Below are positions 1 through 64,000 of a stretch of DNA of 64,000 nt, piece after piece. The position numbers and the translations under genes were made by a program. How positions within the stretch are numbered: position 1 is the first letter of the stretch; the number at the start of each line of letters is the position of its first letter. Under the pieces are notes generated by a model. The model saw only the letters and a program-made list of their open reading frames with translations. It did not search any database and was not told the DNA's origin. The stretch is taken from assembly GCA_022013695.1 (NCBI GenBank), contig JAKLPS010000024.1:124001-188000 (forward strand), in the 5' to 3' direction. This DNA is from Weeksellaceae bacterium. GTDB taxonomy: Bacteria; Bacteroidota; Bacteroidia; Flavobacteriales; Weeksellaceae.

Positions 1-65
1 ATTTAATCCCAAAGCATAGTCGGATTTCCACCTTTTTTTATCAAATTTGAAACAAATCTTTTCGA

Positions 66-584
66 ATGAAAATCTTCTCTTATTTTCTGATCGCCATCGG
101 TCTCGTTTCTTGCATCCGGAGCGATATGGATCTCAAAACGTTGCAAAGCATTATCGTAAAAAACAGCTTTACCAATAAGCTGAACATCAATGACCAAATG
201 AAATATTACCGTCTAGACGGCGTCGAGGATCTTAAATTTGAAGATATGCTGAGCAAAAACAATGTGATGACGATTGATCAGGGCGATTTCAACCAAGATG
301 GTGAAGAAGATTACATCGCCAACGTTGTCAATAATTTTAACCGAAGTTCTGTGGCGCCTTCTCAATTTTTCCCGATCATTATCACGTTGAAAAGCGGAAA
401 ATATTTTATTTTCAAACTCGACAAATTCTATGATGCCAAATCCGCCGGAAAAAAACTCACAATAGATGATAAAGATTACATTCTCTTCTTTCATCGGGAT
501 CGGGAAGATGGAATGAAAATCAAGCAAGATACCTTCCGATTCGTTAATAATATCTTAGAACAATACAGCAAAATATCTGAATAA
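66..584 (+). CDS. Putative lipoprotein of unknown function
   Basis: The 172-residue product starts with a short hydrophobic stretch ending in a lipobox (LVSC, Cys16), so it is predicted to be a lipid-anchored envelope protein. Around residue 77 it has an acidic segment, DFNQDGEEDY, which resembles the calcium-binding loops of dockerin, FG-GAP or EF-hand type sequences. I recognise no catalytic domain. The stop lies only 6 bases before the start of the GH43 gene, so the two are probably co-transcribed and this protein may act in the same envelope process. The start was chosen because it places the signal peptide directly at the N-terminus. Family assignment is open. Confidence 0.72.
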   Translation: MKIFSYFLIAIGLVSCIRSDMDLKTLQSIIVKNSFTNKLNINDQMKYYRLDGVEDLKFEDMLSKNNVMTIDQGDFNQDGEEDYIANVVNNFNRSSVAPSQFFPIIITLKSGKYFIFKLDKFYDAKSAGKKLTIDDKDYILFFHRDREDGMKIKQDTFRFVNNILEQYSKISE

Positions 585-590
585 AATCTA

Positions 591-2351
591 ATGAAACCAA
601 GAAAAATCTTAGTTGCGGTCTTTACACTTTTTTTAGCTTGGATCTCTGCGCAACAAAAAACCTATTGCAATCCCATCAATATCGACTATGGCTACACGCC
701 CTTTGAAGTATTTGCCAAACAAGGTAAGCACCGCGCGACAGCGGATCCTGTGATTGTGAATTTTCAGAAAAAACTGTTTCTATTTTCTACCAATCAAGAA
801 GGTTATTGGTATTCCGATGATATGCTGAAGTGGAATTTTGTCCATAGAAAATTCCTGCGAGACAACAAATATATCCACGATCTCAATGCGCCCGCCGTCT
901 GGGCAATGAAGGACACCTTGTATGTTTTCGGATCCACTTGGGAACAGGATTTCCCGATCTGGAAAAGTACAAATCCAACAAAAGACGATTGGCAAATCGC
1001 CGTCGATACATTGAAAGTCGGTGCCTGGGATCCGGCATTTCATTACGATGAAGACAAGAATAAACTCTTCCTCTATTGGGGATCGAGCAATGAATGGCCA
1101 CTTTTAGGAACCGAAGTGAAAGTGAAAACCTTGCAATCCGAAGGTTTCGTAAAACCCATTTTGAAACTGAAACCGGAAGATCACGGCTGGGAAAGATTCG
1201 GCGAGTACAACGACAATGTTTTCCTGCAACCCTTTGTAGAAGGAGCCTGGATGACGAAGTATCATAACAAATATTACTTGCAATATGGCGCGCCTGCAAC
1301 CGAATTCAGCGGATATTCCGATGGTGTCTATGTTTCCAAAAATCCGTTGGAAGGCTTCGCCTATCAGCAGCACAACCCTTTTTCCTACAAACCGGGAGGT
1401 TTCGCAAGAGGCGCTGGTCACGGCGCGACTTTTCAGGACAATTTTGGCAACTGGTGGCACGTTTCCACGATTTTTATTTCCACAAAGAATAATTTCGAAA
1501 GACGCCTTGGAATCTGGCCTGCGGGATTTGACAAAGATGATGTGATGTACACCAACACAGCTTACGGCGACTATCCCACGCTGCTTCCGCAATATGCACA
1601 AGGAAAGGATTTTACCAAAGGTCTCTTTGCCAATTGGATGCTTCTCAATTACAACAAACCGGTTCAGGTTTCATCAACGTTGGGCGGTTATCAACCGAAT
1701 TTTGCGGTGGATGAGGATATCAAAACTTATTGGAGTGCCAAAACCGGGGATTCCGGGGAATGGTTCCAAACCGATCTGGGCGAAGTTTCAACGATTAACG
1801 CTATTCAAATCAATTACGCAGACCAAGATGCGGAATTTATGGGAAAAACGCTGGGCAAAATGCATCAGTATAAAATATATGGTTCTGAGGACGGCAAAAA
1901 ATGGCGCATCATCGTTGATAAATCCAAAAACCAAACCGACGTTCCTCACGATTATGTAGAACTGGAGACGCCTGCCAAAGCACGATTCCTGAAAATGGAA
2001 AACCTGAAAATGCCAACAGGGAAATTTGCACTCAGCGGTTTCCGAGTATTTGGAAAAGGTGGCGGCAAGAAACCTGCAAAAGTCGAAAACTTCGTTCCAT
2101 TGCGGTCAGATCCCAAAAAATATGGCGAAAGAAGAAGCATCTGGTTCAAATGGCAACAGAATCCCGATGCCGATGGCTACGTGATCTATTGGGGCAAATC
2201 GCCCGACAAATTGTACGGAAGCATTATGGTCTATGGCAAAAATGAATATTTCTTCACGGGAGCCGACCGGGCAGATGCCTATTATTTTCAAATTGAGGCC
2301 TTCAACGCCAATGGAATTTCGGAAAAAACCGAAGTTGTAAAATCTGAATAA
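591..2351 (+). CDS. Secreted glycoside hydrolase family 43 protein with discoidin-like and FN3-like domains
   Basis: This 586-residue protein has a signal peptide (about 1-21, ending ISAQQ). It is followed by a five-bladed propeller region (about 30-345) typical of GH43 arabinosidases and xylosidases. The early Asp in ATADP is the likely catalytic base and the Glu in VEGAW (about residue 218) the likely acid, judged by family pattern. Residues about 360-490 look like an F5/8C (discoidin) carbohydrate-binding domain (FAVDEDIKTYW, WFQTDLG). Residues about 500-586 look like fibronectin type III. It probably acts on hemicellulose side chains outside the cytoplasm. No SusC/SusD pair is nearby, so it is not in an ordinary polysaccharide utilisation locus. 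The exact substrate cannot be told. Confidence 0.85.
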   Translation: MKPRKILVAVFTLFLAWISAQQKTYCNPINIDYGYTPFEVFAKQGKHRATADPVIVNFQKKLFLFSTNQEGYWYSDDMLKWNFVHRKFLRDNKYIHDLNAPAVWAMKDTLYVFGSTWEQDFPIWKSTNPTKDDWQIAVDTLKVGAWDPAFHYDEDKNKLFLYWGSSNEWPLLGTEVKVKTLQSEGFVKPILKLKPEDHGWERFGEYNDNVFLQPFVEGAWMTKYHNKYYLQYGAPATEFSGYSDGVYVSKNPLEGFAYQQHNPFSYKPGGFARGAGHGATFQDNFGNWWHVSTIFISTKNNFERRLGIWPAGFDKDDVMYTNTAYGDYPTLLPQYAQGKDFTKGLFANWMLLNYNKPVQVSSTLGGYQPNFAVDEDIKTYWSAKTGDSGEWFQTDLGEVSTINAIQINYADQDAEFMGKTLGKMHQYKIYGSEDGKKWRIIVDKSKNQTDVPHDYVELETPAKARFLKMENLKMPTGKFALSGFRVFGKGGGKKPAKVENFVPLRSDPKKYGERRSIWFKWQQNPDADGYVIYWGKSPDKLYGSIMVYGKNEYFFTGADRADAYYFQIEAFNANGISEKTEVVKSE

Positions 2352-2378
2352 ATTGTTAATATTTTTTCAACAAATTGC

Positions 2379-2410
2379 AAGCTTTTGGAGATTTATTCAA
2401 AGGCTTTTTT
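2379..2410 (+). terminator. Rho-independent terminator after the GH43 gene
   Basis: AAGCTTTTG (2379-2387) pairs with CAAAGGCTT (2398-2406) with one wobble pair. A run of T follows. It lies 28 bases after the GH43 stop. Confidence 0.6.
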
Positions 2411-2585
2411 GTTTTTTCCTTCATGTTTTTTTGAATAAGCAATTTTTTGTTAATTCAAATAATCTTAATTTTAAGTTAATATTCATTAATTAAGTTCTTT
2501 TTTAGAAGAAAACTATTCAAGCCTACTGTAATAATTGAAATTATTTTATAAATTTATAACGCAATAGACAATTTAAAAAATCAAA

Positions 2586-3710
2586 ATGGAGTTTTTCCTG
2601 AAGTCAGAAGACAATGATGACCGAGCGATTTTCATAACAGGAAATTTCAATAAATGGAATCCCAAAGATCCCAAATTTGAGCTGGAGAAATTGGACGTAC
2701 AGAATTATTATATTAATATCCATGATGACGATCTGAGAGACGAAGTCGAATTCAAATTCACCAAAGGCGGTTGGGAAAACGTAGAAATCGATCGGCACGA
2801 CAGCATCACCCCGAACCGAAAGGTAAAAAAAGGGACAAAAAAAGTGCAAGTAATTGTAGAGAAATGGCGCGTGAATTGGGGACCTTTCAAAAAAGAATTT
2901 TTCCCCAAAGTGGAATTGATTGACGAGGCATTTTACATCCCTCAGCTCGACAAAACCAGGAAGGTGTGGGCATTATTGCCCTTCGATTATTATGATTCCG
3001 AGGAAAGCTATCCTGTTCTCTATCTCCAAGACGCGCAAAATCTCTTCAACGAGGGTTCCGCCTTTGGAAACTGGGAAATTGATAAAAAATTAGCACTTTT
3101 GGCCGAATACGGACGAGGCGAATTGATTGTCATTGCCATCGAACATGGCGACGACGACAGAATAAAAGAATATATTTTTGACAACAATGCACTGGCAGAA
3201 GAGGCAGAAGGCAAAAAATATCTGAGGTTCGTTACGGACACCTTGAAACCCTGGGTCGATCAGAAATACAGAACCAAGAAAGATCGCGAAAACACAGGGA
3301 TAGGCGGGAGTTCGCTGGGCGCATTAATCAGCATTTACGGGGGATTTCTCTATCCGGAAGTCTATTCTAAATTATTGATTTTTTCCCCTTCACTTTGGGT
3401 AGAACCAAATAATAATTTCCCGATGATAGGATTTGCCAACCCGTTCAAAATCAAAGTGTATCTCTATGGCGGCAGAAAAGAAGGCTCCAAAATGGTAAGT
3501 AAAATCAGACAATTTGAAAAATCTCTAAAAAAATGGAGCGTTCAGAAATTGTATGATTTTCAGGTCAAAACCCATATTAATGAGCAAGGAACGCATCAGG
3601 AATTTTTCTGGTCTCAGGAATTTCCGAGAGCCGTAGAATGGCTTTACATCGATAGTTTGGAAAGTCCCGTAAAAGCCAAAAATGAATTGGAAAATAATTT
3701 TAAAACTTAA
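2586..3710 (+). CDS. Alpha/beta-hydrolase esterase with N-terminal starch-binding-like domain
   Basis: The 374-residue protein has two parts. Residues 1-95 resemble a CBM20/CBM48-type beta-sandwich (FITGNFNKWNP, then FKFTKGGWENVE), the kind found in glycogen- or starch-binding modules. Residues 110-365 form an esterase of the IroE/Fes/esterase-D type, with nucleophile elbow GGSSLGA (Ser near residue 241) and a late His in the EQGTHQEFFW region. No signal peptide is visible, so it is probably cytoplasmic. The gene stands alone, 235 bases after the GH43 gene and just before a palindromic repeat array. Substrate is unknown; a siderophore-ester hydrolase is possible but no siderophore genes are close by. 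Confidence 0.78.
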   Translation: MEFFLKSEDNDDRAIFITGNFNKWNPKDPKFELEKLDVQNYYINIHDDDLRDEVEFKFTKGGWENVEIDRHDSITPNRKVKKGTKKVQVIVEKWRVNWGPFKKEFFPKVELIDEAFYIPQLDKTRKVWALLPFDYYDSEESYPVLYLQDAQNLFNEGSAFGNWEIDKKLALLAEYGRGELIVIAIEHGDDDRIKEYIFDNNALAEEAEGKKYLRFVTDTLKPWVDQKYRTKKDRENTGIGGSSLGALISIYGGFLYPEVYSKLLIFSPSLWVEPNNNFPMIGFANPFKIKVYLYGGRKEGSKMVSKIRQFEKSLKKWSVQKLYDFQVKTHINEQGTHQEFFWSQEFPRAVEWLYIDSLESPVKAKNELENNFKT

Positions 3711-3716
3711 AAAAAA

Positions 3717-3946
3717 CAAGTCCCAGCGGGACGATTGATATACCAACATAGTAATTTATTCCTATCAAAGTAGCAAGTCCCATCGGGACGAATGATATAC
3801 CCAACATAGGAATTTATTCCTATGAAAGCAACAAGTCCTATCGGGACGATTCATATACCCAACATAGGAATTTATTCCTATGAAAAGCAACAAGTCCCAG
3901 CGGGACGATTGATATACCAACATAGGAATTTATTCCTATGGAAATA
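3717..3946. repeat. Four tandem units (57-59 bp) with two palindromes each
   Basis: Units start at 3717, 3774, 3832 and 3891. Each holds a GTCCC-NNN-GGGAC inverted repeat, then about 18 bases (ATATACCCAAC-like), then an ATAGGAAT-TT-ATTCCTAT inverted repeat with 8-base arms. Unit 1 carries a mismatch in the second palindrome. The spacing is regular but the units contain no unique spacers, so this is a REP-like array and not a CRISPR. It fills nearly the whole gap before the M17 peptidase and ends 9 bases before its start codon. Confidence 0.85.
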
Positions 3947-3954
3947 GTGAAATT

Positions 3955-5361
3955 ATGATTAAAATCTGCAACAAAAAAGAATCCACCACACAAAAGATAT
4001 TTCTGTTCGCCGAAGACGATTGGCAGCAGGAAAAATCGGATTATCCCAATATGAACCATTTTTTTAATGGAAAAACAAAAGAAGTTTTCATCAAAACAGA
4101 TTCTCAACAAATCCAATTTTTCATCGGCATCGGCAAAGAACCCATGGGCTACGAAATCCAAGCGATAGCAAACAGATTCGCTAACGATTACAAGAAAAAT
4201 CTGCAAGCCGTTCCGACTTCTATCATTTCAAAATTAGGATTGGATTTGACTGAGGAATTTTTGAAAGGTCTATTTTTGGGTACTTACTGCTACCCGTTTG
4301 AAAAATCGCATCCGTTCTGGCAGGAGAATTTTGAACTTGATATTGAAAATATTTCAGAAGATGAAGCGAAAAATTTAGCTTTAAAAACCGAAGCCCTTTG
4401 CAACGGACAATTTGCCGGAATGGAATGGCTGAACAAGCCTGCGAACCACAAAAAAGTGGACCAAATTTCAGAATTCCTGAAAACGACAGCGGAAAAATAT
4501 AATTTAGATTATAAAGTTCTAAACCGAGCAGAATCCATCAAAGAAGGATTGGGTGCTTTCGCAGCTGTTAATCAGGGAAGTTCGCAGGAAGCAGCTTTCA
4601 CGATTTTAGAATACAAATCTGCGAAGGGAAATGCGAAAACGATCGGTTTAGTAGGGAAATGTGTATTGTTCGACACAGGCGGAATCTCCATAAAACCTTC
4701 CGCAAATCTGCATTATATGAAAAGTGATATGGGCGGAGCAAGTGCGGTAATTGGCGCTTTGATTACAGCTTCGGAACTTAAACTTCCGGTGAATATCATT
4801 GCAATTTTGCCTATTACGGACAATGCAGTTTCGGAAAAAGCATATTTGCCAAGTGATGTCATAACAGCTTACAACAGAAAAACGATTGAAGTGCTGGACA
4901 CCGATGCAGAAGGCAGAATAACGCTCGCAGACGGACTTTCCTATTTATCAAAAAATTATAAAACTGATGTTTTGATTGATTTGGCAACTTTAACTGGAAG
5001 CTCAGTTCGAATGTTCGGTTACACTTGTGGCGCCTACTTTTCCAACAATGACGATTTGAAAAAATTATTGGAAAAGTCAGCAGATAAAACGAATCAGAGA
5101 ATTTGGAATCTGCCGCTTTGGGATATTTGGAAAGACGATTTCACTTCAGATGTTGCTGATTTTAAGAATATTTCGATGAAGCCTTTTGGAGATTGCATTG
5201 TTGCGGCAAAATTTTTGGAACAGTTTATAGAAGGTCATCAAAACTGGGCACATCTGGACATTGCTGGCGTTGCGTTTGGAAACGTTGGTTATGCGAAAGA
5301 TAAGGCGGCGACGGGTTACGGCGTGCAGCTCTTGTTAGATTTTATTGAGAATTACGATTAA
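3955..5361 (+). CDS. M17 (leucyl) aminopeptidase family protein
   Basis: At 468 residues it has the length of M17 aminopeptidases. The C-terminal catalytic half (about 225-460) shows the metal and catalytic motifs: VLFDTGGISIKP with the catalytic Lys, KSDMGGA, and TDAEGRITLADGL with the metal-binding Asp and Glu and the catalytic Arg. These enzymes are two-metal, usually hexameric, cytoplasmic peptidases that remove N-terminal residues from peptides. The stop is 37 bases before an ATP-grasp ligase gene on the same strand, so it may be the first gene of the ligase cluster and process its peptide substrate or product; that link is inference. A housekeeping role in peptide turnover is the alternative. 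Confidence 0.9.
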   Translation: MIKICNKKESTTQKIFLFAEDDWQQEKSDYPNMNHFFNGKTKEVFIKTDSQQIQFFIGIGKEPMGYEIQAIANRFANDYKKNLQAVPTSIISKLGLDLTEEFLKGLFLGTYCYPFEKSHPFWQENFELDIENISEDEAKNLALKTEALCNGQFAGMEWLNKPANHKKVDQISEFLKTTAEKYNLDYKVLNRAESIKEGLGAFAAVNQGSSQEAAFTILEYKSAKGNAKTIGLVGKCVLFDTGGISIKPSANLHYMKSDMGGASAVIGALITASELKLPVNIIAILPITDNAVSEKAYLPSDVITAYNRKTIEVLDTDAEGRITLADGLSYLSKNYKTDVLIDLATLTGSSVRMFGYTCGAYFSNNDDLKKLLEKSADKTNQRIWNLPLWDIWKDDFTSDVADFKNISMKPFGDCIVAAKFLEQFIEGHQNWAHLDIAGVAFGNVGYAKDKAATGYGVQLLLDFIENYD

Positions 5362-5398
5362 AAAAGACTATACTTTTTTACAAAATACAAAATTGAAA

Positions 5399-6610
5399 AT
5401 GAATATGGAAAAAACGATTGTCTGCATCTCCTGTTATTACAAAGGTTATGATTTTATGGATGAATGTAAAAAGATGGGAAACAAAGTCATTCTAATAACA
5501 TCCGAAAATCTCAAGGATAAACCGTGGCCGTGGCACGCCATAGACGAGGTTTATTATATGCCAGAACTAGAACCTTCCGTGTGGAATCTCGACCATCTTG
5601 TGCAGGGATTTGCTTATTTGATGAAAAATCACCAAATCGATGCCGTGATTGCTTTGGATGATTTCGATGTGGAGAAAGCGGCCATGATTCGCGAAACTTA
5701 CCGTATTCCAGGAATGGGACAAACGACGCACCGCTATTTCCGAGATAAACTGGCAATGCGCCAGCAGGCCAAAGACAACGGCATTTCGGTTCCGGAATTT
5801 TCATCCATTTTCAATGATGCAAAACTGCATAAATTCACGCAGGAAGTTCCAGGACCTTGGGTATTGAAGCCACGTTCCGAAGCTTCCGCCAGCGGAATCA
5901 AAAAAATAAACTCCAGCGAAGAACTGTGGCCAGCCGTTGAACATCTCGGCAATGAGCGGTATAAATTTCTTTTAGAATCCTTCAAGCCCGGCGATGTTTA
6001 TCACGTGGATTGTTTGGTCTATAACAAAAAGATCGTATTTTCCTGCTTTTCAAAATACCTCTCGCCACCGATGAAAGTGTCGCACGAAGGTGGCGTTTTC
6101 CGCACCAAAACCTTGGCAAAAGATTCCGAAGAAGCCGTTGGGTTAGAAAAAATTAACAAAGAGGTTCTGGACAAATTCGGAATTCAAAATGGGGCAACAC
6201 ACAGCGAATATATCAGGGGAATTGATGGGCAATACTACTTCCTTGAAACTTCATCAAGAGTTGGCGGTGCACACATCCCCGATATGGTAGAAGCCGCTAC
6301 CGGCGTCAATATCTGGCGAGAATGGGCCAAACTCGAAAATGCTTTGCTGGACGGAGAACAATATACAGTCGAAGAAACTCAGAAATTATTCGCAGGACTA
6401 ATCGTGGCGCTTGCCAAAGACAAACATCCAAATACCCACGACCTTCAAAATGAGGACGTTGAAAAATTTCTATCAATCGATTACCACATCGGAATTGTTT
6501 ACAAAGCAACGACCGCAGAAAAAATTCAGGAAAGATTGGATGAAGCCGCCCTAATTGTGACCGAAAGAATCCTGAATATCCTCCCGCCGCGAGACAAACC
6601 AACCAGCTAA
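5399..6610 (+). CDS. ATP-grasp carboxylate-amine ligase (A)
   Basis: This 403-residue protein has a Rossmann-like pre-ATP-grasp region (about 1-100, opening TIVCISCYYKG) and an ATP-grasp fold. Visible motifs are WVLKPRSEASASGI with the ATP-binding Lys (about residue 160) and YFLETSSRVGG, the metal-binding Glu motif of the carbamoyl-phosphate synthase / D-Ala-ligase type. Such enzymes activate a carboxylate as acyl phosphate and join it to an amine. The reading frame is open back to 5345, inside the previous gene; I chose the ATG at 5399 because it gives a normal N-terminus just before the first beta strand. It is followed after 46 bases by the esterase gene. Substrates are unknown. Confidence 0.85.
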   Translation: MNMEKTIVCISCYYKGYDFMDECKKMGNKVILITSENLKDKPWPWHAIDEVYYMPELEPSVWNLDHLVQGFAYLMKNHQIDAVIALDDFDVEKAAMIRETYRIPGMGQTTHRYFRDKLAMRQQAKDNGISVPEFSSIFNDAKLHKFTQEVPGPWVLKPRSEASASGIKKINSSEELWPAVEHLGNERYKFLLESFKPGDVYHVDCLVYNKKIVFSCFSKYLSPPMKVSHEGGVFRTKTLAKDSEEAVGLEKINKEVLDKFGIQNGATHSEYIRGIDGQYYFLETSSRVGGAHIPDMVEAATGVNIWREWAKLENALLDGEQYTVEETQKLFAGLIVALAKDKHPNTHDLQNEDVEKFLSIDYHIGIVYKATTAEKIQERLDEAALIVTERILNILPPRDKPTS

Positions 6611-6656
6611 TGATTAACAATCAACTGAAAATTAACAAACTGATAACTAAATAAAT

Positions 6657-7370
6657 ATGCCTCAAATTACACATACAGATTATTATTCACACATCCTTGG
6701 GATGAGCATCAAGGTCGAAGTCACGGGACATTTTGGTTACCCAGTCATTATGTTTCCGACTTCGCAGGGTTCTTACACTCAGAATGCGGATTTTCATTTG
6801 AACGGAAGCATTTCTTGGTTCACCGACAATGGAAAACTAAAACTTTTCAACCTCGAAACGATTGATAATCTTAGTTTCTATAACAAAAACATATCGGCGT
6901 ACGACAGAATCAGAAATTATGAGTTGTATGTTCAATTTTTGGTTCAGGAGTTCATTCCTTACATTCAGAGAACACACAATACGCATCGTGTTGCGGTTGC
7001 AGGCGCAAGTTTCGGAGGTTATCATGCTTCTAATTTTGCCTTCAGATATCCAGACTTGGTGTCGCATCTTTTCTGTCTGTCTGGCGCTTTTTCGATTCGA
7101 AATTTTATGGACGGAATTCAGGATCAACTGGTTTACTTCAATTGTCCAGATGAGTTTGTAAAAAATGACGAAGCCTGGAAATACAAACATATGCACATCG
7201 TTCATAGCACTTCCGACCGCGATATTTGTCTGGAACCAACGCGAAGAATGGCTGGAATCCTCAGCTCAAAAGGAATCAACCATTGGTATGACGAGCAGAA
7301 ATGGATAGACCACGACTGGCCGCTTTGGCGAATGGTTTTTCCGAAATTTATTGGAAGATTTTTCGGGTAA
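6657..7370 (+). CDS. Alpha/beta-hydrolase (putative esterase)
   Basis: The 237-residue protein is a single-domain serine hydrolase of the esterase-D type. The nucleophile elbow is GASFGGYH (Ser near residue 119), the acid is probably the Asp in STSDRD, and the His is in DHDWPLW near the C-terminus. No signal peptide is seen. It lies 46 bases after ATP-grasp ligase A and 55 bases before ATP-grasp ligase B. It may therefore release, trim or transfer an acyl or peptidyl group made by the ligases. That role is inferred from position only; a stand-alone esterase is the alternative. Confidence 0.8.
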   Translation: MPQITHTDYYSHILGMSIKVEVTGHFGYPVIMFPTSQGSYTQNADFHLNGSISWFTDNGKLKLFNLETIDNLSFYNKNISAYDRIRNYELYVQFLVQEFIPYIQRTHNTHRVAVAGASFGGYHASNFAFRYPDLVSHLFCLSGAFSIRNFMDGIQDQLVYFNCPDEFVKNDEAWKYKHMHIVHSTSDRDICLEPTRRMAGILSSKGINHWYDEQKWIDHDWPLWRMVFPKFIGRFFG

Positions 7371-7425
7371 CAAATTAAAGAACCGCATTTAACTTAAATA
7401 TAGAAATTTAACAACTCAACATATT

Positions 7426-8376
7426 ATGGCAAAAAAAATTGGAATTTTATTCGGAATGGAAGATACTTTTCCGTGGGCATTCATCGATAAAGTGAATAAA
7501 ATGGGTAAAGGCGAATATATCGCAGAACCTGTTCAAATAGACAAACTAGAACAAGGTGCAGATTATGGTTACGCTGTCATCATCGACAGGATTTCGCAAG
7601 ATGTCCCATTTTACAGAGCCTACCTCAAAAATGCCGCAATGAGCGGAACTTACGTCATCAACAATCCATTTTGGTGGAGCGCCGATGAGAAATTTTTCAA
7701 CAATGCGCTGATGTCCAAAATCGGAATTCCGTTGCCGAAAACCGTGTTACTTCCTTCATACGAAAGACCGACCAACACATCCGAAACATCTTTCAGAAAT
7801 CTGAAATTCCCGCACGATTGGGAATACATTTTCAACTATGTAGGATTTCCGGCGTATATGAAACCGCACGACGGCGGCGGTTGGAGAAATGTGTACCGAG
7901 TAGAAAGTCCGGAAGATCTATGGGCAAAACACGCAGAAACAGAGCAATTGGTAATGATGGTTCAGGAAGAAATTATTTTCGAAGATTATTACCGCGTTTA
8001 TTGTTTGGGCAGAAAGTATGTTCACATTATGCCTTACGAACCGAGAAATCCGCACCATTTGCGGTACGCAACCACTCACCAAACCGAAGGCGAAGCGCGT
8101 GAAGCGCTGCTAAAGACCATCACCGAATATACTTTGAAAATGAATGAAGCTTTGGGCTACGATTTCAACACAGTGGAATTTGCTGTGAGAGATGGCATTC
8201 CGTATGCAATTGATTTCTGTAATCCCGCTCCTGACGCAGACAGAAACTCCGTGGGAGAAGAAAACTTCGAATGGATTGTAGAACATTCTGCAAAATTGGC
8301 CATCGAAAAAGCCAAAGATTACAAGCCAGGAAAAGTGAATATCCAATGGGGAAAATTTGTGACCAACAAACTTTAA
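7426..8376 (+). CDS. ATP-grasp carboxylate-amine ligase (B)
   Basis: This 316-residue protein differs from ligase A in length and sequence. The N-terminal part (1-95) opens with KKIGILFGMEDTFPWAF. The ATP-grasp part shows AYMKPHDGGGWRNV with the nucleotide-binding Lys (about residue 145), MMVQEEI in the hinge, and VEFAVRDGIPYAIDFCNPAPD with the metal-binding acidic residues (about 245-265). Such proteins form amide or peptide bonds at the cost of ATP. The gene follows the esterase by 55 bases and precedes the GCS2-type ligase by 186 bases; that gap contains a structured repeat. Substrate unknown. Confidence 0.83.
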   Translation: MAKKIGILFGMEDTFPWAFIDKVNKMGKGEYIAEPVQIDKLEQGADYGYAVIIDRISQDVPFYRAYLKNAAMSGTYVINNPFWWSADEKFFNNALMSKIGIPLPKTVLLPSYERPTNTSETSFRNLKFPHDWEYIFNYVGFPAYMKPHDGGGWRNVYRVESPEDLWAKHAETEQLVMMVQEEIIFEDYYRVYCLGRKYVHIMPYEPRNPHHLRYATTHQTEGEAREALLKTITEYTLKMNEALGYDFNTVEFAVRDGIPYAIDFCNPAPDADRNSVGEENFEWIVEHSAKLAIEKAKDYKPGKVNIQWGKFVTNKL

Positions 8377-8401
8377 TATTACAATTAGACATTTTTTTAT
8401 G

Positions 8402-8505
8402 GCAGCTATTTCCGCCTTCCACTCCCAATCTTTTTTGCAGACGTTTTCAGTTTAAACAGAACTCTAAGACCATGCAAAAAAGGATTTCCGCTCAAGACGG
8501 GCTGC
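8402..8505 (+). repeat. Structured interspersed element, copy A
   Basis: The ends GCAGC (8402-8406) and GCTGC (8501-8505) pair. A five-base TATTT bulge and CCG (8412-8414) pairing with CGG (8498-8500) come next. Further in, CTTTTTTGCA (8430-8439) pairs with TGCAAAAAAG (8473-8482), closing a loop of 33 bases. The same layout occurs at 14001-14106 on the minus strand and at 63680-63742 on the plus strand. This copy lies between two genes of the ligase cluster. It may be a non-coding RNA, a REP-like element or a small non-autonomous mobile element; the Flavo-1 RNA motif is one known flavobacterial family to compare. Confidence 0.72.
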
Positions 8506-8562
8506 AACAATTCGGTGTAATAAAAAACCAAGAACACTAACTAACTTTCAAACACAAATAAT

Positions 8563-9666
8563 ATGCACAGATTTACGATAGGTGTAGAAGAAGAATATCA
8601 GATCATCGATGCCGAATCCCGGGATTTGGTTTCCCATGTTTCAAAAATCATCGAAGGTGGAAAAGCCGTTCTCAGCGAAAATCTGAAGCACGAGATGCAC
8701 GAATCTGTGGTCGAAATGGAAACGGGAATCTGCGAAAACATCCAGCAGGTAAGGCAGGAACTCACCAATCTTAGGAGACATCTCGTGAAAACCGCTCACG
8801 AGCAAGGTCTGCGCGTTGCCGGCGGCGGCACGCATCCATTTTCCGATTGGAAAGATAATCTGATCACAAAAGATGCCCGCTACGACAAGATCGTTAGCGA
8901 TATGGGCGATGTTGCCCGATCCAATTTGATCTTCGGATTGCACGTTCATATTGGTATTCCCGATCGGGAAGAAGGCATCAGAATTCAAAACGTGATGCGC
9001 TATTTCTTGCCGCACGTTTATGCTTTGTCCACCAATTCGCCATTCTGGGTAGGAAGAATGACGGGGTTCAAGTCTTACAGACAGGAAGTCTTTGCCAAAT
9101 TCCCCAGAACCGGATTGCCAAGTTATTTCGGAAGCCTGGCAGAGTTTGACGCTTACGTCAACCTGATGGTAAAAACCGGAACGATTGATAATGCTAAAAA
9201 AATCTGGTGGGATCTGCGCGTTCATCCCTTCTACCCGACCATCGAATTCAGAATCTGCGATATGCCGATGACGATAGACGAAACAGTCTGTCTGGCTGCA
9301 ATTATGCAGGCTTTGGTAGCAAAAATCTACCAGATGCACCAGCAAAACACCAGCTACAGAAGCTACAGAAGGCTACTATTGACCGAAAATAAATGGCGCG
9401 CTTCCAAAGACGGAATCGATGCTCATCTAATCGATTTTGGAAAAGAAGCCAGTGTTCCGTACAGAGATCTTTTGGAGGAATTACTAGCTTTTATAGATGA
9501 TGTTGTGGACGAATTGGGCTGCAGAAAAGAAGTAGAATATGCCCGAGAAATTTGCAAAATAGGAACTGGTGCAGACCGTCAGCTGAAAGTGTTTGAAGAA
9601 ACGGGCGGCGACTTGAAAAAAGTGGTAGATTATATGATTTATGAAACTGAAAAAGGACTCATTTAA
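8563..9666 (+). CDS. Carboxylate-amine ligase, YbdK / glutamate-cysteine ligase type 2 family
   Basis: The 367-residue product has the typical length of YbdK-type GCS2 ligases. It begins FTIGVEEEYQII, which holds the acidic metal-binding cluster, and has HVHIGIPD near residue 127, a family hallmark. Family members show weak glutamate-cysteine ligase activity in vitro in E. coli, but many have unknown natural substrates. Here it sits in a run of ATP-grasp ligases, a glutamine amidotransferase and an esterase, which favours a role in making a peptide-like compound rather than ordinary glutathione synthesis. No glutathione synthetase gene is beside it. Confidence 0.88.
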   Translation: MHRFTIGVEEEYQIIDAESRDLVSHVSKIIEGGKAVLSENLKHEMHESVVEMETGICENIQQVRQELTNLRRHLVKTAHEQGLRVAGGGTHPFSDWKDNLITKDARYDKIVSDMGDVARSNLIFGLHVHIGIPDREEGIRIQNVMRYFLPHVYALSTNSPFWVGRMTGFKSYRQEVFAKFPRTGLPSYFGSLAEFDAYVNLMVKTGTIDNAKKIWWDLRVHPFYPTIEFRICDMPMTIDETVCLAAIMQALVAKIYQMHQQNTSYRSYRRLLLTENKWRASKDGIDAHLIDFGKEASVPYRDLLEELLAFIDDVVDELGCRKEVEYAREICKIGTGADRQLKVFEETGGDLKKVVDYMIYETEKGLI

Positions 9667-9745
9667 AAATAAATTGTTAATGATGAACGGGTCTAATAAT
9701 TCAAAACTCTCTCTATTTTAAAATTCTTAATTTTGTTTAAATTTA

Positions 9746-10588
9746 ATGAATATGAATAACAATGATGTTAGAATTGCGCTTTTGGATATGAACAACAACC
9801 ATCCCAATCAAGGAATGCGTAATCTCAAAGAAATCTCCAAAGCGTTTCAGGAGCAATCCAGCCACAACGTTTCAGTAGAAATCTTCGATGTCCGATATAA
9901 GAATGAGATGCCAAACGTGGCTGATTTTGATGTGTTTCTGTCATCCGGCGGACCAGGGAATCCTCACCGCGAAGGCTATCAATGGGAAAATAAATACGCC
10001 GACTTCCTAACTCAAATTTGGCAACATAATCAACAAAACGAGCAGAAAAAATATGCTTTTTTGGTGTGTCATTCGTTTCAATTGGCAGTGATCCATTTCA
10101 AAATTGCGAATGTTTGCAAAAGAAAATCCTACTCTTTTGGTGTGATGCCTATTCACAAATCTGAGGATGGCGAAAAAGAATTTCTGTTCAAAAACCTTCC
10201 CGAACCTTTCTACGCGGTGGACTCCAGAGGATATCAATGCATCGAACCAAACGATGAGAAAATAAACGGTCTTGGAATGAAAATCGTGGCGCTGGAAAAA
10301 TACCGCCCGACAGTGCATCTGGAAAGAGCGCTGATGGCCATTCGTTTTTCTGAGGAGATCTTCGGAACGCAATTTCATCCGGAAGCCGATCCCCAAGGAT
10401 TCATCAAAAATCTGGAGGATGACAAAAATAAATCCGCAATGATCGAAACTTTCGGCATCGAGAAATATCTGGAAACCATCGACAGGATGAATGATGAAGA
10501 CAAAATCATTTTAACACAAGCGCAGATTATTCCAAGATTTCTGACATTTGCGTCTGAACAGATTACTAAAAAATTGGCTTTCAGCTAA
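9746..10588 (+). CDS. Class I glutamine amidotransferase-like protein
   Basis: This 280-residue protein has a class I glutaminase fold. The nucleophile elbow is LVCHSFQLA (Cys near residue 109) and the His-Glu pair is in TQFHPEADPQG (about residues 209-213). The elbow differs from the usual CxGxQ in having Ser-Phe before Gln. Class I amidotransferases hydrolyse glutamine and pass ammonia to a partner synthase; some relatives hydrolyse gamma-glutamyl bonds instead. The neighbouring ligases are plausible partners. A second ATG lies two codons downstream and could be the real start. It is 79 bases after the GCS2-type gene. Confidence 0.83.
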   Translation: MNMNNNDVRIALLDMNNNHPNQGMRNLKEISKAFQEQSSHNVSVEIFDVRYKNEMPNVADFDVFLSSGGPGNPHREGYQWENKYADFLTQIWQHNQQNEQKKYAFLVCHSFQLAVIHFKIANVCKRKSYSFGVMPIHKSEDGEKEFLFKNLPEPFYAVDSRGYQCIEPNDEKINGLGMKIVALEKYRPTVHLERALMAIRFSEEIFGTQFHPEADPQGFIKNLEDDKNKSAMIETFGIEKYLETIDRMNDEDKIILTQAQIIPRFLTFASEQITKKLAFS

Positions 10589-10743
10589 AAAACATCTCCA
10601 TTTAAACCAGAAAACTCACCAAAGCTTTCTATCAATAGTGATTTTAAAAGTTCAAAAAAGTCTAATCTACAACTATTCTTTTTTCATCTCAAAAAATAAC
10701 ATTTTAGCTTTTGTGACTTTTAGGGTGAATAAAAAATTAAATT

Positions 10744-11925
10744 ATGATTCCCAAATACAGAACGCAATTCAATCAAGAATTTTCTCAGGCAAAATATGAG
10801 AAAACTAATGCGCTGATCAAAGAAAAATGCGGCGAAGAAGCCGCTTTCCGACTGTCCGAAAGCCCTATTTTTCTTACCAATGATTTTGGGAACAAGCTGG
10901 ATGACGCTTCACAATCCATTATTTCACAGATCAAAAATATGTCTGATGAGGAATTGAGCAAAGCCATTCCTGCGAATTGCAAAGTCCCGAATGACACCAA
11001 AAAACCACATTTTCTTGCCGTCGATTTTGGAATTTGCCAAGATCAAAATGGCGAAATCATTCCGCAGTTGATAGAGTTGCAGGCCTTCCCAAGTTTGTTT
11101 GCTTTCCAGAGATTGTTTGAGGAAGTGATTACAGAAGTCTACCCTTTCCTTAATGATTTGAAGACGTCACTTTCGCAGGAAGAATTTGTTGAAAAGTTGA
11201 AAGCCATAATTGTCGGAAACGAGAATCCTGAGAATGTCATTTTGCTGGAGATCTATCCCGAAAAGCAGAAAACAGCTGTTGATTTTGCAATGACAGAAAA
11301 ATTGCTGGGAATCAAGACGGTTTGTCTTACGAAAGTCAGAAAACAGGGTAAAAAATTATTCTACGAAAAAGATGGAAAATTAATTCCAGTCAACCGTATT
11401 TACAACCGCATAATTTTTGACGAACTCGACAAAATCGAAGGTTTAGAAACAGAGTTTGATTTTCGAGAAGATGTGGATGTAGAATGGATCACGCATCCGA
11501 ACTGGTTTTTCAAGATTTCAAAATATATTCTTCCCAAACTGAAACACGAGTTTGTCCCGAAAAGTTATTTTTTATCCGATTTTCCTGAAACTGAGGCTTT
11601 GGAAAACTTTGTTTTAAAACCATTATTTTCTTTTGCAGGAAGCGGTGTAAATCTTAATCCGACACAAGAAATAATCGATAAAATAGAAGATAAAGAAAAT
11701 TACATCCTCCAAAGGAAAGTGACTTACGCTCCACTTTTTAAAGACATCAACGGCGAATTTTCTAAAGCTGAGATCCGTTTGCTTTTTGGTTGGGATCCGA
11801 AAAAAGAAGATCCGGAATTATTGGTCAATCTTGTGCGGATGACGAAAGCATCGATGGTGAATGTGGATTTCAATAAGAAAGATGCAATCTGGATTGGTAG
11901 TTCTATGGCGTTTTTTGAAAGCTAA
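10744..11925 (+). CDS. Uncharacterised protein, possibly a permuted ATP-grasp (glutathionylspermidine-synthase-like) ligase
   Basis: I do not firmly recognise this 393-residue protein. Two features recall the C-terminal synthetase domain of glutathionylspermidine synthase. One is LIELQAFPSLFAFQ (about residues 118-131), like the Glu-rich metal motif. The other is FVLKPLFSFAGSGVNL (about residues 289-304), like the Lys-containing nucleotide loop, followed by ILQRKVTYAPLF as a possible hinge. It is the last gene of the co-directional cluster, 155 bases after the amidotransferase, and converges with a HAD phosphatase gene 9 bases away. If the reading is right, the cluster has three ATP-grasp ligases. 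Confidence 0.6.
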   Translation: MIPKYRTQFNQEFSQAKYEKTNALIKEKCGEEAAFRLSESPIFLTNDFGNKLDDASQSIISQIKNMSDEELSKAIPANCKVPNDTKKPHFLAVDFGICQDQNGEIIPQLIELQAFPSLFAFQRLFEEVITEVYPFLNDLKTSLSQEEFVEKLKAIIVGNENPENVILLEIYPEKQKTAVDFAMTEKLLGIKTVCLTKVRKQGKKLFYEKDGKLIPVNRIYNRIIFDELDKIEGLETEFDFREDVDVEWITHPNWFFKISKYILPKLKHEFVPKSYFLSDFPETEALENFVLKPLFSFAGSGVNLNPTQEIIDKIEDKENYILQRKVTYAPLFKDINGEFSKAEIRLLFGWDPKKEDPELLVNLVRMTKASMVNVDFNKKDAIWIGSSMAFFES

Positions 11926-11934
11926 TCTTCAAAT

Positions 11935-12588
11935 TTAGAGCATTTTCAACTTATCCAAATCCAACTCGTCAAAATCATGAATCACCAAATCTGCTAACTC
12001 ATAATTCTGATTTTTGCTGTGGGAACTTTTGTAACCAACGCAGAATATTTCTGCACCTTTTGCAGCCAAGATTCCGTTTGTGCTATCTTCTATCACGATG
12101 CAATTGGACTTGTCGTTTCCCGAAAGTCTTTGTGCTTCTATGAAAATAGCGGGATGAGGTTTTGATTCCGGGAAGTCTTCGCCACTTACAAGAAACGTGA
12201 AAAATGGAAATAAATTGAAACGTCTGAAAACTCTGTCAATCGTAGATTTTGCAGCGGAAGATGCTAAGATTAATTGGAAATTTTGAGAATGAAGATTATG
12301 GATCAAGGCTTCTACGCCATCCAATAATTTGAGAGCCGGATCTGTATCGAAAAGATCATAAAAAATGGTTCTTTTCCTTTGAATTAATTCTTCTGCATCT
12401 GTTTCGATTCCGAAGATATCTTTGACCATTTGATAGACGTTTCGGGTAGATTTGCCAATAAATTTTGAAAACAAATTGGCATCGACATCGATATTCAGTT
12501 CCGCAAAATGCTGGTAATAAGCTTTTGTGTGAAGCGGTTCTGTATCTACAATTACGCCATCCATATCAAAAATAACCGTATTCTTCAT
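11935..12588 (-). CDS. HAD-superfamily phosphatase, beta-phosphoglucomutase-like
   Basis: The 217-residue protein is a subclass I HAD hydrolase. Motif I is FDMDGVIVDTEP (nucleophile Asp at residue 8), motif II is the ASSAAKS segment, motif III the Lys in ESKPHPAIF, and motif IV IEDSTNGI. A helical cap lies between motifs I and II. The fold is that of beta-phosphoglucomutase and small sugar-phosphate phosphatases; substrate is not predictable. The frame extends two codons upstream to a TTG, but the ATG at 12588 is preferred. It converges with the last gene of the ligase cluster. Confidence 0.85.
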   Translation of the reverse strand: MKNTVIFDMDGVIVDTEPLHTKAYYQHFAELNIDVDANLFSKFIGKSTRNVYQMVKDIFGIETDAEELIQRKRTIFYDLFDTDPALKLLDGVEALIHNLHSQNFQLILASSAAKSTIDRVFRRFNLFPFFTFLVSGEDFPESKPHPAIFIEAQRLSGNDKSNCIVIEDSTNGILAAKGAEIFCVGYKSSHSKNQNYELADLVIHDFDELDLDKLKML

Positions 12589-12767
12589 CTTCAATTTATC
12601 TTTTCAGTTTCATTAATTCGGTGCAAAAGTATGGATTCTGAATTTAAGCGTAGATTCTAAACGCAAAGTCCGCAGAGATTTCTTTGATCTTATTGAAAAT
12701 ATTTTAAAGTTTGCAAGAGCGCTTTCAGTAAGCTAAGTCATTAAATAATTATTTACCAAATTGAGTA

Positions 12768-13856
12768 TTAATATGTATCATCGGCGTTAACCTTGATCTT
12801 TTTTCTATTTAGCTTAACTGGCGTAACAACAACTTCAGCAATATCTGAAAAAAAACTCATTTTAATAATTTTATCTTTCCCAGCCAATATCAACGTATTT
12901 TTATCTGCCCATTCACAGGCGTAGAGATTTTTTTCGTCGGAGATTTTTGTCCAGGTTTTGCCGTAATCTGATGAGAAGCTGATGTGCTGGTCGCCAACCG
13001 CTGCGATTTCTTTTCCTTTGGTTTTCGGGCGGAATTTCACGCAAGTCATATAACCCGCATTTTGTCCGCTGGCTTGGATTTCCCAAGTCCTTCCGCCATC
13101 GCTGGTGGTAGCGATGTTGTTGCTATTATCGGCTTGTTTGGTGTAATCTCCACCGACTGCTATTCCGAAGTTTGTATCGTAAAAATCGATGGAATAGATG
13201 CCTTGCGATGAAGTTCCTTGAGTAAACGGCGTGTCAAATACTTCCCACTTATACGGATTTTTCCAATTAAATTTAAAAATTCTGGCTTTTGCTCCACCAG
13301 TTGCTATCCAAACTTCATCTTTATATGTTGCAACATTGGTATTGCTTGCTGCAAAATGTGCTTCTCCTGGAAAATATTTTGGGAGATTTAAATTTGCTTC
13401 AGACAATTTTCGTACACTATATAATTTAAATAATGGAGAATTTAAAGAATCTGGATCACTTATTAATAATCCTCTATTTTTTTTATCAAAAATAAAAGAA
13501 TCATAAAATGTAGTTTTAGGAAACACATCAGAAATAATCAGATATCCTAACTTTTGTTTATTTATTTTAAAAACTTGCGCTGGACTTTCAATACTTGCGG
13601 TATAAAAATCCTTATTATTTTGCGCCAAGGTTCTAAACTGTAATTTTTTATCAGAAAGTAAAATTTGCTTCTTATCAGATTTATCTTTCATATTTACAAA
13701 ACCGAATTTGGAATCTGTCCCGGCATACCAGACTTTTCCGTCCCAAAGCTGAATAGCGCGGATGCTGATTTTATCGGTCAATAATGTATCGATTTTGAAT
13801 TTCTGAGAATAGATAACTGTTGAAATTATCAGGAATAGGAAGCTTAGTTTTTTCAT
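12768..13856 (-). CDS. Secreted BNR-repeat beta-propeller protein (Ycf48-like fold)
   Basis: The 362-residue product has a signal peptide (MKKLSFLFLIISTVIYSQ). It contains repeated Asp-box motifs, seen as TTSDGGRTWE (about 245) and SSDYGKTWT (about 290), which mark BNR/sialidase-type propeller blades and photosystem assembly factor Ycf48-like proteins. No sialidase catalytic arginines or Tyr-Glu pair were identified, so it is more likely a structural or binding propeller than an enzyme. Similar proteins in this group are sometimes labelled oxidoreductases, for which I see no support. It is monocistronic. Confidence 0.72.
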   Translation of the reverse strand: MKKLSFLFLIISTVIYSQKFKIDTLLTDKISIRAIQLWDGKVWYAGTDSKFGFVNMKDKSDKKQILLSDKKLQFRTLAQNNKDFYTASIESPAQVFKINKQKLGYLIISDVFPKTTFYDSFIFDKKNRGLLISDPDSLNSPLFKLYSVRKLSEANLNLPKYFPGEAHFAASNTNVATYKDEVWIATGGAKARIFKFNWKNPYKWEVFDTPFTQGTSSQGIYSIDFYDTNFGIAVGGDYTKQADNSNNIATTSDGGRTWEIQASGQNAGYMTCVKFRPKTKGKEIAAVGDQHISFSSDYGKTWTKISDEKNLYACEWADKNTLILAGKDKIIKMSFFSDIAEVVVTPVKLNRKKIKVNADDTY

Positions 13857-13890
13857 TTTATAAATTTATTAAAACTTTATCAATTCGTTA

Positions 13891-13921
13891 AACCTTCAAG
13901 GTTTTTGAAACCTTGAAGGTT
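13891..13921. repeat. Perfect 14-bp inverted repeat
   Basis: AACCTTCAAGGTTT and its exact complement flank a three-base loop. No T run follows on either strand, so it does not look like a terminator. It resembles a dispersed REP-like palindrome. Confidence 0.75.
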
Positions 13922-14000
13922 AGAATATTTTCTTCAGAATTTTAACTTCGACAAAGCTTCGATTTGAAAAAAAAGATTTGATTTGCCAGAGAAAACCCAT

Positions 14001-14106
14001 AGCCCCGATAGTAGCGGCATCCTTTTTTGTTTTAGACTAAAACCTTATATTAAATGACAAAACGTGGGAAAAACAAAAAAGATATAGCGGATAGCGGGAA
14101 ATAGCT
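14001..14106 (-). repeat. Structured interspersed element, copy B (minus strand)
   Basis: Read on the minus strand, AGC, a TATTT bulge and CCCG (complement of 14095-14106) pair with CGGG and GCT (complement of 14001-14007). An inner 12-base stem, CTTTTTTGTTTT (14022-14033) with AAAACAAAAAAG (14070-14081), closes the apical loop. The order of stem, bulge and stem matches copies A and C, but the inner stem sequence differs from both. Confidence 0.7.
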
Positions 14107-14108
14107 CC

Positions 14109-14135
14109 AAAAAAATTCCGCACGAGGCGGAATTT
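14109..14135 (-). terminator. Rho-independent terminator of the amino-acid permease gene
   Basis: On the minus strand, AAATTCCGC pairs with GCGGAATTT around a five-base loop, followed by a T run (the A run at 14109-14115). It lies 20 bases after the permease stop. Confidence 0.85.
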
Positions 14136-14154
14136 AATATTTTAAATAAAAATT

Positions 14155-15687
14155 TTAGTCTTTGTCGTCGATTTTTATATCCACATCTTGCAGAGGTTTC
14201 TGCTCCGCTTTGAAGGTTTCTCCATATCCTCTTTTATGAAGTTTGCTATGACTAAGGCTGTAAGCAAAGTAAATAATAACCCCTAAAACGAGCCAACCAG
14301 TGGATAATAATTTGGCATCGTCACTAAGATTCCAAATCAGGTAAACGTTGATCAAAATCCCTAAAGTTGCAATTAACGGCAAGGCAGGAACTTTGAAGTT
14401 TCTTGGTAAATCCGGTTCTTTTTTTCTAAGAATCCAAACGGCAACACAAACCATTGTGAAAGCAAATAAAGTCCCAAAACTTGTCATATCTGCCAATTTA
14501 CTGATTGGTGTAAATGCAGCAACTGTCGCAATTAAAATTCCTAAAATCATCAAGCTTTTCGCTGGTGTTTTTTTAACAGGGTGAATATCACTGAATAATT
14601 TCGGGATCAAACCATCTTTTGACATTCCAAGGAAAATCCTGGATTGTCCCATAATCATTACCATCAATACGGAAATTAAACCGATGGTTGCAGCAATCGT
14701 AATAATATAACCTGCCCAGCCTTGTCCTGCAATCTCAAATGCGTAAGCAACCGGAGCCTTGATAGCGTCCGGATATTTACCTTGAGGGTTGAAATCTGTG
14801 TAATGCATCATCCCAGTCAAAACCAATGACACCAAAATGTAAAGCACAGTACAAACCAATAATGATGTGATGATCGCAAATGGAACATCTTTCTTCGGAT
14901 TGATAGCTTCACCAGCCTGTGTAGAAACGGCATCAAAACCAACATAAGCAAAGAAAATTGCGGCCGCTCCGGAAACAATTCCTTGGAAACCGTAAGCTTC
15001 TTTCAAAGTATCACCTTCTTTTACCATTTGCGGCGCCGGAATGAATGGATGCCAATTGGCAGTATCTATAAAGAAAACTCCCGCAATAATTACAAAAAGA
15101 ACCGCAGAAACCTTCATAATTACAATCATATTGTTGGCTTTTGCTGCTTCTTTTGTTCCTTTGATAAGAATAGAAATAACGACCAAAACGATACAGAAAG
15201 CAGGCAAGTTCATAGAAAAACCTTCGCCTGTGTAACTTGCCGGATCGGAAGTGAGATAATCCGGAAGGTGAAGACCAAACATCTTCAGTAATTTATTAAA
15301 ATAACCTGACCATGAAACAGCCACCGTCATAGAACCCATTGCATATTCCAGGATAAGTCCCCATCCGATGATCCAGGCGAAAATCTCACCAACTGTTCCG
15401 TATGCATAAGCATAAGCGGAACCTTCTACAGGAAGTATAGACGCAAATTCTGAATAACAAAGTGCCGCAAATACACAAGCGATACCTGCGATGACGAAAG
15501 AAAGCGCCAATGCCGGACCGGCATGATAGTAAGCACCAGTTCCTGTTAATACGAAAATACCGCCACCAATAATAGCTCCAATTCCAATTGCAGTAAGACT
15601 CCATTTCCCAAGTACACGCTTCAGCTCGCTGGTTTTCACATCGGCTTCGAAGGCGCTCATTGGTTTTTTTGTCCAAATTTTTGACAT
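14155..15687 (-). CDS. APC-family amino acid permease (cationic amino acid transporter type)
   Basis: This 510-residue inner-membrane protein has about 12-14 hydrophobic segments. The first helix carries the family motif GIGAIIGGGIFVLTG, the substrate-binding kink of APC transporters. Next comes the GPALALSFVIAG helix, and the segment SEFASILPVEGSAYAYAYG is typical of the CAT/YfnA branch. It is predicted to import amino acids driven by an ion gradient; specificity is not clear. The gene is single, has its own terminator, and is divergent from pnuC. Confidence 0.9.
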   Translation of the reverse strand: MSKIWTKKPMSAFEADVKTSELKRVLGKWSLTAIGIGAIIGGGIFVLTGTGAYYHAGPALALSFVIAGIACVFAALCYSEFASILPVEGSAYAYAYGTVGEIFAWIIGWGLILEYAMGSMTVAVSWSGYFNKLLKMFGLHLPDYLTSDPASYTGEGFSMNLPAFCIVLVVISILIKGTKEAAKANNMIVIMKVSAVLFVIIAGVFFIDTANWHPFIPAPQMVKEGDTLKEAYGFQGIVSGAAAIFFAYVGFDAVSTQAGEAINPKKDVPFAIITSLLVCTVLYILVSLVLTGMMHYTDFNPQGKYPDAIKAPVAYAFEIAGQGWAGYIITIAATIGLISVLMVMIMGQSRIFLGMSKDGLIPKLFSDIHPVKKTPAKSLMILGILIATVAAFTPISKLADMTSFGTLFAFTMVCVAVWILRKKEPDLPRNFKVPALPLIATLGILINVYLIWNLSDDAKLLSTGWLVLGVIIYFAYSLSHSKLHKRGYGETFKAEQKPLQDVDIKIDDKD

Positions 15688-15869
15688 AATTTTAATTTTT
15701 TAGATTTCCCCCAAGATTTGAAGGGTTGTTGCTTTTGTTTGTTTGTTTTGAATTACGAAAATATTAAAAAAATATCATCCTTAACATTTTTTAACTAATT
15801 AATTTTACTTATCTATATTAATTCCAAATTTTAACCTGCTTTTTCAAGGCTTAATAATTATCTTTGAAA

Positions 15870-16532
15870 ATGGATTTTTTACAAACTCTCGCTGCACAAT
15901 ACGAATCTTACGAGACCTATCTCATTTATTTTGAATCTATTGCTGTTATATTTGGATTGTTAAGTGTTTATTTTTCTATCAGACAAAACATCTGGGTCTA
16001 TCCTACCGGCATTATATCAACGGTACTTTTCATTTACATTATGTTTGTTTTCGGATTATTGGGAGATATGCTCATCAATGTCTATTATACCGTGATGAGT
16101 ATCTACGGCTGGATTCTTTGGGCAAAACATTCCGTAGATCAAATCCACGTGAACGTGAAAAAAGCGAGCCTCAAGGATTGGCAGATCGGCACATTTTTAT
16201 TTTTAGGAAGTTTAGTTTTTGTCGGAGTTATTTATTACTACAAACCATTTATTGATAATCAGTTTTCTATGGATGGCGTCAGGTTGGGACTTTATCATTT
16301 GGATTGGGCCAATTATACAGACATCATTACCACTTCCTTATTTCTTGTCGGAATGTTTTTTATGGCGAAACGAAACATCGAGAATTGGATATTCTGGATC
16401 GTTGCAGATTTCATTTGTATTCCGATGATGTTTTACAAAGGTTTGGGAATTACGGGTATTCAATATATTGTTTTCACCGCAATGGCGATCGTCGGATATC
16501 TGGAATGGAAGAAAAGTTTAGTTAATTCCTGA
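15870..16532 (+). CDS. pnuC: Nicotinamide (mononucleotide) transporter PnuC
   Basis: The 220-residue membrane protein has seven or so hydrophobic helices. It has the PnuC signature region ENWIFWIVADFICIPMMFYKGL (about residues 168-189), here given as ENWIFWIVAD followed by FICIPMMFYKGL, with the conserved Trp and Asn residues of the substrate site. PnuC carries nicotinamide riboside by facilitated diffusion; some relatives carry thiamine. No TPP riboswitch is visible upstream. The frame opens at a TTG (15864), but the ATG at 15870 is the better start. The last 15 bases overlap the opposite-strand gene at 16518-16757. Confidence 0.88.
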   Translation: MDFLQTLAAQYESYETYLIYFESIAVIFGLLSVYFSIRQNIWVYPTGIISTVLFIYIMFVFGLLGDMLINVYYTVMSIYGWILWAKHSVDQIHVNVKKASLKDWQIGTFLFLGSLVFVGVIYYYKPFIDNQFSMDGVRLGLYHLDWANYTDIITTSLFLVGMFFMAKRNIENWIFWIVADFICIPMMFYKGLGITGIQYIVFTAMAIVGYLEWKKSLVNS

Positions 16533-16757
16533 TATTTTACCCGCATATTCTTTTGAGAAAAGTATTTGATCTTCTTTCATTTTTTCTACAGTTGTAGGTA
16601 GAACGTAATGGAAAAGATATTCATCTTTATCATTTACGAACGTGATTTCTTTTTCTTCGCCGTCGATGATTTGGGCAAAAATATCCCACATCGATTCTCC
16701 TTTCAGTTTTAGTAATTCGAAGAAATCGTTGGCTTTTATGGTTATCTTTTTAATCAT
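16518..16757 (-). CDS. Small hypothetical protein (79 aa)
   Basis: I do not recognise this 79-residue acidic protein. It has no signal peptide and no membrane segment. The alternating hydrophobic and charged pattern (ITIKANDFFELLKLKG, then EKEITFVNDKDEYLF) looks like a genuine small folded protein. It ends inside the pnuC 3' end on the other strand, a 15-base tail overlap. It lies upstream of the DUF4268 gene end by 84 bases on the same strand, with no sign of a shared function. Confidence 0.5.
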   Translation of the reverse strand: MIKKITIKANDFFELLKLKGESMWDIFAQIIDGEEKEITFVNDKDEYLFHYVLPTTVEKMKEDQILFSKEYAGKISGIN

Positions 16758-16840
16758 ATTTTTTTATTTCTTTATCGAATTCTTGAATCTTCGATTTCAG
16801 TATTAAGTGTAAAATGTATGAAGTAAAAGTATAATGTATT

Positions 16841-17269
16841 TTACACTGATTTGATGAAATCTTCATACTCGTAAAAGAACATTTCAAAAGCACTCATTTT
16901 CTCGACAAAGAACTCGAAAGTATCAGGCCAGGTTTGCTTGTTAAAAATGCTGACGCCTGATTTCTCAACCCAAATTCTGCTGATGACTTTCCCATTTTCC
17001 AAAGTATAAAATTCATCCATCTGGAACTCGCCAATCTCATCTCTAAGCAAATTTTCCAAAGACTGAAACTTCTCGAAATAAGCATTTCGGAACAATTCAT
17101 CTTTCATTTCGATATCAAGCGAGACCTTAGCTTTCTTGTTGTCCGCAGAAAATTTGAAAGAGAAATCCTTGATCTTTGTATCGTACAAAAGCCATTTTCT
17201 AGGAAAAGCTTTTCCGAAAGCCGTCCAGAATTCTGTTTTTAGTTGTTGAGCTTCTTGTTTGGAGAACAC
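16841..17269 (-). CDS. DUF4268 domain protein
   Basis: The 142-residue product matches, by pattern, the DUF4268 family: an N-terminal helix (SKQEAQQLKTEFWTAFG), a beta-rich middle with KVSLDIEMKD, and a Trp-rich end (RIWVEKSGVSIFNKQTWPD). In other proteins this domain occurs near nuclease-like or DNA-restriction proteins, but the stand-alone form has no assigned function. No signal peptide is present. A TTAAT-rich simple-sequence stretch lies just upstream (17277-17323). Confidence 0.7.
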   Translation of the reverse strand: MFSKQEAQQLKTEFWTAFGKAFPRKWLLYDTKIKDFSFKFSADNKKAKVSLDIEMKDELFRNAYFEKFQSLENLLRDEIGEFQMDEFYTLENGKVISRIWVEKSGVSIFNKQTWPDTFEFFVEKMSAFEMFFYEYEDFIKSV

Positions 17270-17368
17270 GGGGTTTTTAATTATTAATGGTTAATGATGA
17301 ATTATTAATGATGAGCAATTCGACGGTCGATTGAGGCTTGATTCTTTTTAATTTTATCTTGTTTCTTT

Positions 17369-18304
17369 TCACAAAGTGAGATCTACTTTCGCTTCGTTGA
17401 ATTCTTTGATTAGGTTTTCAAAGACTTTTTCAACCGGAAGAATCTCATCAATTAAAGCAGAAACCTGTCCGATTTCCAGTTCACCTTCCACTAGATCACC
17501 TTCAAACATTCCGAGTTTTGCGCGGGCTCTTCCCAAAGTTTCTTTCAGAGCTTCAACATTTCTGCCGGATTCGTACAGTTTTTCGAGATCGTAATAGAAT
17601 TTATTTTTTATCAGCCTTACCGGCGCTAATTCTTTCAAAGTCAGTTGCGTATCGCCTTCTTTCAGTTCCACGATTTTATTTTTGAAATTCTCGTGCGAAC
17701 TTGCTTCAACAGTTGCCGCAAAACGGGAACCGATTTGCACACCATCCGCACCCAGAATCATCGCGGCTTTCATCTGACATCCCAGCGCTATGCCGCCCGC
17801 TGCAATTAATGGAATATCGATATGTTTTTTCACATTCGGTATTAAACACAGTGTTGTCGTTTCCTCTCGGCCATTGTGTCCGCCTGCTTCAAAACCTTCT
17901 GCTACCACAGCATCTACGCCGGCATCCTGACATTTGACGGCAAATTTTGAACTGGCAACCACGTGAGCCACTTGGATGCCTTCTTTTTTCAAAGTTTCAG
18001 CGTAAGTTTTCGGATTTCCGGCTGAAGTGAAAACGATTTTTACGCCTTCTTCTAAGATGATATCAATGATTTCATCGAGATTCGGATAAAGCAAAGCGAT
18101 GTTGACACCGAACGGCTTATCTGTTGCGGCTTTACATTTCCGGATATTTTCTCTGAGAATATCCGGATACATACTTACCGAACCAATCAGTCCCAATCCA
18201 CCATTATTGGAAACAGCCGAAGCCAGCCGCCAGCCAGAGTGCCAAACCATTCCGCCTTGGATGATTGGATATTTGATTTTGAAAAGTTGTGTGATTCTGT
18301 TCAT
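17369..18304 (-). CDS. FMN-dependent nitronate monooxygenase / 2-nitropropane dioxygenase family enzyme
   Basis: The 311-residue TIM-barrel protein has the family N-terminus YPIIQGGMVWHSGWRLA, an SNNGGLGLIG loop, EGFEAGGHNG (about residues 145-154) with the His used as catalytic base in nitronate monooxygenases, and IAAGGIALG and GADGVQIGSRF for FMN phosphate binding. The same fold serves FabK-type enoyl-ACP reductases, so a reductase role remains possible. The frame is open to an ATG at 18352, but family members begin near the Met at 18304, which I chose. Confidence 0.85.
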   Translation of the reverse strand: MNRITQLFKIKYPIIQGGMVWHSGWRLASAVSNNGGLGLIGSVSMYPDILRENIRKCKAATDKPFGVNIALLYPNLDEIIDIILEEGVKIVFTSAGNPKTYAETLKKEGIQVAHVVASSKFAVKCQDAGVDAVVAEGFEAGGHNGREETTTLCLIPNVKKHIDIPLIAAGGIALGCQMKAAMILGADGVQIGSRFAATVEASSHENFKNKIVELKEGDTQLTLKELAPVRLIKNKFYYDLEKLYESGRNVEALKETLGRARAKLGMFEGDLVEGELEIGQVSALIDEILPVEKVFENLIKEFNEAKVDLTL

Positions 18305-18407
18305 TCCGTGATACTGTTTTTGTGCAATTCCAAAGTCGATGAAGCTGGACATTGTTTTATTTTTTTCAAAAATAGGAATTCATTCGGTACCATTGAAAAT
18401 TAACCAT

Positions 18408-18434
18408 AAAAAAAACCTGCCGGTCAGCAGGTTT
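18408..18434 (-). terminator. Rho-independent terminator of the T9SS cargo gene
   Basis: On the minus strand AAACCTGC pairs with GCAGGTTT around a six-base loop, followed by a long T run (the A run at 18408-18415). It lies 24 bases after the stop of the gene ending at 18458. Confidence 0.88.
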
Positions 18435-18457
18435 CTGTTAAATATTTTGGTTAGAAT

Positions 18458-20644
18458 TTAATGTTTAATAAACTTAATCGTCTGAACTCCTTTTTCCGCA
18501 AAAATAGTAATCAGATAAGTTCCCTGGCTCAGAGAATGAACATTCAATTGTCTGTCACCATTCATTTCTTTTTCAATGACTCTTTTACCGTCCATTGACA
18601 TAATTACAATCTTATTAATCTTATCCTGACCGCTCAAATTCAAAATTTCTTTTACCGGGTTTGGATAAAGCTGAATATTAATCTTGGAAGGATTGTTAGT
18701 CACAGCAAGAGATTCATTATAAGCTTTGACAGCTAAAGACGTTTCAGATTCACAGGTGCTAACTGTTTGAGTAGCATAGTACGTGGTATTATTGACGATT
18801 ACTGTGGTATTCGGCAAAACATTTACATGATTAGTCGCGTCGGATGCCGATGCGTACCACTTGATATTTTGTCCTACCACTACTAATACATTCAGATTAT
18901 TTCCGGCGCTGAAAGTTTGAGTTGCAGAGCCAGTCGGCGCATTTACGGTTGAAACCGTCAAAGCCACTGCGTCGGAAGTAACAGTTGGCGTGCAAGTACC
19001 CGACAACACCAATCTGTAGATGTAACCGTTCATTGCTGCAGTTGTTGCTGAAATCGATAACATCGCTGTCGTGGCACCGGCGTAAGGAGCTCCGTTACTG
19101 ACGTTAGCAAAGCCAGAACCTGTATTCACCTGCCACTGATATCCATTAACATTCGCTGCAAGAGCAGAAAATGAGGCAGCCGATCCTGCACAACTAGTCG
19201 TCGCAACAGGCTGAGATGAAACGGATGGCGAGGAGTTGACCGTTAAGGTGGCACTTCCTGAAGTAGCCGGATTGCAACCTGTTTGACCAGTAGCCAAGAC
19301 TCTGTAGGCATAGCCATTCATTCCGGCCATTGCTCCCGTGATCGTCAAGGTTGCTGTTGTCGCTCCAGAGTATGGTACTCCATCCGTCACATTACTAAAA
19401 CCTGAGCCTGTGTTGACCTGCCATTGATATCCTGTTGCATCGCTTGCAACGGTTGAGAAGCTTGTGTCGGCTCCTGCACAAACAGCGGTTGAAGATGGAG
19501 AGGTAGTTACAGATGGCGCAGAATTAACTGTAATCGTTTTTGTAAGGGAAAAAGCACAGCCATACGCATCAGTATAATCGTAAGTAATCGTTTGTGTTCC
19601 TGCAGCAGGATCAAACTGACCGCCAGAGACTCCTGTTCCACTATAAGTACCTCCCGCTGGCGAAGCTTCCATCAAAGTATATGGACTACCATTGCTACAA
19701 AGCGTCGGAAAAGCCGATATAGAAATTGGATTGGCTGCACATCCTACAGTAATAGAATAAGCCTGCGAACCAGAACATCCACTGGCGTCACTTACTGTTG
19801 CTGTAAAATTAAAAGTTCCGGTAGCAGTAGGCGTTCCGGAAATCGTTCCCGCCGTTGCCAAAGTTAATCCAGGTGGAAGTGAGCCTGCTGTTATCGCAAA
19901 GCTAGGCGCACCCAAAGCTCCGGTCTGTGTCAGCGTCGTGCTGTAAGTTGAGCCAGTTGTGCCACCAGCCAAAGCTCCTGCTGCGGTCATAGTAAAGCTT
20001 GGGCAAGCATAGGGTTCATAAGTAAAAGCGTCTATACCAATATAATCGGATGACGATCCCGAAAGACCTCCTCCTGTTACAAAATATCTAAAAGCGACGC
20101 GCCCTGATGTAGGTGCGGCTAAGCCCGATATTGTGACGCTATATTTTGTCCATACAACTGGGTATACCCCCAATGCAAGGGAAGGATTCACACTTAATAG
20201 CAACGTAGTGTAATCTCCCACGGTTGCCCCGCTGCCCGAACTGGTACTTGCACCATTGGTGCTCAGCCTCACCTCCAAACGATCGGCATAAGTATCGGGA
20301 GAAACTTTTCGGGTGTAAAAAGTTATGACATCGCCGTTCCTAAAAGTTCTGTTGGGTGTCATCAGCCAATTGGAAATAGTACCCGTATTTCCTGTATTAT
20401 TATAATTGGCACCAATGTAGGCATTCGCCACACCATTGTATGCATCAAAAGGCCCTCCACCGGACACAGAAGTTCCTTGGAACCAATTGGTAGAGCCCAC
20501 CGGCGTACTGTTGTTCTGCAGTACCCATCCGCTACCGGGAAGTGTCGTAATGTTGTCAAAATTCTCCGTAATCGCTTGCGAGAATAAGGAATTCGCACAA
20601 AACAGGAATAGAAAAACATAAAATTTAATGTAATTTTTTGTCAT
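18458..20644 (-). CDS. Large secreted protein with Ig-like repeats and a T9SS type A sorting domain
   Basis: The 728-residue protein has a signal peptide (1-22). A jelly-roll region (about 25-210, FDNITTLPGSGWVLQN) resembles the cleaved-adhesin / choice-of-anchor J domain. A putative-Ig (He_PIG) segment follows (about 220-300, LPPGLTL, ISGTPTATGTF), then two near-identical Ig-like repeats (about 395-485 and 486-575, each with YQWQVNTGSGF). The C-terminal sorting domain is about 650-728 (LYPNPVKEIL, GTYLITIF). The last feature directs export by the type IX system and attachment to, or release from, the cell surface. Role is probably adhesion; no enzyme domain is seen. Confidence 0.87.
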   Translation of the reverse strand: MTKNYIKFYVFLFLFCANSLFSQAITENFDNITTLPGSGWVLQNNSTPVGSTNWFQGTSVSGGGPFDAYNGVANAYIGANYNNTGNTGTISNWLMTPNRTFRNGDVITFYTRKVSPDTYADRLEVRLSTNGASTSSGSGATVGDYTTLLLSVNPSLALGVYPVVWTKYSVTISGLAAPTSGRVAFRYFVTGGGLSGSSSDYIGIDAFTYEPYACPSFTMTAAGALAGGTTGSTYSTTLTQTGALGAPSFAITAGSLPPGLTLATAGTISGTPTATGTFNFTATVSDASGCSGSQAYSITVGCAANPISISAFPTLCSNGSPYTLMEASPAGGTYSGTGVSGGQFDPAAGTQTITYDYTDAYGCAFSLTKTITVNSAPSVTTSPSSTAVCAGADTSFSTVASDATGYQWQVNTGSGFSNVTDGVPYSGATTATLTITGAMAGMNGYAYRVLATGQTGCNPATSGSATLTVNSSPSVSSQPVATTSCAGSAASFSALAANVNGYQWQVNTGSGFANVSNGAPYAGATTAMLSISATTAAMNGYIYRLVLSGTCTPTVTSDAVALTVSTVNAPTGSATQTFSAGNNLNVLVVVGQNIKWYASASDATNHVNVLPNTTVIVNNTTYYATQTVSTCESETSLAVKAYNESLAVTNNPSKINIQLYPNPVKEILNLSGQDKINKIVIMSMDGKRVIEKEMNGDRQLNVHSLSQGTYLITIFAEKGVQTIKFIKH

Positions 20645-20883
20645 AGGTTTAATTTTTAATTATTTGTTGATATTAATTTTAATATCTACAACAAAGATAA
20701 TTTAATATTTAAGATATGAAAGTAAAACATTATATTTATTAAATTTTGATTAAAAAAATCGGAATATTTTTGTAAAAATTAAAAAAAATACAGCGTGGTA
20801 AAGTGATTAAAGGCCGCTTTTTCGCCTGCTTCAATGTCTCGTTTCCTACCAATTGCTTATTTTTACACATCTTTAAATATTAA

Positions 20884-21672
20884 ATGGATCTTTCACTACG
20901 AACAGTCACAGTCACCCGATACATCTTGCCATTACGCGAAGGTGGTTCCTTGCCGGCTTTGGCAGAAGCGGACGACGATTTCAAATATGTCCTGAAATTC
21001 CGCGGCGCAGGCCACGGCGTCAAAGCCTTGATTTCTGAATTAGTTGGCGGAAAAATAGCTCAGGCTTTGGGATTGCGCATTCCGGAGTTGGTATTCGCTA
21101 ATCTTTCTGCAGACTTCGGACGCAGCGAAGCCGACGAAGAAATCCAGGATCTTCTGAAGGCCAGCAGCGGCCTCAACCTCGCTTTGCATTACCTTTCGGG
21201 TGCGATCACGTATGATCCAAATGCTGTGAAGATCGACCCAAAATTATCATCGGAAATCGTCTGGCTGGATGCTTATCTCACGAATATCGACCGTACTTTC
21301 AAAAATACTAATATGCTGATTTGGCACAAGGAATTGTGGCTAATCGACAATGGCGCGTCCTTATATTTCCACCATTCTTGGGACAATTGGGAGAAGAATG
21401 CAGTGAGTCCGTTTGTGATGATTAAGGATCACGTTCTGTTGCCTCAGGCTTCGGAATTGGAAGTTGCGAATCAAAAATTCAAAGCGATTTTGACGGATGA
21501 AGTCCTGCGGGAAATCGTGGAACTAATGCCCGAAGATTGGTTGCAATGGAATGATAGCGATCTTTCTCCGGCCGAAATAAAAGATGTTTATTTCCAATTC
21601 CTGACATTGAGACGCAATAATTCTGATAACTTTCTAAACGAGGCCCAAAATGCAAGAGCAAAAGTTATATGA
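20884..21672 (+). CDS. HipA-like kinase family protein
   Basis: The 262-residue protein resembles the kinase part of HipA. It has FKYVLKFRGAGHG near the N-terminus with the likely ATP-contacting Lys, then DAYLTNIDRTFKNTNMLI (about residues 135-152), the HipA-type catalytic loop with Asp and Asn, and LWLIDNGASLYF with the metal-binding Asp. It is shorter than HipA and has no HipB-like partner. It instead overlaps the DUF3037 gene by 23 bases, a pairing that recurs in bacteria. Kinase activity is predicted, target unknown. Confidence 0.78.
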   Translation: MDLSLRTVTVTRYILPLREGGSLPALAEADDDFKYVLKFRGAGHGVKALISELVGGKIAQALGLRIPELVFANLSADFGRSEADEEIQDLLKASSGLNLALHYLSGAITYDPNAVKIDPKLSSEIVWLDAYLTNIDRTFKNTNMLIWHKELWLIDNGASLYFHHSWDNWEKNAVSPFVMIKDHVLLPQASELEVANQKFKAILTDEVLREIVELMPEDWLQWNDSDLSPAEIKDVYFQFLTLRRNNSDNFLNEAQNARAKVI

Positions 21673-22033
21673 ATATGCCGTGATTCGCCTTGTGCCGAAG
21701 CCGGAGCGTGAAGAGTTCTTCAACGTGGGATTGATCTTGTTCTCAAAAAAGGAGAAATTCATCAAAGTCAAAATTCATCTTTGTGAGGAGAAATTGCGAT
21801 TAATCGATCCGAGCATCGATTTGGACGAAGTCAAAAAACATTTGGACTCGTTCGTCAAAATTGCGAATGGAGATAAGTCTGCCGGCTCGATTGCCCAATT
21901 GGAAATCCCAGAACGTTTCCGGTGGTTGACGGCTGTGAAAAGTGCTGTGATTCAGACATCTCGTCCTCATCCCGGCGCCACTTTGGATTTGGAAAAAACT
22001 TTCGAGAGATTGTTTGAAGAATTAGTTTTGTGA
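21650..22033 (+). CDS. DUF3037 family protein
   Basis: The 127-residue product has the DUF3037 pattern: YEYAVIRLVPKPEREEFFNVGLILF at the N-terminus (quoted as YEYAVIRLVPKP, then EEFFNVGLILF), and a C-terminal SRPHPGATLDLEKTFERLF. It is cytoplasmic by prediction and has no known activity. The start lies 23 bases inside the HipA-like gene in another frame, so the two are likely to be translationally coupled and may form a complex. Confidence 0.8.
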   Translation: MQEQKLYEYAVIRLVPKPEREEFFNVGLILFSKKEKFIKVKIHLCEEKLRLIDPSIDLDEVKKHLDSFVKIANGDKSAGSIAQLEIPERFRWLTAVKSAVIQTSRPHPGATLDLEKTFERLFEELVL

Positions 22034-22112
22034 GCAACTCTGGTCAATGAGTTTATGTTTTTTCTCAGATTGTTGGTATTGAAAAATGTGTACCTATTTG
22101 TTCGCAATTCTT

Positions 22113-23156
22113 TCACAACAAAATCGACTTTTCCAACTCCAGCAATTTCTGCTTTCGCCAGATTCCGCCGCCGTAGCCTGTCAAAGTTCCGTTGGTTCCG
22201 ATGACTCTGTGACACGGTATGATGATGGAAATTTTATTAAGTCCATTCGCATTGGCAACTGCTCGAACTGCTTTTGGATTTCCAAGAAGATTGGCTTGCT
22301 CCTGGTAGCTTATGGTGGTTCCGTACGGAATGCTTCTCAGAATTTCCCAGACCTGCTTCTGAAAATCTGTGCCAACCATTGAGAGCGGAACCGTGAACTC
22401 TTTCCTCTTTCCCGCAAAATATTCCTGCAGTTCTGTTTTTAGAGTCTGAAAATGAGGATTGTTGCCAGGAATAATATTGGCTTTTAAATATTTTGAAATC
22501 TCCTGCAACTCTTTCGAAAGAGATTTTCTGTCAGCATATTCCAGCAGACAAATTCCGCCTTCGTTGGCGCAGGCGATCATTGTTCCAAGCGGTGTTTCTA
22601 TTCTTTTGAGGTCAACGACTTTTTGCAATTTTGAATTCTTTGGCGAAGTTCCGATGATCGATTTAAAACTGTCATTAAAACCACTCAGACTTTCATATCC
22701 ATTGTCTAAAGCCACATCAAGGACATTCTCACCGTGCTGAAGTTTTTTAAAAGCCGAATTGATCTTGAACATTCTTTGAAAAGCGTGAAAAGTCATTCCG
22801 TGGTGCTTCAGAAACCACCTGCGAACGGTTGCAGGCTCCAAACCTCTATTAATTAAATCCAAATCTTTGAATTTGAGTTCCGGATTTGCGGATAATTCAT
22901 TGATCAACTTTTGAATTTCAAGCGGTGTTTCATCTGGATTTTCCAGCGGTTTGCAAATTTTGCAAGGCCGATAACCTTTCAGAATCGCGTCTTTTGTATT
23001 GTCAAAAAATTCAACATTTTCCGGCTTTGGTTTTCTGGCGGTACAAGTGGGGCGGCAGAAGATTCCGGTGGTTTTGACGCCCATCCAGAAGACGCCTTCA
23101 AACTGCGAATCTTTCTGGAAAGAAGCCTGAAACATCTGCTCGAAACTAATATTCAT
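22113..23156 (-). CDS. ada: Ada-type bifunctional DNA repair methyltransferase / regulator
   Basis: The 347-residue protein has all Ada parts. The N-terminal zinc domain (about 10-75) carries the Cys ligands in FCRPTCTARKP and CKICKP, which accept methyl groups from phosphotriesters. An AraC-type helix-turn-helix region follows (about 80-175). The C-terminal O6-methylguanine methyltransferase (about 180-345) has the active-site Cys in IIPCHRVIG. It repairs alkylated DNA by suicidal transfer and probably activates its own gene when methylated. It is monocistronic and convergent with the DUF3037 gene. Confidence 0.92.
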   Translation of the reverse strand: MNISFEQMFQASFQKDSQFEGVFWMGVKTTGIFCRPTCTARKPKPENVEFFDNTKDAILKGYRPCKICKPLENPDETPLEIQKLINELSANPELKFKDLDLINRGLEPATVRRWFLKHHGMTFHAFQRMFKINSAFKKLQHGENVLDVALDNGYESLSGFNDSFKSIIGTSPKNSKLQKVVDLKRIETPLGTMIACANEGGICLLEYADRKSLSKELQEISKYLKANIIPGNNPHFQTLKTELQEYFAGKRKEFTVPLSMVGTDFQKQVWEILRSIPYGTTISYQEQANLLGNPKAVRAVANANGLNKISIIIPCHRVIGTNGTLTGYGGGIWRKQKLLELEKSILL

Positions 23157-23492
23157 AAATTCTGGTGGATTAATGATACAAATTTAGAAGTTTCGAAATG
23201 ATACAACAACCGAAAAATGGACAAGTAATTTTTATTTTGTTGTGTAAGATTTACAGCCTTTTGACAATTTTCCCTTAAAGAAATGGGATGAAATTAAACA
23301 AAAAATTATTTAATATGCTTATTTTTATGGAATTAGGCAGTTAAAAAATAGCAATAAATGGTTTTTTTAGTACGAAATTAAGGAACTCACATCCACAGAA
23401 GTGAGAAGAAAGTTGGAATTGCGCCAAAAGACTGTTTAATCTGAAATCCTTTTTGGATGAATACTGCTGTCGATGTAACGAACATTACGATG
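23157..23492. other. Intergenic region upstream of ada and beyond the prmA terminator
   Basis: No convincing gene is visible. CTCAC (23386-23390) and GTGAG (23401-23405) form a small hairpin, and there are several shorter stems nearby (TTGG/CCAA at 23413-23427, ATCC/GGAT at 23447-23459). On the minus strand a short reading frame ending at 23387 encodes about 33 hydrophobic residues, but it runs through the terminator at 23493-23533 and has no recognised homologue. The ada promoter should lie near 23160-23230. Confidence 0.4.
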
Positions 23493-23533
23493 AAAAAAGG
23501 AACCGTCGAAAATCTAATCCGTCGAATGGTTCC
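23493..23533 (-). terminator. Rho-independent terminator downstream of prmA
   Basis: On the minus strand GGAACC (complement of 23528-23533) pairs with GGTTCC (complement of 23499-23504), with an extra TCGA pairing inside, followed by six T. It lies about 75 bases after the prmA stop. Confidence 0.7.
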
Positions 23534-23606
23534 CTCGCAACCGATGCCTTATAAAAAATTTGAAGTTAAATCCTAACTCAATTAATTTTATAACAAATAG
23601 AGAATT

Positions 23607-24434
23607 CTACTTACTCAACAACAAAGAAACCCACTCTTCTCTCTGAATCTTCTTCTCAAGCTTCAGATTTTGTTCCGTACAAACTTCCAAAATATCATCC
23701 ACATCGAAGAAGCAAAGTCCGGACAGCAACAGTTTTCCGCCATCTTCCAAAACGGAAAAGTAAGTTGGGATGTCAGAAATCAAAATATTTCTGTTGATGT
23801 TTGCCAGGATGACATCAAATTTTTCTTTGCCAAGATTGTCGGCAGTGCCCAGTTCGATGTCAAATTCTACGTTGTTTCGGATAGCGTTTTCTTTGGAATT
23901 TTCCACAGACCATTCGTCGATATCGATTGCTACGGTTCTTCCCGCTCCTTTTTGTTTTGCGAAAATGGCCAAAACCGAGGTTCCGCAGCCCATATCAAGC
24001 ACTTTTTTATTTTCCAAATCCATATCCAGCATTTGCTGAATCATCAGGTGCGTCGTAGGATGATGACCAGTTCCGAAAGACATTTTTGGCTGAATCACAA
24101 TCTCGTGCATATTCGGATCCGAGTCGTGGAATTCTGCTCTGATTAGGACTTTTCCTTCTACATTGATGGGTGAGAAATTCTTTTCCCATTCCTCGTTCCA
24201 GTTGATGTTCGGCATTTCCTCGTAGGTGTAAGAAATCTCGATTTCTTCATTTTGCAAAAGGTAGATATTTTTCAGTTCGTCCTCGTTGAAAAGGTCTTTC
24301 TGGATATAGCCAAGTATGCCATCGTATTCTTCTGTAAAGCTGTCGAAACCGATTTCTATCAGTTCTGCCATCAATATTTCGTTCCAGGGCTGGAGAGGTT
24401 TTATTTTAAAATTGAATTCCAGGTAAGCTGCCAT
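23607..24434 (-). CDS. prmA: Ribosomal protein L11 methyltransferase
   Basis: The 275-residue protein has the PrmA layout. An N-terminal substrate-recognition domain (about 1-95) comes first, then a class I methyltransferase with the linker motif PKMSFGTGHHPTT (about 117-129). The SAM-binding loop is VLDMGCGTSVLAI (about 145-157) and motif IV is ILANINRN. It trimethylates ribosomal protein L11 on Lys and the N-terminus; loss is usually tolerated. A TAnnTTTG-type box sits 15 bases upstream on the minus strand (24449-24456). The start is divergent from the UvrA paralogue. Confidence 0.92.
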   Translation of the reverse strand: MAAYLEFNFKIKPLQPWNEILMAELIEIGFDSFTEEYDGILGYIQKDLFNEDELKNIYLLQNEEIEISYTYEEMPNINWNEEWEKNFSPINVEGKVLIRAEFHDSDPNMHEIVIQPKMSFGTGHHPTTHLMIQQMLDMDLENKKVLDMGCGTSVLAIFAKQKGAGRTVAIDIDEWSVENSKENAIRNNVEFDIELGTADNLGKEKFDVILANINRNILISDIPTYFSVLEDGGKLLLSGLCFFDVDDILEVCTEQNLKLEKKIQREEWVSLLLSK

Positions 24435-24448
24435 TGTTTGATTTTTTG

Positions 24449-24456
24449 CAAATTTA
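24449..24456 (-). promoter_or_regulatory. Possible -7 box (TAAATTTG) for prmA
   Basis: The minus-strand sequence TAAATTTG matches the Bacteroidetes TAnnTTTG consensus. It lies 15 bases before the prmA ATG. No clear TTTG -33 box is present. Confidence 0.35.
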
Positions 24457-24571
24457 AGTTATTTTGAAGGCATTTCGAGCAGCACAATTTGACATTAAAA
24501 ATCCACTTTGCCACGTCTTGGCATTCCGATTCGGAAACCAATTCTTATTATGACAATCGGTTAATTTTCCG

Positions 24572-24579
24572 TAATTTTG
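24572..24579 (+). promoter_or_regulatory. Possible -7 box (TAATTTTG) for the UvrA paralogue
   Basis: TAATTTTG matches TAnnTTTG, with TATG (24549-24552) 19 bases upstream as a partial -33 box. It lies 17 bases before the ATG at 24597. This argues that the open frame upstream of that ATG is not translated. Confidence 0.45.
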
Positions 24580-24596
24580 TAAGTCTCATTTTTACT

Positions 24597-27383
24597 ATGG
24601 CTACAACAACCGACCTCGATATCAAAAAATTTCTTTTCGTTAAAAACGCCCATCTCAACAACCTGAAACACATCGATGTTCTTATTCCAAAGAATAAACT
24701 GATCGTCATCACAGGCGTCTCGGGAAGTGGAAAATCTTCCTTGGCTTTCGACACCATTTATGCCGAAGGACAAAGGCGTTATGTAGAAAGTTTGAGTTCC
24801 TATGCACGGCAGTTTTTGGGAAAATTAGAAAAACCAAAAATCGACGACATCAAAGGTTTGGCACCATCGATCGCCATCCAACAAAAGGTGATATCGTCCA
24901 ATCCACGGTCGACCGTTGGAACCTCTACAGAAATCTACGACTATCTGAAACTTTTTTTTGCGCGAGTGGGCAAAACTTACTCCCCGATTTCGGGAGAAGA
25001 AGTGAAAAAAGACAGCGTGACAGACGTTATCGATTTTATTAAAAAAGCAAAAAAAGATGCAACATTTCTTTTGCTGGCGCCGCTGGAATTTGATAGTAAA
25101 AATTTTAAAGAACAGCTGAAAACACTCAAAGCCTCGGGCTTTACCAGATTGGAAATTAATGGAAATGTTGCCGGGATCGAGGATTTGGAGAGTTTCGGAT
25201 TCGTGCCGGAGAAGGATATGACAATTAATTTGGTCATCGACCGATTCAGTTACGAGGAAGATGAAAATTTCCTCCAAAGATTGGCCGACTCTATCCAAAT
25301 GGCTTTCTACGAAGGGCGCGGCTACTGTTCTTTGAAAAATACAGACACCGAAAAAGTACGGGAATTCTCGAACAAATTTGAATTGGACGGCATCGTTTTC
25401 AACGAACCGAATGTTCATTATTTCAGTTTTAATAATCCGTACGGCGCTTGCCCAACTTGCGAAGGCTACGGAAAGGTGATCGGAATTGATGAAGACCTGG
25501 TGATTCCCAACAAAAACCTGTCGATTCACGAGGATGCAGTGGCTTGCTGGCGCGGCGAAACGATGAGCGAATGGAAAAGAGAATTCATCAAACAAACGAA
25601 AGATTTCCCGATCCACAAGCCTTATCATCAACTCAGCAAAGAACAAAAACAATTGCTCTGGCGAGGCGACAAAACGAGAATGTTTCCCAGCATCGATAAT
25701 TTCTTCAAAATGCTGGAGGAAAATCTGTATAAAATTCAATATCGTGTGATGCTGTCGCGCTACCGCGGGAAAACGCTTTGCCCGACTTGCGAAGGATTAA
25801 GATTGAGAGAGGAAACGAGCTGGGTGAAGATTGACGGCCATAATATTCAGTCCTTGATAGAATTGCCCTTGGACGAACTTTTGCCCTTAATCAAAACTTT
25901 AAAACTCAATGAGCACGACCGTGAAATTGCCAAACGACTGACTTACGAAATCGAAACCCGGTTGGAATTTTTGACGAAAGTAGGTCTCGGATATTTGACA
26001 TTAAACAGAACTTCGAACACGCTTTCCGGCGGCGAAAGCCAGAGAATCAATCTGGCAACGAGCTTGGGTAGTTCGCTCGTAGGTTCGATTTATATTTTGG
26101 ATGAGCCGAGCATTGGTTTGCATTCGCGAGACACCGAGAATCTCATTAATGTTCTGAAACAACTGAGAGATCTGGGCAACACCGTCATCGTGGTAGAACA
26201 CGACGAAGACGTGATGAAAGCGGCGGATCACATCATCGATATTGGACCAGAAGCTGGCTTTCTGGGCGGAGAACTCGTCTTCAACGGAAGTTATGAAGAA
26301 ATGATGAAATCTGACACGCTGACTGCGAAATATCTGAATGGCGAGATGAAAATCGAAGTTCCTAAAAAACGCAGAAAACCGCAATCTTTCATTGAAATAA
26401 AAGGCGCTCGTGAAAACAATTTGAAGAATATCGACGTGAATGTTCCGCTGGAATGTCTTGCGGTAATCACCGGCGTTTCCGGAAGTGGAAAATCTACTTT
26501 GATGAAGGATGTGATGACGAATGCAATTCAAATCCAACTCGGAATGGGCGGAAAAAAAGCGGATTATGATTCTGTGGAATTTCCTAAAAAACTGATTCAA
26601 AATATTGAGCTGATCGATCAAAATCCCATCGGAAAATCGTCCCGTTCCAATCCTGTGACTTATTTGAAAGCTTACGACGACATCCGCGATCTTTTTGCGA
26701 AACAAAAATCGGCGAAAGTTCAAGGTTTGAAACCGAAACATTTTTCCTTCAATGTGGATGGGGGACGTTGCGAAGAATGTAAAGGCGAGGGCATCATCAC
26801 CGTCTCGATGCAGTTTATGGCGGATATAGAACTGGAATGTGAAGTTTGCCACGGCACGCGTTTCAAAAAAGAAATCTTGGAAGTAAAATACGACGAAAAG
26901 AACATCTCCGACATCCTTCATTTGACGGTTGACGAAGCCTTGGAATTCTTTTCGGAAAACCACGAGGAAAAGATTGCGACCAAAATAAAACCTTTGCAGG
27001 ACGTTGGTTTGGGCTATCTTCAACTTGGGCAATCCTCTTCTACCCTTTCCGGCGGTGAGGCGCAGAGAGTAAAATTGGCGTCGTTCCTCGTGAAAGGTGT
27101 GACGACGGACAAAACGCTTTTTGTTTTTGATGAGCCATCAACAGGATTGCATTTCCACGACATCAAGAAATTATTGAAATCGCTTCAGGCATTGATAGAA
27201 TTGGGACATTCGGTGGTCGTGATTGAGCATCAGCCGGACATTATGAAAACAGCAGATTACATCATCGACATCGGTCCGAATGCAGGAAAATATGGTGGTG
27301 AAGTTGTTTTTGCCGGAACGCCAGAGGATTTGGTGAAAGTGAAAGAGTCTGCTACGGCGAAGTATATTGCGGAGAAATTGTAA
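24597..27383 (+). CDS. UvrA-family excinuclease ABC subunit A paralogue
   Basis: The 928-residue protein has the full UvrA plan: two ABC ATPase modules with Walker A loops [14 protein letters not shown] and GVSGSGKSTLMKD, signature motifs LSGGESQR and LSGGEAQR, and zinc modules with paired CxxC (CPTCEG, CEECKGEG, CEVCHG). UvrA finds bulky DNA lesions and loads UvrB. The second copy at 48232-51060 is closer to E. coli UvrA in its zinc-finger region, so this one may be a specialised paralogue. The frame is open 36 codons further upstream, but a promoter-like box there supports the start at 24597. Confidence 0.9.
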   Translation: MATTTDLDIKKFLFVKNAHLNNLKHIDVLIPKNKLIVITGVSGSGKSSLAFDTIYAEGQRRYVESLSSYARQFLGKLEKPKIDDIKGLAPSIAIQQKVISSNPRSTVGTSTEIYDYLKLFFARVGKTYSPISGEEVKKDSVTDVIDFIKKAKKDATFLLLAPLEFDSKNFKEQLKTLKASGFTRLEINGNVAGIEDLESFGFVPEKDMTINLVIDRFSYEEDENFLQRLADSIQMAFYEGRGYCSLKNTDTEKVREFSNKFELDGIVFNEPNVHYFSFNNPYGACPTCEGYGKVIGIDEDLVIPNKNLSIHEDAVACWRGETMSEWKREFIKQTKDFPIHKPYHQLSKEQKQLLWRGDKTRMFPSIDNFFKMLEENLYKIQYRVMLSRYRGKTLCPTCEGLRLREETSWVKIDGHNIQSLIELPLDELLPLIKTLKLNEHDREIAKRLTYEIETRLEFLTKVGLGYLTLNRTSNTLSGGESQRINLATSLGSSLVGSIYILDEPSIGLHSRDTENLINVLKQLRDLGNTVIVVEHDEDVMKAADHIIDIGPEAGFLGGELVFNGSYEEMMKSDTLTAKYLNGEMKIEVPKKRRKPQSFIEIKGARENNLKNIDVNVPLECLAVITGVSGSGKSTLMKDVMTNAIQIQLGMGGKKADYDSVEFPKKLIQNIELIDQNPIGKSSRSNPVTYLKAYDDIRDLFAKQKSAKVQGLKPKHFSFNVDGGRCEECKGEGIITVSMQFMADIELECEVCHGTRFKKEILEVKYDEKNISDILHLTVDEALEFFSENHEEKIATKIKPLQDVGLGYLQLGQSSSTLSGGEAQRVKLASFLVKGVTTDKTLFVFDEPSTGLHFHDIKKLLKSLQALIELGHSVVVIEHQPDIMKTADYIIDIGPNAGKYGGEVVFAGTPEDLVKVKESATAKYIAEKL

Positions 27384-27386
27384 GCG

Positions 27387-27650
27387 ATGTTTAAAAAGCC
27401 ATTAGCTCATTTTATTTTTTACATTGTGGGATTTATATTATTAGTTACTTCTAATAAATTATCTCCAACAAATTTAGCTGGACCAGGTTTAGATATTATT
27501 GTCTTGATAATTTTATTGGTCTTTATAATTTCTTTGCTAACACTAGTTTGGTTTAAATTTCAAATAGAAGTTTCTAATAAATTAATTATCTCAGCAATTC
27601 ATCTGATAGGAATTATTTTAATAATGTGGTTTATATGCAAGCCACAGTAA
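27387..27650 (+). CDS. Small membrane protein (87 aa), unknown
   Basis: The 87-residue product has three hydrophobic segments (about 8-22, 35-55 and 65-82) and little else. I recognise no family. It starts 3 bases after the UvrA paralogue stop, so it is likely to be in the same transcript, and is followed by a terminator at 27675-27705. Base composition is more AT-rich than in the neighbouring uvrA gene. Confidence 0.6.
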   Translation: MFKKPLAHFIFYIVGFILLVTSNKLSPTNLAGPGLDIIVLIILLVFIISLLTLVWFKFQIEVSNKLIISAIHLIGIILIMWFICKPQ

Positions 27651-27674
27651 AAGATATAAAATATTAACAAAAAT

Positions 27675-27705
27675 AAAATTCCCATATCGGGAATTTTATT
27701 TTTTA
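27675..27705 (+). terminator. Rho-independent terminator after the uvrA-paralogue operon
   Basis: AAAATTCCC (27675-27683) pairs with GGGAATTTT (27689-27697) around a five-base loop, followed by a T-rich run. Its tail abuts the possible higB promoter box. Confidence 0.85.
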
Positions 27706-27711
27706 TATTTG
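27704..27711 (+). promoter_or_regulatory. Possible -7 box (TATATTTG) for higBA
   Basis: TATATTTG fits TAnnTTTG exactly and lies 13 bases before the GTG start of higB. No clear TTTG -33 box is visible because the upstream terminator hairpin fills that position. Confidence 0.4.
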
Positions 27712-27724
27712 TAAAAACATAAGT

Positions 27725-28018
27725 GTGAGAGTTATTGCAAAAAAGATATTGCGGGAATTCTGGGAAATTCATTCTGATTGTGAACAACAATTGAAAGCCT
27801 GGTATCAAGAAGCGGAAAATTCGAATTGGAAAAATCTAAATGAAATGAAAAACGATTTCCCGAATGCAAGCATTTTAAAAGACAGTGGGGTGTGTTTCAA
27901 TATCAAAGGGAATAATTACAGACTGATTGTCAAGATTAATTTTGATTATCAAATGATGTGGATAAGGTTCATCGGAACTCACGCAGAATATGATAAAATC
28001 GACGCCAATAAAATTTAA
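27725..28018 (+). CDS. higB: HigB-type mRNA interferase toxin
   Basis: The 97-residue basic protein matches HigB (RelE/ParE superfamily): MRVIAKKILREFWE at the start, then SILKDSGVCFNIKGNNYRLIVKI and WIRFIGTHAEYDKID at the end, the last being a family hallmark. Such toxins cut mRNA on the ribosome. It starts with GTG. The antitoxin gene follows by 3 bases but contains an in-frame stop. The toxin itself looks complete. If it is active, some antitoxin function must remain, or the cell tolerates it. Confidence 0.87.
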   Translation: MRVIAKKILREFWEIHSDCEQQLKAWYQEAENSNWKNLNEMKNDFPNASILKDSGVCFNIKGNNYRLIVKINFDYQMMWIRFIGTHAEYDKIDANKI

Positions 28019-28021
28019 ACA

Positions 28022-28381
28022 ATGAAAAATCTAAAACCAATAAAAACCGAACAAGATTACAAGCAAGCTTTGGAAAGGCTGGAAGATATTTTCGATGCAA
28101 AACCAAATTAAAAAGAAGGTGATGAACTGGAAATCCTTGGGATTCTCCTAGAAAAATATGAGAATGAAAATTTCCCGATAGAACTTCCAGACCCAATAGA
28201 AGCCATCAAATTCCGAATGGAACAGCTGAATTTCTCACAAAACGATCTGGCAAAAATCATCGGTTTGAAAAGCAGAGCCAGCGAAATTCTCAATAAAAAA
28301 AGAAAGCTTTCGTTGGAAATGATTAGAAATCTGAGCGAGAAACTTCATATCCCCTCCGAAGTCCTAATTCAGGAGTATTAG
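28022..28381 (+). pseudogene. higA: HigA antitoxin gene with in-frame TAA at codon 30
   Basis: Read from the ATG at 28022, the frame is HigA-like throughout 119 residues but is broken by TAA at 28109-28111, within FDAKPN-stop-KEGDELE. After the stop the same frame continues to TAG at 28379-28381. It encodes DPIEAIKFRMEQLNFSQNDL and a helix-turn-helix (KIIGLKSRASEILNKKRKLS), as in intact HigA antitoxins. An ATG at 28217 could restart translation just before the helix-turn-helix, giving a DNA-binding fragment of about 54 residues. Whether this is a real mutation, a sequencing error or a suppressed stop cannot be told from sequence alone. Confidence 0.85.
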
Positions 28382-28545
28382 ACTTATCCACAAAAAAATG
28401 TTGATAAGTATGAAATTTTAACATTCAGTTTACATTTCGTATTGTTTTTCTTTCTAAATTTACATCATAAGATTAAGAAAAATCGTTTTGATCGCGTATT
28501 TATTTTCAATCAGAATCACTCAAACTAAATTTGATATAAAAATTT

Positions 28546-28575
28546 AAGGATAGCATTGTCGGCTGTCCTTTTTTG
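28546..28575 (+). terminator. Rho-independent terminator after higBA
   Basis: AAGGATAGC (28546-28554) pairs with GCTGTCCTT (28562-28570) with one wobble pair, followed by a T run. It lies about 165 bases after the higA frame. Confidence 0.7.
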
Positions 28576-28615
28576 TTGTTGTTTAACCAAAAAAAATGAG
28601 ATGTTTTTATCTACT

Positions 28616-28644
28616 GAGCCGGCTTCTAAAGGGTCGGCTCTTTT
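28616..28644 (+). terminator. Second hairpin with T run, plus strand
   Basis: GAGCCG (28616-28621) pairs with CGGCTC (28635-28640), followed by TTTT. It touches the stop of the convergent TIGR02757 gene and is a backup terminator for plus-strand transcripts; the minus strand lacks a T run. Confidence 0.55.
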
Positions 28645-29413
28645 ATTCAAATTCCTTTGAAACGCCCAATCCAAACAAGGCAAAATCATAGATCGCAGGA
28701 TCAGCAGGCTTATATTTTCTAAGAATCAAATCCAATTCCGAAACGGCTTTCCAATCGTTTTGTTTTCTGCTAAGAATGCCAAGTTTTCGCGAAATATTGG
28801 CGGTATGAACGTCCAGCGGAAGAGATAAAAACCGCGCGTCGATATTTTCCCAAATGCCAAAATCCACACCTTTTTTGTCTTTCCGAACCATCCACCGCAA
28901 AAACATTAGCAACCTTTTAGAGGCCGAATTTTTGTAAGGCGAACTCACGTGCTTCTCTCCGCGGTGTTTTTCAGAGATGAAGTGACTTCGGAAACGTTCA
29001 ATGGAATGATAGAAATCGGTTTCGTTTTCATTGAGGAGAAATGCGTCTTCCAGACTGTCAAACTTGCTATAAATCCGCCGAAAATTCTTTAGAAAAAAGA
29101 TAAAATCGTCGTGATTGAAGGTCCTGTGAATCGCCTTTTGGGGAATATTTTTCAAATCAGAATCCTGAAAATTCATGACAAAATCGTAAGGCGAATTTCC
29201 CATCAAATCTATCATTTTATTTGCATCATTGATGATCGATTTCCGGTTTCCCCAAGCGATGCTCGCCGACAAAAATCCGGCAATCTCGATATCTTGTTTC
29301 AAAGAAAAACGGTGCGGAATCTGAATCGGATCATCTGTGATAAAATCGGGAGAATTGTAGAAATCCGCTTTCTCATCCAGCAAATCGAAAACGTCTTTTT
29401 CCTGTAATTTCAT
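28643..29413 (-). CDS. TIGR02757 / DUF2400 family protein
   Basis: The 256-residue product shows the family pattern. It has DPIQIPHRFSLKQDIEIAGFLSASIAWGNRK near the N-terminus (quoted in part as DPIQIPHRF and AGFLSASIAWGNRK), FRRIYSKFDSLEDAF in the middle, and a C-terminal KRLLMFLRWMVRKDKKGVD with LPLDVHTANISRKLG. The helical layout with an HhH-like end recalls DNA glycosylase-type folds, but no activity is established. The frame opens at a TTG (29425); the ATG at 29413 is preferred. Confidence 0.85.
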   Translation of the reverse strand: MKLQEKDVFDLLDEKADFYNSPDFITDDPIQIPHRFSLKQDIEIAGFLSASIAWGNRKSIINDANKMIDLMGNSPYDFVMNFQDSDLKNIPQKAIHRTFNHDDFIFFLKNFRRIYSKFDSLEDAFLLNENETDFYHSIERFRSHFISEKHRGEKHVSSPYKNSASKRLLMFLRWMVRKDKKGVDFGIWENIDARFLSLPLDVHTANISRKLGILSRKQNDWKAVSELDLILRKYKPADPAIYDFALFGLGVSKEFE

Positions 29414-29440
29414 ATTCAACTGCAAATTTCCGCAAAAAAA

Positions 29441-29488
29441 TTGTCATTCTGTCGGAATCTTCATCATTGGATTCTTCGAGAATGACAA
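29441..29488. repeat. Palindromic element with 10-bp outer and 5-bp inner arms
   Basis: TTGTCATTCT (29441-29450) pairs with AGAATGACAA (29479-29488), and inside it GAATC pairs with GATTC. It has no T run. The TGTCATTC...GAATGACA form is typical of dispersed palindromes in this phylum. Confidence 0.72.
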
Positions 29489-29570
29489 AATTGGGTTTTT
29501 ATATTTTATTTTAAAATTAAAGCAGAGAATTACAATCTAACTTCTAAGATTCTAATCTCTAACCTTTCTT

Positions 29571-31217
29571 TTACCTTCCAATCACTTCTGTAATTGGGTT
29601 TCCGATGTTTCCGCTTGGGAATTCGATATGTAGCAACGCAGAAACTGTTGGCGCGATATCAGTCATATTATAATCCGCATTGCTCTCGCCGTGCTTGATG
29701 CCCCAGCCCATAAAAATCAGTGGAATGTGAGAATCATAGGAATTCCAAACGCTGTGTGTTGTTCCTTTTTTGACATAATTGGGCAACATTCCGTCGTGCG
29801 AAATCAGTTGGATATCACCGCTCCGTTGCCAATTGTAGCCATTAATAATCCTGGTTTTAATAGGTTCGGGGATTGCTGATGACGATATTTTTTTAAGATC
29901 GACAGTATAGAGAACCCGTGGATCTTTGTTCAAAGTGCTGATGATGGTGCTTTTGATAGCCTCCTCATCCAGATTTTTTTCTTTGATCAGATTTTGATTG
30001 AGGTAGATTTGGTAATTATCGACGGCTAAGATCAATTTAGAATTGGCATATTTTTTCTCGAGTTCAGCGCCCAGATTTTTCGCCATTCCTTCATCAAAGA
30101 ATCCGCCGAGTATTTTGTTGGCTTGCAGAAATCCCTCGGCGTTGGCAGCACCGTGATCTGCGGACAGGAACACCAAATAATTGTTTTTTCCGACTTTCTC
30201 ATCCAGCATTTTGAAAAACGCGGCAAGATCCCGGTCTAATCTGATGTAAGTATCCTCAATTTCAATAGAATTGGGACCATAAGAATGTCCTACATAATCT
30301 GTAGAAGCCAGATTAATGGCAAGAAAATCAGTTTCCGAGCCTTTTCCTAAAGCATAATTATCTAAAGCTGCGTCGGCAAACTTCAATGTCAAAGTATTTC
30401 CAAAAGGTGTCGTGCGGATGACGCCTTTTTTACTTGCGTAATCTGCCAAAAGATTTTTGTAAGGAAAAACAGGTTGTTGTGCTGTCCCGACGGGATTTTC
30501 CCAGTCCACGTTATCGGCCGTACTTTCTGTGTATTCGGCAATGGGCAAAGCTGTTTGCCAGCCATTTGCCAATAGTTTTTCAGGAATTTTTTGATTGTTA
30601 AAATCCGTTACCCATTTCGGCAACTCATTCATATAATAAGAACTTGTAACGAAATTTCCGGTTGAGTCATCAAACCAAAAAGCGCCCGTGGGATTATGGC
30701 CAGCCGGTAAAATAGAAGCGCGGTCCTTGAGAGAAACGCCGACGACTTTTGATCGGAAATTACTGGCAATTCTCAACTGATCGGTCACCGTGGTGGACCA
30801 AAGATTTTTGGGTGAATGGCTGCCGATCTTTCTATCGTTGGTCCCGACAGGACTGACGCTATCGTCCGTTGTGCAATAAACATTTTTTCCGGTTTCTTTG
30901 TCCGTCCAGTCATTTCCCGCAATCCCGTGAATCGAAGGCACCGAACCTGTATAAATAGAGGCATGACCAATGGCCGTCACCGTCGGGATGTAGGGAATAT
31001 GGACATTATTAAGAGAATAACCTTCGCCCAAAAGCCTTTGGAAACCGCCTTGCCCAAATTTTTTCTCAAATCGGTAGAGATAGTCCCAACGCATTTGATC
31101 TACGACCAACCCTACAACCAATTTGGGTCTTTCTCCTGAATTTAATTTGGTTTTCTGCGCACTGACAATCCCAAATGTTGCAATCGCTAAAACGAAAATT
31201 TGAATTTTTCTGAACAT
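29571..31217 (-). CDS. pafA: PafA-type alkaline phosphatase
   Basis: The 548-residue protein is about the length of the Elizabethkingia PafA enzyme. It has a signal peptide (about 1-20, ending VSAQ), then VVDQMRWDYL with a metal-binding Asp and PTVTAIGHASIYTG with the nucleophilic Thr. Further metal ligands are in STDYVGHSYGPNS and SADHGA. It is a zinc-dependent periplasmic phosphatase with broad phosphomonoester activity, less inhibited by phosphate than E. coli PhoA. The frame extends 13 codons upstream, but the ATG at 31217 directly precedes the signal peptide. No Pho-type operator was identified. Confidence 0.92.
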   Translation of the reverse strand: MFRKIQIFVLAIATFGIVSAQKTKLNSGERPKLVVGLVVDQMRWDYLYRFEKKFGQGGFQRLLGEGYSLNNVHIPYIPTVTAIGHASIYTGSVPSIHGIAGNDWTDKETGKNVYCTTDDSVSPVGTNDRKIGSHSPKNLWSTTVTDQLRIASNFRSKVVGVSLKDRASILPAGHNPTGAFWFDDSTGNFVTSSYYMNELPKWVTDFNNQKIPEKLLANGWQTALPIAEYTESTADNVDWENPVGTAQQPVFPYKNLLADYASKKGVIRTTPFGNTLTLKFADAALDNYALGKGSETDFLAINLASTDYVGHSYGPNSIEIEDTYIRLDRDLAAFFKMLDEKVGKNNYLVFLSADHGAANAEGFLQANKILGGFFDEGMAKNLGAELEKKYANSKLILAVDNYQIYLNQNLIKEKNLDEEAIKSTIISTLNKDPRVLYTVDLKKISSSAIPEPIKTRIINGYNWQRSGDIQLISHDGMLPNYVKKGTTHSVWNSYDSHIPLIFMGWGIKHGESNADYNMTDIAPTVSALLHIEFPSGNIGNPITEVIGR

Positions 31218-31238
31218 TGAATTACTTTTTATTGAGGC

Positions 31239-31246
31239 CAAATTTA
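31239..31246 (-). promoter_or_regulatory. Possible -7 box (TAAATTTG) for pafA
   Basis: The minus-strand TAAATTTG fits TAnnTTTG and lies 22 bases before the chosen pafA start, which supports that start over the upstream open frame. No good -33 box was seen. Confidence 0.4.
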
Positions 31247-31486
31247 CGGCTTTCAATGTTTTTGGAATATGAAGTTTATATTAAAGTTTGTGAGCTGATT
31301 CTAATGAAGAAGCGCGAGAAATTGATGACTGGTGAATTTAAGAAAAGTTTTTGGGTGGTTTCTTTTATACTTTGCGCAAAAAGTATCTGGCCGTCACAGA
31401 AAAAAATATAATTCAAGTAGAAGATAAGTCCAAAAAACACTTCTATTGTTGTATAAAACACTTCCAAATTTTGGAATTCCAGAACA

Positions 31487-32314
31487 CTATTGGGGATATC
31501 TAATTACTTTATCAAGTTCTATAGGATTGTTGTACTTCCTGATCAAGTTCCTCTGAATTTCTGTTGAAGAACGGATATTTTCCTTGGTTAGTTTGCTTCC
31601 GTCATCAAGCAGAATCTCTTCGGTTTGTGACCAGTCTACTCTACCGTTTTTCAAATAAGCAAAAGGATCTTCGTAATGGGCAAGTTTATATTTCACATAC
31701 TTTTGATCATCCAGATATAAATTCTTGCTGAACATTCTTGTTATTAGAGTCACTTCGTTAGTAACTGCATAGTTTTCGGATTTAACCAATTTAAAACTAA
31801 AGTTATCTTTGTCATCAAATAATTCTATGATTAATCCCGGCAAACCGTGAAATTTATACGGGCCTTCGGGGAATGGTATCTCCTCACTGAACCACGCCGT
31901 CCAATTTCGTCCACCAAAATGCGTTTCAGCTTTTTGAAGCGTATAATTTTGAAAAGCTTTCTTCTCAGGTAACAGTTTCCAGACCTGCGATGGCTCAGAA
32001 GTTCTTTTAATAAGATCCCAGCCAAGAAATTCGTAGCTCTCATAGATTTTACTGTTTGCCTTATGAGCTACAAACTCATTCATCCTTGGAGCTGGGAAGC
32101 CTGTTGGACGATTGAGTTTCTTAATTGAATCGGAAATATAAAAATCTCTTCCGTAGTAAATAATATTGTCTGGATTGATATCCAGATGGAAATAATCTTT
32201 TGTTAAAAAATTTTCAGTTGAATCTCTTTTAATACTAACTTCATAAATAAATCTGTGAGTCTGGGCACTTAATTGCAAGCTCGCGAATAAAAAGAAAAAA
32301 TGCAGGGTTCTCAT
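31487..32314 (-). CDS. GLPGLI family protein
   Basis: The 275-residue protein has a signal peptide (MRTLHFFFLFASLQLSAQ) and the family motif, here HGLPGLIIELFD (about residues 127-138). GLPGLI proteins are abundant secreted or periplasmic proteins of Bacteroidetes, often near TonB-dependent receptors, with no known activity. Here the gene stands alone, with no receptor next to it. It is on the same strand as mdh, which lies upstream and has its own terminator. Confidence 0.88.
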   Translation of the reverse strand: MRTLHFFFLFASLQLSAQTHRFIYEVSIKRDSTENFLTKDYFHLDINPDNIIYYGRDFYISDSIKKLNRPTGFPAPRMNEFVAHKANSKIYESYEFLGWDLIKRTSEPSQVWKLLPEKKAFQNYTLQKAETHFGGRNWTAWFSEEIPFPEGPYKFHGLPGLIIELFDDKDNFSFKLVKSENYAVTNEVTLITRMFSKNLYLDDQKYVKYKLAHYEDPFAYLKNGRVDWSQTEEILLDDGSKLTKENIRSSTEIQRNLIRKYNNPIELDKVIRYPQ

Positions 32315-32397
32315 TGCTAAATTTTTGTAAAATTACAAACATTTCAGAACTATGCAATACAAATTACTATTTATTACATTTTTTTGTAGAGTTTACT

Positions 32398-32424
32398 AAA
32401 ACCGTCCCAAAATATTCAGGACGG
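32398..32424 (-). terminator. Rho-independent terminator of mdh
   Basis: On the minus strand CCGTCC pairs with GGACGG around an 11-base loop, followed by TTTT (the A run at 32398-32401). It lies 35 bases after the mdh stop. Confidence 0.78.
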
Positions 32425-32459
32425 CTTGATTGATTTATTTATATCAAAAATCTTAAAAA

Positions 32460-33386
32460 TTAAAACTTCAAATCTCCATTCACATCGCGAACGGCCTGGG
32501 CGGCTTCTGCAAACTTCAACTGTTCTTCCACGGTCAAAGAGATATTCACGATTTTCTCAACGCCATCTTTCCCAATGATTGCCGGCACACCAAGGCAAAT
32601 GTCGTTTTGTCCGTACTCGCCTTCCAGCATCAAGGAACAAGGGATCATTTTTTTCTGATCGCACAGGATTGTCTGAACCATCACAGAAACTGCCGCGCCC
32701 GGTGCGTACCAAGCCGAAGTTCCTAATAATTTTGTTAATGTGGCGCCTCCAACTTTAGTTTCTTCGATGACATAAGCTTTCTGGTCATCGCTTAAAAATT
32801 CGGAGACTGGAACGCCGTTTCTTGTTGCTTTGCTGTAAAGTGGTAACATTCCGGTGTCAGAATGCGCTGCGATTACCATTCCGTCCACATCAGAAATTGG
32901 ACTTTCCAATGCTTCTGCCAGGCGGTATTTGAATCTTGCGGAATCCAACGCACCACCCATTCCGATGATTCTTTCTTTTGGAAGACCGGATGTTTTATGA
33001 ACCAAATAAGTCATCGTATCCATCGGATTAGAAACCACGATGAGGATGACGTCCGGAGAATGTTTCACCAAGTTCTGAGCTACTTCTTTTACGATTCCCG
33101 CGTTGATACCAATCAATTCTTCACGCGTCATTCCGGGCTTTCGGGGGATTCCAGAAGTGATTACCGCTACTTTGGAACCTGCAGTTTTGGAATAATCTCC
33201 TGTGGTTCCGGTAATTTTGGTATCAAACCCATTCAGCGATGCGGTCTGCATCAGATCCATTGCTTTTCCTTCGGCAAAACCCTCCTTGATATCTACCAAA
33301 ATAACTTCAGCCGCGAAGTTTTTCATCGCGATGTATTCTGCACAGCTTGCTCCTACTGCGCCTGCTCCCACTACGGTAACTTTCAT
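32460..33386 (-). CDS. mdh: Malate dehydrogenase
   Basis: The 308-residue enzyme has the LDH-like MDH pattern. The NAD loop is VVGAGAVGA (residues 5-13), with Asp for NAD ribose in EVILVDIKEG. Substrate arginines are in GIPRKPGMTREEL, the Asn in VSNPMDTMTYLV, and the catalytic His in the AAHSDTGMLPL segment. It oxidises malate to oxaloacetate in the TCA cycle. The gene is monocistronic with its own terminator and diverges from pfkA. Confidence 0.94.
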   Translation of the reverse strand: MKVTVVGAGAVGASCAEYIAMKNFAAEVILVDIKEGFAEGKAMDLMQTASLNGFDTKITGTTGDYSKTAGSKVAVITSGIPRKPGMTREELIGINAGIVKEVAQNLVKHSPDVILIVVSNPMDTMTYLVHKTSGLPKERIIGMGGALDSARFKYRLAEALESPISDVDGMVIAAHSDTGMLPLYSKATRNGVPVSEFLSDDQKAYVIEETKVGGATLTKLLGTSAWYAPGAAVSVMVQTILCDQKKMIPCSLMLEGEYGQNDICLGVPAIIGKDGVEKIVNISLTVEEQLKFAEAAQAVRDVNGDLKF

Positions 33387-33613
33387 AATTTAATTTTTAA
33401 TTGTTTAGTTTTAGATAAAGAAATCAGGATGTCGTAATGATCCTCGTATTATTTCTGTAATTTTTTTAGTTGTCGTAAATATAGCAAAACTTCCAAAGCC
33501 TCAGAAGGAATTAATTCTAATATTTGTCATATTTCATAAAATTCCAGAAGATGAAGTTAGATATAATTTATAGCATAATATTAAACTCGTTCTTTAATGT
33601 GGTTCATATTTCG

Positions 33614-33621
33614 TAAATTTG
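33614..33621 (+). promoter_or_regulatory. Possible -7 box (TAAATTTG) for pfkA
   Basis: TAAATTTG fits TAnnTTTG and lies 19 bases before the pfkA ATG. The expected -33 position shows only GTTC. Confidence 0.4.
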
Positions 33622-33640
33622 CTCTGAAAAAATTTGAAAA

Positions 33641-34627
33641 ATGTCAGAAAACAACATAAAATCTATTGCAGTTTTTACTTCCGGTGGCGATGCTCCTGGG
33701 ATGAATGCTGCTCTGAGAGCTGTTGTAAGAACAGCAAATCACTATGATATCGATTGTTACGGAATCCGCGAGGGTTACAACGGACTCATCACAGGTGATG
33801 TAATAAAAATGGGACCTCGTTCTGTAAAAAATATTATCAATCAAGGTGGTACCATCCTCAAATCCGCGAGATCCAAAGAATTTATGACAGCGGAAGGCCG
33901 GAAGAAAGCCTTTGAGCAATGTCAAAAGATGGGCATCGATGCTTTAGTCTGCATCGGTGGCGACGGAAGTTTTACCGGCGCAAAGATCTTCAACGAAGAA
34001 TATGGGGTCAAAGTCATCGGTATTCCCGGAACAATTGATAATGACATCTTCGGAACCGATCAAACCATCGGTTACGATACAGCGCTCAACACGGCAATGG
34101 ATGCCATCGATAAAATTCGGGATACGGCTACTTCTCACAACCGTGTTTTCTTTGTAGAAGTGATGGGACGTGATGCTGGATTTATCGCGCTCAACAGTGG
34201 CATAGCAACAGGCGCTTTAGACATACTGATCCCCGAAAGGAAAGATAAAATAGAAGACCTTTTCAATACTTTCAGAACTGCGGAGAAAGTGGGCAAATCG
34301 TCCAGCATCGTGGTGGTTGCAGAAGGTGAAGAATTAGCAAATATTTATGATCTTGCCAAGGCCACCAAAAAAGAATTCCCCAACTATGATATCCGTGTTA
34401 CCATTCTTGGACACATCCAGAGAGGGGGCTCGCCGAGCTGCGCAGACAGAGTGCTGGCCAGTAATCTTGGGTATGGCGCAGTCATCGGCCTGATGGAAGG
34501 TCGCAACAAGGTGATGGTCGGGATGCAGTCGAACAAAATCGTGTACACACCGATAGAAGAAGCCATCAAAAAACATAACGAAATCGACAAAGATCTGCTC
34601 AAAATAGCTGAGATTTTGGCGATGTAA
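33641..34627 (+). CDS. pfkA: ATP-dependent 6-phosphofructokinase
   Basis: The 328-residue protein is a bacterial-type PfkA. It has the ATP loop TSGGDAPGMNAALR (about 11-24), GGDGSFTGA, PGTIDNDIFGTDQTIGYDTA with the catalytic Asp, MGRDAGFIAL, and LGHIQRGGSPSCADR near the end. The Gly after GGDG supports ATP rather than pyrophosphate as phosphoryl donor. It catalyses the committed step of glycolysis and is usually under allosteric control. gapA follows after 56 bases on the same strand, so the two glycolytic genes may be co-transcribed. Confidence 0.94.
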   Translation: MSENNIKSIAVFTSGGDAPGMNAALRAVVRTANHYDIDCYGIREGYNGLITGDVIKMGPRSVKNIINQGGTILKSARSKEFMTAEGRKKAFEQCQKMGIDALVCIGGDGSFTGAKIFNEEYGVKVIGIPGTIDNDIFGTDQTIGYDTALNTAMDAIDKIRDTATSHNRVFFVEVMGRDAGFIALNSGIATGALDILIPERKDKIEDLFNTFRTAEKVGKSSSIVVVAEGEELANIYDLAKATKKEFPNYDIRVTILGHIQRGGSPSCADRVLASNLGYGAVIGLMEGRNKVMVGMQSNKIVYTPIEEAIKKHNEIDKDLLKIAEILAM

Positions 34628-34677
34628 TGCCTTAATTTTTCGTAAATTTATTCAACAAAAAAACCTTAATATTTTAA

Positions 34678-35688
<1,011 letters not shown>

Positions 35689-35710
35689 TCTGTAATGACC
35701 TTTTGATACA

Positions 35711-35740
35711 AATAAACCTCTGAGATTTCAGAGGTTTATT
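35711..35740. terminator. Terminator hairpin after gapA
   Basis: AATAAACCTCTGA (35711-35723) and its exact complement (35728-35740) flank a four-base loop. The symmetric AATAAA/TTTATT ends could serve both strands, but all genes around it run in the plus direction. Confidence 0.75.
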
Positions 35741-35773
35741 GTTAATGTTAATGACGCTCAATAATATTTAAAA

Positions 35774-36403
35774 ATGCTATCTGAACTAATTGAAACTTAC
35801 GAAAAATATTCAGATTTCGAGCTAATGGAAGTTTATTTTACAAAATACAAATATACCGATGATGCGAGAAAAGCATTGGCTATTGTAATTGAAAAGAAAG
35901 GTGGACTAATGCATTTGATTGAATCATATAATAAAGCCAAAGCCTACGAAAATGAAAAAAAAAGAATATTTAACGAGATTACACAACTATATAAAAAGGG
36001 AATGCAAAAGTCAGAAATGAGTAAACATTTGAGTTCTGATATTGTAGAAAATTCTATGATACAAAGCATAATGCAGCAAATTGAATTAGAAATAAAAAAC
36101 AATGAGATTGACGCAGAAATTAAACCTCGAACCATCATTGGAAGCATCTTAGGAACTCTTATTGGCGCATCTTTCGGCGGTACTTTATGGGGTTTGCAGA
36201 TGATCTACTCGGGTTATATCTTCTATATTTTTGGAATAGGTCTAATTTTAAATTCTTACGCATTCATCAAACTATTCACCAAACAAAGCAAAAATAATAT
36301 TGTTGTGCTTTTATTTACAATTTTATCTTCGATGTTGGCATTCTTTTTAGGATTTTACCTCTATCAAATCATCGGCTATTTGGGATCAAAAAACAATCGA
36401 TAA
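35774..36403 (+). CDS. Hypothetical membrane protein with coiled N-terminus
   Basis: I do not recognise this 209-residue protein. Residues 1-115 are charged and helical (LIETYEKYSDFELMEVYF, then KNNEIDAEIKPR). Residues 120-205 hold three hydrophobic segments, the first glycine-rich (IIGSILGTLIGASFGG). It is probably an inner-membrane protein with a cytoplasmic N-terminal domain. It lies between gapA and recA, separated from gapA by a terminator. Confidence 0.65.
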   Translation: MLSELIETYEKYSDFELMEVYFTKYKYTDDARKALAIVIEKKGGLMHLIESYNKAKAYENEKKRIFNEITQLYKKGMQKSEMSKHLSSDIVENSMIQSIMQQIELEIKNNEIDAEIKPRTIIGSILGTLIGASFGGTLWGLQMIYSGYIFYIFGIGLILNSYAFIKLFTKQSKNNIVVLLFTILSSMLAFFLGFYLYQIIGYLGSKNNR

Positions 36404-36474
36404 TGCTTTTTAAAATCTTGCTTTAAATGCCGATCTTAATTAAAATAATATTAGTTAGTAAGAATTAAAATTGC

Positions 36475-36482
36475 TATTTTTG
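36475..36482 (+). promoter_or_regulatory. Possible -7 box (TATTTTTG) for recA
   Basis: TATTTTTG fits TAnnTTTG, with TTAG (36451-36454) 20 bases upstream as a near -33 box. It lies 18 bases before the ATG at 36501, so the open frame starting at 36471 is not the likely start. No LexA-type operator is evident. Confidence 0.5.
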
Positions 36483-36500
36483 AGAATAATTTTAGATACA

Positions 36501-37502
36501 ATGAGTACGATTGACGATAAGAAAAAAGCACTGCAACTGGTGTTGGAAAAACTAGATAAAACCTACGGGAAAGGCACCGTGATGACTTTGGGCGAGGATT
36601 CTGTGGATCACACCATAGAAGTCATCCCGTCTGGATCTTTGGGAATTGATCTTGCTTTAGGCGTTGGCGGATACCCCAGAGGAAGAGTAATCGAAATCTA
36701 CGGCCCCGAATCTTCTGGTAAAACGACCTTGACATTGCACGCGATCGCAGAAGCGCAAAAAACTGGTGGAATCGCAGCTTTTATTGATGCAGAACACGCA
36801 TTCGACAGAGGTTATGCTGCAAAATTGGGCGTGGATTTGGAAAATCTCATTATTTCTCAGCCCGATAATGGCGAACAAGCGTTGGAGATTGCGGACAACT
36901 TAATCAGATCTGGTGCGATTGACATCGTGGTAATTGATTCTGTTGCGGCATTGACACCCAAGGCGGAAATCGAAGGTGAAATGGGAGATTCCAAAATGGG
37001 ACTGCACGCAAGACTGATGTCCCAAGCTTTGAGAAAACTGACAGGTTCAATCTCAAGAACAAAATGTACGGTCATATTCATCAACCAGCTTCGCGAAAAA
37101 ATCGGTGTAATGTTTGGAAATCCTGAGACAACAACGGGAGGCAACGCTCTGAAATTCTACGCCTCTGTCAGAATTGACATTAGAAAAGCCAGCGCACCCA
37201 TCAAAAATGGGGATGAAGCTGTCGGAAGCCGAGTAAAGGTGAAAATTGTAAAAAACAAAGTGGCACCACCCTTCAAAATGGCTGAATTTGACATCATGTA
37301 CGGCGAAGGGATTTCCAAAACTGGAGAGATTCTAGATGCTGCGGTAGATCTGGGAATCGTGAAAAAAAGCGGATCTTGGTTCAGCTACGAGGAAACAAAA
37401 CTAGGACAAGGCCGCGATGCTGTGAAAGATGTCTTGAAAGATAATCCCGAATTATCAGATGAAATCGAAGGTAAGATAAGGGAAATCATCAAGAATAAAT
37501 AA
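36501..37502 (+). CDS. recA: Recombinase A
   Basis: The 333-residue protein is typical RecA. It has an N-terminal helix, Walker [11 protein letters not shown] (about 68-77), [17 protein letters not shown], Walker [13 protein letters not shown], loop L1 [22 protein letters not shown] (quoted to [14 protein letters not shown]), and loop L2 [22 protein letters not shown] (quoted to [14 protein letters not shown]). It catalyses homologous strand exchange and usually triggers LexA cleavage. The start at 36501 gives the normal N-terminus [12 protein letters not shown] strong terminator follows directly. Confidence 0.96.
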
Positions 37503-37503
37503 C

Positions 37504-37537
37504 AAAAAGGCTGCGAAAATTTCGCAGCCTTTGTTTT
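37504..37537 (+). terminator. Rho-independent terminator of recA
   Basis: AAAGGCTGCGAA (37506-37517) pairs with TTCGCAGCCTTT (37521-37532), followed by a T-rich tail. It begins one base after the recA stop. Confidence 0.9.
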
Positions 37538-37585
37538 AATGTTCCTCAATAGAAGAAAATTTCTATTTTTAGCCAAAACAAATCA

Positions 37586-38767
37586 ATGTCGTATTATCCG
37601 CTAAGCAGCATTCCCGATTATTATTCTATAGATGCTCTCCTAACCGATGAACACAAGCTCATCCGAGAATCGGTGAGAAGTTGGGTAGAGCGTTTTGTGA
37701 TGCCCAAAATAGATGAGGCAGCTCAGAAACACACCGACATTCCAGGCTTGATGAGAGAATTGGGCAATATCGGCGCATTGGGAGCCTACATTCCCGAAGA
37801 ATACGGCGCACCGGGACTGGATCAGATTTCCTACGGCCTCATTATGCAGGAATTGGAACGAGGCGATTCGGCGGTTCGGTCGGCAGCTTCTGTTCAATCA
37901 TCCCTAGTGATGTTTCCCATTTTTGAATTCGGATCCGAAGAGCAAAAGAGAAAATATTTGCCGCGCTTGGCTTCAGGAGAACTCGTTGGCTGTTTCGGTT
38001 TGACCGAGCCCAACCACGGCTCCGACCCTTCTTCTATGGAATCCAAATTCACAGACCAAGGCAATCACTATCTGCTAAATGGCGCCAAAATGTGGATTAC
38101 CAACGCTCCGATTGCCGACATCGCTATAGTCTGGGCAAAAGGCGAAGACGGAAAAGTAAGAGGAATGATTCTCGAACGCGGGATGGAAGGATTTACGACG
38201 CCTACGACTCATAACAAATGGAGTTTGCGAGCCTCGAAAACCGGCGAATTGGTATTCGATAACGTGAAGGTTCCGAAAGACAATCTACTTCCAAATATCC
38301 AAGGTTTGAAAGGACCTCTGTTTTGCCTCAACTCGGCGAGATACGGGATTTCTTGGGGTGTGATTGGCGCGGCCATCGATTGCTATTGCACAGCTCTTCA
38401 ATATGCCAAAGAAAGAAAACAGTTTGGCAAACCCATCGCCAGCTTCCAACTTCAGCAGAAAAAATTAGCCGAATTTTTGACGGAAATCACAAAAGCGCAG
38501 TTGCTTTGCTATCAATTGGGAACTTTGAAAAATGCTAAAAAAGCATCGCCGGCACAAATTTCTATGGCCAAAAGAAACAATGTGAAAATGGCGATCGACA
38601 TTGCCAGAGAATCTCGTCAGATGCTTGGCGGAATAGGCATAATGGGCGAATTTCCGATGATGCGACATGCTGCCAACTTGGAATCGGTCATCACTTACGA
38701 AGGTACGCACGACATCCACCTTTTGATTACCGGGATGGACATCACGGGCATCAATGCTTTTGAATAG
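37586..38767 (+). CDS. Acyl-CoA dehydrogenase, glutaryl-CoA dehydrogenase-like
   Basis: The 393-residue flavoenzyme has the acyl-CoA dehydrogenase motifs: CFGLTEPNHGSDPSSME near residue 137 for FAD and substrate, MWITNAPIADIAIVWAK, and the C-terminal catalytic Glu in VITYEGTHDIH (about residue 375). The Thr-Glu-Pro-Asn-His-Gly-Ser-Asp form and the length fit glutaryl-CoA dehydrogenase, which turns glutaryl-CoA into crotonyl-CoA in lysine and tryptophan breakdown. A different short-chain acyl-CoA is possible. It is a single gene with its own terminator. Confidence 0.85.
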   Translation: MSYYPLSSIPDYYSIDALLTDEHKLIRESVRSWVERFVMPKIDEAAQKHTDIPGLMRELGNIGALGAYIPEEYGAPGLDQISYGLIMQELERGDSAVRSAASVQSSLVMFPIFEFGSEEQKRKYLPRLASGELVGCFGLTEPNHGSDPSSMESKFTDQGNHYLLNGAKMWITNAPIADIAIVWAKGEDGKVRGMILERGMEGFTTPTTHNKWSLRASKTGELVFDNVKVPKDNLLPNIQGLKGPLFCLNSARYGISWGVIGAAIDCYCTALQYAKERKQFGKPIASFQLQQKKLAEFLTEITKAQLLCYQLGTLKNAKKASPAQISMAKRNNVKMAIDIARESRQMLGGIGIMGEFPMMRHAANLESVITYEGTHDIHLLITGMDITGINAFE

Positions 38768-38790
38768 AACAAATTTTCTTGATATTCAAC

Positions 38791-38822
38791 AAAAAACCGC
38801 GAAAATATTTCGTGGTTTTTTC
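38791..38822 (+). terminator. Rho-independent terminator of the acyl-CoA dehydrogenase gene
   Basis: AAAAAACCGCGAAA (38791-38804) pairs with TTTCGTGGTTTTTT (38808-38821) with one wobble pair, ending in a T run. Confidence 0.85.
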
Positions 38823-38948
38823 GTTTAAGATAACCGTATTTTGAAAAGGTTTTATTATGAAAACTGAGGTTTACACTTATTTTGCGTATTTTTATCAAGA
38901 ACCTCGATTATTATATTTTTAAGAACTTGGTCATCTAAAAAATTAGAA

Positions 38949-41585
38949 ATGAAAGAACAAAATCACCACCACGATAAGCTCCCACCCAATCAAAGAATCT
39001 CACCAAGCTCCGTCTATTACTGTCCGATGGAATGCGAGGGCGATAAACTCTACTTCCAACCCGGCCGATGCCCCGTCTGCAATATGTTCCTCGTACCGAT
39101 AGAAGAGCGCGAAGATCACAGAACAAAGCCACAAGCCTACTCGAAAAACAATCTTCCGGCGAGTTTCAAAACTAACATCGGAAAATATTACTGCCCCATG
39201 TTCTGCGAAGGCGACAAAGTCTATGATGAAAAAGGCGACTGCCCCGTTTGCAAAATGCATCTGGAAAAGATTACGCAAGAATTAGTAAATAGCGGAGCCA
39301 ATGGAAATTCTCATCATCACGACCAGCATCCTGCCAATCAAAACCGGAAAAATGCCGGAAAATATTATTGCCCAATGTTCTGCGAAGGCGACAAAGTCTA
39401 TGATTCCAACGTCGGATGCCCCGTTTGCGGAATGGATCTCGTAAAAATCCCCGAAAAAACAAGCACCGAATACACTTGTCCGATGCACCCGGAAATCATT
39501 CGCGACGAACCCGGCAGTTGCCCGATCTGCGGTATGGATCTGGTGCCAAAGCCCTCCAAAAATAAAGATCACGAGGACGATACCTACAAGATTTTGAGAA
39601 GAAAATTCTGGATCGCCGTTGCATTTTCTGTTCCCGTTCTTATCCTGTCTATGGGCGGAATGCTGATTAACTGGCCATTTTCGCATCAGGTGCAGGGCTA
39701 CTTTGAACTCGTGCTCTCACTTCCCGTTATTTTCTACGCCGGTTGGTTTCTGATGAAGCGCGGCTGGATCTCCTTCAAAACGTGGAACCTCAATATGTTC
39801 TCACTAATCGCTTTGGGCGTGGCAGCAGCTTTTATTTTCAGTTTGATCGCATTAATTATTCCAGATCTCTTACCTCACGAATTATCCCACGGAGGCAGTG
39901 CTCCCCTCTACTTCGAGTCGGTCTGCGTCATTTTGACTTTGGTGATTATGGGTCAAATGCTGGAAGCAAGGGCGCACCAACGAACCGGAAAAGCCATCGA
40001 AGCGCTAATGAATCTGGCACCCGATACCGCCAATCTTTTGGTGGACGGCAACGAAAAAAAGGTTGCATTATCAGAAATTAAAGTTAATGACATTTTAAGA
40101 GTCAAACCCGGCGAAAAAATCCCTGTGGATGGACAAATCACTGAGGGCCATTCCAATATCGATGAATCGATGATTACCGGAGAACCAATCCCCGTAGAGA
40201 AAAAAATAGGCGACAAGGTGACTTCCGGAACCATCAATGGTAGCGGATCTTTCTTGATGAAAACCGAAAAAATTGGTGAGGAAACGCTTCTTTCCAAAAT
40301 CATCAAAATGGTTGAAGATGCCAGCCGATCGAAAGCGCCGATCCAAAAATTGGCAGACCGGATTTCCAAAATATTTGTTCCGACGGTGATAGTAATTTCA
40401 GTTCTGACGTTTGTGGTCTGGTACATTTTCGGAGATGAAAATAGGTTGATTTACGCTTTCGTCAATGCAGTGGCTGTGCTGATCGTGGCCTGCCCTTGCG
40501 CCTTGGGTTTGGCCACGCCGATGAGTCTGATGGTCGGTATCGGAAAAGGCGCGCAAAACGGAATCCTCATCAAAAATGGAGAAGCCCTGGAAGAAATGCA
40601 TAAAATCAACATCCTGATTACCGACAAAACAGGAACTCTTACGGAAGGCAAGCCAAGCCTTGACATCATAGAAACGATCGCAAACGCTGACAAAAATGAG
40701 ATCTTGAAATGGGCCGCTTCCCTTAACCAAAACTCGGAACATCCCTTGTCCAACGCGGTTCTTAATGCTTACAAAAAATCATTTAATTCCGCTGAAGAAA
40801 CCAAATTCGAGACCGTGCAGGATTTTGAAAACATTTCCGGAAAAGGTGTGAAAGGGATGATCAATAACGAGGAAACACTGCTCGGAAATGAATCTTTGTT
40901 GAAACAATTTCAAATTGAAATTCCGGAAGATTTAAAACAAAAAGTAATCCAGCAACAAAATGAAGCAAAAACCATTTCCTATCTCGCCAAAGGCGGCAAA
41001 GTATGGGGATTTTTAGCATTTTCCGACCAAATTAAAGCCACGTCTAAACAAGCTGTTCAATTTCTGCAAAGTCAAAACATTGAGGTGATGATGATGACCG
41101 GCGATAACGAAAATACCGCAAAAGCAGTCGCAGCAAAACTCGGCATCAAAAATTTCAAAGCCAATTGCCAGCCCGCCGATAAGATGAATGAAATTAAAAA
41201 ACTTCAAAACGAAGGCAAAATCGTGGCAATGACAGGCGACGGCATCAATGATGCACCGGCATTGGCCCAAGCCAATATTGGCATCGCGATGGGAACCGGA
41301 ACCGATGTGGCCATCGAAAGTGCCGGAATTACCTTGCTGAAAGGCGACATCCTGGGTGTTGCCAAAGCAAAAATACTGAGTGAAAAATTACTTAGAAACA
41401 TCAAGGAGAATCTGTTTTTCGCCTTCATTTACAACGTGTTGGGCATTCCATTGGCCGCAGGCTTGCTCTACCCTTTCTTCGGAATTTTGCTAAGCCCGAT
41501 GATTGCCGCGGCAGCTATGAGTTTCAGTTCGTTGTCCGTGATATTGAATTCCTTGAGGCTTAACAGCGCCAAATTGGACGTTTAA
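38949..41585 (+). CDS. copA: P1B-type Cu(+)/Ag(+)-exporting ATPase with four N-terminal metal-binding repeats
   Basis: The 878-residue membrane ATPase has a His-rich start (NHHHDK) and four Cys-rich modules, each of the CPM...CPVC/CPIC-M type, at about residues 25-54, 77-106, 138-167 and 174-202. The catalytic core shows [17 protein letters not shown] with the metal-binding [12 protein letters not shown] with the phosphorylated Asp, SEHP, and [13 protein letters not shown] in the penultimate helix and MSFSS in the last helix mark the copper/silver subtype. It exports Cu(I) from the cytoplasm. Four modules are more than the one or two usual in relatives I know. Confidence 0.92.
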
Positions 41586-41596
41586 AACCAAAAAAA

Positions 41597-42292
41597 ATGA
41601 AAAAGAAACTAGTCGTCCTATCAGGCGCAGGAATCTCTGCAGAAAGTGGTATCCAAACCTTTCGGGATTCTAATGGACTGTGGGAAAGTCACCGCGTCGA
41701 AGATGTGGCGTCGCCAGAAGGTTTTGCGAGAAATCCCAAGTTGGTTTTGGATTTTTACAATGCGAGGAGAAAGCAACTGAAAGCAGCGGAACCCAATGCG
41801 GCTCACAAATTGCTTGCAGAATTGGAAGCATATTTTGATGTGCAGATCATCACGCACAATGTGGACGATCTTCACGAGCGTGGCGGATCATCGAACGTTC
41901 TTCATCTGCACGGGGAGCTTAAGAAAGCAAGATCCGTGAATGATGAGAATGCGATCTTGGATTGGGAAGATGATATTCTTTTGGGCGATCTTCATCCCGA
42001 CGGTTCGCAGCTGAGGCCACACATCGTCTGGTTTGGCGAGATGGTGCCGGAGATGGACAGAGCTATCGAGATGGCAGCAAAGGCTGATTTGTTTCTCGTG
42101 ATCGGAACCTCGATGCAAGTTTATCCGGCAGCCTCGCTGGTGCGATACGTGCCTCATCATTGCGAAATATTCGTCATCGACCCTAATCTCGAAAATCCCA
42201 ATGCCTTCGCACGAAATGAAAATTATTTCAAATCTCGGGCAACAGAAGGGATGAAAAAATTAGCAGAAATATTAATAGAAAAATATCAATAA
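41597..42292 (+). CDS. Sir2-family NAD-dependent protein deacylase (CobB type)
   Basis: The 231-residue protein has the sirtuin motifs GAGISAESGIQTFRD (9-23), THNVDDLHERGG, and the catalytic His in LHLHGEL. DFYNARRKQL holds the Tyr and Arg which, in CobB/SIRT5-like enzymes, bind succinyl or malonyl lysine. The four zinc-binding cysteines normally found between HGEL and HIVWFGE are absent; the whole protein has one Cys. It is 11 bases after the copper ATPase, and its stop overlaps the next gene start (TAATG), indicating translational coupling. Confidence 0.9.
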   Translation: MKKKLVVLSGAGISAESGIQTFRDSNGLWESHRVEDVASPEGFARNPKLVLDFYNARRKQLKAAEPNAAHKLLAELEAYFDVQIITHNVDDLHERGGSSNVLHLHGELKKARSVNDENAILDWEDDILLGDLHPDGSQLRPHIVWFGEMVPEMDRAIEMAAKADLFLVIGTSMQVYPAASLVRYVPHHCEIFVIDPNLENPNAFARNENYFKSRATEGMKKLAEILIEKYQ

Positions 42293-43803
42293 TGCAGGTA
42301 GAAATAAGAAAACTCAGTGTTGACGATTATGATGAACTGGCGGAAGCGATGCAAAAAGCTTATCCTGAAATGGACGACAATGTCTGGAGCAAACGGAATA
42401 TCCAAAAACTGACTTCCATCTTTTCCGAAGGGCAAATCTGCATTTTGGTGGATGGCAAACTGGCTGCGGCCTCCTTGTCCATCATCGTGCAGTACGAACT
42501 TTTTGGCGATCAGCATACCTACAACGAGATTACGGGAAACGAATCCTTCAACACACACAGCAACGTGGGAAATGTGCTCTACGGAATCGAAATATTTGTG
42601 GATCCGGAATTCCGGGCGCTGAGACTGGGAAGACGATTGTACGACGCCCGAAAAGAACTTTGCGAAATACTGAATCTGCGATCCATCATCGTGGGCGGTA
42701 GAATCCCCAATTATCATTTGTACAGCAACGAACTGTCGCCACGAGAATACATCACAAAAGTCCGAAACAAGGAGATTTTTGATCCTGTTCTGAGTTTTCA
42801 GATTGGCAATAATTTTTCACCGGTCAAAATCATCAAGGGTTATCTCAAAGGTGATACAGAATCGGAGGAATATGCTGTGCTGCTGCAATGGAACAACATC
42901 TACTACACCGCCAAGAAGAATACGATGCAGGACAGCGTCATCCGTCTGGGACTGGTGCAATGGCAGATGCGACCTCTGAAAGATCTTGAAGATTTTTATA
43001 AGCAAGTGGAGTTTTTCGTGGATGCCGTTTCGGGTTATCAGTCGGATTTTTGTCTTTTTCCCGAACTTTTTAATACGCCACTCCTCGCGCCTTTCAATCA
43101 TCTGAACGAGCGAGAATCGATGGAAAAATTATCAGAGCTGACAGAAGAAATTAAAGATAAAATATCGGAATTTGCAGTGAGTTACAACGTGAACATCATC
43201 GCCGGAAGCATGCCCATCTTGGAAGAGGGAAAACTCTACAACGTGAGCTACCTGCTTCATAGAGATGGGAAAATCGATGAATACAGGAAAATCCACATCA
43301 CACCAAATGAAACGAAATACTACGGAATGACTGGCGGCGACGACATCAAAGTGTTTGATACCGATTGCGGAAAAGTGGGCATAATGATTTGCTATGACGT
43401 CGAATTTCCGGAATTACCAAGATTATTAGCAGATCAGGGGATGAAAATTCTTTTTGTTCCTTATCTCACCGATACCCAGAATGCCTACACCCGCGTTCGA
43501 TATTGCGCCGCGGCACGAGCGATTGAGAATGAATGTTATGTAGCCATTGCAGGCTGTGTGGGGAATTTGCCGGGTGTAAATAATATGGATATCCAGTACG
43601 GGCAGGCGACGGTTTTCACGCCATCAGATTTTGCATTTCCTTCCAACGCTATCAAAGGTGAAGCGACTCCTAACACCGAGATGACGATCATTGTGGATGT
43701 GGATCTCAACCTTTTGAAAGAGCTTCATTACAACGGATCTGTCAAGACGATGAGCGATCGACGGCAAGATCTTTATGATGTTATTCTTAGAAATCAAAGT
43801 TAG
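42292..43803 (+). CDS. GNAT acetyltransferase - nitrilase (carbon-nitrogen hydrolase) fusion
   Basis: The 503-residue protein joins two enzymes. Residues 1-160 are a GNAT domain (VDPEFRALRLGRRLYDAR holds the acetyl-CoA loop). Residues about 220-500 are a nitrilase-superfamily amidase with catalytic Glu in LFPELFNTP, Lys in EYRKIHITP and Cys in MICYDVEFPE. The fusion order is known in bacteria but its substrate is not; the nitrilase part may hydrolyse an amide and the GNAT part modify an amine of the same compound. Coupled to the sirtuin gene by a one-base overlap. Confidence 0.9.
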   Translation: MQVEIRKLSVDDYDELAEAMQKAYPEMDDNVWSKRNIQKLTSIFSEGQICILVDGKLAAASLSIIVQYELFGDQHTYNEITGNESFNTHSNVGNVLYGIEIFVDPEFRALRLGRRLYDARKELCEILNLRSIIVGGRIPNYHLYSNELSPREYITKVRNKEIFDPVLSFQIGNNFSPVKIIKGYLKGDTESEEYAVLLQWNNIYYTAKKNTMQDSVIRLGLVQWQMRPLKDLEDFYKQVEFFVDAVSGYQSDFCLFPELFNTPLLAPFNHLNERESMEKLSELTEEIKDKISEFAVSYNVNIIAGSMPILEEGKLYNVSYLLHRDGKIDEYRKIHITPNETKYYGMTGGDDIKVFDTDCGKVGIMICYDVEFPELPRLLADQGMKILFVPYLTDTQNAYTRVRYCAAARAIENECYVAIAGCVGNLPGVNNMDIQYGQATVFTPSDFAFPSNAIKGEATPNTEMTIIVDVDLNLLKELHYNGSVKTMSDRRQDLYDVILRNQS

Positions 43804-43909
43804 GATTTGGCAGCTGTTTTTTAGTCCGTTTTCGCCAGCAAATATTTTCGACAATAATTTTTCTGTTGGGACAAACTTTAGAACTCGATCTTTTAGATTT
43901 CAATTTCTA

Positions 43910-44563
43910 TTAAAACTGCATCTCCGGAATCTCGCCTTCGATCATCAATTCTGCTTCTGTCGCTTTGATAATATCTTCCACAGAAATTCCCGGTGCTCTT
44001 TCCAAAAGTTTAAAACCTTTGTCGGTGACTTCAAGGACTGCTAATTCAGTGACCACTTTTTTGACGCAATGGACGCCGGTTAATGGTAAAGTACATTTTT
44101 TAAGAATCTTAGATTCTCCTGCTTTGTTCACGTGCATCATTGCGACGATGATATTTTCTGCAGAAGCCACGAGATCCATCGCGCCGCCCATTCCTTTTAC
44201 CATTTTCCCCGGGATTTTCCAGTTGGCAATATCACCGTTTTCGGAAACCTCCATTGCGCCAAGAATCGTGAGATCTACTTTCCGGCTTCGTATCATCCCA
44301 AAACTGAACGCTGAGTCAAAAAAAGAGCCTCCTGGAAGTATCGTGATCGTCTGTTTGCCCGCATTTATCAAGTCGGCATCTTCCTCGCCTTCAAAAGGAA
44401 AAGGCCCCATTCCCAGAACGCCATTCTCACTTTGAAACTCCACCGAAATGTCCTCTGGGACGTAGTTGGCGACCAAAGTTGGAATTCCTATACCAAGGTT
44501 TACATACATTCTGTCTTTGACTTCTCGGGAGATGCGTTGCGCAATTTGTTCTTTATTTAGCAT
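43910..44563 (-). CDS. scoB: 3-oxoacid CoA-transferase subunit B
   Basis: The 217-residue protein carries the subunit B motif with the catalytic Glu, SENGVLGMGPFP (about residue 46), and MVKGMGGAMDLV. With subunit A it moves CoA from succinyl-CoA to acetoacetate, or a related pair, in ketone-body or fatty-acid breakdown. The partner scoA is at 46522-47226 on the same strand, but an ABC transporter gene on the other strand lies between them. The two subunits thus need separate transcripts or a long one running antisense through the transporter. Confidence 0.92.
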   Translation of the reverse strand: MLNKEQIAQRISREVKDRMYVNLGIGIPTLVANYVPEDISVEFQSENGVLGMGPFPFEGEEDADLINAGKQTITILPGGSFFDSAFSFGMIRSRKVDLTILGAMEVSENGDIANWKIPGKMVKGMGGAMDLVASAENIIVAMMHVNKAGESKILKKCTLPLTGVHCVKKVVTELAVLEVTDKGFKLLERAPGISVEDIIKATEAELMIEGEIPEMQF

Positions 44564-44631
44564 AGGAAAAACTTATTAGTGCAATATAAAGAAAATTCGT
44601 TTGATGGAAAAGTGCTTTCGATATATATCAG

Positions 44632-44639
44632 TATTTTTG
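44632..44639 (+). promoter_or_regulatory. Possible -7 box (TATTTTTG) for the ABC exporter
   Basis: TATTTTTG fits TAnnTTTG and lies 12 bases before the ATG at 44651. It falls inside the longer open frame that starts at 44579, which supports the shorter protein. The -33 box is poor. Confidence 0.38.
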
Positions 44640-44650
44640 CAACTATTATT

Positions 44651-46450
44651 ATGAAGACATTATTGCATTACCTCAAGCCGCACAAATGGCTGCTCATCAC
44701 TTCTTTACTTTTAGCTACTATCAATCAGGTTTTTTCTTTATTCGGTCCGGCGATTACGGGGAATATTCTCGATCAATTGGTAACGCATCCCAATTTTTTT
44801 GACAAAGAGAAATTAATCCCCAGAAATTTGAACCAATTTTTATACGGAACCGACAATTATCACGGTGCATTTTATTTTCTTGGATTGCTGATTGGCACGG
44901 CGATGGTAAGCCGAATTGCGAAGGCGTTTCAGGATTATGTCGTGAGCGTGATCACGCAGAAATTTGGCGCCCATATTTTTACCGATGGCTTGCAACACTC
45001 GATGGCGCTGCCTTATCAGGAATTTGAGGACCAAAGAAGTGGCGAAACTCTATCGATTTTGACTAAGGTACGAGAAGATTCGGTGAAGTTCATTACCTAT
45101 TTTATCAATATATTTTTCGGGATCTTGGTGAGTATTATTTTCGTATCGATCTATGCGGTTCGCTTGCATTGGTCGATAATGCCGGTTTACACGGTCGGCA
45201 TTTTTCTCATTGCTTTCGTGACCAATTTATTAAGTAAAAGGATAAAAAATATTCAGAAAACAATCGTTGCAGAAACCACAAGCTTGGCAGGAAGTACCAC
45301 GGAAAGCTTACGAAATATCGAAATTGTAAAAAGTTTAGGCTTGACGAAGCAGGAAATTAAAAGACTGAACAACAACACGTACAAAATCCTCGGTCTCGAG
45401 CTGAGAAAAGTCAAAAGCATCCGTTCTTTGAGCTTCATTCAGGGAACGATGGTTAATTTTCTACAACAATTAATTACGCTCACGCTTTTATATCTGATTT
45501 TCCGAAACGTCGTCACGCCGGGCCAATATCTATCGTTGATGTTTTACGGCTTCTTTATTTTCGGACCGATGCAGGAGATTGGAAACATCATCATTTCCTA
45601 TCGCGAAGCAGAAGCATCCTTGAAAAACTTCGACAATCTAATGAAAAAACCCGTCGAAGAAAAACCGAAAACGCCAAAACAAATCGGCGCTCTCGAGGAA
45701 TTGGAGTTCCAGCACGTCTCTTTCAAGCACCAATCTGCCCATTTCAAAGCTCTGAATAATGTTTCCTTTAAGGTCATAAATGGCGAAACCATCGCATTTG
45801 TGGGGCCAAGCGGTGCCGGGAAAAGTACATTGGTGAAACTTTTGGTGGGGCTTTACCGCGCCCAGGAAGGAAATATTTTTTATAATGGCATCAACGGAAA
45901 AGAATTTGATTTTGATGAACTGCGAAACCAAATTGGTTTTGTAACCCAAGACACGCAACTTTTTGCAGGAACAATCCGAGAAAATCTTCTTTTTGTAAAT
46001 CCAGCAGCAAGTGAAGAAGATATCCAAATCGCCTTAAAAAAAGCAAGCTGCACCGGACTTCTTGAAAGAGCCGAAAAAGGCATTGAAACTGTGATTGGCG
46101 AAGGCGGATTGAAATTGAGTGGTGGTGAAAAACAGAGAATTGCCATTGCGAGAGCATTGCTCCGAAAACCTCATTTATTGATTTTTGACGAAGCCACTTC
46201 TGCTCTGGACAGCATTACCGAGGAAGAAATCACAACGACGATCAAAGATATATCTGACCGAAAAGAACAAATCACCGTTCTCATCGCTCACCGATTGAGC
46301 ACCATTATGCACGCCGACAGAATCTACGTTTTGGAACGCGGACAAGTGATAGAAATGGGCTCTCACGAAAATCTGCTGGCCGAAAAAGGTTTGTATTATG
46401 CGATGTGGCGGCAGCAGATTGGAGAGAGGAAAGCGGTGGAAAGCGTTTAA
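44651..46450 (+). CDS. ABC exporter, fused permease and ATPase
   Basis: The 599-residue half transporter has six hydrophobic segments in residues 1-310 (type I exporter fold) and a nucleotide-binding domain in 345-590. The latter has Walker A GPSGAGKSTLVKL, signature LSGGEKQR, Walker B LLIFDEATSALD and the switch His in IAHRLS. It should act as a homodimer or with another half, exporting a lipid, peptide or drug. It is inserted between scoA and scoB in the opposite direction. Substrate unknown. Confidence 0.9.
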   Translation: MKTLLHYLKPHKWLLITSLLLATINQVFSLFGPAITGNILDQLVTHPNFFDKEKLIPRNLNQFLYGTDNYHGAFYFLGLLIGTAMVSRIAKAFQDYVVSVITQKFGAHIFTDGLQHSMALPYQEFEDQRSGETLSILTKVREDSVKFITYFINIFFGILVSIIFVSIYAVRLHWSIMPVYTVGIFLIAFVTNLLSKRIKNIQKTIVAETTSLAGSTTESLRNIEIVKSLGLTKQEIKRLNNNTYKILGLELRKVKSIRSLSFIQGTMVNFLQQLITLTLLYLIFRNVVTPGQYLSLMFYGFFIFGPMQEIGNIIISYREAEASLKNFDNLMKKPVEEKPKTPKQIGALEELEFQHVSFKHQSAHFKALNNVSFKVINGETIAFVGPSGAGKSTLVKLLVGLYRAQEGNIFYNGINGKEFDFDELRNQIGFVTQDTQLFAGTIRENLLFVNPAASEEDIQIALKKASCTGLLERAEKGIETVIGEGGLKLSGGEKQRIAIARALLRKPHLLIFDEATSALDSITEEEITTTIKDISDRKEQITVLIAHRLSTIMHADRIYVLERGQVIEMGSHENLLAEKGLYYAMWRQQIGERKAVESV

Positions 46451-46521
46451 AATCTACTTTTTTTATGATTTAAAGATAAAAAAATTGCCGTTTAAATTAA
46501 GTAAATAGCAGCGTTTTTATT

Positions 46522-47226
46522 CTAATCAACTTTCTTCCTCACAGTTCTCTGCTCTATCCTTTTCTCATATTTCTCGCCTTGGAAAATCCTTTGAACCATA
46601 ATTCCCGGGATGTGGATTTCGTTCGGATCCAGTTGTCCAGGCTCCAGCAACTCTTCCACTTCCGCAATCGTGATTTTCGCCGCCCCGGCCATTGGTAAAT
46701 TAAAATTCCGAGCCGTTCCTTTAAATATTAAATTGCCTGCGTAGTCGCCTTTCCAAGCTTTTACGATGGAGAATTCAGCTTTGTAAGCGTGTTCCAAAAT
46801 ATGCGGCTTTCCGTCGAAATCTTTCACTTCTTTTCCTTCTGCTACCTCGGTTCCGTATCCTGCCGGCGTATAAAAAGCGGGAATCCCCGCCTGTGCTGCT
46901 CTGCATTTCTCGGCCAAAGTTCCTTGGGGTGTGAGTTCTACTTCCAATTCTCCGGAAAGCATTTGACGCTCGAATTCTGCGTTCTCGCCAACGTATGACG
47001 AAATCATTTTTTTTATCTGTCGTTTCTGCAAAAGCAATCCCAATCCGAAGTCGTCAACGCCGGCATTGTTGGAGATGCAGGTCAAATCTTTGACGTTTTT
47101 TTTGACCAATTCTGCAATACAATTCTCAGGAATGCCGCAGAGCCCGAAACCACCGAGCATGATTGTCATTCCGTTTTGGATGTCTTTTATCGCTTCTTCG
47201 GCATTTTTTACTCTTTTATCTATCAT
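46522..47226 (-). CDS. scoA: 3-oxoacid CoA-transferase subunit A
   Basis: The 234-residue protein has the subunit A glycine loop [17 protein letters not shown] (about residues 19-35) and [16 protein letters not shown]. It pairs with scoB to transfer CoA between acids. The frame is open 32 codons upstream, but the ATG at 47226 gives the usual N-terminus [12 protein letters not shown]. It converges with the ABC exporter gene, with 71 bases between stops and no visible terminator. Confidence 0.92.
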
Positions 47227-47333
47227 AAAACTTCGTTTAAATTGCACATCTTGTAGCTTATAAATATAAAAAAAACCTTTGTAAGCAGCGGAAATAAAAT
47301 GGATAAAAGATGAAGTACCCAAAATTTTGTCGC

Positions 47334-47364
47334 AAAAAAAGCCACACGCAATACCGCGTATGAC
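47334..47364 (-). terminator. Rho-independent terminator of the 47390-47785 gene
   Basis: On the minus strand GTCATACGC pairs with GCGTGTGGC (two wobble pairs) and is followed by seven T (the A run at 47334-47340). It lies 26 bases after the stop. Confidence 0.78.
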
Positions 47365-47389
47365 CTTTCTTTACTAACAATTTAAATCC

Positions 47390-47785
47390 CTATCGGTCGG
47401 TAATCAGTACGCTCACCGGCATCACATAAGTCGTGGCCATCATACTATGGCTCAATTTGTTCACATCCACTTTGTAGAGCAGTTTGGACAAGACTGTTTC
47501 CAACTCTCGGCTCACATTTTTACAATCGCCACTGGCGTGGATATTGGTAATTTTTCCGTTCTCACCAAGACTGAATCTAAGGTCTGAGTTCACAAGACCT
47601 TCTTTATATTCGGCGGCCGTAAAATCGAAATTATCTCTTACCAACTTTCTCAATTCTCCAAAGGCATCGCCCGAACGAAGAACAACTTCCTGTATGTTTT
47701 TCTCCGTTTCCTGAGCTTTAGCTATACCGAAAAAACCTGCCAATACAAACATGGCTAACACAATCATTTTCCTTTTCTTTTCCAT
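47390..47785 (-). CDS. Small secreted protein, possibly TonB C-terminal-like
   Basis: The 131-residue product has a signal peptide (MIVLAMFVLAGFFGIAKAQ after a basic start). The rest contains DLRFSLGENGKITNIHASGDCKNVSRELETVL (seen in part as RFSLGENGKITNIHASGD), which faintly recalls the beta-alpha-beta pattern of TonB C-terminal or energy-transducer domains. That reading is weak. The frame is open 8 codons upstream; the ATG at 47785 directly precedes the basic start of the signal peptide. Periplasmic location is likely. Confidence 0.65.
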   Translation of the reverse strand: MEKKRKMIVLAMFVLAGFFGIAKAQETEKNIQEVVLRSGDAFGELRKLVRDNFDFTAAEYKEGLVNSDLRFSLGENGKITNIHASGDCKNVSRELETVLSKLLYKVDVNKLSHSMMATTYVMPVSVLITDR

Positions 47786-48029
47786 AATGTAAAATTTTCT
47801 TTTAATCAAGGATGGTCTCGCCGCACAAATTTCTTAATTTTCGAGAAATTTTTTAAAAACGGTTTTTAGATCCATTGATTCAGGTTAATAACTAACTAAT
47901 TAAAAGACAAAGTTACATAATTTTAATATTAAATTCATATTAAATTAACATTGAAACTAAAAATTAATGTAAAAAAAGAAAATTCCAAAGAAAGTGCCTC
48001 TTGGAATAAGTAATTTCAGCGATTTAAAA

Positions 48030-48194
48030 TCATTTATTTTGCCCGGGTGCAAAGGGTTTTGCAGATTTGGTTCCATAGATTTTCTTCGCTTGGCCAGGAG
48101 GAATATTACCGCTGTTTCCGGCCGTTCTTACTTCGCAAGCGACCGAACTGACAGAGAAGATCAGAAGTAATGAGTAAATTTTAATTGATTTCAT
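48030..48194 (-). CDS. 54-residue lipoprotein of a Bacteroidetes-specific type
   Basis: This short gene reads ATG (48194) to TGA (48030-48032) on the minus strand. The 54 residues comprise a signal peptide with lipobox VAC (Cys20) and a mature part of 34 residues, with the striking core GQAKKIYGTKSAKPFAPGQ near the C-terminus. I recall similar tiny proteins in this phylum, sometimes labelled quinol oxidase subunit 4, but the sequence itself gives no function. The conserved Pro-Gly-Gln-Ala-Lys-Lys core and an in-frame signal peptide make it very likely real. It lies 35 bases upstream of the uvrA end... that is, between the 131-residue secreted protein and uvrA, on the same strand as both. Confidence 0.82.
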   Translation of the reverse strand: MKSIKIYSLLLIFSVSSVACEVRTAGNSGNIPPGQAKKIYGTKSAKPFAPGQNK

Positions 48195-48231
48195 AAATTT
48201 ATTTTCAGAGGAAGCACAATATTGATACCAA

Positions 48232-51060
48232 TCACAATTCCTTCTTCAAGAACTTCGCGGTCAAACTTTTCTTAGACTTTATAATCTGCTCAGGTGTTCC
48301 TTCCGCAATGATTTGTCCGCCATGTTTTCCACCTTCCGGACCAACATCAATAATATGGTCAGCCAATTTGATAACGTCCATATTATGCTCAATGATGATG
48401 AATGAATTTCCTAATTCAACCAACTGATTGATGGCTTCCATCAAGACTTTTACATCTTCGAAATGGAGTCCAGTTGTGGGTTCATCAAGAATATAAAGTG
48501 TGTTTCCAGTTTGTCTTTTGGAAAGTTCCGTCGCCAATTTTACCCGTTGCGCTTCTCCTCCACTCAAAGTGGTCGATTGCTGACCAATCGTGATATAACC
48601 CAAGCCAACATCCTGCAAAGTCTTGACTTTCAAAAAGATTTTAGGAATCGGCTGGAAGAAATCCACCGCTTCGTTGATGGTCATTTCCAGAACATCCGAA
48701 ATCGATTTTCCTTTGTACCGAACTTCCAGAGTTTCTCGGTTGAAACGTTTACCGTGGCAAGTTTCGCAATGAACGTAAACATCGGGCAAAAAGTTCATTT
48801 CGATCACCTTCAAACCGCCGCCCTGACAGGTTTCGCAACGTCCGCCTTTCACATTGAAGGAGAATCTTCCGGCTTTGTATCCTCGGATTTTACTCTCTGG
48901 CAGTTCCGCAAAAAGATTACGAATATCGGTGAACATTCCTGTGTAAGTCGCTGGATTTGAACGCGGTGTTCTCCCGATCGGACTTTGGTCCACATCTACG
49001 ATTTTGTCGATGTTATCAATCCCATCAACACTTTTATAAGGCAAAGGTTCCTGGATCGATCTGTAAAAATGGCGGTTCAGAATGGGATATAGTGTTCCGT
49101 TTATCAAAGAAGATTTTCCACTGCCCGAAATCCCTGTTACCACCACCAATTTCCCTAATGGAATCTCGAGGTTTACATTTTTAAGGTTGTTTCCTGTCGC
49201 TCCTTTTAGTACAATTGATTTTCCGTTTCCGGCTCTTCTGGTCGATGGAACTTCGATTTTTCTCTTTCCTGTCAGATAATCTGCGGTGATTGTATCGGCT
49301 TTTTTGATGTCTTTGGGATGACCTTGCCAAAGAATTTCGCCACCGAATTTCCCTGCTCTCGGACCGATGTCCAAAACGTGGTCGGCTTGCAAAATCATGT
49401 CTTTGTCGTGCTCCACAACCAAAACCGAATTCCCGATATCGCGAAGATGTTTGAGCGAGGCAATCAGTCTTTCGTTATCTCTCTGATGAAGACCAATGGA
49501 AGGTTCATCCAAAATATAAAGAACATTGACCAATTGAGACCCGATCTGAGTCGCCAATCGGATTCGTTGAGATTCTCCTCCGGAAAGGGTTTTCGAACTT
49601 CTGCTCAAACTTAAATAATCTAACCCGACGTCCAGAAGGAACTGCAATCTGGTTTCGATTTCCCTGAGAATTTCGTATGCAATAATCTGATTTTTGTGAC
49701 TGAATTTATCTTTGACATCGGCCAACCATTCTTTCAAATCTAATAAAGACAGGCCATTGACTTCGGCAATATTTTTTCCATCAATTTTGAAACTCAAACT
49801 TTCCTGACGCAATCGCGCACCTTTGCAAGTGGGGCAAACTTCTTCCGTGGTGAAATTCCGTTCCACCAAGACGGCATCATAACTCTCGCGTTCGTCCACC
49901 ATCTCTTCGAGAATATGAACCAAACCGTCGAAATTGATTTTGATTTTTTTGGAAATTCCGGCGTGCTTCAATTCTTTTGTAATGTCCTTATTATGACCAT
50001 AATAGATGTAACCCAATGCCTCTTTCGGAATATCCTTGAACGGTGTCATCAAACTCAAATCAAAAACTTCGAGAATCAATTTGATCTGAGAAAGAATCCA
50101 TTTGTTGGATTTGATTTGCTCCAAAGGCAGTAGCGCACCCTGATTGATGGATAATTTATCGTTTTCGACAAAATAATCGGTGTTCACTTTTTTGATGGTT
50201 CCCAGGCCTTTGCACGTTTCGCAACTTCCTTTTGGCGAGTTGAAGGAGAATGTATTCGGTTCTGGCAAAGCCATCGAATCTCCGGTGACGTCGTCCATCA
50301 GGTTTTTAGAAAAAAAATGAATTTCGTCATTTCCCATTTCCTGAATGGCGATCAATCCTTCGCCCATTTCTGATGCGGTTTTCAGCGATTTTGGCATTCT
50401 GAGTTCCGTCGCAGATTCTCCGATGATCCACCGATCTATTACCACTTCTACATCGTGGGTTTTGTAGCGGTCGAGCTTCAAATCATGTTCAATGTCTTGT
50501 AAAACGCCGTCGATTCGTGCTTGCGAGAATCCTTTTTTGGAAAGATGGATGAACAACTCGTGGTAATGCCCTTTCCGCGAACGCACAACCGGCGCCAAGA
50601 GATAGACTTTTTTCCCTTTGAAATTCTCTTTGATGGTTTCCAGAATTTGCTCTTCTGTATAGCTCACCAAACGTTTCCCGGAACTCATCGAATACGCATC
50701 GGAAACTCTGGCGAACAAAAGTCTCAGATAGTCGTACAGCTCGGTAATCGTTCCGACCGTGGAACGAGGATTTTTGTTCGTAGTTTTTTGTTCGATGGCA
50801 ATCACTGGCGACAAACCCTCAATCTTGTCCACATCCGGCCGTTCCAAACCGCCCAGAAACTGTCTGGCATAGGCAGAAAATGTTTCGATGTAGCGCCTCT
50901 GCCCTTCTGCAAAAATAGTGTCGAATGCCAAGGAAGATTTTCCGCTGCCGGAAAGTCCTGTGATCACTACCAATTCATTTCTTGGGATCTTGACGGTAAT
51001 ATTTTTGAGGTTATGCTCGCGCGCGCCATATATTTCGATAAATTCCTGATTATTCTTCAT
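48232..51060 (-). CDS. uvrA: Excinuclease ABC subunit A (canonical type)
   Basis: The 942-residue protein nearly equals E. coli UvrA in length. It has Walker A loops [14 protein letters not shown] and [14 protein letters not shown], signature LSGGESQR and LSGGEAQR, and the zinc module [11 protein letters not shown]...[15 protein letters not shown], very like the E. coli one. It acts with UvrB and UvrC in nucleotide excision repair of bulky lesions. A second, more divergent copy is at 24597-27383. No SOS box was identified. It is divergent from the S1/P1 nuclease gene. Confidence 0.94.
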
Positions 51061-51181
51061 TAAAAAGTCTCATTCTGGGAAAACGCAAAAATACGGAAAT
51101 TAATTGACGATTACAGTTTGGCTTTATTCAAGTTTAATAATATTTAATAGAGATTCTGAGGAATCAAATCTGTGATAAAGC

Positions 51182-51189
51182 TATCTTTG
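51182..51189 (+). promoter_or_regulatory. Possible -7 box (TATCTTTG) for the S1/P1 nuclease gene
   Basis: TATCTTTG fits TAnnTTTG and lies 21 bases before the ATG at 51211, inside the longer open frame beginning at 51172, so it supports the later start. Confidence 0.4.
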
Positions 51190-51210
51190 TACCTTGAAAA
51201 TAAATCCAAA

Positions 51211-52005
51211 ATGAAATCTATTTTATCGAAATTTGCACTGGCAGTTCTAATCTTTTCCTCACTCCAATGTTTTGCTTGGGGATTGACGGGTCATCGGGTG
51301 ATTGCAGAGATTGCGCAGCATCATTTGACTTCTAAAGCAGAAAGAAACATCAAAAAACTTTTGGGCAACAAGACATTGGCCTACTACGCCAATTGGCCAG
51401 ATTTCATTAAGTCTGATACCACCGGCGTTTGGAAAGAAACTTCCGCTTGGCATTATGTCAACGTGAATCCGCAGAAGAATTTCCAACAATTCAAAGATTC
51501 TTTGGAAGCGCAGAAAAGCCCGAATCTTTATACACAAATTGAAAATTTAGCTAAGAAAATTAAAGATAAAAACACTTCTGACGCCGATAAAAAAACCGCT
51601 TTGATGTTTCTCATCCATTTGGTTGGCGATCTTCATCAGCCGCTTCACGTGGGACGTTACGAAGATTTAGGTGGGAATAAAATCAATGTCACTTATTTTG
51701 GACAAGCGACCAATCTGCATTCGCTTTGGGATACCAAAATGGTGGAAGACCGCAAATATTCTTACACCGAATTTGCAGACCTTTTGGATATAAAAGCTGA
51801 CGCTGATGTGAAAAATATTCAAGGCGGAACTTTGCAGGATTGGTTTTATGACAGTCAGAAAATCGCCAATTCCATCTACTTTCACACGCCGAAAGATTCT
51901 AAATTGGGTTACGATTACAATTACCGCTATGAATCGACTGTTGAAAGACAATTGTTGTACGGCGGACTTCGCTTGGCAAAAGTGCTGAATGATATTTTTG
52001 GCTAA
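51211..52005 (+). CDS. Secreted S1/P1-type zinc nuclease
   Basis: The 264-residue protein has a signal peptide (about 1-22) after which the mature chain would begin at or near WGLTGHRV, the N-terminal Trp and first His being zinc ligands in this family. Other ligands are visible in FLIHLVGDLHQPLHVG and NLHSLWDTKMV. S1/P1 nucleases cut single-stranded DNA and RNA and have 3'-nucleotidase activity; here it would act outside the cytoplasm in nucleic-acid scavenging. The neighbours give no further hint. Confidence 0.92.
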   Translation: MKSILSKFALAVLIFSSLQCFAWGLTGHRVIAEIAQHHLTSKAERNIKKLLGNKTLAYYANWPDFIKSDTTGVWKETSAWHYVNVNPQKNFQQFKDSLEAQKSPNLYTQIENLAKKIKDKNTSDADKKTALMFLIHLVGDLHQPLHVGRYEDLGGNKINVTYFGQATNLHSLWDTKMVEDRKYSYTEFADLLDIKADADVKNIQGGTLQDWFYDSQKIANSIYFHTPKDSKLGYDYNYRYESTVERQLLYGGLRLAKVLNDIFG

Positions 52006-52008
52006 AAA

Positions 52009-52497
52009 TCAATCCAGATTTTTAATCATCCACAGGTCGCAGCCGCAATGTCCGGAATTTCCCAGTGGCTTTTCCAAATACTGAAATCCTTGTTTTTCGT
52101 AAATGGAAACCGCTTTGCTGAATTCCGGAATGCTTTCCAGGTAAACTTTTTTGTATCCAAACTCTTTGGCTTTTTCAATAGATTGTTCCATCAATAATTT
52201 TCCGATGCCTTGTCCTCTCGCCTCTTTTTTCAGATAGAATTTGGCAATCTCGGTGGTGTCTGCCGGCAAATTTTCCGTTGGAAAAATCCCGCAACAACCG
52301 GCGATTTCACCATCTTGTTCTGCTACGAACAAAGCCGATTTTTCCGTTTGAAATAAAGAAAAAAGATCGTCGGTCGTGGGATCGGCATAGACGGTTCCTG
52401 CGGTATTCTTCACATCAAAATCGTGAAATGAAGTTCTGATAATCTCGGCAAGAATCTCGTTGTCTTCAATTTTATTTTCTCTAATAATGACTGACAT
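52009..52497 (-). CDS. GNAT-family N-acetyltransferase
   Basis: The 162-residue protein has a single GNAT domain. The acetyl-CoA loop is in FYLKKEARGQGIGKLLMEQ (RGQGIGK, about residue 104), preceded by the GEIAGCCGIFP strand and followed by YLESIPEFSKAVSIYEKQGFQYL. The substrate is not predictable. The open frame runs 62 codons upstream into the UbiA-like gene, but the ATG at 52497 gives a normal GNAT start (MSVIIRENK). It is 14 bases after the UbiA-like gene and probably co-transcribed with it. Confidence 0.85.
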   Translation of the reverse strand: MSVIIRENKIEDNEILAEIIRTSFHDFDVKNTAGTVYADPTTDDLFSLFQTEKSALFVAEQDGEIAGCCGIFPTENLPADTTEIAKFYLKKEARGQGIGKLLMEQSIEKAKEFGYKKVYLESIPEFSKAVSIYEKQGFQYLEKPLGNSGHCGCDLWMIKNLD

Positions 52498-52511
52498 TTT
52501 TTGAAAATATT

Positions 52512-53429
52512 TTAAATTAACCAAGGATATTTGTGGTAGATTCCGTCTAATAAAATTGCCAAAATACCGACAAAAATCCAAAGTCGAAGAAGATTCAATG
52601 CCTTGAATTTGTCGTTTTTTTGATTTCTGAACAGCATATAAATCGTTCCTACAATTACAATGATTGTGAGTAAAAAGTACCAAGCGATAATATTTCTAAA
52701 GCCAATTCCGATACTTAGAATTAATGAAACGATCAAGGTTACGATCAATAAAATCAATAAAATCCACCTCGTTTTCCGGAATCCCAGGCGGTTTGCAATC
52801 GTCTCGTAACCAAACATTTTGTCGGCATTTCTTGTCAAAGTATCTTTTGTAACATCGATGATGAAAAGCATTAGAAAAAGGAATATTGCCAGAAAGAAAA
52901 TCTTGAGGGAAAATGTCTGGTAATAAATCAACATTCCGAAGAAAGGATAAAGAGTCAAAGCTACGAAAGTAATGTTGTTGACGACCATAATTTTACTCAA
53001 TTTATGACTGTATAACCACATCAAAAATTGGTAAACCAGAAAGAAGACAAAAACCCGGCGCGAGACAAAAAATGCCAAACCGAGCGATAATAAATTGAGC
53101 AAAATATAAGCTGAAAGAAAGTATTTCTCCTGCAAAAAACTTTGTAATCGAGAACGAAAAGGCTTCGTGAGCTGATCTTTTTCCTTGTCGTAAAACCGAT
53201 TGATGATGCCGCCGGCCATAATGCTGAGAACGGCACAAATAATAATGACGTGGACTTTGTAATCGAAGACAAACTTCCGGAAACTTTCTTCTCTGTTAAA
53301 CAGAAAAAACGTAGAAACGTACAGCGCAAAAGTGAGCAAAAAAGCAACTGAAAAGCGAGCACCGGAGATGAAACCGATCACCTGAGAAATACGGTAAAGG
53401 GCATTTCGGGAAGCTGGTTTTTCTGTCAT
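52512..53429 (-). CDS. UbiA-family prenyltransferase
   Basis: The 305-residue membrane protein has about eight or nine helices. Its first Asp-rich motif is INRFYDKEKDQL (about residues 77-88, a variant of NDxxDxxxD) and its second is DVTKDTLTRNADK (about 193-205). UbiA enzymes attach prenyl chains to aromatic or other acceptors using prenyl diphosphate. Its place just downstream of the mevalonate kinase-like gene fits an isoprenoid role. The acceptor is unknown; menaquinone MenA is one option but the motif spacing is not decisive. Confidence 0.83.
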   Translation of the reverse strand: MTEKPASRNALYRISQVIGFISGARFSVAFLLTFALYVSTFFLFNREESFRKFVFDYKVHVIIICAVLSIMAGGIINRFYDKEKDQLTKPFRSRLQSFLQEKYFLSAYILLNLLSLGLAFFVSRRVFVFFLVYQFLMWLYSHKLSKIMVVNNITFVALTLYPFFGMLIYYQTFSLKIFFLAIFLFLMLFIIDVTKDTLTRNADKMFGYETIANRLGFRKTRWILLILLIVTLIVSLILSIGIGFRNIIAWYFLLTIIVIVGTIYMLFRNQKNDKFKALNLLRLWIFVGILAILLDGIYHKYPWLI

Positions 53430-53599
53430 TTTTTGTTTTAAATCAATCTTTCAGACCACAAATGTGACAAAAGATTTTTAATGAATTTAGAAATCAAAAA
53501 TTTGAATAAGCAGATTCAGAACAACAAAAAACGTCAAAATTTCGTAAACTTTCAAATTCAGATTTTCAAGTCTTCCCTTTGTGACTTTCGTCCTTGATA

Positions 53600-54526
53600 C
53601 TAGAATCTGTAGATCACTTCTTTGTGAAAACCTTCCAGCATTTTCTCTGCTTTTGCGTAATCTTTGGAAAATCCGAGGATGTAGCCGCCGCCACCGCTGC
53701 CGCAAAGTTTGAGGTAATAGGCATTGGAATCCAAGCCGGTTTTCCAAGCCTTAAAAATGTTTTCCGGGATCATCGGGCGGAAATGTTCGTAAGCCCAAAC
53801 GGATAATTTTTTCAGGTTGCGAAAAAACGGATTCATGTCTTTTTTGAGGAAAGCGTCGATGCAAGCATTGTTGTAGCGGATGAATTCTTCTTTCAATGTT
53901 TTGCGAAACCCTTCGTTTTTCAGCTTTTCGAAGAAGATTTGGATCATCGGTCCTGTTTCGCCCGTCATTCCCGAATCTATGAGGAAAATGGCGCCTTTGC
54001 CCAATTCTTCTGCCGGGATAGAAACCGTATCTACACTTTCTTTGCTTTGGATCAGAATCGGAAGATTCATAAAACAAATTAAGGGATCGATGCCCGAACT
54101 TTTCCCGTGGAAATAGCTTTCCAACAAACCAAAAATCATTTTCAGATCTTTCAGTTCGTTTTTGGAAACAGATTCAGGATCTCTTTTGGTAACGGAATAT
54201 CTTTCGAAAATCGCAGCAACCAAAGCGCCGGAGCTTCCCACGCCGTATCCTTGCGGAATATTAGAATCGAAAAACAAACCTCTCTCAATGTCATTTCTAA
54301 AAGAATCGACATCCAGTTGGTATTCTTCAGGCAACTCTAAATCAAGAAGATAATCGGAATATTTTGCCAAAGACCGGTTGGATTTTTTTTCGAAATCATT
54401 GTCCAGATCGGAAAATTTGAGTGTTCCTTTATAAAAACTGTAGGGCAACGTGAGACCTTGAGAATCTTCGATAATGCCATACTCGCCGAACAAAAGAATT
54501 TTTGCGTAAAATAAAGGGTTATTCAT
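53600..54526 (-). CDS. GHMP kinase, mevalonate kinase-like
   Basis: The 308-residue protein has the GHMP pattern: AKILLFGEYGIIEDSQGL (8-25) at the N-terminus, the ATP-binding loop PQGYGVGSSGALVAAI (about 91-106), and LCGSGGGGYILGF near the C-terminus. The GEYGII and HGKSSGIDPL segments match mevalonate kinase, which phosphorylates mevalonate for isopentenyl diphosphate. Flavobacteria use this pathway. The UbiA-like gene follows after 170 bases. No diphosphomevalonate decarboxylase is in the window. Confidence 0.85.
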   Translation of the reverse strand: MNNPLFYAKILLFGEYGIIEDSQGLTLPYSFYKGTLKFSDLDNDFEKKSNRSLAKYSDYLLDLELPEEYQLDVDSFRNDIERGLFFDSNIPQGYGVGSSGALVAAIFERYSVTKRDPESVSKNELKDLKMIFGLLESYFHGKSSGIDPLICFMNLPILIQSKESVDTVSIPAEELGKGAIFLIDSGMTGETGPMIQIFFEKLKNEGFRKTLKEEFIRYNNACIDAFLKKDMNPFFRNLKKLSVWAYEHFRPMIPENIFKAWKTGLDSNAYYLKLCGSGGGGYILGFSKDYAKAEKMLEGFHKEVIYRF

Positions 54527-54611
54527 ACTGTGTTTTGGTGTTGCAAATTTACAAAAAATAAATTAGTGGTCTATTATCAAAAAACGAACCGATGTTTTAA
54601 ATTTTCATTAA

Positions 54612-56093
54612 TTATTTGGTATTATTTTTCACTTTCATAAAACGAATGAGAATAAATCCAATAGCGAAGAAAACCGTCATCGACAAAGCAGCGTACCGCA
54701 TATTGTTGTATTGCTCTATCAGCGTAGCGAAGATGAAAGTTCCTAAAATAATCGCCAATTTTTCCAACACATCATAAAAACTGAAATACGTGGTGTTGTC
54801 CATCGAATCCGTTGGAAGGAGTTTAGAATAAGTCGATCTCGACATCGCCTGCAAACCACCCATCACGAGACCGATTATGGCTGCAATGCCGTAAAACTGA
54901 TATTCTACATTTGGATTTTCCTTGTTGAGATAGTAGGCCGAAAGGCACGCGCCGATCCACAAAGCCACGGTGATGCTGATGACATTTTTGTTCCCGATTT
55001 TCGTGGAAAGCCAGGAGAAAAACAAGGCGCCAATAATGGCTTCAATCTGAATCAGCAACAAAGTCATTATCAATTTATCCTGAGCCATATTGATCTCGCT
55101 CTTGCCAAACAAAGTGGCCATAAGGAAGATGGTCTGCATCCCGACGCTGTAGAAAAAGAAACTGGAAAGGAAATACTTCAGATTTTTGTCCCCGAAAAGA
55201 TGATTTCCCACTTTGAATAATTCTCGGAAACTTTGCTTTCCAATATCGATATAAAAACTGATGTTATCTTTCAAAACCTCCAGAAAACCGCCTTGCTCGG
55301 TGTGGCTTTTGAAAATATTTTTATAATTAAGCAAAACCAAATCCTTGGGTAATTGATCTTTCACTTGCCCAAACTGAGGCAGATATTTGAAAGTATATTG
55401 CGAAAATCCGAACCACCAAGCACCCGTCAAAAGGAAACTAATTCTGGTGTAAATTGCTGCCTGCTTGGGATTTTCGGCAAGAACCTGAATCAAAACCAGA
55501 CAAATTACCACCAAAATGACGGAACCGATGTAGCCATACACATATCCCCTGGCAGAAAGCGCATCCTGCTTGTCGGGCGTTGCAATATCGGGCAAAAAGG
55601 AGTTGTAAAATACCAAACTTCCCCAAAAACCAACACTAGCCGTCATACTGAATAATAATCCCAGCCAAACGCTTCCCATCCCGGTAAACATCGCCAATCC
55701 CATACAGGAAGTGGCACCCAGATAACAGAAAAACTGAAGAAAGGATTTTTTGTTCCCAATCGTATCGGCCAAGGATGACAAAAATGGTGAGAGCAACACA
55801 ACAATCAAGAAAGACAGCGTGAGAGAATATCCGTAAACCGCATCTGGCTGATATTCTTTCCCAAATATTTTGACTAAGTTTCTAACGGGCACTTTGATCC
55901 ATTGTCCTGTTTCTTTGACATATTCGTCTTTTTCGTAAGCCGTCGTCAAAATCGAATAATATATTGGAAAAATCGTGGAAGTAATAACCAATGAATAAAC
56001 CGAGTTGGCCCAATCGTAGAACGCCCAGGCGCGCATTATTTTGGGGTTGTTCTTGATCGGATTTTCTGGAATTGCTTTTTCTAATTCAGGCAT
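54612..56093 (-). CDS. MFS transporter of the UMF1 (Atg22-like) family
   Basis: The 493-residue membrane protein has about 12 hydrophobic segments. It begins with MRAWAFYDWANSVYSLVI, the typical start of UMF1 transporters, and has SLADTIGNKKSF and FYNSFLPDIA in the first half. The yeast relative Atg22 exports amino acids from the vacuole; the bacterial substrate is unknown. The frame opens at a TTG (56102); the ATG at 56093 is preferred. It is a single gene between a GHMP kinase and a thiolase. Confidence 0.87.
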   Translation of the reverse strand: MPELEKAIPENPIKNNPKIMRAWAFYDWANSVYSLVITSTIFPIYYSILTTAYEKDEYVKETGQWIKVPVRNLVKIFGKEYQPDAVYGYSLTLSFLIVVLLSPFLSSLADTIGNKKSFLQFFCYLGATSCMGLAMFTGMGSVWLGLLFSMTASVGFWGSLVFYNSFLPDIATPDKQDALSARGYVYGYIGSVILVVICLVLIQVLAENPKQAAIYTRISFLLTGAWWFGFSQYTFKYLPQFGQVKDQLPKDLVLLNYKNIFKSHTEQGGFLEVLKDNISFYIDIGKQSFRELFKVGNHLFGDKNLKYFLSSFFFYSVGMQTIFLMATLFGKSEINMAQDKLIMTLLLIQIEAIIGALFFSWLSTKIGNKNVISITVALWIGACLSAYYLNKENPNVEYQFYGIAAIIGLVMGGLQAMSRSTYSKLLPTDSMDNTTYFSFYDVLEKLAIILGTFIFATLIEQYNNMRYAALSMTVFFAIGFILIRFMKVKNNTK

Positions 56094-56174
56094 TGGAAAC
56101 AATTATTTAGACAAATGTAAAAAAAGGAATTACAAGTTGACAAAAAAATGCGTTTGTAACCAAAATTTAACAGC

Positions 56175-56213
56175 AAAAAACCCTTTCAGATTCTAAGTCC
56201 TAAAAGGGTTTTT
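56175..56213 (-). terminator. Rho-independent terminator of the thiolase gene
   Basis: On the minus strand AAAAACCCTTT pairs with AAAGGGTTTTT around a 16-base loop, followed by T. It lies about 20 bases after the thiolase stop. Confidence 0.75.
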
Positions 56214-56231
56214 AAATTTATTTTAAAAAAA

Positions 56232-57413
56232 TTATTGCAAATTTTCTATTACAATAGCCGTAGCGCCGCCACCGCCGTTGCAAATGGCTGCCGCACCGTA
56301 TTTTCCGCTATTTTGTTTCAGAACATTAATTAACGTCACTATAATTCTGGAACCCGAACTTCCCAGTGGATGACCGATGGAAACTGCACCACCGTTTACA
56401 TTGACTTTGGTAGCGTCCAGTCCCATCACTTTGCTGTTGGCCAAACCAACCACCGAAAACGCTTCATTCAGTTCGAAAAAATCGATGTCGTCTTTTGTAA
56501 GATTCGCTTTCTCCAGAGCGACTGGTAGAGCTTTCGAAGGTGCCATCGTGAATCTATCGGGCTCAACGGCCGCATCGGCATAAGAAATAATTTTCGCAAG
56601 CGGTTTCAGCCCCAACTCTTCCATTTTCTCTTTAGACATTAGGATCAAAGCTGAAGCACCGTCATTCAATGTTGATGCGTTGGCAGCTGTGACCGTTCCG
56701 TTTTCTTTTTGAAAAACGGTTGGCAAAGTCGGGATTTTGTCAAACTTAACCGCTTTATATTCTTCATCTTCTGAAAAAACGACCGGATCTCCTTTTCTTT
56801 GAGGAACCGAAACCGGAACCACCTCCTCCGAAAATTTTCCTTCTTCCCAAGCGGCGGCAGATCTTTTATAGGATTGGATGGCGAAAGCATCTTGCTCCTC
56901 TCTGGTAATATTATTTTCTTGGGCGCACAACTCTGCGCAAACACCCATATGCTGTTTATTGTAAACGTCGGTCAGCCCGTCCTTCAGGACGCCATCTTGG
57001 AGTTTTACATCGCCCAATTTTACGGCATTTCTTGCATCCAAATAATGCGGAACCATCGACATATTTTCCATTCCGCCAGCCACGATAATGTCCACATCGC
57101 CAGCTTTTATAGCCTGAGCGGCCATTGTGGCGGCTTTCATTCCGGAAGCACAAACTTTATTAATCGTTGTAGCAGGCGTATGAATAGACAAACCGGCGCC
57201 CAAAGCCACTTGCCTCGCAGGCGCTTGCCCCTCGCCGGCCTGCAAAACATTGCCCATATAAATTTCCTGAACCAAAGCCGGGTCAAGATTTATTTTGTCT
57301 AAAGCGCCTTTCACGGCGGTAATTCCCAATTGTGTCGCAGGCACCGTGGAGAGGCTTCCAAGAAAACTTCCCATTGGCGTTCTGACTGCTGACACAATAA
57401 ATACTTCTTTCAT
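56232..57413 (-). CDS. Acetyl-CoA C-acyltransferase (thiolase)
   Basis: The 393-residue enzyme has the thiolase motifs: [13 protein letters not shown] at the start, the nucleophilic Cys in [11 protein letters not shown] (about residue 88), NEAFSVV, the His in [16 protein letters not shown] (about 350) and the second Cys in [11 protein letters not shown] (about 380). Biosynthetic and degradative thiolases share this pattern; the length and GHPLGSSG form favour an acetoacetyl-CoA thiolase. It could feed the mevalonate pathway whose kinase is nearby, or act with the CoA transferase in ketone-body use. Confidence 0.92.
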
Positions 57414-57536
57414 AATATTTTAGATTTATATAATTTTATACACAAAGTGAAACAGGTTTTTTTTACTATTAATTGCTTTGGATGTCACAAGGTTTGACGT
57501 TGTAAACGCTAAAATTAATTGTGATCATTGGACAAA

Positions 57537-57941
57537 TTATGAATGACTTTTTGGTTCAGTTTCACTGCCTTTCGTTGCTATTAAAATAAGAAAGACTCCA
57601 AGAAACTCGATGAACCAGCCCCAAGATAATTTCACAATTCCCGCAAATGAAGATTGCCAAGATTTGAACGGTAAAAAGCTGAAATAATTCAAAGATTTTA
57701 ATTTGATCGCAACAATTGCGAAAACAAAGAGCAAAATTACTAAAAATGCGGTTATCCGGATCGATTTTGATTTGCCAGTTAAGATAAAAACGAGGGTAAA
57801 TAGAGAAAATCCCCAAAGTATGATGGCAAGTGTGTAATCTACTTTCCAAAAGTTCCAGTTTCCCACGATTGGAATATGAACCAACGGCAGAAAACTGCCT
57901 GCCACAACCAAAAAAAATCCGATTAACTGTAAATTTTTCAT
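57537..57941 (-). CDS. Hypothetical membrane protein (134 aa)
   Basis: The 134-residue protein has four hydrophobic segments (about 5-20, 36-55, 62-80 and 104-122) and a short charged tail. I recognise no family. The pattern with GSFLPLVHIPIVGNWNFW after the first helix is typical of small flavobacterial four-helix membrane proteins. It lies 123 bases upstream of the thiolase on the same strand. Confidence 0.62.
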   Translation of the reverse strand: MKNLQLIGFFLVVAGSFLPLVHIPIVGNWNFWKVDYTLAIILWGFSLFTLVFILTGKSKSIRITAFLVILLFVFAIVAIKLKSLNYFSFLPFKSWQSSFAGIVKLSWGWFIEFLGVFLILIATKGSETEPKSHS

Positions 57942-58200
57942 TTCAAAATCCTGTTGACCAAAGTAAATAAATATTCTCGATTTGCAAAATTGAGGCTGAG
58001 ATGTATTTAATTTTTCTCAACGACAGCAAAGAAATTTTCCTAATTTAACATTACCGAAATGGCTTAAATCGTGCCCAAAACTTATTAAGTATGTTAAGCC
58101 AAAATATAATTTACTCCTATAAATTGACAGCAAAACTATTTATAAAAAAAAACCAGAACGCTACACATTCCGGATTCATTTATTGTGAATTTGTTTTTCC

Positions 58201-58563
58201 TCAATTTTCTTTCTTAGAAAGGAAATATTCTTTCAATTTACCAAGATTTATTTTGTCGCTGCCTATGAAAATTTCATCCTCTGTCAGGAAGACTGGGCGC
58301 TTCAAATAGGTGTAATGATCCAGCAGCAATTCTTTGTAATCCTTTTCCTGAAGGGCTTTCGGGTCCAGTTCCTGTAATTTGATCTGATTCGATTTTTTAT
58401 TAAAAAGGGCTTCGTAAGAACCTGCTAATTGGTACATATCTTCTACTTCCTGCTCCGTAATCGGGTTGATTTTGATTTCTCGCATTTCCCAATCTCTTGT
58501 ATCATATTGTCCTAATATTTTTCTACAGGTATCGCAAGTTTTAAGATAAAATACTTTTTTCAT
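58201..58563 (-). CDS. ArsC/Spx-family thioredoxin-fold protein
   Basis: The 120-residue protein has a thioredoxin-like start with CDTCRKIL (Cys10, Cys13), as in Spx and ArsC-like proteins. A later KRPVFLTEDEIFIGSDK segment (about residues 88-104) holds the conserved Arg-Pro. In arsenate reductases the first Cys attacks arsenate; in Spx the CxxC is a redox switch acting on RNA polymerase. The CxxC here leans to the Spx/YffB side. No arsenic genes are near. The open frame extends 9 codons upstream; the ATG at 58563 is the better start. Confidence 0.82.
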   Translation of the reverse strand: MKKVFYLKTCDTCRKILGQYDTRDWEMREIKINPITEQEVEDMYQLAGSYEALFNKKSNQIKLQELDPKALQEKDYKELLLDHYTYLKRPVFLTEDEIFIGSDKINLGKLKEYFLSKKEN

Positions 58564-58799
58564 TTTGCATAAATACGGATTTTTTTTCACATGAAGGGTA
58601 TATCGTCGTCTTTTCCTATATTCTCAGCACACTAAAGCTCTCTCGGCAATGATTTTAAGGCGCAATTTTGACCTTATTTTCTCACAATCAATTTTTCTCT
58701 TTGTGACTTCGGGAATGAAATTTAACATTCGCCCATCCGAATAGTTTCTGAATATTAAAAACATTTGAAAACCTTACATTTGATAAAATTTTTATAAAA

Positions 58800-59267
58800 A
58801 TGGAAAACAAAGCAATTACTTTTCAATTTATTTCCGAACCCTCAGATGTTAATTTCGGCGGAAATGTGCACGGCGGAAGCGTTATGAAATGGATAGACCA
58901 AGTCGGATATGCCTGCGCAAGCACCTGGTCATCAACCTATTGCGTAACGGTTTATGTTGGAGGCATCCGGTTTTACCAGCCGATTAAGATTGGTGAAATT
59001 GTACAACTAAAAGCCCACGTGATCTATACCGGAAATACGAGCATGCACATCGCCATCGATGTTTTTTCCCGGAAAATCAAAGAAAAAAATTATGAAAAGA
59101 AAACGCATTGCGTCATCGTTTTCGTAGCCGTCGATGAAAAGGGAAAATCTGTGCAAGTTCCCAAATGGATCCCAAGCACAAACCAAGAACTCCAAATGCA
59201 GGATTATGCCATCAAACTGATGAATCTGCGCCGCAACATCGAAGACGAGATGAAACCTTTCTTGTAA
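58800..59267 (+). CDS. Acyl-CoA thioesterase (hotdog fold, YciA/ACOT-like)
   Basis: The 155-residue protein is a single hotdog domain with the catalytic region NFGGNVHGGSVMKWIDQVGY (Asn and Asp near residues 18-34), typical of YciA/ACOT12-type thioesterases that cleave acyl-CoA to free acid and CoA. HCVIVFVAVDEKGKSVQVP is the characteristic C-terminal strand. It is a single gene; a TACATTTG box at 58775-58782 may be its promoter. Chain-length preference cannot be read from sequence. Confidence 0.9.
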   Translation: MENKAITFQFISEPSDVNFGGNVHGGSVMKWIDQVGYACASTWSSTYCVTVYVGGIRFYQPIKIGEIVQLKAHVIYTGNTSMHIAIDVFSRKIKEKNYEKKTHCVIVFVAVDEKGKSVQVPKWIPSTNQELQMQDYAIKLMNLRRNIEDEMKPFL

Positions 59268-59305
59268 CTCGGAAAATCAAATCCTGATAAAAAACTCAAA
59301 AAACA

Positions 59306-59336
59306 TTTGCATTTCTAAAAATCATCTTTATATTTG
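59306..59336 (+). promoter_or_regulatory. Promoter of the trp operon
   Basis: TTTG (59306-59309) and TATATTTG (59329-59336) are separated by exactly 19 bases, a full match to the Bacteroidetes -33/-7 consensus. Transcription should start near 59342, about 48 bases before the leader peptide. Confidence 0.75.
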
Positions 59337-59389
59337 CTCCCATTAAACGACAATTCTATCTGTCATTTTAAAAAAAATCTAATCAATCG

Positions 59390-59467
59390 ATGAAATCAAT
59401 GAACACAAATAACTGGTGGTGGCCTTCTTACTCGTTGTCGGGTCTGAAAGGAATATCGGTGTTCTAA
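59390..59467 (+). CDS. trpL: trp operon leader peptide (25 aa, three consecutive Trp)
   Basis: The ATG at 59390 opens a 25-codon frame ending with TAA at 59465-59467. Codons 9-11 are TGG TGG TGG (59414-59422), followed by Pro-Ser-Tyr-Ser-Leu. Three successive Trp codons in a short frame between a consensus promoter and a terminator ahead of trpE are the mark of an attenuator leader. A ribosome short of charged tRNA-Trp would stall there. The peptide itself probably has no other function. Confidence 0.87.
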   Translation: MKSMNTNNWWWPSYSLSGLKGISVF

Positions 59468-59497
59468 ATTTTGAACTTGCTATATCTCAATCATCAT

Positions 59498-59532
59498 AAG
59501 ACTTTGACAATTTTTGTTAAAGTCTTTTTTTT
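59498..59532 (+). terminator. trp attenuator terminator with competing antiterminator
   Basis: AAGACTTTGACAA (59498-59510) pairs with TTGTTAAAGTCTT (59514-59526) with one wobble pair, followed by eight T. Its 5' arm can instead pair with TTGTCGGGTCT (59435-59445), which lies 13 bases after the last Trp codon. A ribosome stalled on the Trp codons would leave that segment free and so favour read-through into trpE. Confidence 0.82.
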
Positions 59533-59555
59533 ATTTAAATTTTAAAATTAATCTG

Positions 59556-60977
59556 ATGAAATTCTGTAAAACCATAAAAGTTAAAACGACCGTCAAATCT
59601 CAACTGGCAGACCTTTTCACACCAATCGGTATCTATCTGCGGCTGCGAGACAACTTCCGCGATACCGTTCTCCTGGAAAATGCGGGAAATCAAAATTCGG
59701 AAAACTCTTTTTCATTCATCGCTGTCAATGCGATTGCCGGCATCGAGATCCGAAATTATGAGGAAGCAGAATTCAAATTTCCGCTCGAAAATCCGCAAAA
59801 AATAAAATTGGAAAACGAAAAACTGACCGATTTGTTGCAGGAATTTTCAACCTGCTTTCAGTGCGAAACTCCAAACCACGAAATAGGAAAGAGTGCGCAA
59901 GGATTTTTCGGCTATACAAGCTATGATGCCATTCCGTTCTTCGAAAATATCAAATTTAAGGGACAATCTGAGGACAATAAAGTCCCACTGCTGCGTTATC
60001 GGCTGTATCAATACGTCATCGCCATCAACCATCACAACGACGAAATGTACTTGATAGAAAACCACATCGAAGGTCTCAAATCTGAATTTTTGTCCATCGA
60101 AAACTTCATCAACCAAAAAAATGCACCTGCTTTCCCTTTCGAGAGGATGGGCGAGGAAACATCCAACCTTAGAGATGAAGAATTTTTGGACTCTGTCGAA
60201 TTCGCAAAGAAACATTGTTTCCGCGGAGACGTTTTCCAACTGGTGCTGAGCCGAAGATTTGAGCAAAAGTTTCGAGGCGACGAGTTCAATGTTTACCGTG
60301 CTTTGCGGAACATCAATCCTTCGCCCTATTTATTTTTCTTCGACTATGGCGATTATAAATTGATGGGATCCAGCCCAGAAAGTCAGTTGGTTATAAAAAA
60401 CGGAAAAGCGATCATTCATCCAATTGCTGGAACTTTTAAGCGCACAGGAAATCTTGAAAAAGACTTGGCATCTGCTGAAGAACTTAAAAAAGATCCCAAG
60501 GAAAATGCGGAACACACGATGCTGGTAGACCTTGCGAGAAACGACCTCAGCATTCACGGAAAAAATACGAGAGTTGCCAAACTCAAAGAGATTCATTTTT
60601 TTTCGCACGTGATTCATATGGTTTCCGAAGTTGTTGCGGATGTCAAAGAAAACCAAAATCCGTTCGAAATGATCGCCACCACCTTTCCACAAGGCACTTT
60701 GAGTGGCGCACCCAAATATCGAGCCCTCCAGCTCATTGATGAATACGAAAAAACTTCCCGAAGCTACTATGGCGGCTGCATCGGTTTTGTGGGCTTCGAT
60801 GGAAGCTGCAATCAAGCCATAATGATAAGAACTTTCTTGAGCAAAAACAACACTTTATTTTACCAAGCCGGTGCAGGAATCACCGCAAAATCCCACGCAG
60901 AAAGCGAATTGCAAGAAGTAAACAACAAACTCGGCGCCTTGAAAAAAGCCGTTTTAAAAGCAGGGTTTAATGGTTAA
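59556..60977 (+). CDS. trpE: Anthranilate synthase component I
   Basis: The 473-residue protein has the chorismate-binding domain in its second half. Visible are GDVFQLVLSRRF (about residues 226-237), LMGSSPESQLV, PIAGTFKRTG, DLARNDLSIHG and FPQGTLSGAPKYRALQLIDEYE (quoted to FPQGTLSGAPKYRA), all typical of TrpE. With TrpG it turns chorismate and glutamine into anthranilate. TrpE proteins are usually feedback-inhibited by tryptophan through an N-terminal site. The frame is open upstream to 59514, inside the attenuator, so the ATG at 59556 is the start. PabB is less likely given trpG and trpD downstream. Confidence 0.93.
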   Translation: MKFCKTIKVKTTVKSQLADLFTPIGIYLRLRDNFRDTVLLENAGNQNSENSFSFIAVNAIAGIEIRNYEEAEFKFPLENPQKIKLENEKLTDLLQEFSTCFQCETPNHEIGKSAQGFFGYTSYDAIPFFENIKFKGQSEDNKVPLLRYRLYQYVIAINHHNDEMYLIENHIEGLKSEFLSIENFINQKNAPAFPFERMGEETSNLRDEEFLDSVEFAKKHCFRGDVFQLVLSRRFEQKFRGDEFNVYRALRNINPSPYLFFFDYGDYKLMGSSPESQLVIKNGKAIIHPIAGTFKRTGNLEKDLASAEELKKDPKENAEHTMLVDLARNDLSIHGKNTRVAKLKEIHFFSHVIHMVSEVVADVKENQNPFEMIATTFPQGTLSGAPKYRALQLIDEYEKTSRSYYGGCIGFVGFDGSCNQAIMIRTFLSKNNTLFYQAGAGITAKSHAESELQEVNNKLGALKKAVLKAGFNG

Positions 60978-61037
60978 TTCTTAATTGTTAATTGTTAATG
61001 GTTAATGGTTAATGGTTAATTGTTAATGGTTAATAAT
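60969..61037. repeat. Simple heptamer repeat (GGTTAAT / TTGTTAA variants)
   Basis: About nine imperfect 7-base units of TTAATGG or TTAATTG type run from the trpE stop to just before the four-helix bundle gene. Copy number is likely to vary between strains. The last 18 bases (61016-61033) are matched by an inverted copy at 61411-61428. Confidence 0.82.
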
Positions 61038-61428
61038 TGATAAATAATTTTTATAAATATGAAGATAAATAATATCATAAAACAAAAAAGCTTTGATTTT
61101 GCAGTTCGCATTGTAAAACTCAATCAATATTTAACCAATGATAAAAAGGAATTTGTTCTAAGCAAACAAATACTGCGCAGCGGAACAAGTGTAGGAGCAA
61201 TGATAAGAGAGAGTGAGCACGCCCAAAGCAAAGCAGATTTCATACACAAATTATCAGTCGCACAGAAAGAAATCAACGAAACCATTTATTGGCTCGAACT
61301 TTTTCACGCCACTAATTATCTTTCTTTACAAGAATTTACAAGTTTAAATGAAGATGCTGTGGAAATTATAAAATTGATCACCAGCATTTTAAAAACTTCC
61401 AAAATTAATCTTAATCATTAACAATTAA
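61016..61428. mobile_element. Four-helix-bundle gene flanked by 18-bp inverted repeats (candidate insert)
   Basis: TTAATTGTTAATGGTTAA (61016-61033) and the complement of 61411-61428 differ at one position and enclose only the S23-type gene. The block splits trpE from trpG. No transposase is inside and no target duplication was identified, so mobility is inference. Confidence 0.35.
61059..61421 (+). CDS. Four-helix bundle protein (S23 / 23S rRNA intervening-sequence type)
   Basis: The 120-residue protein is of the S23 family (TIGR02436 type): a start like IKQKSFDFAVRIVKLNQYL, then SKQILRSGTSVGAMIRESEHAQSKADFIHKLSVAQKE (quoted in part as QILRSGTSVGAMIRE) and ETIYWLELF. The fold is a small four-helix bundle that assembles into pentamers in solved examples. 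Its function is unknown; the family was first noticed within insertions in 23S rRNA genes and is common as a free gene in Bacteroidetes. It has no evident link to tryptophan synthesis. It sits between inverted repeats. Confidence 0.9.
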   Translation: MKINNIIKQKSFDFAVRIVKLNQYLTNDKKEFVLSKQILRSGTSVGAMIRESEHAQSKADFIHKLSVAQKEINETIYWLELFHATNYLSLQEFTSLNEDAVEIIKLITSILKTSKINLNH

Positions 61429-61446
61429 TAATTAATCATTAAAACT

Positions 61447-62010
61447 ATGATTTTAGTTTTCGACAATTACGACAGTTTCACTTACAATTTGGTTCAAATC
61501 ATCGAACAAATTGTCGGGGAAAAGGTAGATGTTTTTCGCAACGACCAGATTGCAATAGAAGACATCGAAAAATATGACAAAATCATCCTTTCCCCAGGTC
61601 CTGGAATTCCGGAAGAAGCAGGAATCCTTTTGGACGTGATTAAAAAATATGCGCCTACAAAATCTATTTTTGGAGTTTGTCTCGGCCAACAGGCGATTGC
61701 CGAAGCTTTTGGCGGCAGTCTCATCAATCTTTCTGAAATCTATCACGGTGTTGCAACGGAATCTATTCAGATCAATGCGCATAAAATTTTCAACAGTTTA
61801 CCGGAAACTTTGGAAGTCGGCAGATATCATTCCTGGGCGGTGAATCCTGATGATTTTCCTGCAGAATTAGAAATCACAAGCGTTGACAAAAACGGAATGA
61901 TTATGAGTCTGAGACACAAAACTTATGACGTTCACGCCGTACAATATCATCCGGAAAGCATCTTGACACCCGATGGGAAAAAGATTTTAGAGAACTTTTT
62001 ATCGAATTAA
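61447..62010 (+). CDS. trpG: Anthranilate synthase component II (glutaminase)
   Basis: The 187-residue class I amidotransferase has ILSPGPGIPEEAG (about 40-52), the nucleophile Cys in GVCLGQQAIAEAFGG (about residue 78) and the His-Glu pair in VQYHPESIL (about 169). It supplies ammonia to TrpE; such a subunit can also serve PabB. It follows the S23 gene by 25 bases and precedes the EEP-family gene by 1 base, so translation of the two may be coupled. Confidence 0.92.
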   Translation: MILVFDNYDSFTYNLVQIIEQIVGEKVDVFRNDQIAIEDIEKYDKIILSPGPGIPEEAGILLDVIKKYAPTKSIFGVCLGQQAIAEAFGGSLINLSEIYHGVATESIQINAHKIFNSLPETLEVGRYHSWAVNPDDFPAELEITSVDKNGMIMSLRHKTYDVHAVQYHPESILTPDGKKILENFLSN

Positions 62011-62011
62011 A

Positions 62012-62677
62012 ATGAAAATCTTAAGCTGGAATATCGAACGATTGAAAATCAATGAAAACGATGAACTGGATTTTATAAAAAATTTAATTTTATCGGAAAA
62101 TCCTGATTTGATTTTTTTGACAGAAACCAATTTAACGATAGATTTTGGAACTGAATATTTTAGCTTACATTCAAGAGAATTACCAGATTTTCACGATGGT
62201 CAAAAATATGTAGCAAAAGAAAATCGGGTCAGTATTTTTTCAAAATATCCTTTCACTGAAATCATAAAAACTTACGATGAATACACTGCAATTTCTGGAA
62301 AAATTGATACTAAATTAGGAGAATTAACTTTGTACGGAAGCATTATCGGAAGTTTTGGTGGACGAGGTTTTTATTTTGAAAATGATCTCGAAAATCAAAA
62401 AAATGAAATCAGAAAACTAAAAGGAAACATTTGTTATTCCGGCGATTTCAATGTTGCTTTCTCGGGTTGGAAATATCCAAGCATAAAAGTGATTGATGAA
62501 ACTAAATCATTTTTTGAAAATGAAAATTTGGAGATTATAACAAAAGAAAATGCCGATTGCGCAATCCATATTGTAATGAACAACGATTTTCTGAGAAAAA
62601 AAACAGTAAAAAGTAAAATGATAAAAATCGACAGAAAGATTTCAGATCACAACGCTGTAATTTGTGAAATAAAATAA
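62012..62677 (+). CDS. Endonuclease/exonuclease/phosphatase family protein
   Basis: The 221-residue protein shows the EEP-fold motifs: LSWNIERLK at the N-terminus with metal-binding Asn, IFLTETNLT with the metal Glu (about residue 38), YSGDFNVAFSG with the catalytic Asp and Asn (about 144-148), and a C-terminal ISDHNAVICEI with Asp-His. It could act on DNA, RNA or a phosphoester; there is no signal peptide. It starts 1 base after trpG and ends 5 bases before trpD, so it is a full member of the operon, though not a known trp gene. Confidence 0.85.
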   Translation: MKILSWNIERLKINENDELDFIKNLILSENPDLIFLTETNLTIDFGTEYFSLHSRELPDFHDGQKYVAKENRVSIFSKYPFTEIIKTYDEYTAISGKIDTKLGELTLYGSIIGSFGGRGFYFENDLENQKNEIRKLKGNICYSGDFNVAFSGWKYPSIKVIDETKSFFENENLEIITKENADCAIHIVMNNDFLRKKTVKSKMIKIDRKISDHNAVICEIK

Positions 62678-62682
62678 AAAAA

Positions 62683-63669
62683 ATGAAACAAATACTACAA
62701 TATCTCTTCAACCACCAGACTTTGACAAGAGCCGAAGCCAAAACGATTTTGACAGAGATTTCACAAAATAAATTCAATGAAAGCGAGGTCACTGCATTCG
62801 TAACCGTTTTCTTGATGAGAAGCATTACTCTGGAAGAACTCACAGGTTTCCGAGAAGCATTACTTCAATTAGCAAAACCTATTGATTTGGGAACGAATGA
62901 CTTGGTAGACATTGTCGGAACCGGTGGCGATGGAAAAAATACATTCAATATTTCTACTTTGGCGAGTTTCATCGTTGCGGGAACTGGACAAAAAGTGGCG
63001 AAACAAGGAAATTACGGCGCATCATCAATTTCCGGATCGTCTAATGTTTTAGAGGAATTAGGTTACAAATTCAAAGATAATTCTGAAGATTTGAAATCCG
63101 ATCTGGAAAAAGGAAATATTTGTTTCATCCACGCACCACTATTCCATCCCGCTTTGAAGTCTGTCGCACCTTTGAGAAAGCAATTGGGACTTAAAACCTT
63201 TTTCAATATTCTTGGACCGTTGGTAAATCCTGCGAAACCAAAATATTCGATGATCGGCGTTGCAAATCTCGAGATCGCAAGGGTTTATCAATACCTTTTG
63301 CAACAGCAGAAAAGTGAGTTTATGCTCGTTCACGCTTTGGACGGTTATGACGAAATTTCGTTAACTGGAGATACCAAAATATTCAGCAAAACGGGTGAAA
63401 AAATTTATTCAGCAGAAGATTTAAAATTCAAAAATATAGATCCGGAAAGTATTTTTGGAGGCAATACAAAAGAAGAATCAGCGAAGATTTTCATTAATAT
63501 TCTGGAAGGAAAAGGAACTCAGGAACAGAATTCTGTAGTTTTGGCAAACGCTGCGATTGCTCTAGAAAACACTGGGAAATATGGAAATTATGAAGATTGC
63601 CTGGTATTAGCAAAAGACAGTTTGGAAAGTGGAAAAGCTTTACAAAGTCTGAAAAGTATTATTAATTAG
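62683..63669 (+). CDS. trpD: Anthranilate phosphoribosyltransferase
   Basis: The 328-residue enzyme has the glycine loop VGTGGDGKNTFNIST (about residues 78-92), KQGNYGASSISGSSNVLEELG (quoted to KQGNYGASSISGSSN) and the acidic EISLTGDTKI segment, which in this family binds magnesium and PRPP. It joins anthranilate to PRPP, the second step of tryptophan synthesis. It follows the EEP gene by 5 bases. A structured repeat lies in the 106-base gap before trpC. Confidence 0.94.
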   Translation: MKQILQYLFNHQTLTRAEAKTILTEISQNKFNESEVTAFVTVFLMRSITLEELTGFREALLQLAKPIDLGTNDLVDIVGTGGDGKNTFNISTLASFIVAGTGQKVAKQGNYGASSISGSSNVLEELGYKFKDNSEDLKSDLEKGNICFIHAPLFHPALKSVAPLRKQLGLKTFFNILGPLVNPAKPKYSMIGVANLEIARVYQYLLQQQKSEFMLVHALDGYDEISLTGDTKIFSKTGEKIYSAEDLKFKNIDPESIFGGNTKEESAKIFINILEGKGTQEQNSVVLANAAIALENTGKYGNYEDCLVLAKDSLESGKALQSLKSIIN

Positions 63670-63679
63670 AATTTTTATG

Positions 63680-63742
63680 GCGACAAATTCCGTCTTCCGC
63701 TCCCTCCCGATTTTACATCGGGATCCGCTCAAGCCGGGTCGC
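63680..63742 (+). repeat. Structured interspersed element, copy C
   Basis: GCGAC (63680-63684) pairs with GTCGC (63738-63742). A five-base AAATT bulge and CCG pairing with CGG (63735-63737) follow. The inner stem CCCGAT/ATCGGG (63706-63711 with 63717-63722) has only a five-base loop. Outer stem bases differ from copy A at two positions on each side, with pairing kept. It lies between trpD and trpC and is the shortest copy. Confidence 0.72.
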
Positions 63743-63775
63743 AGTTTCAGCATCAATTGAAAAGTATGTTATAAA

Positions 63776-64000
63776 ATGACGATTTTAGATAAAATAATAG
63801 AAAGAAAAAAACAAGAAGTTGCAGATTCAAAATCCAAGATTTCTATCGAACAACTAAAAGATTCAGAATTTTTTGGAAGACCAACTTTTTCGTTGAAAGA
63901 AACTTTGAAATCCAAATCAGGAATCATCACCGAATTCAAAAGAAAATCACCGAGCAAAGGAATCATCAATGATAAAGTTTCACCATTGGAAGTCGTTTCT
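63776..64000 (+). CDS. trpC: Indole-3-glycerol phosphate synthase, N-terminal part (runs off the window)
   Basis: The first 75 codons are present, from the ATG at 63776 to the window edge. They encode the typical TrpC start ILDKIIERKKQEVADSK and then GIITEFKRKSPSKGIIN, with the Lys residues of the CdRP site. The enzyme closes the indole ring from carboxyphenylamino-deoxyribulose phosphate. It follows trpD by 106 bases, a gap filled largely by a structured repeat. The remaining two thirds cannot be judged. Confidence 0.92.
   Translation, partial: MTILDKIIERKKQEVADSKSKISIEQLKDSEFFGRPTFSLKETLKSKSGIITEFKRKSPSKGIINDKVSPLEVVS

Follow-up and report, generated by a model that had tools for sequence, protein, structure and literature searches.

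The eight genes described here, which come from a relative of Epilithonimonas and all lie on the plus strand of the window (the whole stretch of 64,000 nucleotides that was analysed), are best explained as an operon whose products act inside the cell in a single pathway, in which a small peptide-like amide of non-ribosomal origin would be assembled, trimmed and perhaps recycled, an explanation to which we assign a probability of roughly 0.55. There is good support for a single pathway; the chemistry proposed for it is inferred. Across much of the phylum the genes are kept together or in the same genomes, and they therefore very probably work jointly on one small peptide-like molecule. The original prediction of stepwise peptide-like synthesis is still the best reading, the core order and motifs being kept, but the ammonia donor that it included is not secure. 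The genes of its seven-gene unit are real, but they form two separable modules, a five-gene core and an esterase–M17–AGA module, the latter including an eighth gene at positions 2586–3710.

Organization of the operon

This eighth member, E0 (plus strand), is the first gene of the operon and was absent from the earlier list. It encodes a PF00756 esterase (81.4 bits) whose N-terminal 110 or so residues have no Pfam match. The gap between E0 and M17 has a median length of 12 bp in 28 loci; in the window it is occupied by a tandem repeat (3709–3947) of about four copies of a unit of about 58 bp with two palindromes, which has the look of an insertion into the operon. The other seven genes were each located by profile matches, all on the plus strand as predicted. 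M17 (3955–5361) is a leucyl-aminopeptidase-type metallopeptidase (PF00883, 335 bits; cut-off 25), and its metal-ligand and catalytic motifs GK, FDTGG, MKSDM and TDAEGR align with the solved M17 enzyme 6ome. It is the sole PF00883 match of the host genome and could serve as a general aminopeptidase, a point against the single-pathway reading. AGA (5399–6610) is an ATP-grasp ligase whose nearest relatives are L-amino acid (dipeptide) ligases. It scores 34.1 bits with PF13535 (cut-off 27), and its profile matches the L-amino acid ligase 4wd3 with an E value of 3.4e-23 over profile positions 72–310 (the search sequence began at 5393, two codons 5' of the likely ATG). On these two sequence matches AGA would be classed as an L-amino acid ligase; with the dapdiamide synthase equivalog it scores 36.7 bits, far under the cut-off of 840. 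Conserved motifs are present in an alignment of 41 AGA members.

The core begins with EST (6657–7370), a small α/β-hydrolase of esterase fold (PF00756, 42.7 bits; cut-off 22) in which the catalytic triad, judged by motif likeness, is likely to be Ser118-Asp189-His219. It is followed by AGB (7426–8376), an ATP-grasp ligase that is distantly RimK/LysX-like; YBDK (8563–9666; PF04107, 225 bits), a YbdK-family carboxylate-amine ligase of the GCS2 fold; GAT (9746–10588), a stand-alone protein of the class I glutamine-amidotransferase fold; and AGC (10744–11925), an acid-amine ligase. Three hydrolases are thus counted besides the glutamine amidotransferase (GATase), correcting the two reported originally. 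The motifs are retained in alignments of 29–93 members each, from which incomplete, over-long and edge-cut ORFs were omitted (E0, 4; M17, 3; EST, 3; AGB, 6; YBDK, 2; GAT, 1; AGC, 2; AGA, 0). The earlier statement that the catalytic motifs are visible is accepted from motif likeness and conservation, M17 being the one protein compared residue by residue with a solved enzyme.

Conservation and distribution in the Bacteroidota

The core order EST-AGB-YBDK-GAT-AGC, on the same strand, was found in 69 of 80 named Bacteroidota loci, with median gaps of 12–48 bp between neighbouring genes. Five of the other 11 loci are interrupted by contig ends and six depart from it. Loci L086 and L130 lack YBDK. 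In four genomes, two of Runella (G556 and G557) and two from family f7 (G051 and G021), GAT and AGC are missing from the AGB locus and lie together as a pair elsewhere. A wider survey comprised 118 loci; an AGB ORF was called in all except L114 and L150, and the remaining 116 were tallied. Order counts are quoted from the 80 named loci because some of the 118 duplicate them. AGB stands with no other labelled cluster gene nearby in eight of the 116 and in further distant loci. The second module is more restricted: M17-AGA is directly joined to the core in 26 of 27 Weeksellaceae loci (L052–L077 and L079; L054 carries a Flavobacteriaceae label) and rarely in others, and E0 lies upstream of M17 in 22 of the 27. 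The original prediction had turned on homologues lying together in other genomes and on conserved ligase active sites, and both were found, in the ordered five-gene core and in the motifs kept in the family alignments.

Strong AGB matches occur in 108 of 296 sampled Bacteroidota genomes, or about a third. In this sample AGB is present in all 66 genomes with AGA (unlinked in 52, meaning on different contigs or more than 20 kb apart), in 89 of 92 with AGC (unlinked in 40) and in 69 of 70 with GAT. Weak matches were removed for these counts (AGB above E 1e-60 and AGA above 1e-100), GAT was searched at E 1e-30, and the P-values for co-occurrence ignore shared ancestry; at E 0.001 there are AGB matches in 127 genomes and AGA matches in 80. 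Three genomes have AGC with no AGB match (G119, G423 and G490), the first of which additionally has GAT and YBDK. Neither GAT nor AGC was found in four of the 108 strong-AGB genomes; their AGB proteins rank low among the strong matches and could be paralogues. Because order is conserved and partner genes co-occur even when unlinked, a chance neighbourhood is ruled out. One genus (g3) contains the cluster in a single genome (G222, locus L046), with neither AGB nor AGC in four others, and therefore offers natural pairs with and without the cluster for comparative metabolomics.

AGB is the anchor gene and the most conserved member of the cluster. Its identity exceeds that of D-Ala-D-Ala ligase in 15 of 16 genomes, with medians of 72 and 54.5%, respectively. 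The best 80 AGB genome matches listed are all, by title, from Bacteroidota. Plasmid spread was rejected, there being no AGB match among 72,556 plasmid records at E 1e-5. The conservation of AGB favours a fixed primary metabolite as the product; because AGB evolves very slowly, it points to an ordinary cell constituent (a cofactor, solute or stress metabolite) and not to a variable weapon. Such extreme conservation would also suit modification of a macromolecule, with AGB adding residues to a protein, RNA or cofactor in the manner of RimK or tubulin ligases and the peptidases and esterases trimming the tag. The best named relatives of AGB in a profile search are RimK/LysX/MptN-type ligases, which act on protein, carrier or cofactor, and hydrolase genes lie beside the ligases in most loci with multi-gene clusters. 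AGB itself is related to the RimK-family α-L-glutamate ligases but is not a member, scoring 32.9 bits with TIGR00768 against a cut-off of 143.4. Ligases of several unrelated folds exceed the needs of tagging, relatives of AGA and AGC use free amino acids or small acids, and the cluster gaps hold no small protein conserved across lineages, so we regard this alternative as improbable.

The gaps between cluster genes were searched for small ORFs, and none that could encode a precursor or carrier is conserved across lineages. A RiPP precursor or carrier in the gaps was rejected on this basis; for the precursor beside an ATP-grasp gene that marks graspetides, and for a small acidic carrier of the LysW/ArgW type, the result covers the gaps between cluster genes. 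Where AGB had been dropped from the gene set it was left inside the EST-YBDK gap, and such gaps are the source of the ORF groups common to five or six loci. The earlier remark that carrier, regulator and transporter genes are missing agrees with the window and with this gap search. A 91-residue ORF between AGA and EST was seen in four Chryseobacterium-type loci only. At E 0.001 the eight proteins have no match among the PADLOC models, which removes known defence systems from consideration, and a phage family was rejected since the three ATP-grasp proteins, which were those scanned, have no PHROG match at E 0.001.

Neighbouring genes were surveyed in 53 of the 80 named loci, those outside the Weeksellaceae group. 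An aminotransferase (15 of 53) and an acyl-CoA-reductase-like gene (13 of 53; the reductase was named by eye) lie beside the core, mostly in Dyadobacter and relatives. HutH adjoins AGB in five of six loci of family f38 with an AGB ORF called, with an intervening ORF in one more; this arrangement could simply reflect synteny, as further neighbours are also in common. A sodium:solute symporter is near the core in six of the 53 loci, in one lineage group only, and 11 loci of Dyadobacter type have an ammonium transporter within 10 kb. The Puu pathway scavenges amines through γ-glutamylation, and a comparable scavenging route, in which YBDK would γ-glutamylate amines that are then processed and released by GAT, would accommodate both this transporter and the presence of a ligase and a possible γ-glutamyl hydrolase within one operon. 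The transporter is confined to one lineage group, however, no phylum-wide conserved oxidoreductase lies beside the core among the listed gene groups of the 53 loci, and three further ligases are left without a role; scavenging of this kind is thus very unlikely.

Predicted activities and the proposed pathway

YBDK passes both YbdK-family models (TIGR02050, 308 against 176 bits; NF010039, 535 against 371 bits). YbdK homologues are found on 72 plasmid records, with at most 38.9% identity among the matches listed, and no ATP-grasp or GATase annotation was present near them in three records inspected. A Paracoccus plasmid copy has an α/β-hydrolase two genes away. AGC is below the PF03738 gathering cut-off (15.5 against 29.3 bits). 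Its predicted structure (pLDDT 90.7), compared using VIA-align, gives Z scores of 25.4 to YgiC, 22–25 to glutathionylspermidine synthetase entries and 19–24 to glutathione synthetases, and on this model AGC has the glutathionylspermidine synthetase/eukaryotic glutathione synthetase fold. Fold prediction, a check proposed originally, thus assigned a fold to AGC; it placed GAT about level between γ-glutamyl peptidase 1 and GATases.

The families and folds of YBDK, AGC and GAT would fit the series γ-glutamylcysteine ligase, eukaryotic-type glutathione synthetase and γ-glutamyl peptidase, as expected for a glutathione-like thiol. With the cyanobacterial GshA equivalog TIGR02048, however, YBDK scores 71 bits against the 249 needed, and EST, AGB, AGA and M17 are left without explanation. 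A thiol is also unlikely because the host encodes BshC, a bacillithiol enzyme (of the Bsh enzymes, BshC was the one searched for); N-methyl-bacillithiol, or the bacillithiol genes, are reported from Bacteroidetes (PMC6282198). We consider this alternative very unlikely.

GAT has the class I glutamine amidotransferase fold on the basis of its PF00117 match (42.4 bits; cut-off 22.8) and a Cys-His-Glu set. Cys108, His211 and Glu213 are invariant in 31 alignment rows and are likely to form the catalytic triad. These features, and the match of its modelled fold to true amidotransferases, support the suggestion that GAT supplies ammonia for a product with a terminal amide, which could be a sub-case of the main explanation. 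The role of ammonia donor, claimed originally, is nevertheless not secure, because the fold is about as peptidase-like (Z of 22.2 to γ-glutamyl peptidase 1, PDB entry 9k7i, against 23.4 to 1o1y, the best stand-alone GATase), GAT stands alone with no fused synthase domain, and an M29 peptidase occupies its slot in three loci (L144, L145 and L146) from genomes that have no GAT anywhere. We judge ammonia supply to be rather unlikely.

In the preferred pathway, YBDK would form an amide, probably a γ-glutamyl one, and AGC would couple the resulting acid to an additional amine or amino acid. AGB may attach another residue or act on a shared intermediate. Judging by its closest folds, GAT would either take off a γ-glutamyl group or supply ammonia, and EST and the other esterases could serve in deprotection or release. 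The dipeptide-ligase-like AGA and the aminopeptidase M17 would, as a second module, make or edit a dipeptide that feeds the AGB step.

We give somewhat less than an even chance to the tentative proposal that the product is a primary metabolite of Bacteroidota that has so far escaped notice, peptide-like and serving as a cofactor, a solute or a stress compound. It would be made by an AGB-centred pathway with exchangeable other steps: a circularly permuted ATP-grasp enzyme in place of AGC and YBDK, an M29 peptidase in place of the GATase, and the second module linked or unlinked. AGB is common, more conserved than D-Ala-D-Ala ligase in all but one of 16 genomes and almost always found in genomes that carry its partners, and so should make something that cells need. 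A literature search returned no title or abstract describing the cluster and no experimental substrate or product for it; Iyer et al. (2009) may contain an earlier mention. If the product is indeed unknown, present maps lack a metabolite that is common in a major phylum.

Comparison with known systems

AGA resembles the L-amino acid ligases (4wd3, BL00235 and BacD) in its profile match to 4wd3 and differs from them in its operon setting, beside M17 and an esterase. YBDK is alike over almost its whole length to E. coli YbdK (1r8g) and the homologue 1tt4; unlike E. coli YbdK it lies within an operon of ligases. AGC has a whole-chain fold in common with YgiC/YjfC and glutathionylspermidine synthetase (7uk8, 7uk6 and 2io7), superposing on 7uk8 with a Z score of 25.4 and 3.5 Å over 342 residues at about 14% identity. 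In contrast to glutathionylspermidine synthetase it has no amidase domain and falls under the family cut-off. The GAT model has Z scores of 22.0–23.4 with γ-glutamyl peptidase 1 and stand-alone class I GATases (9k7i, 1o1y and 3l7n) and keeps Cys-His-Glu, but the identity is 13–16% and the activity is a predicted one; homoserine succinyltransferases (2ghr, Z of 22.0) are nearly as close in fold.

The nearest precedent for the cluster as a whole lies in the amidoligase neighbourhoods that Iyer et al. (2009, cited in PMC4431377) reportedly predicted, in which ATP-grasp, GCS2 and peptidase genes occur together. These neighbourhoods are said to join peptidases to peptide ligases from more than one fold and to contain no NRPS or ribosomal precursor; the same kind of logic is seen here.

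Operon content and the two modules

The seven genes of the original prediction, a ligase cluster at 3955-11925 of the window, were all recovered on the + strand by gene and profile searches, but the unit gains an eighth gene and divides into two modules. The gene order is E0, M17, AGA, EST, AGB, YBDK, GAT, AGC, where E0 and EST are esterase-fold hydrolases (PF00756), M17 is a leucyl-aminopeptidase-type protein, AGA and AGB are ATP-grasp ligases, YBDK is a YbdK/GCS2 ligase, GAT is a class I GATase-fold protein and AGC is a glutathionylspermidine/glutathione synthetase-fold ligase. The additional gene, E0 (2586-3710, +), is a member of the operon, since it precedes M17 in 22 of the 27 Weeksellaceae loci among the matches listed, and the median distance between the two is 12 bp (n = 28 loci). 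Relatives usually have a short gap here; in the window it is occupied by a tandem repeat (3709-3947) of about four copies of a ~58 bp unit, each with two palindromes. M17 (3955-5361) is the sole M17 peptidase match in the host genome and thus may also serve as the general leucyl aminopeptidase of the cell.

Scanning genomes with an alignment of AGB yielded at least 584 relatives, and the best 80 were retained for order counts. All 80 are Bacteroidota by title, and the closest named relatives among the matches listed are Chryseobacterium and Epilithonimonas, which makes it very probable that the host belongs to the Weeksellaceae. As expected if the homologues are grouped in other genomes, 69 of these 80 loci have EST-AGB-YBDK-GAT-AGC in unchanged order and on one strand. 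Five of the remaining 11 are truncated by contig ends (L099, L113, L119, L121 and L128) and six depart from the core order (L075, L086, L092, L098, L100 and L130). M17-AGA lies immediately upstream of this core in 26/27 Weeksellaceae loci, while an AGA match within 10 kb is found in only 7/53 loci from outside the family, on the opposite strand in five (among the matches listed in both cases). The cluster therefore falls into two modules. Many other loci carry an additional esterase gene, E1, next to the core and in divergent orientation to EST; the exact arrangement E1< EST> AGB> YBDK> GAT> AGC> occurs in 36 of 116 tallied loci, some of which duplicate others. We note that several cluster genes are split into two matches in L079 (Chryseobacterium sp. 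E1), perhaps owing to frameshifts or sequencing errors of that record.

Substitutions and co-occurrence across the phylum

An M29-type peptidase (PF02073) occupies the usual GAT slot between YBDK and AGC in L144, L145 and L146, from three families, and GAT was not found in their genomes. Ten further genomes without GAT gave no match to this peptidase, so the replacement does not hold generally. In L132-L135 and L149 the expected position of YBDK, between AGB and GAT, is taken by a protein of 451-474 residues. Against the 32-bit cut-off of the circularly permuted ATP-grasp model PF14403, the L132 copy passes (37.3 bits), the L149 copy falls narrowly short (31.6 bits) and the L135 copy lies below (24.3 bits). 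Another esterase follows GAT in L132-L135, an order repeated in L185.

Strong matches in 296 genomes of the phylum numbered 108 for AGB, 92 for AGC, 70 for GAT and 66 for AGA. AGB accompanies AGC in 89/92 genomes (40 of these unlinked), AGA in 66/66 (52 unlinked) and GAT in 69/70, with Fisher P ≤ 2e-37 for each pairing, a value that ignores shared ancestry. An AGB locus lacking GAT and AGC, with a GAT-AGC pair elsewhere in the genome, occurs in two genomes of Runella and two from family f7, and four genomes of genus g3 have neither AGB nor AGC. Against these associations, AGC occurs without AGB in G119, G423 and G490, and four genomes have AGB but neither AGC nor GAT. AGC is absent from 15 of the 70 GAT genomes, in some of which the GAT locus was viewed. 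L182 (G119:C60:1-12000) carries YBDK-GAT-AGC, possibly as a decaying copy, in a genome with no AGB match.

Constraint, pathway and neighbours

Compared with loci from outside the family, some of which duplicate others, the proteins of the window have median identities of 69% for AGB (n = 59), 61% for YBDK (n = 60), 46% for AGC (n = 55), 45% for AGA (n = 8), 44% for both EST (n = 61) and GAT (n = 56) and 39% for M17 (n = 6); the single E0 comparison gives 50% (n = 1). AGB is more conserved than D-Ala-D-Ala ligase, a cell-wall enzyme that belongs to its superfamily, in 15/16 genomes (the exception being G272), with medians over the 16 of 72 and 54.5%. Such high conservation is rare in weapon-type secondary metabolism, and the constraint on AGB would argue against a role of this kind.

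The data fit one intracellular pathway centred on AGB. Judging from folds and family knowledge, YBDK and AGC would build a gamma-glutamyl amide which GAT would cleave. Conservation of the ligase active sites, which the original prediction required, is borne out: active-site motifs of the cluster proteins are kept at ≥97% in alignments of 29 to 93 members, with catalytic residues assigned by motif likeness except in M17. A thiol product is unlikely, since the host has the bacillithiol gene BshC. The gaps between the cluster genes yielded no precursor peptide or carrier with conservation across lineages; PADLOC gave no match for any of the eight proteins and PHROG none for the three ATP-grasp proteins (AGA, AGB and AGC). 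No published account of the cluster or its product was found in a literature search that lacked the survey closest to the subject (Iyer et al., 2009). We therefore limit our claim to the product not having been found; the cluster may have been noticed earlier.

Among the matches listed, nearby transporter genes are lineage-restricted and none is phylum-wide. A sodium:solute symporter gene is near 6/53 non-Weeksellaceae loci and a gene for an ammonium transporter (PF00909 in the scanned locus L102) is near 11/53, these being Dyadobacter-type loci with the gene within 10 kb of the core (L087, L090-L092, L095, L097, L102-L105 and L112). In family f38 (L137, L139 and L156-L161) a histidine-ammonia-lyase-like gene, HutH, lies downstream of AGB. 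It adjoins AGB in five of the six loci in which the AGB ORF was called and is one ORF apart in L158; HutH is also present in L157 and L160, where that ORF was uncalled.

Comparison with known folds

AGB has only weak matches to PDB sequences (best E 7.3e-5, biotin carboxylase), and its likeness to RimK and LysX is below the cut-off. The AGA profile matches L-amino acid ligase 4wd3 (E 3.4e-23), and for YBDK the matches are E. coli YbdK and the homologous 1tt4. The predicted GAT model (mean pLDDT 93.0) is about level in its similarity to the stand-alone GATase 1o1y (Z 23.4) and to Arabidopsis gamma-glutamyl peptidase 1 (9k7i; Z 22.2), with homoserine succinyltransferases nearly as close (Z 22.0). 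Over the whole chain, the AGC model (mean pLDDT 90.7) superposes on YgiC (7uk8) with Z 25.4 and 3.5 Å over 342 residues, on glutathionylspermidine synthetase entries with Z 22-25 and on eukaryotic glutathione synthetase entries with Z 19-24.
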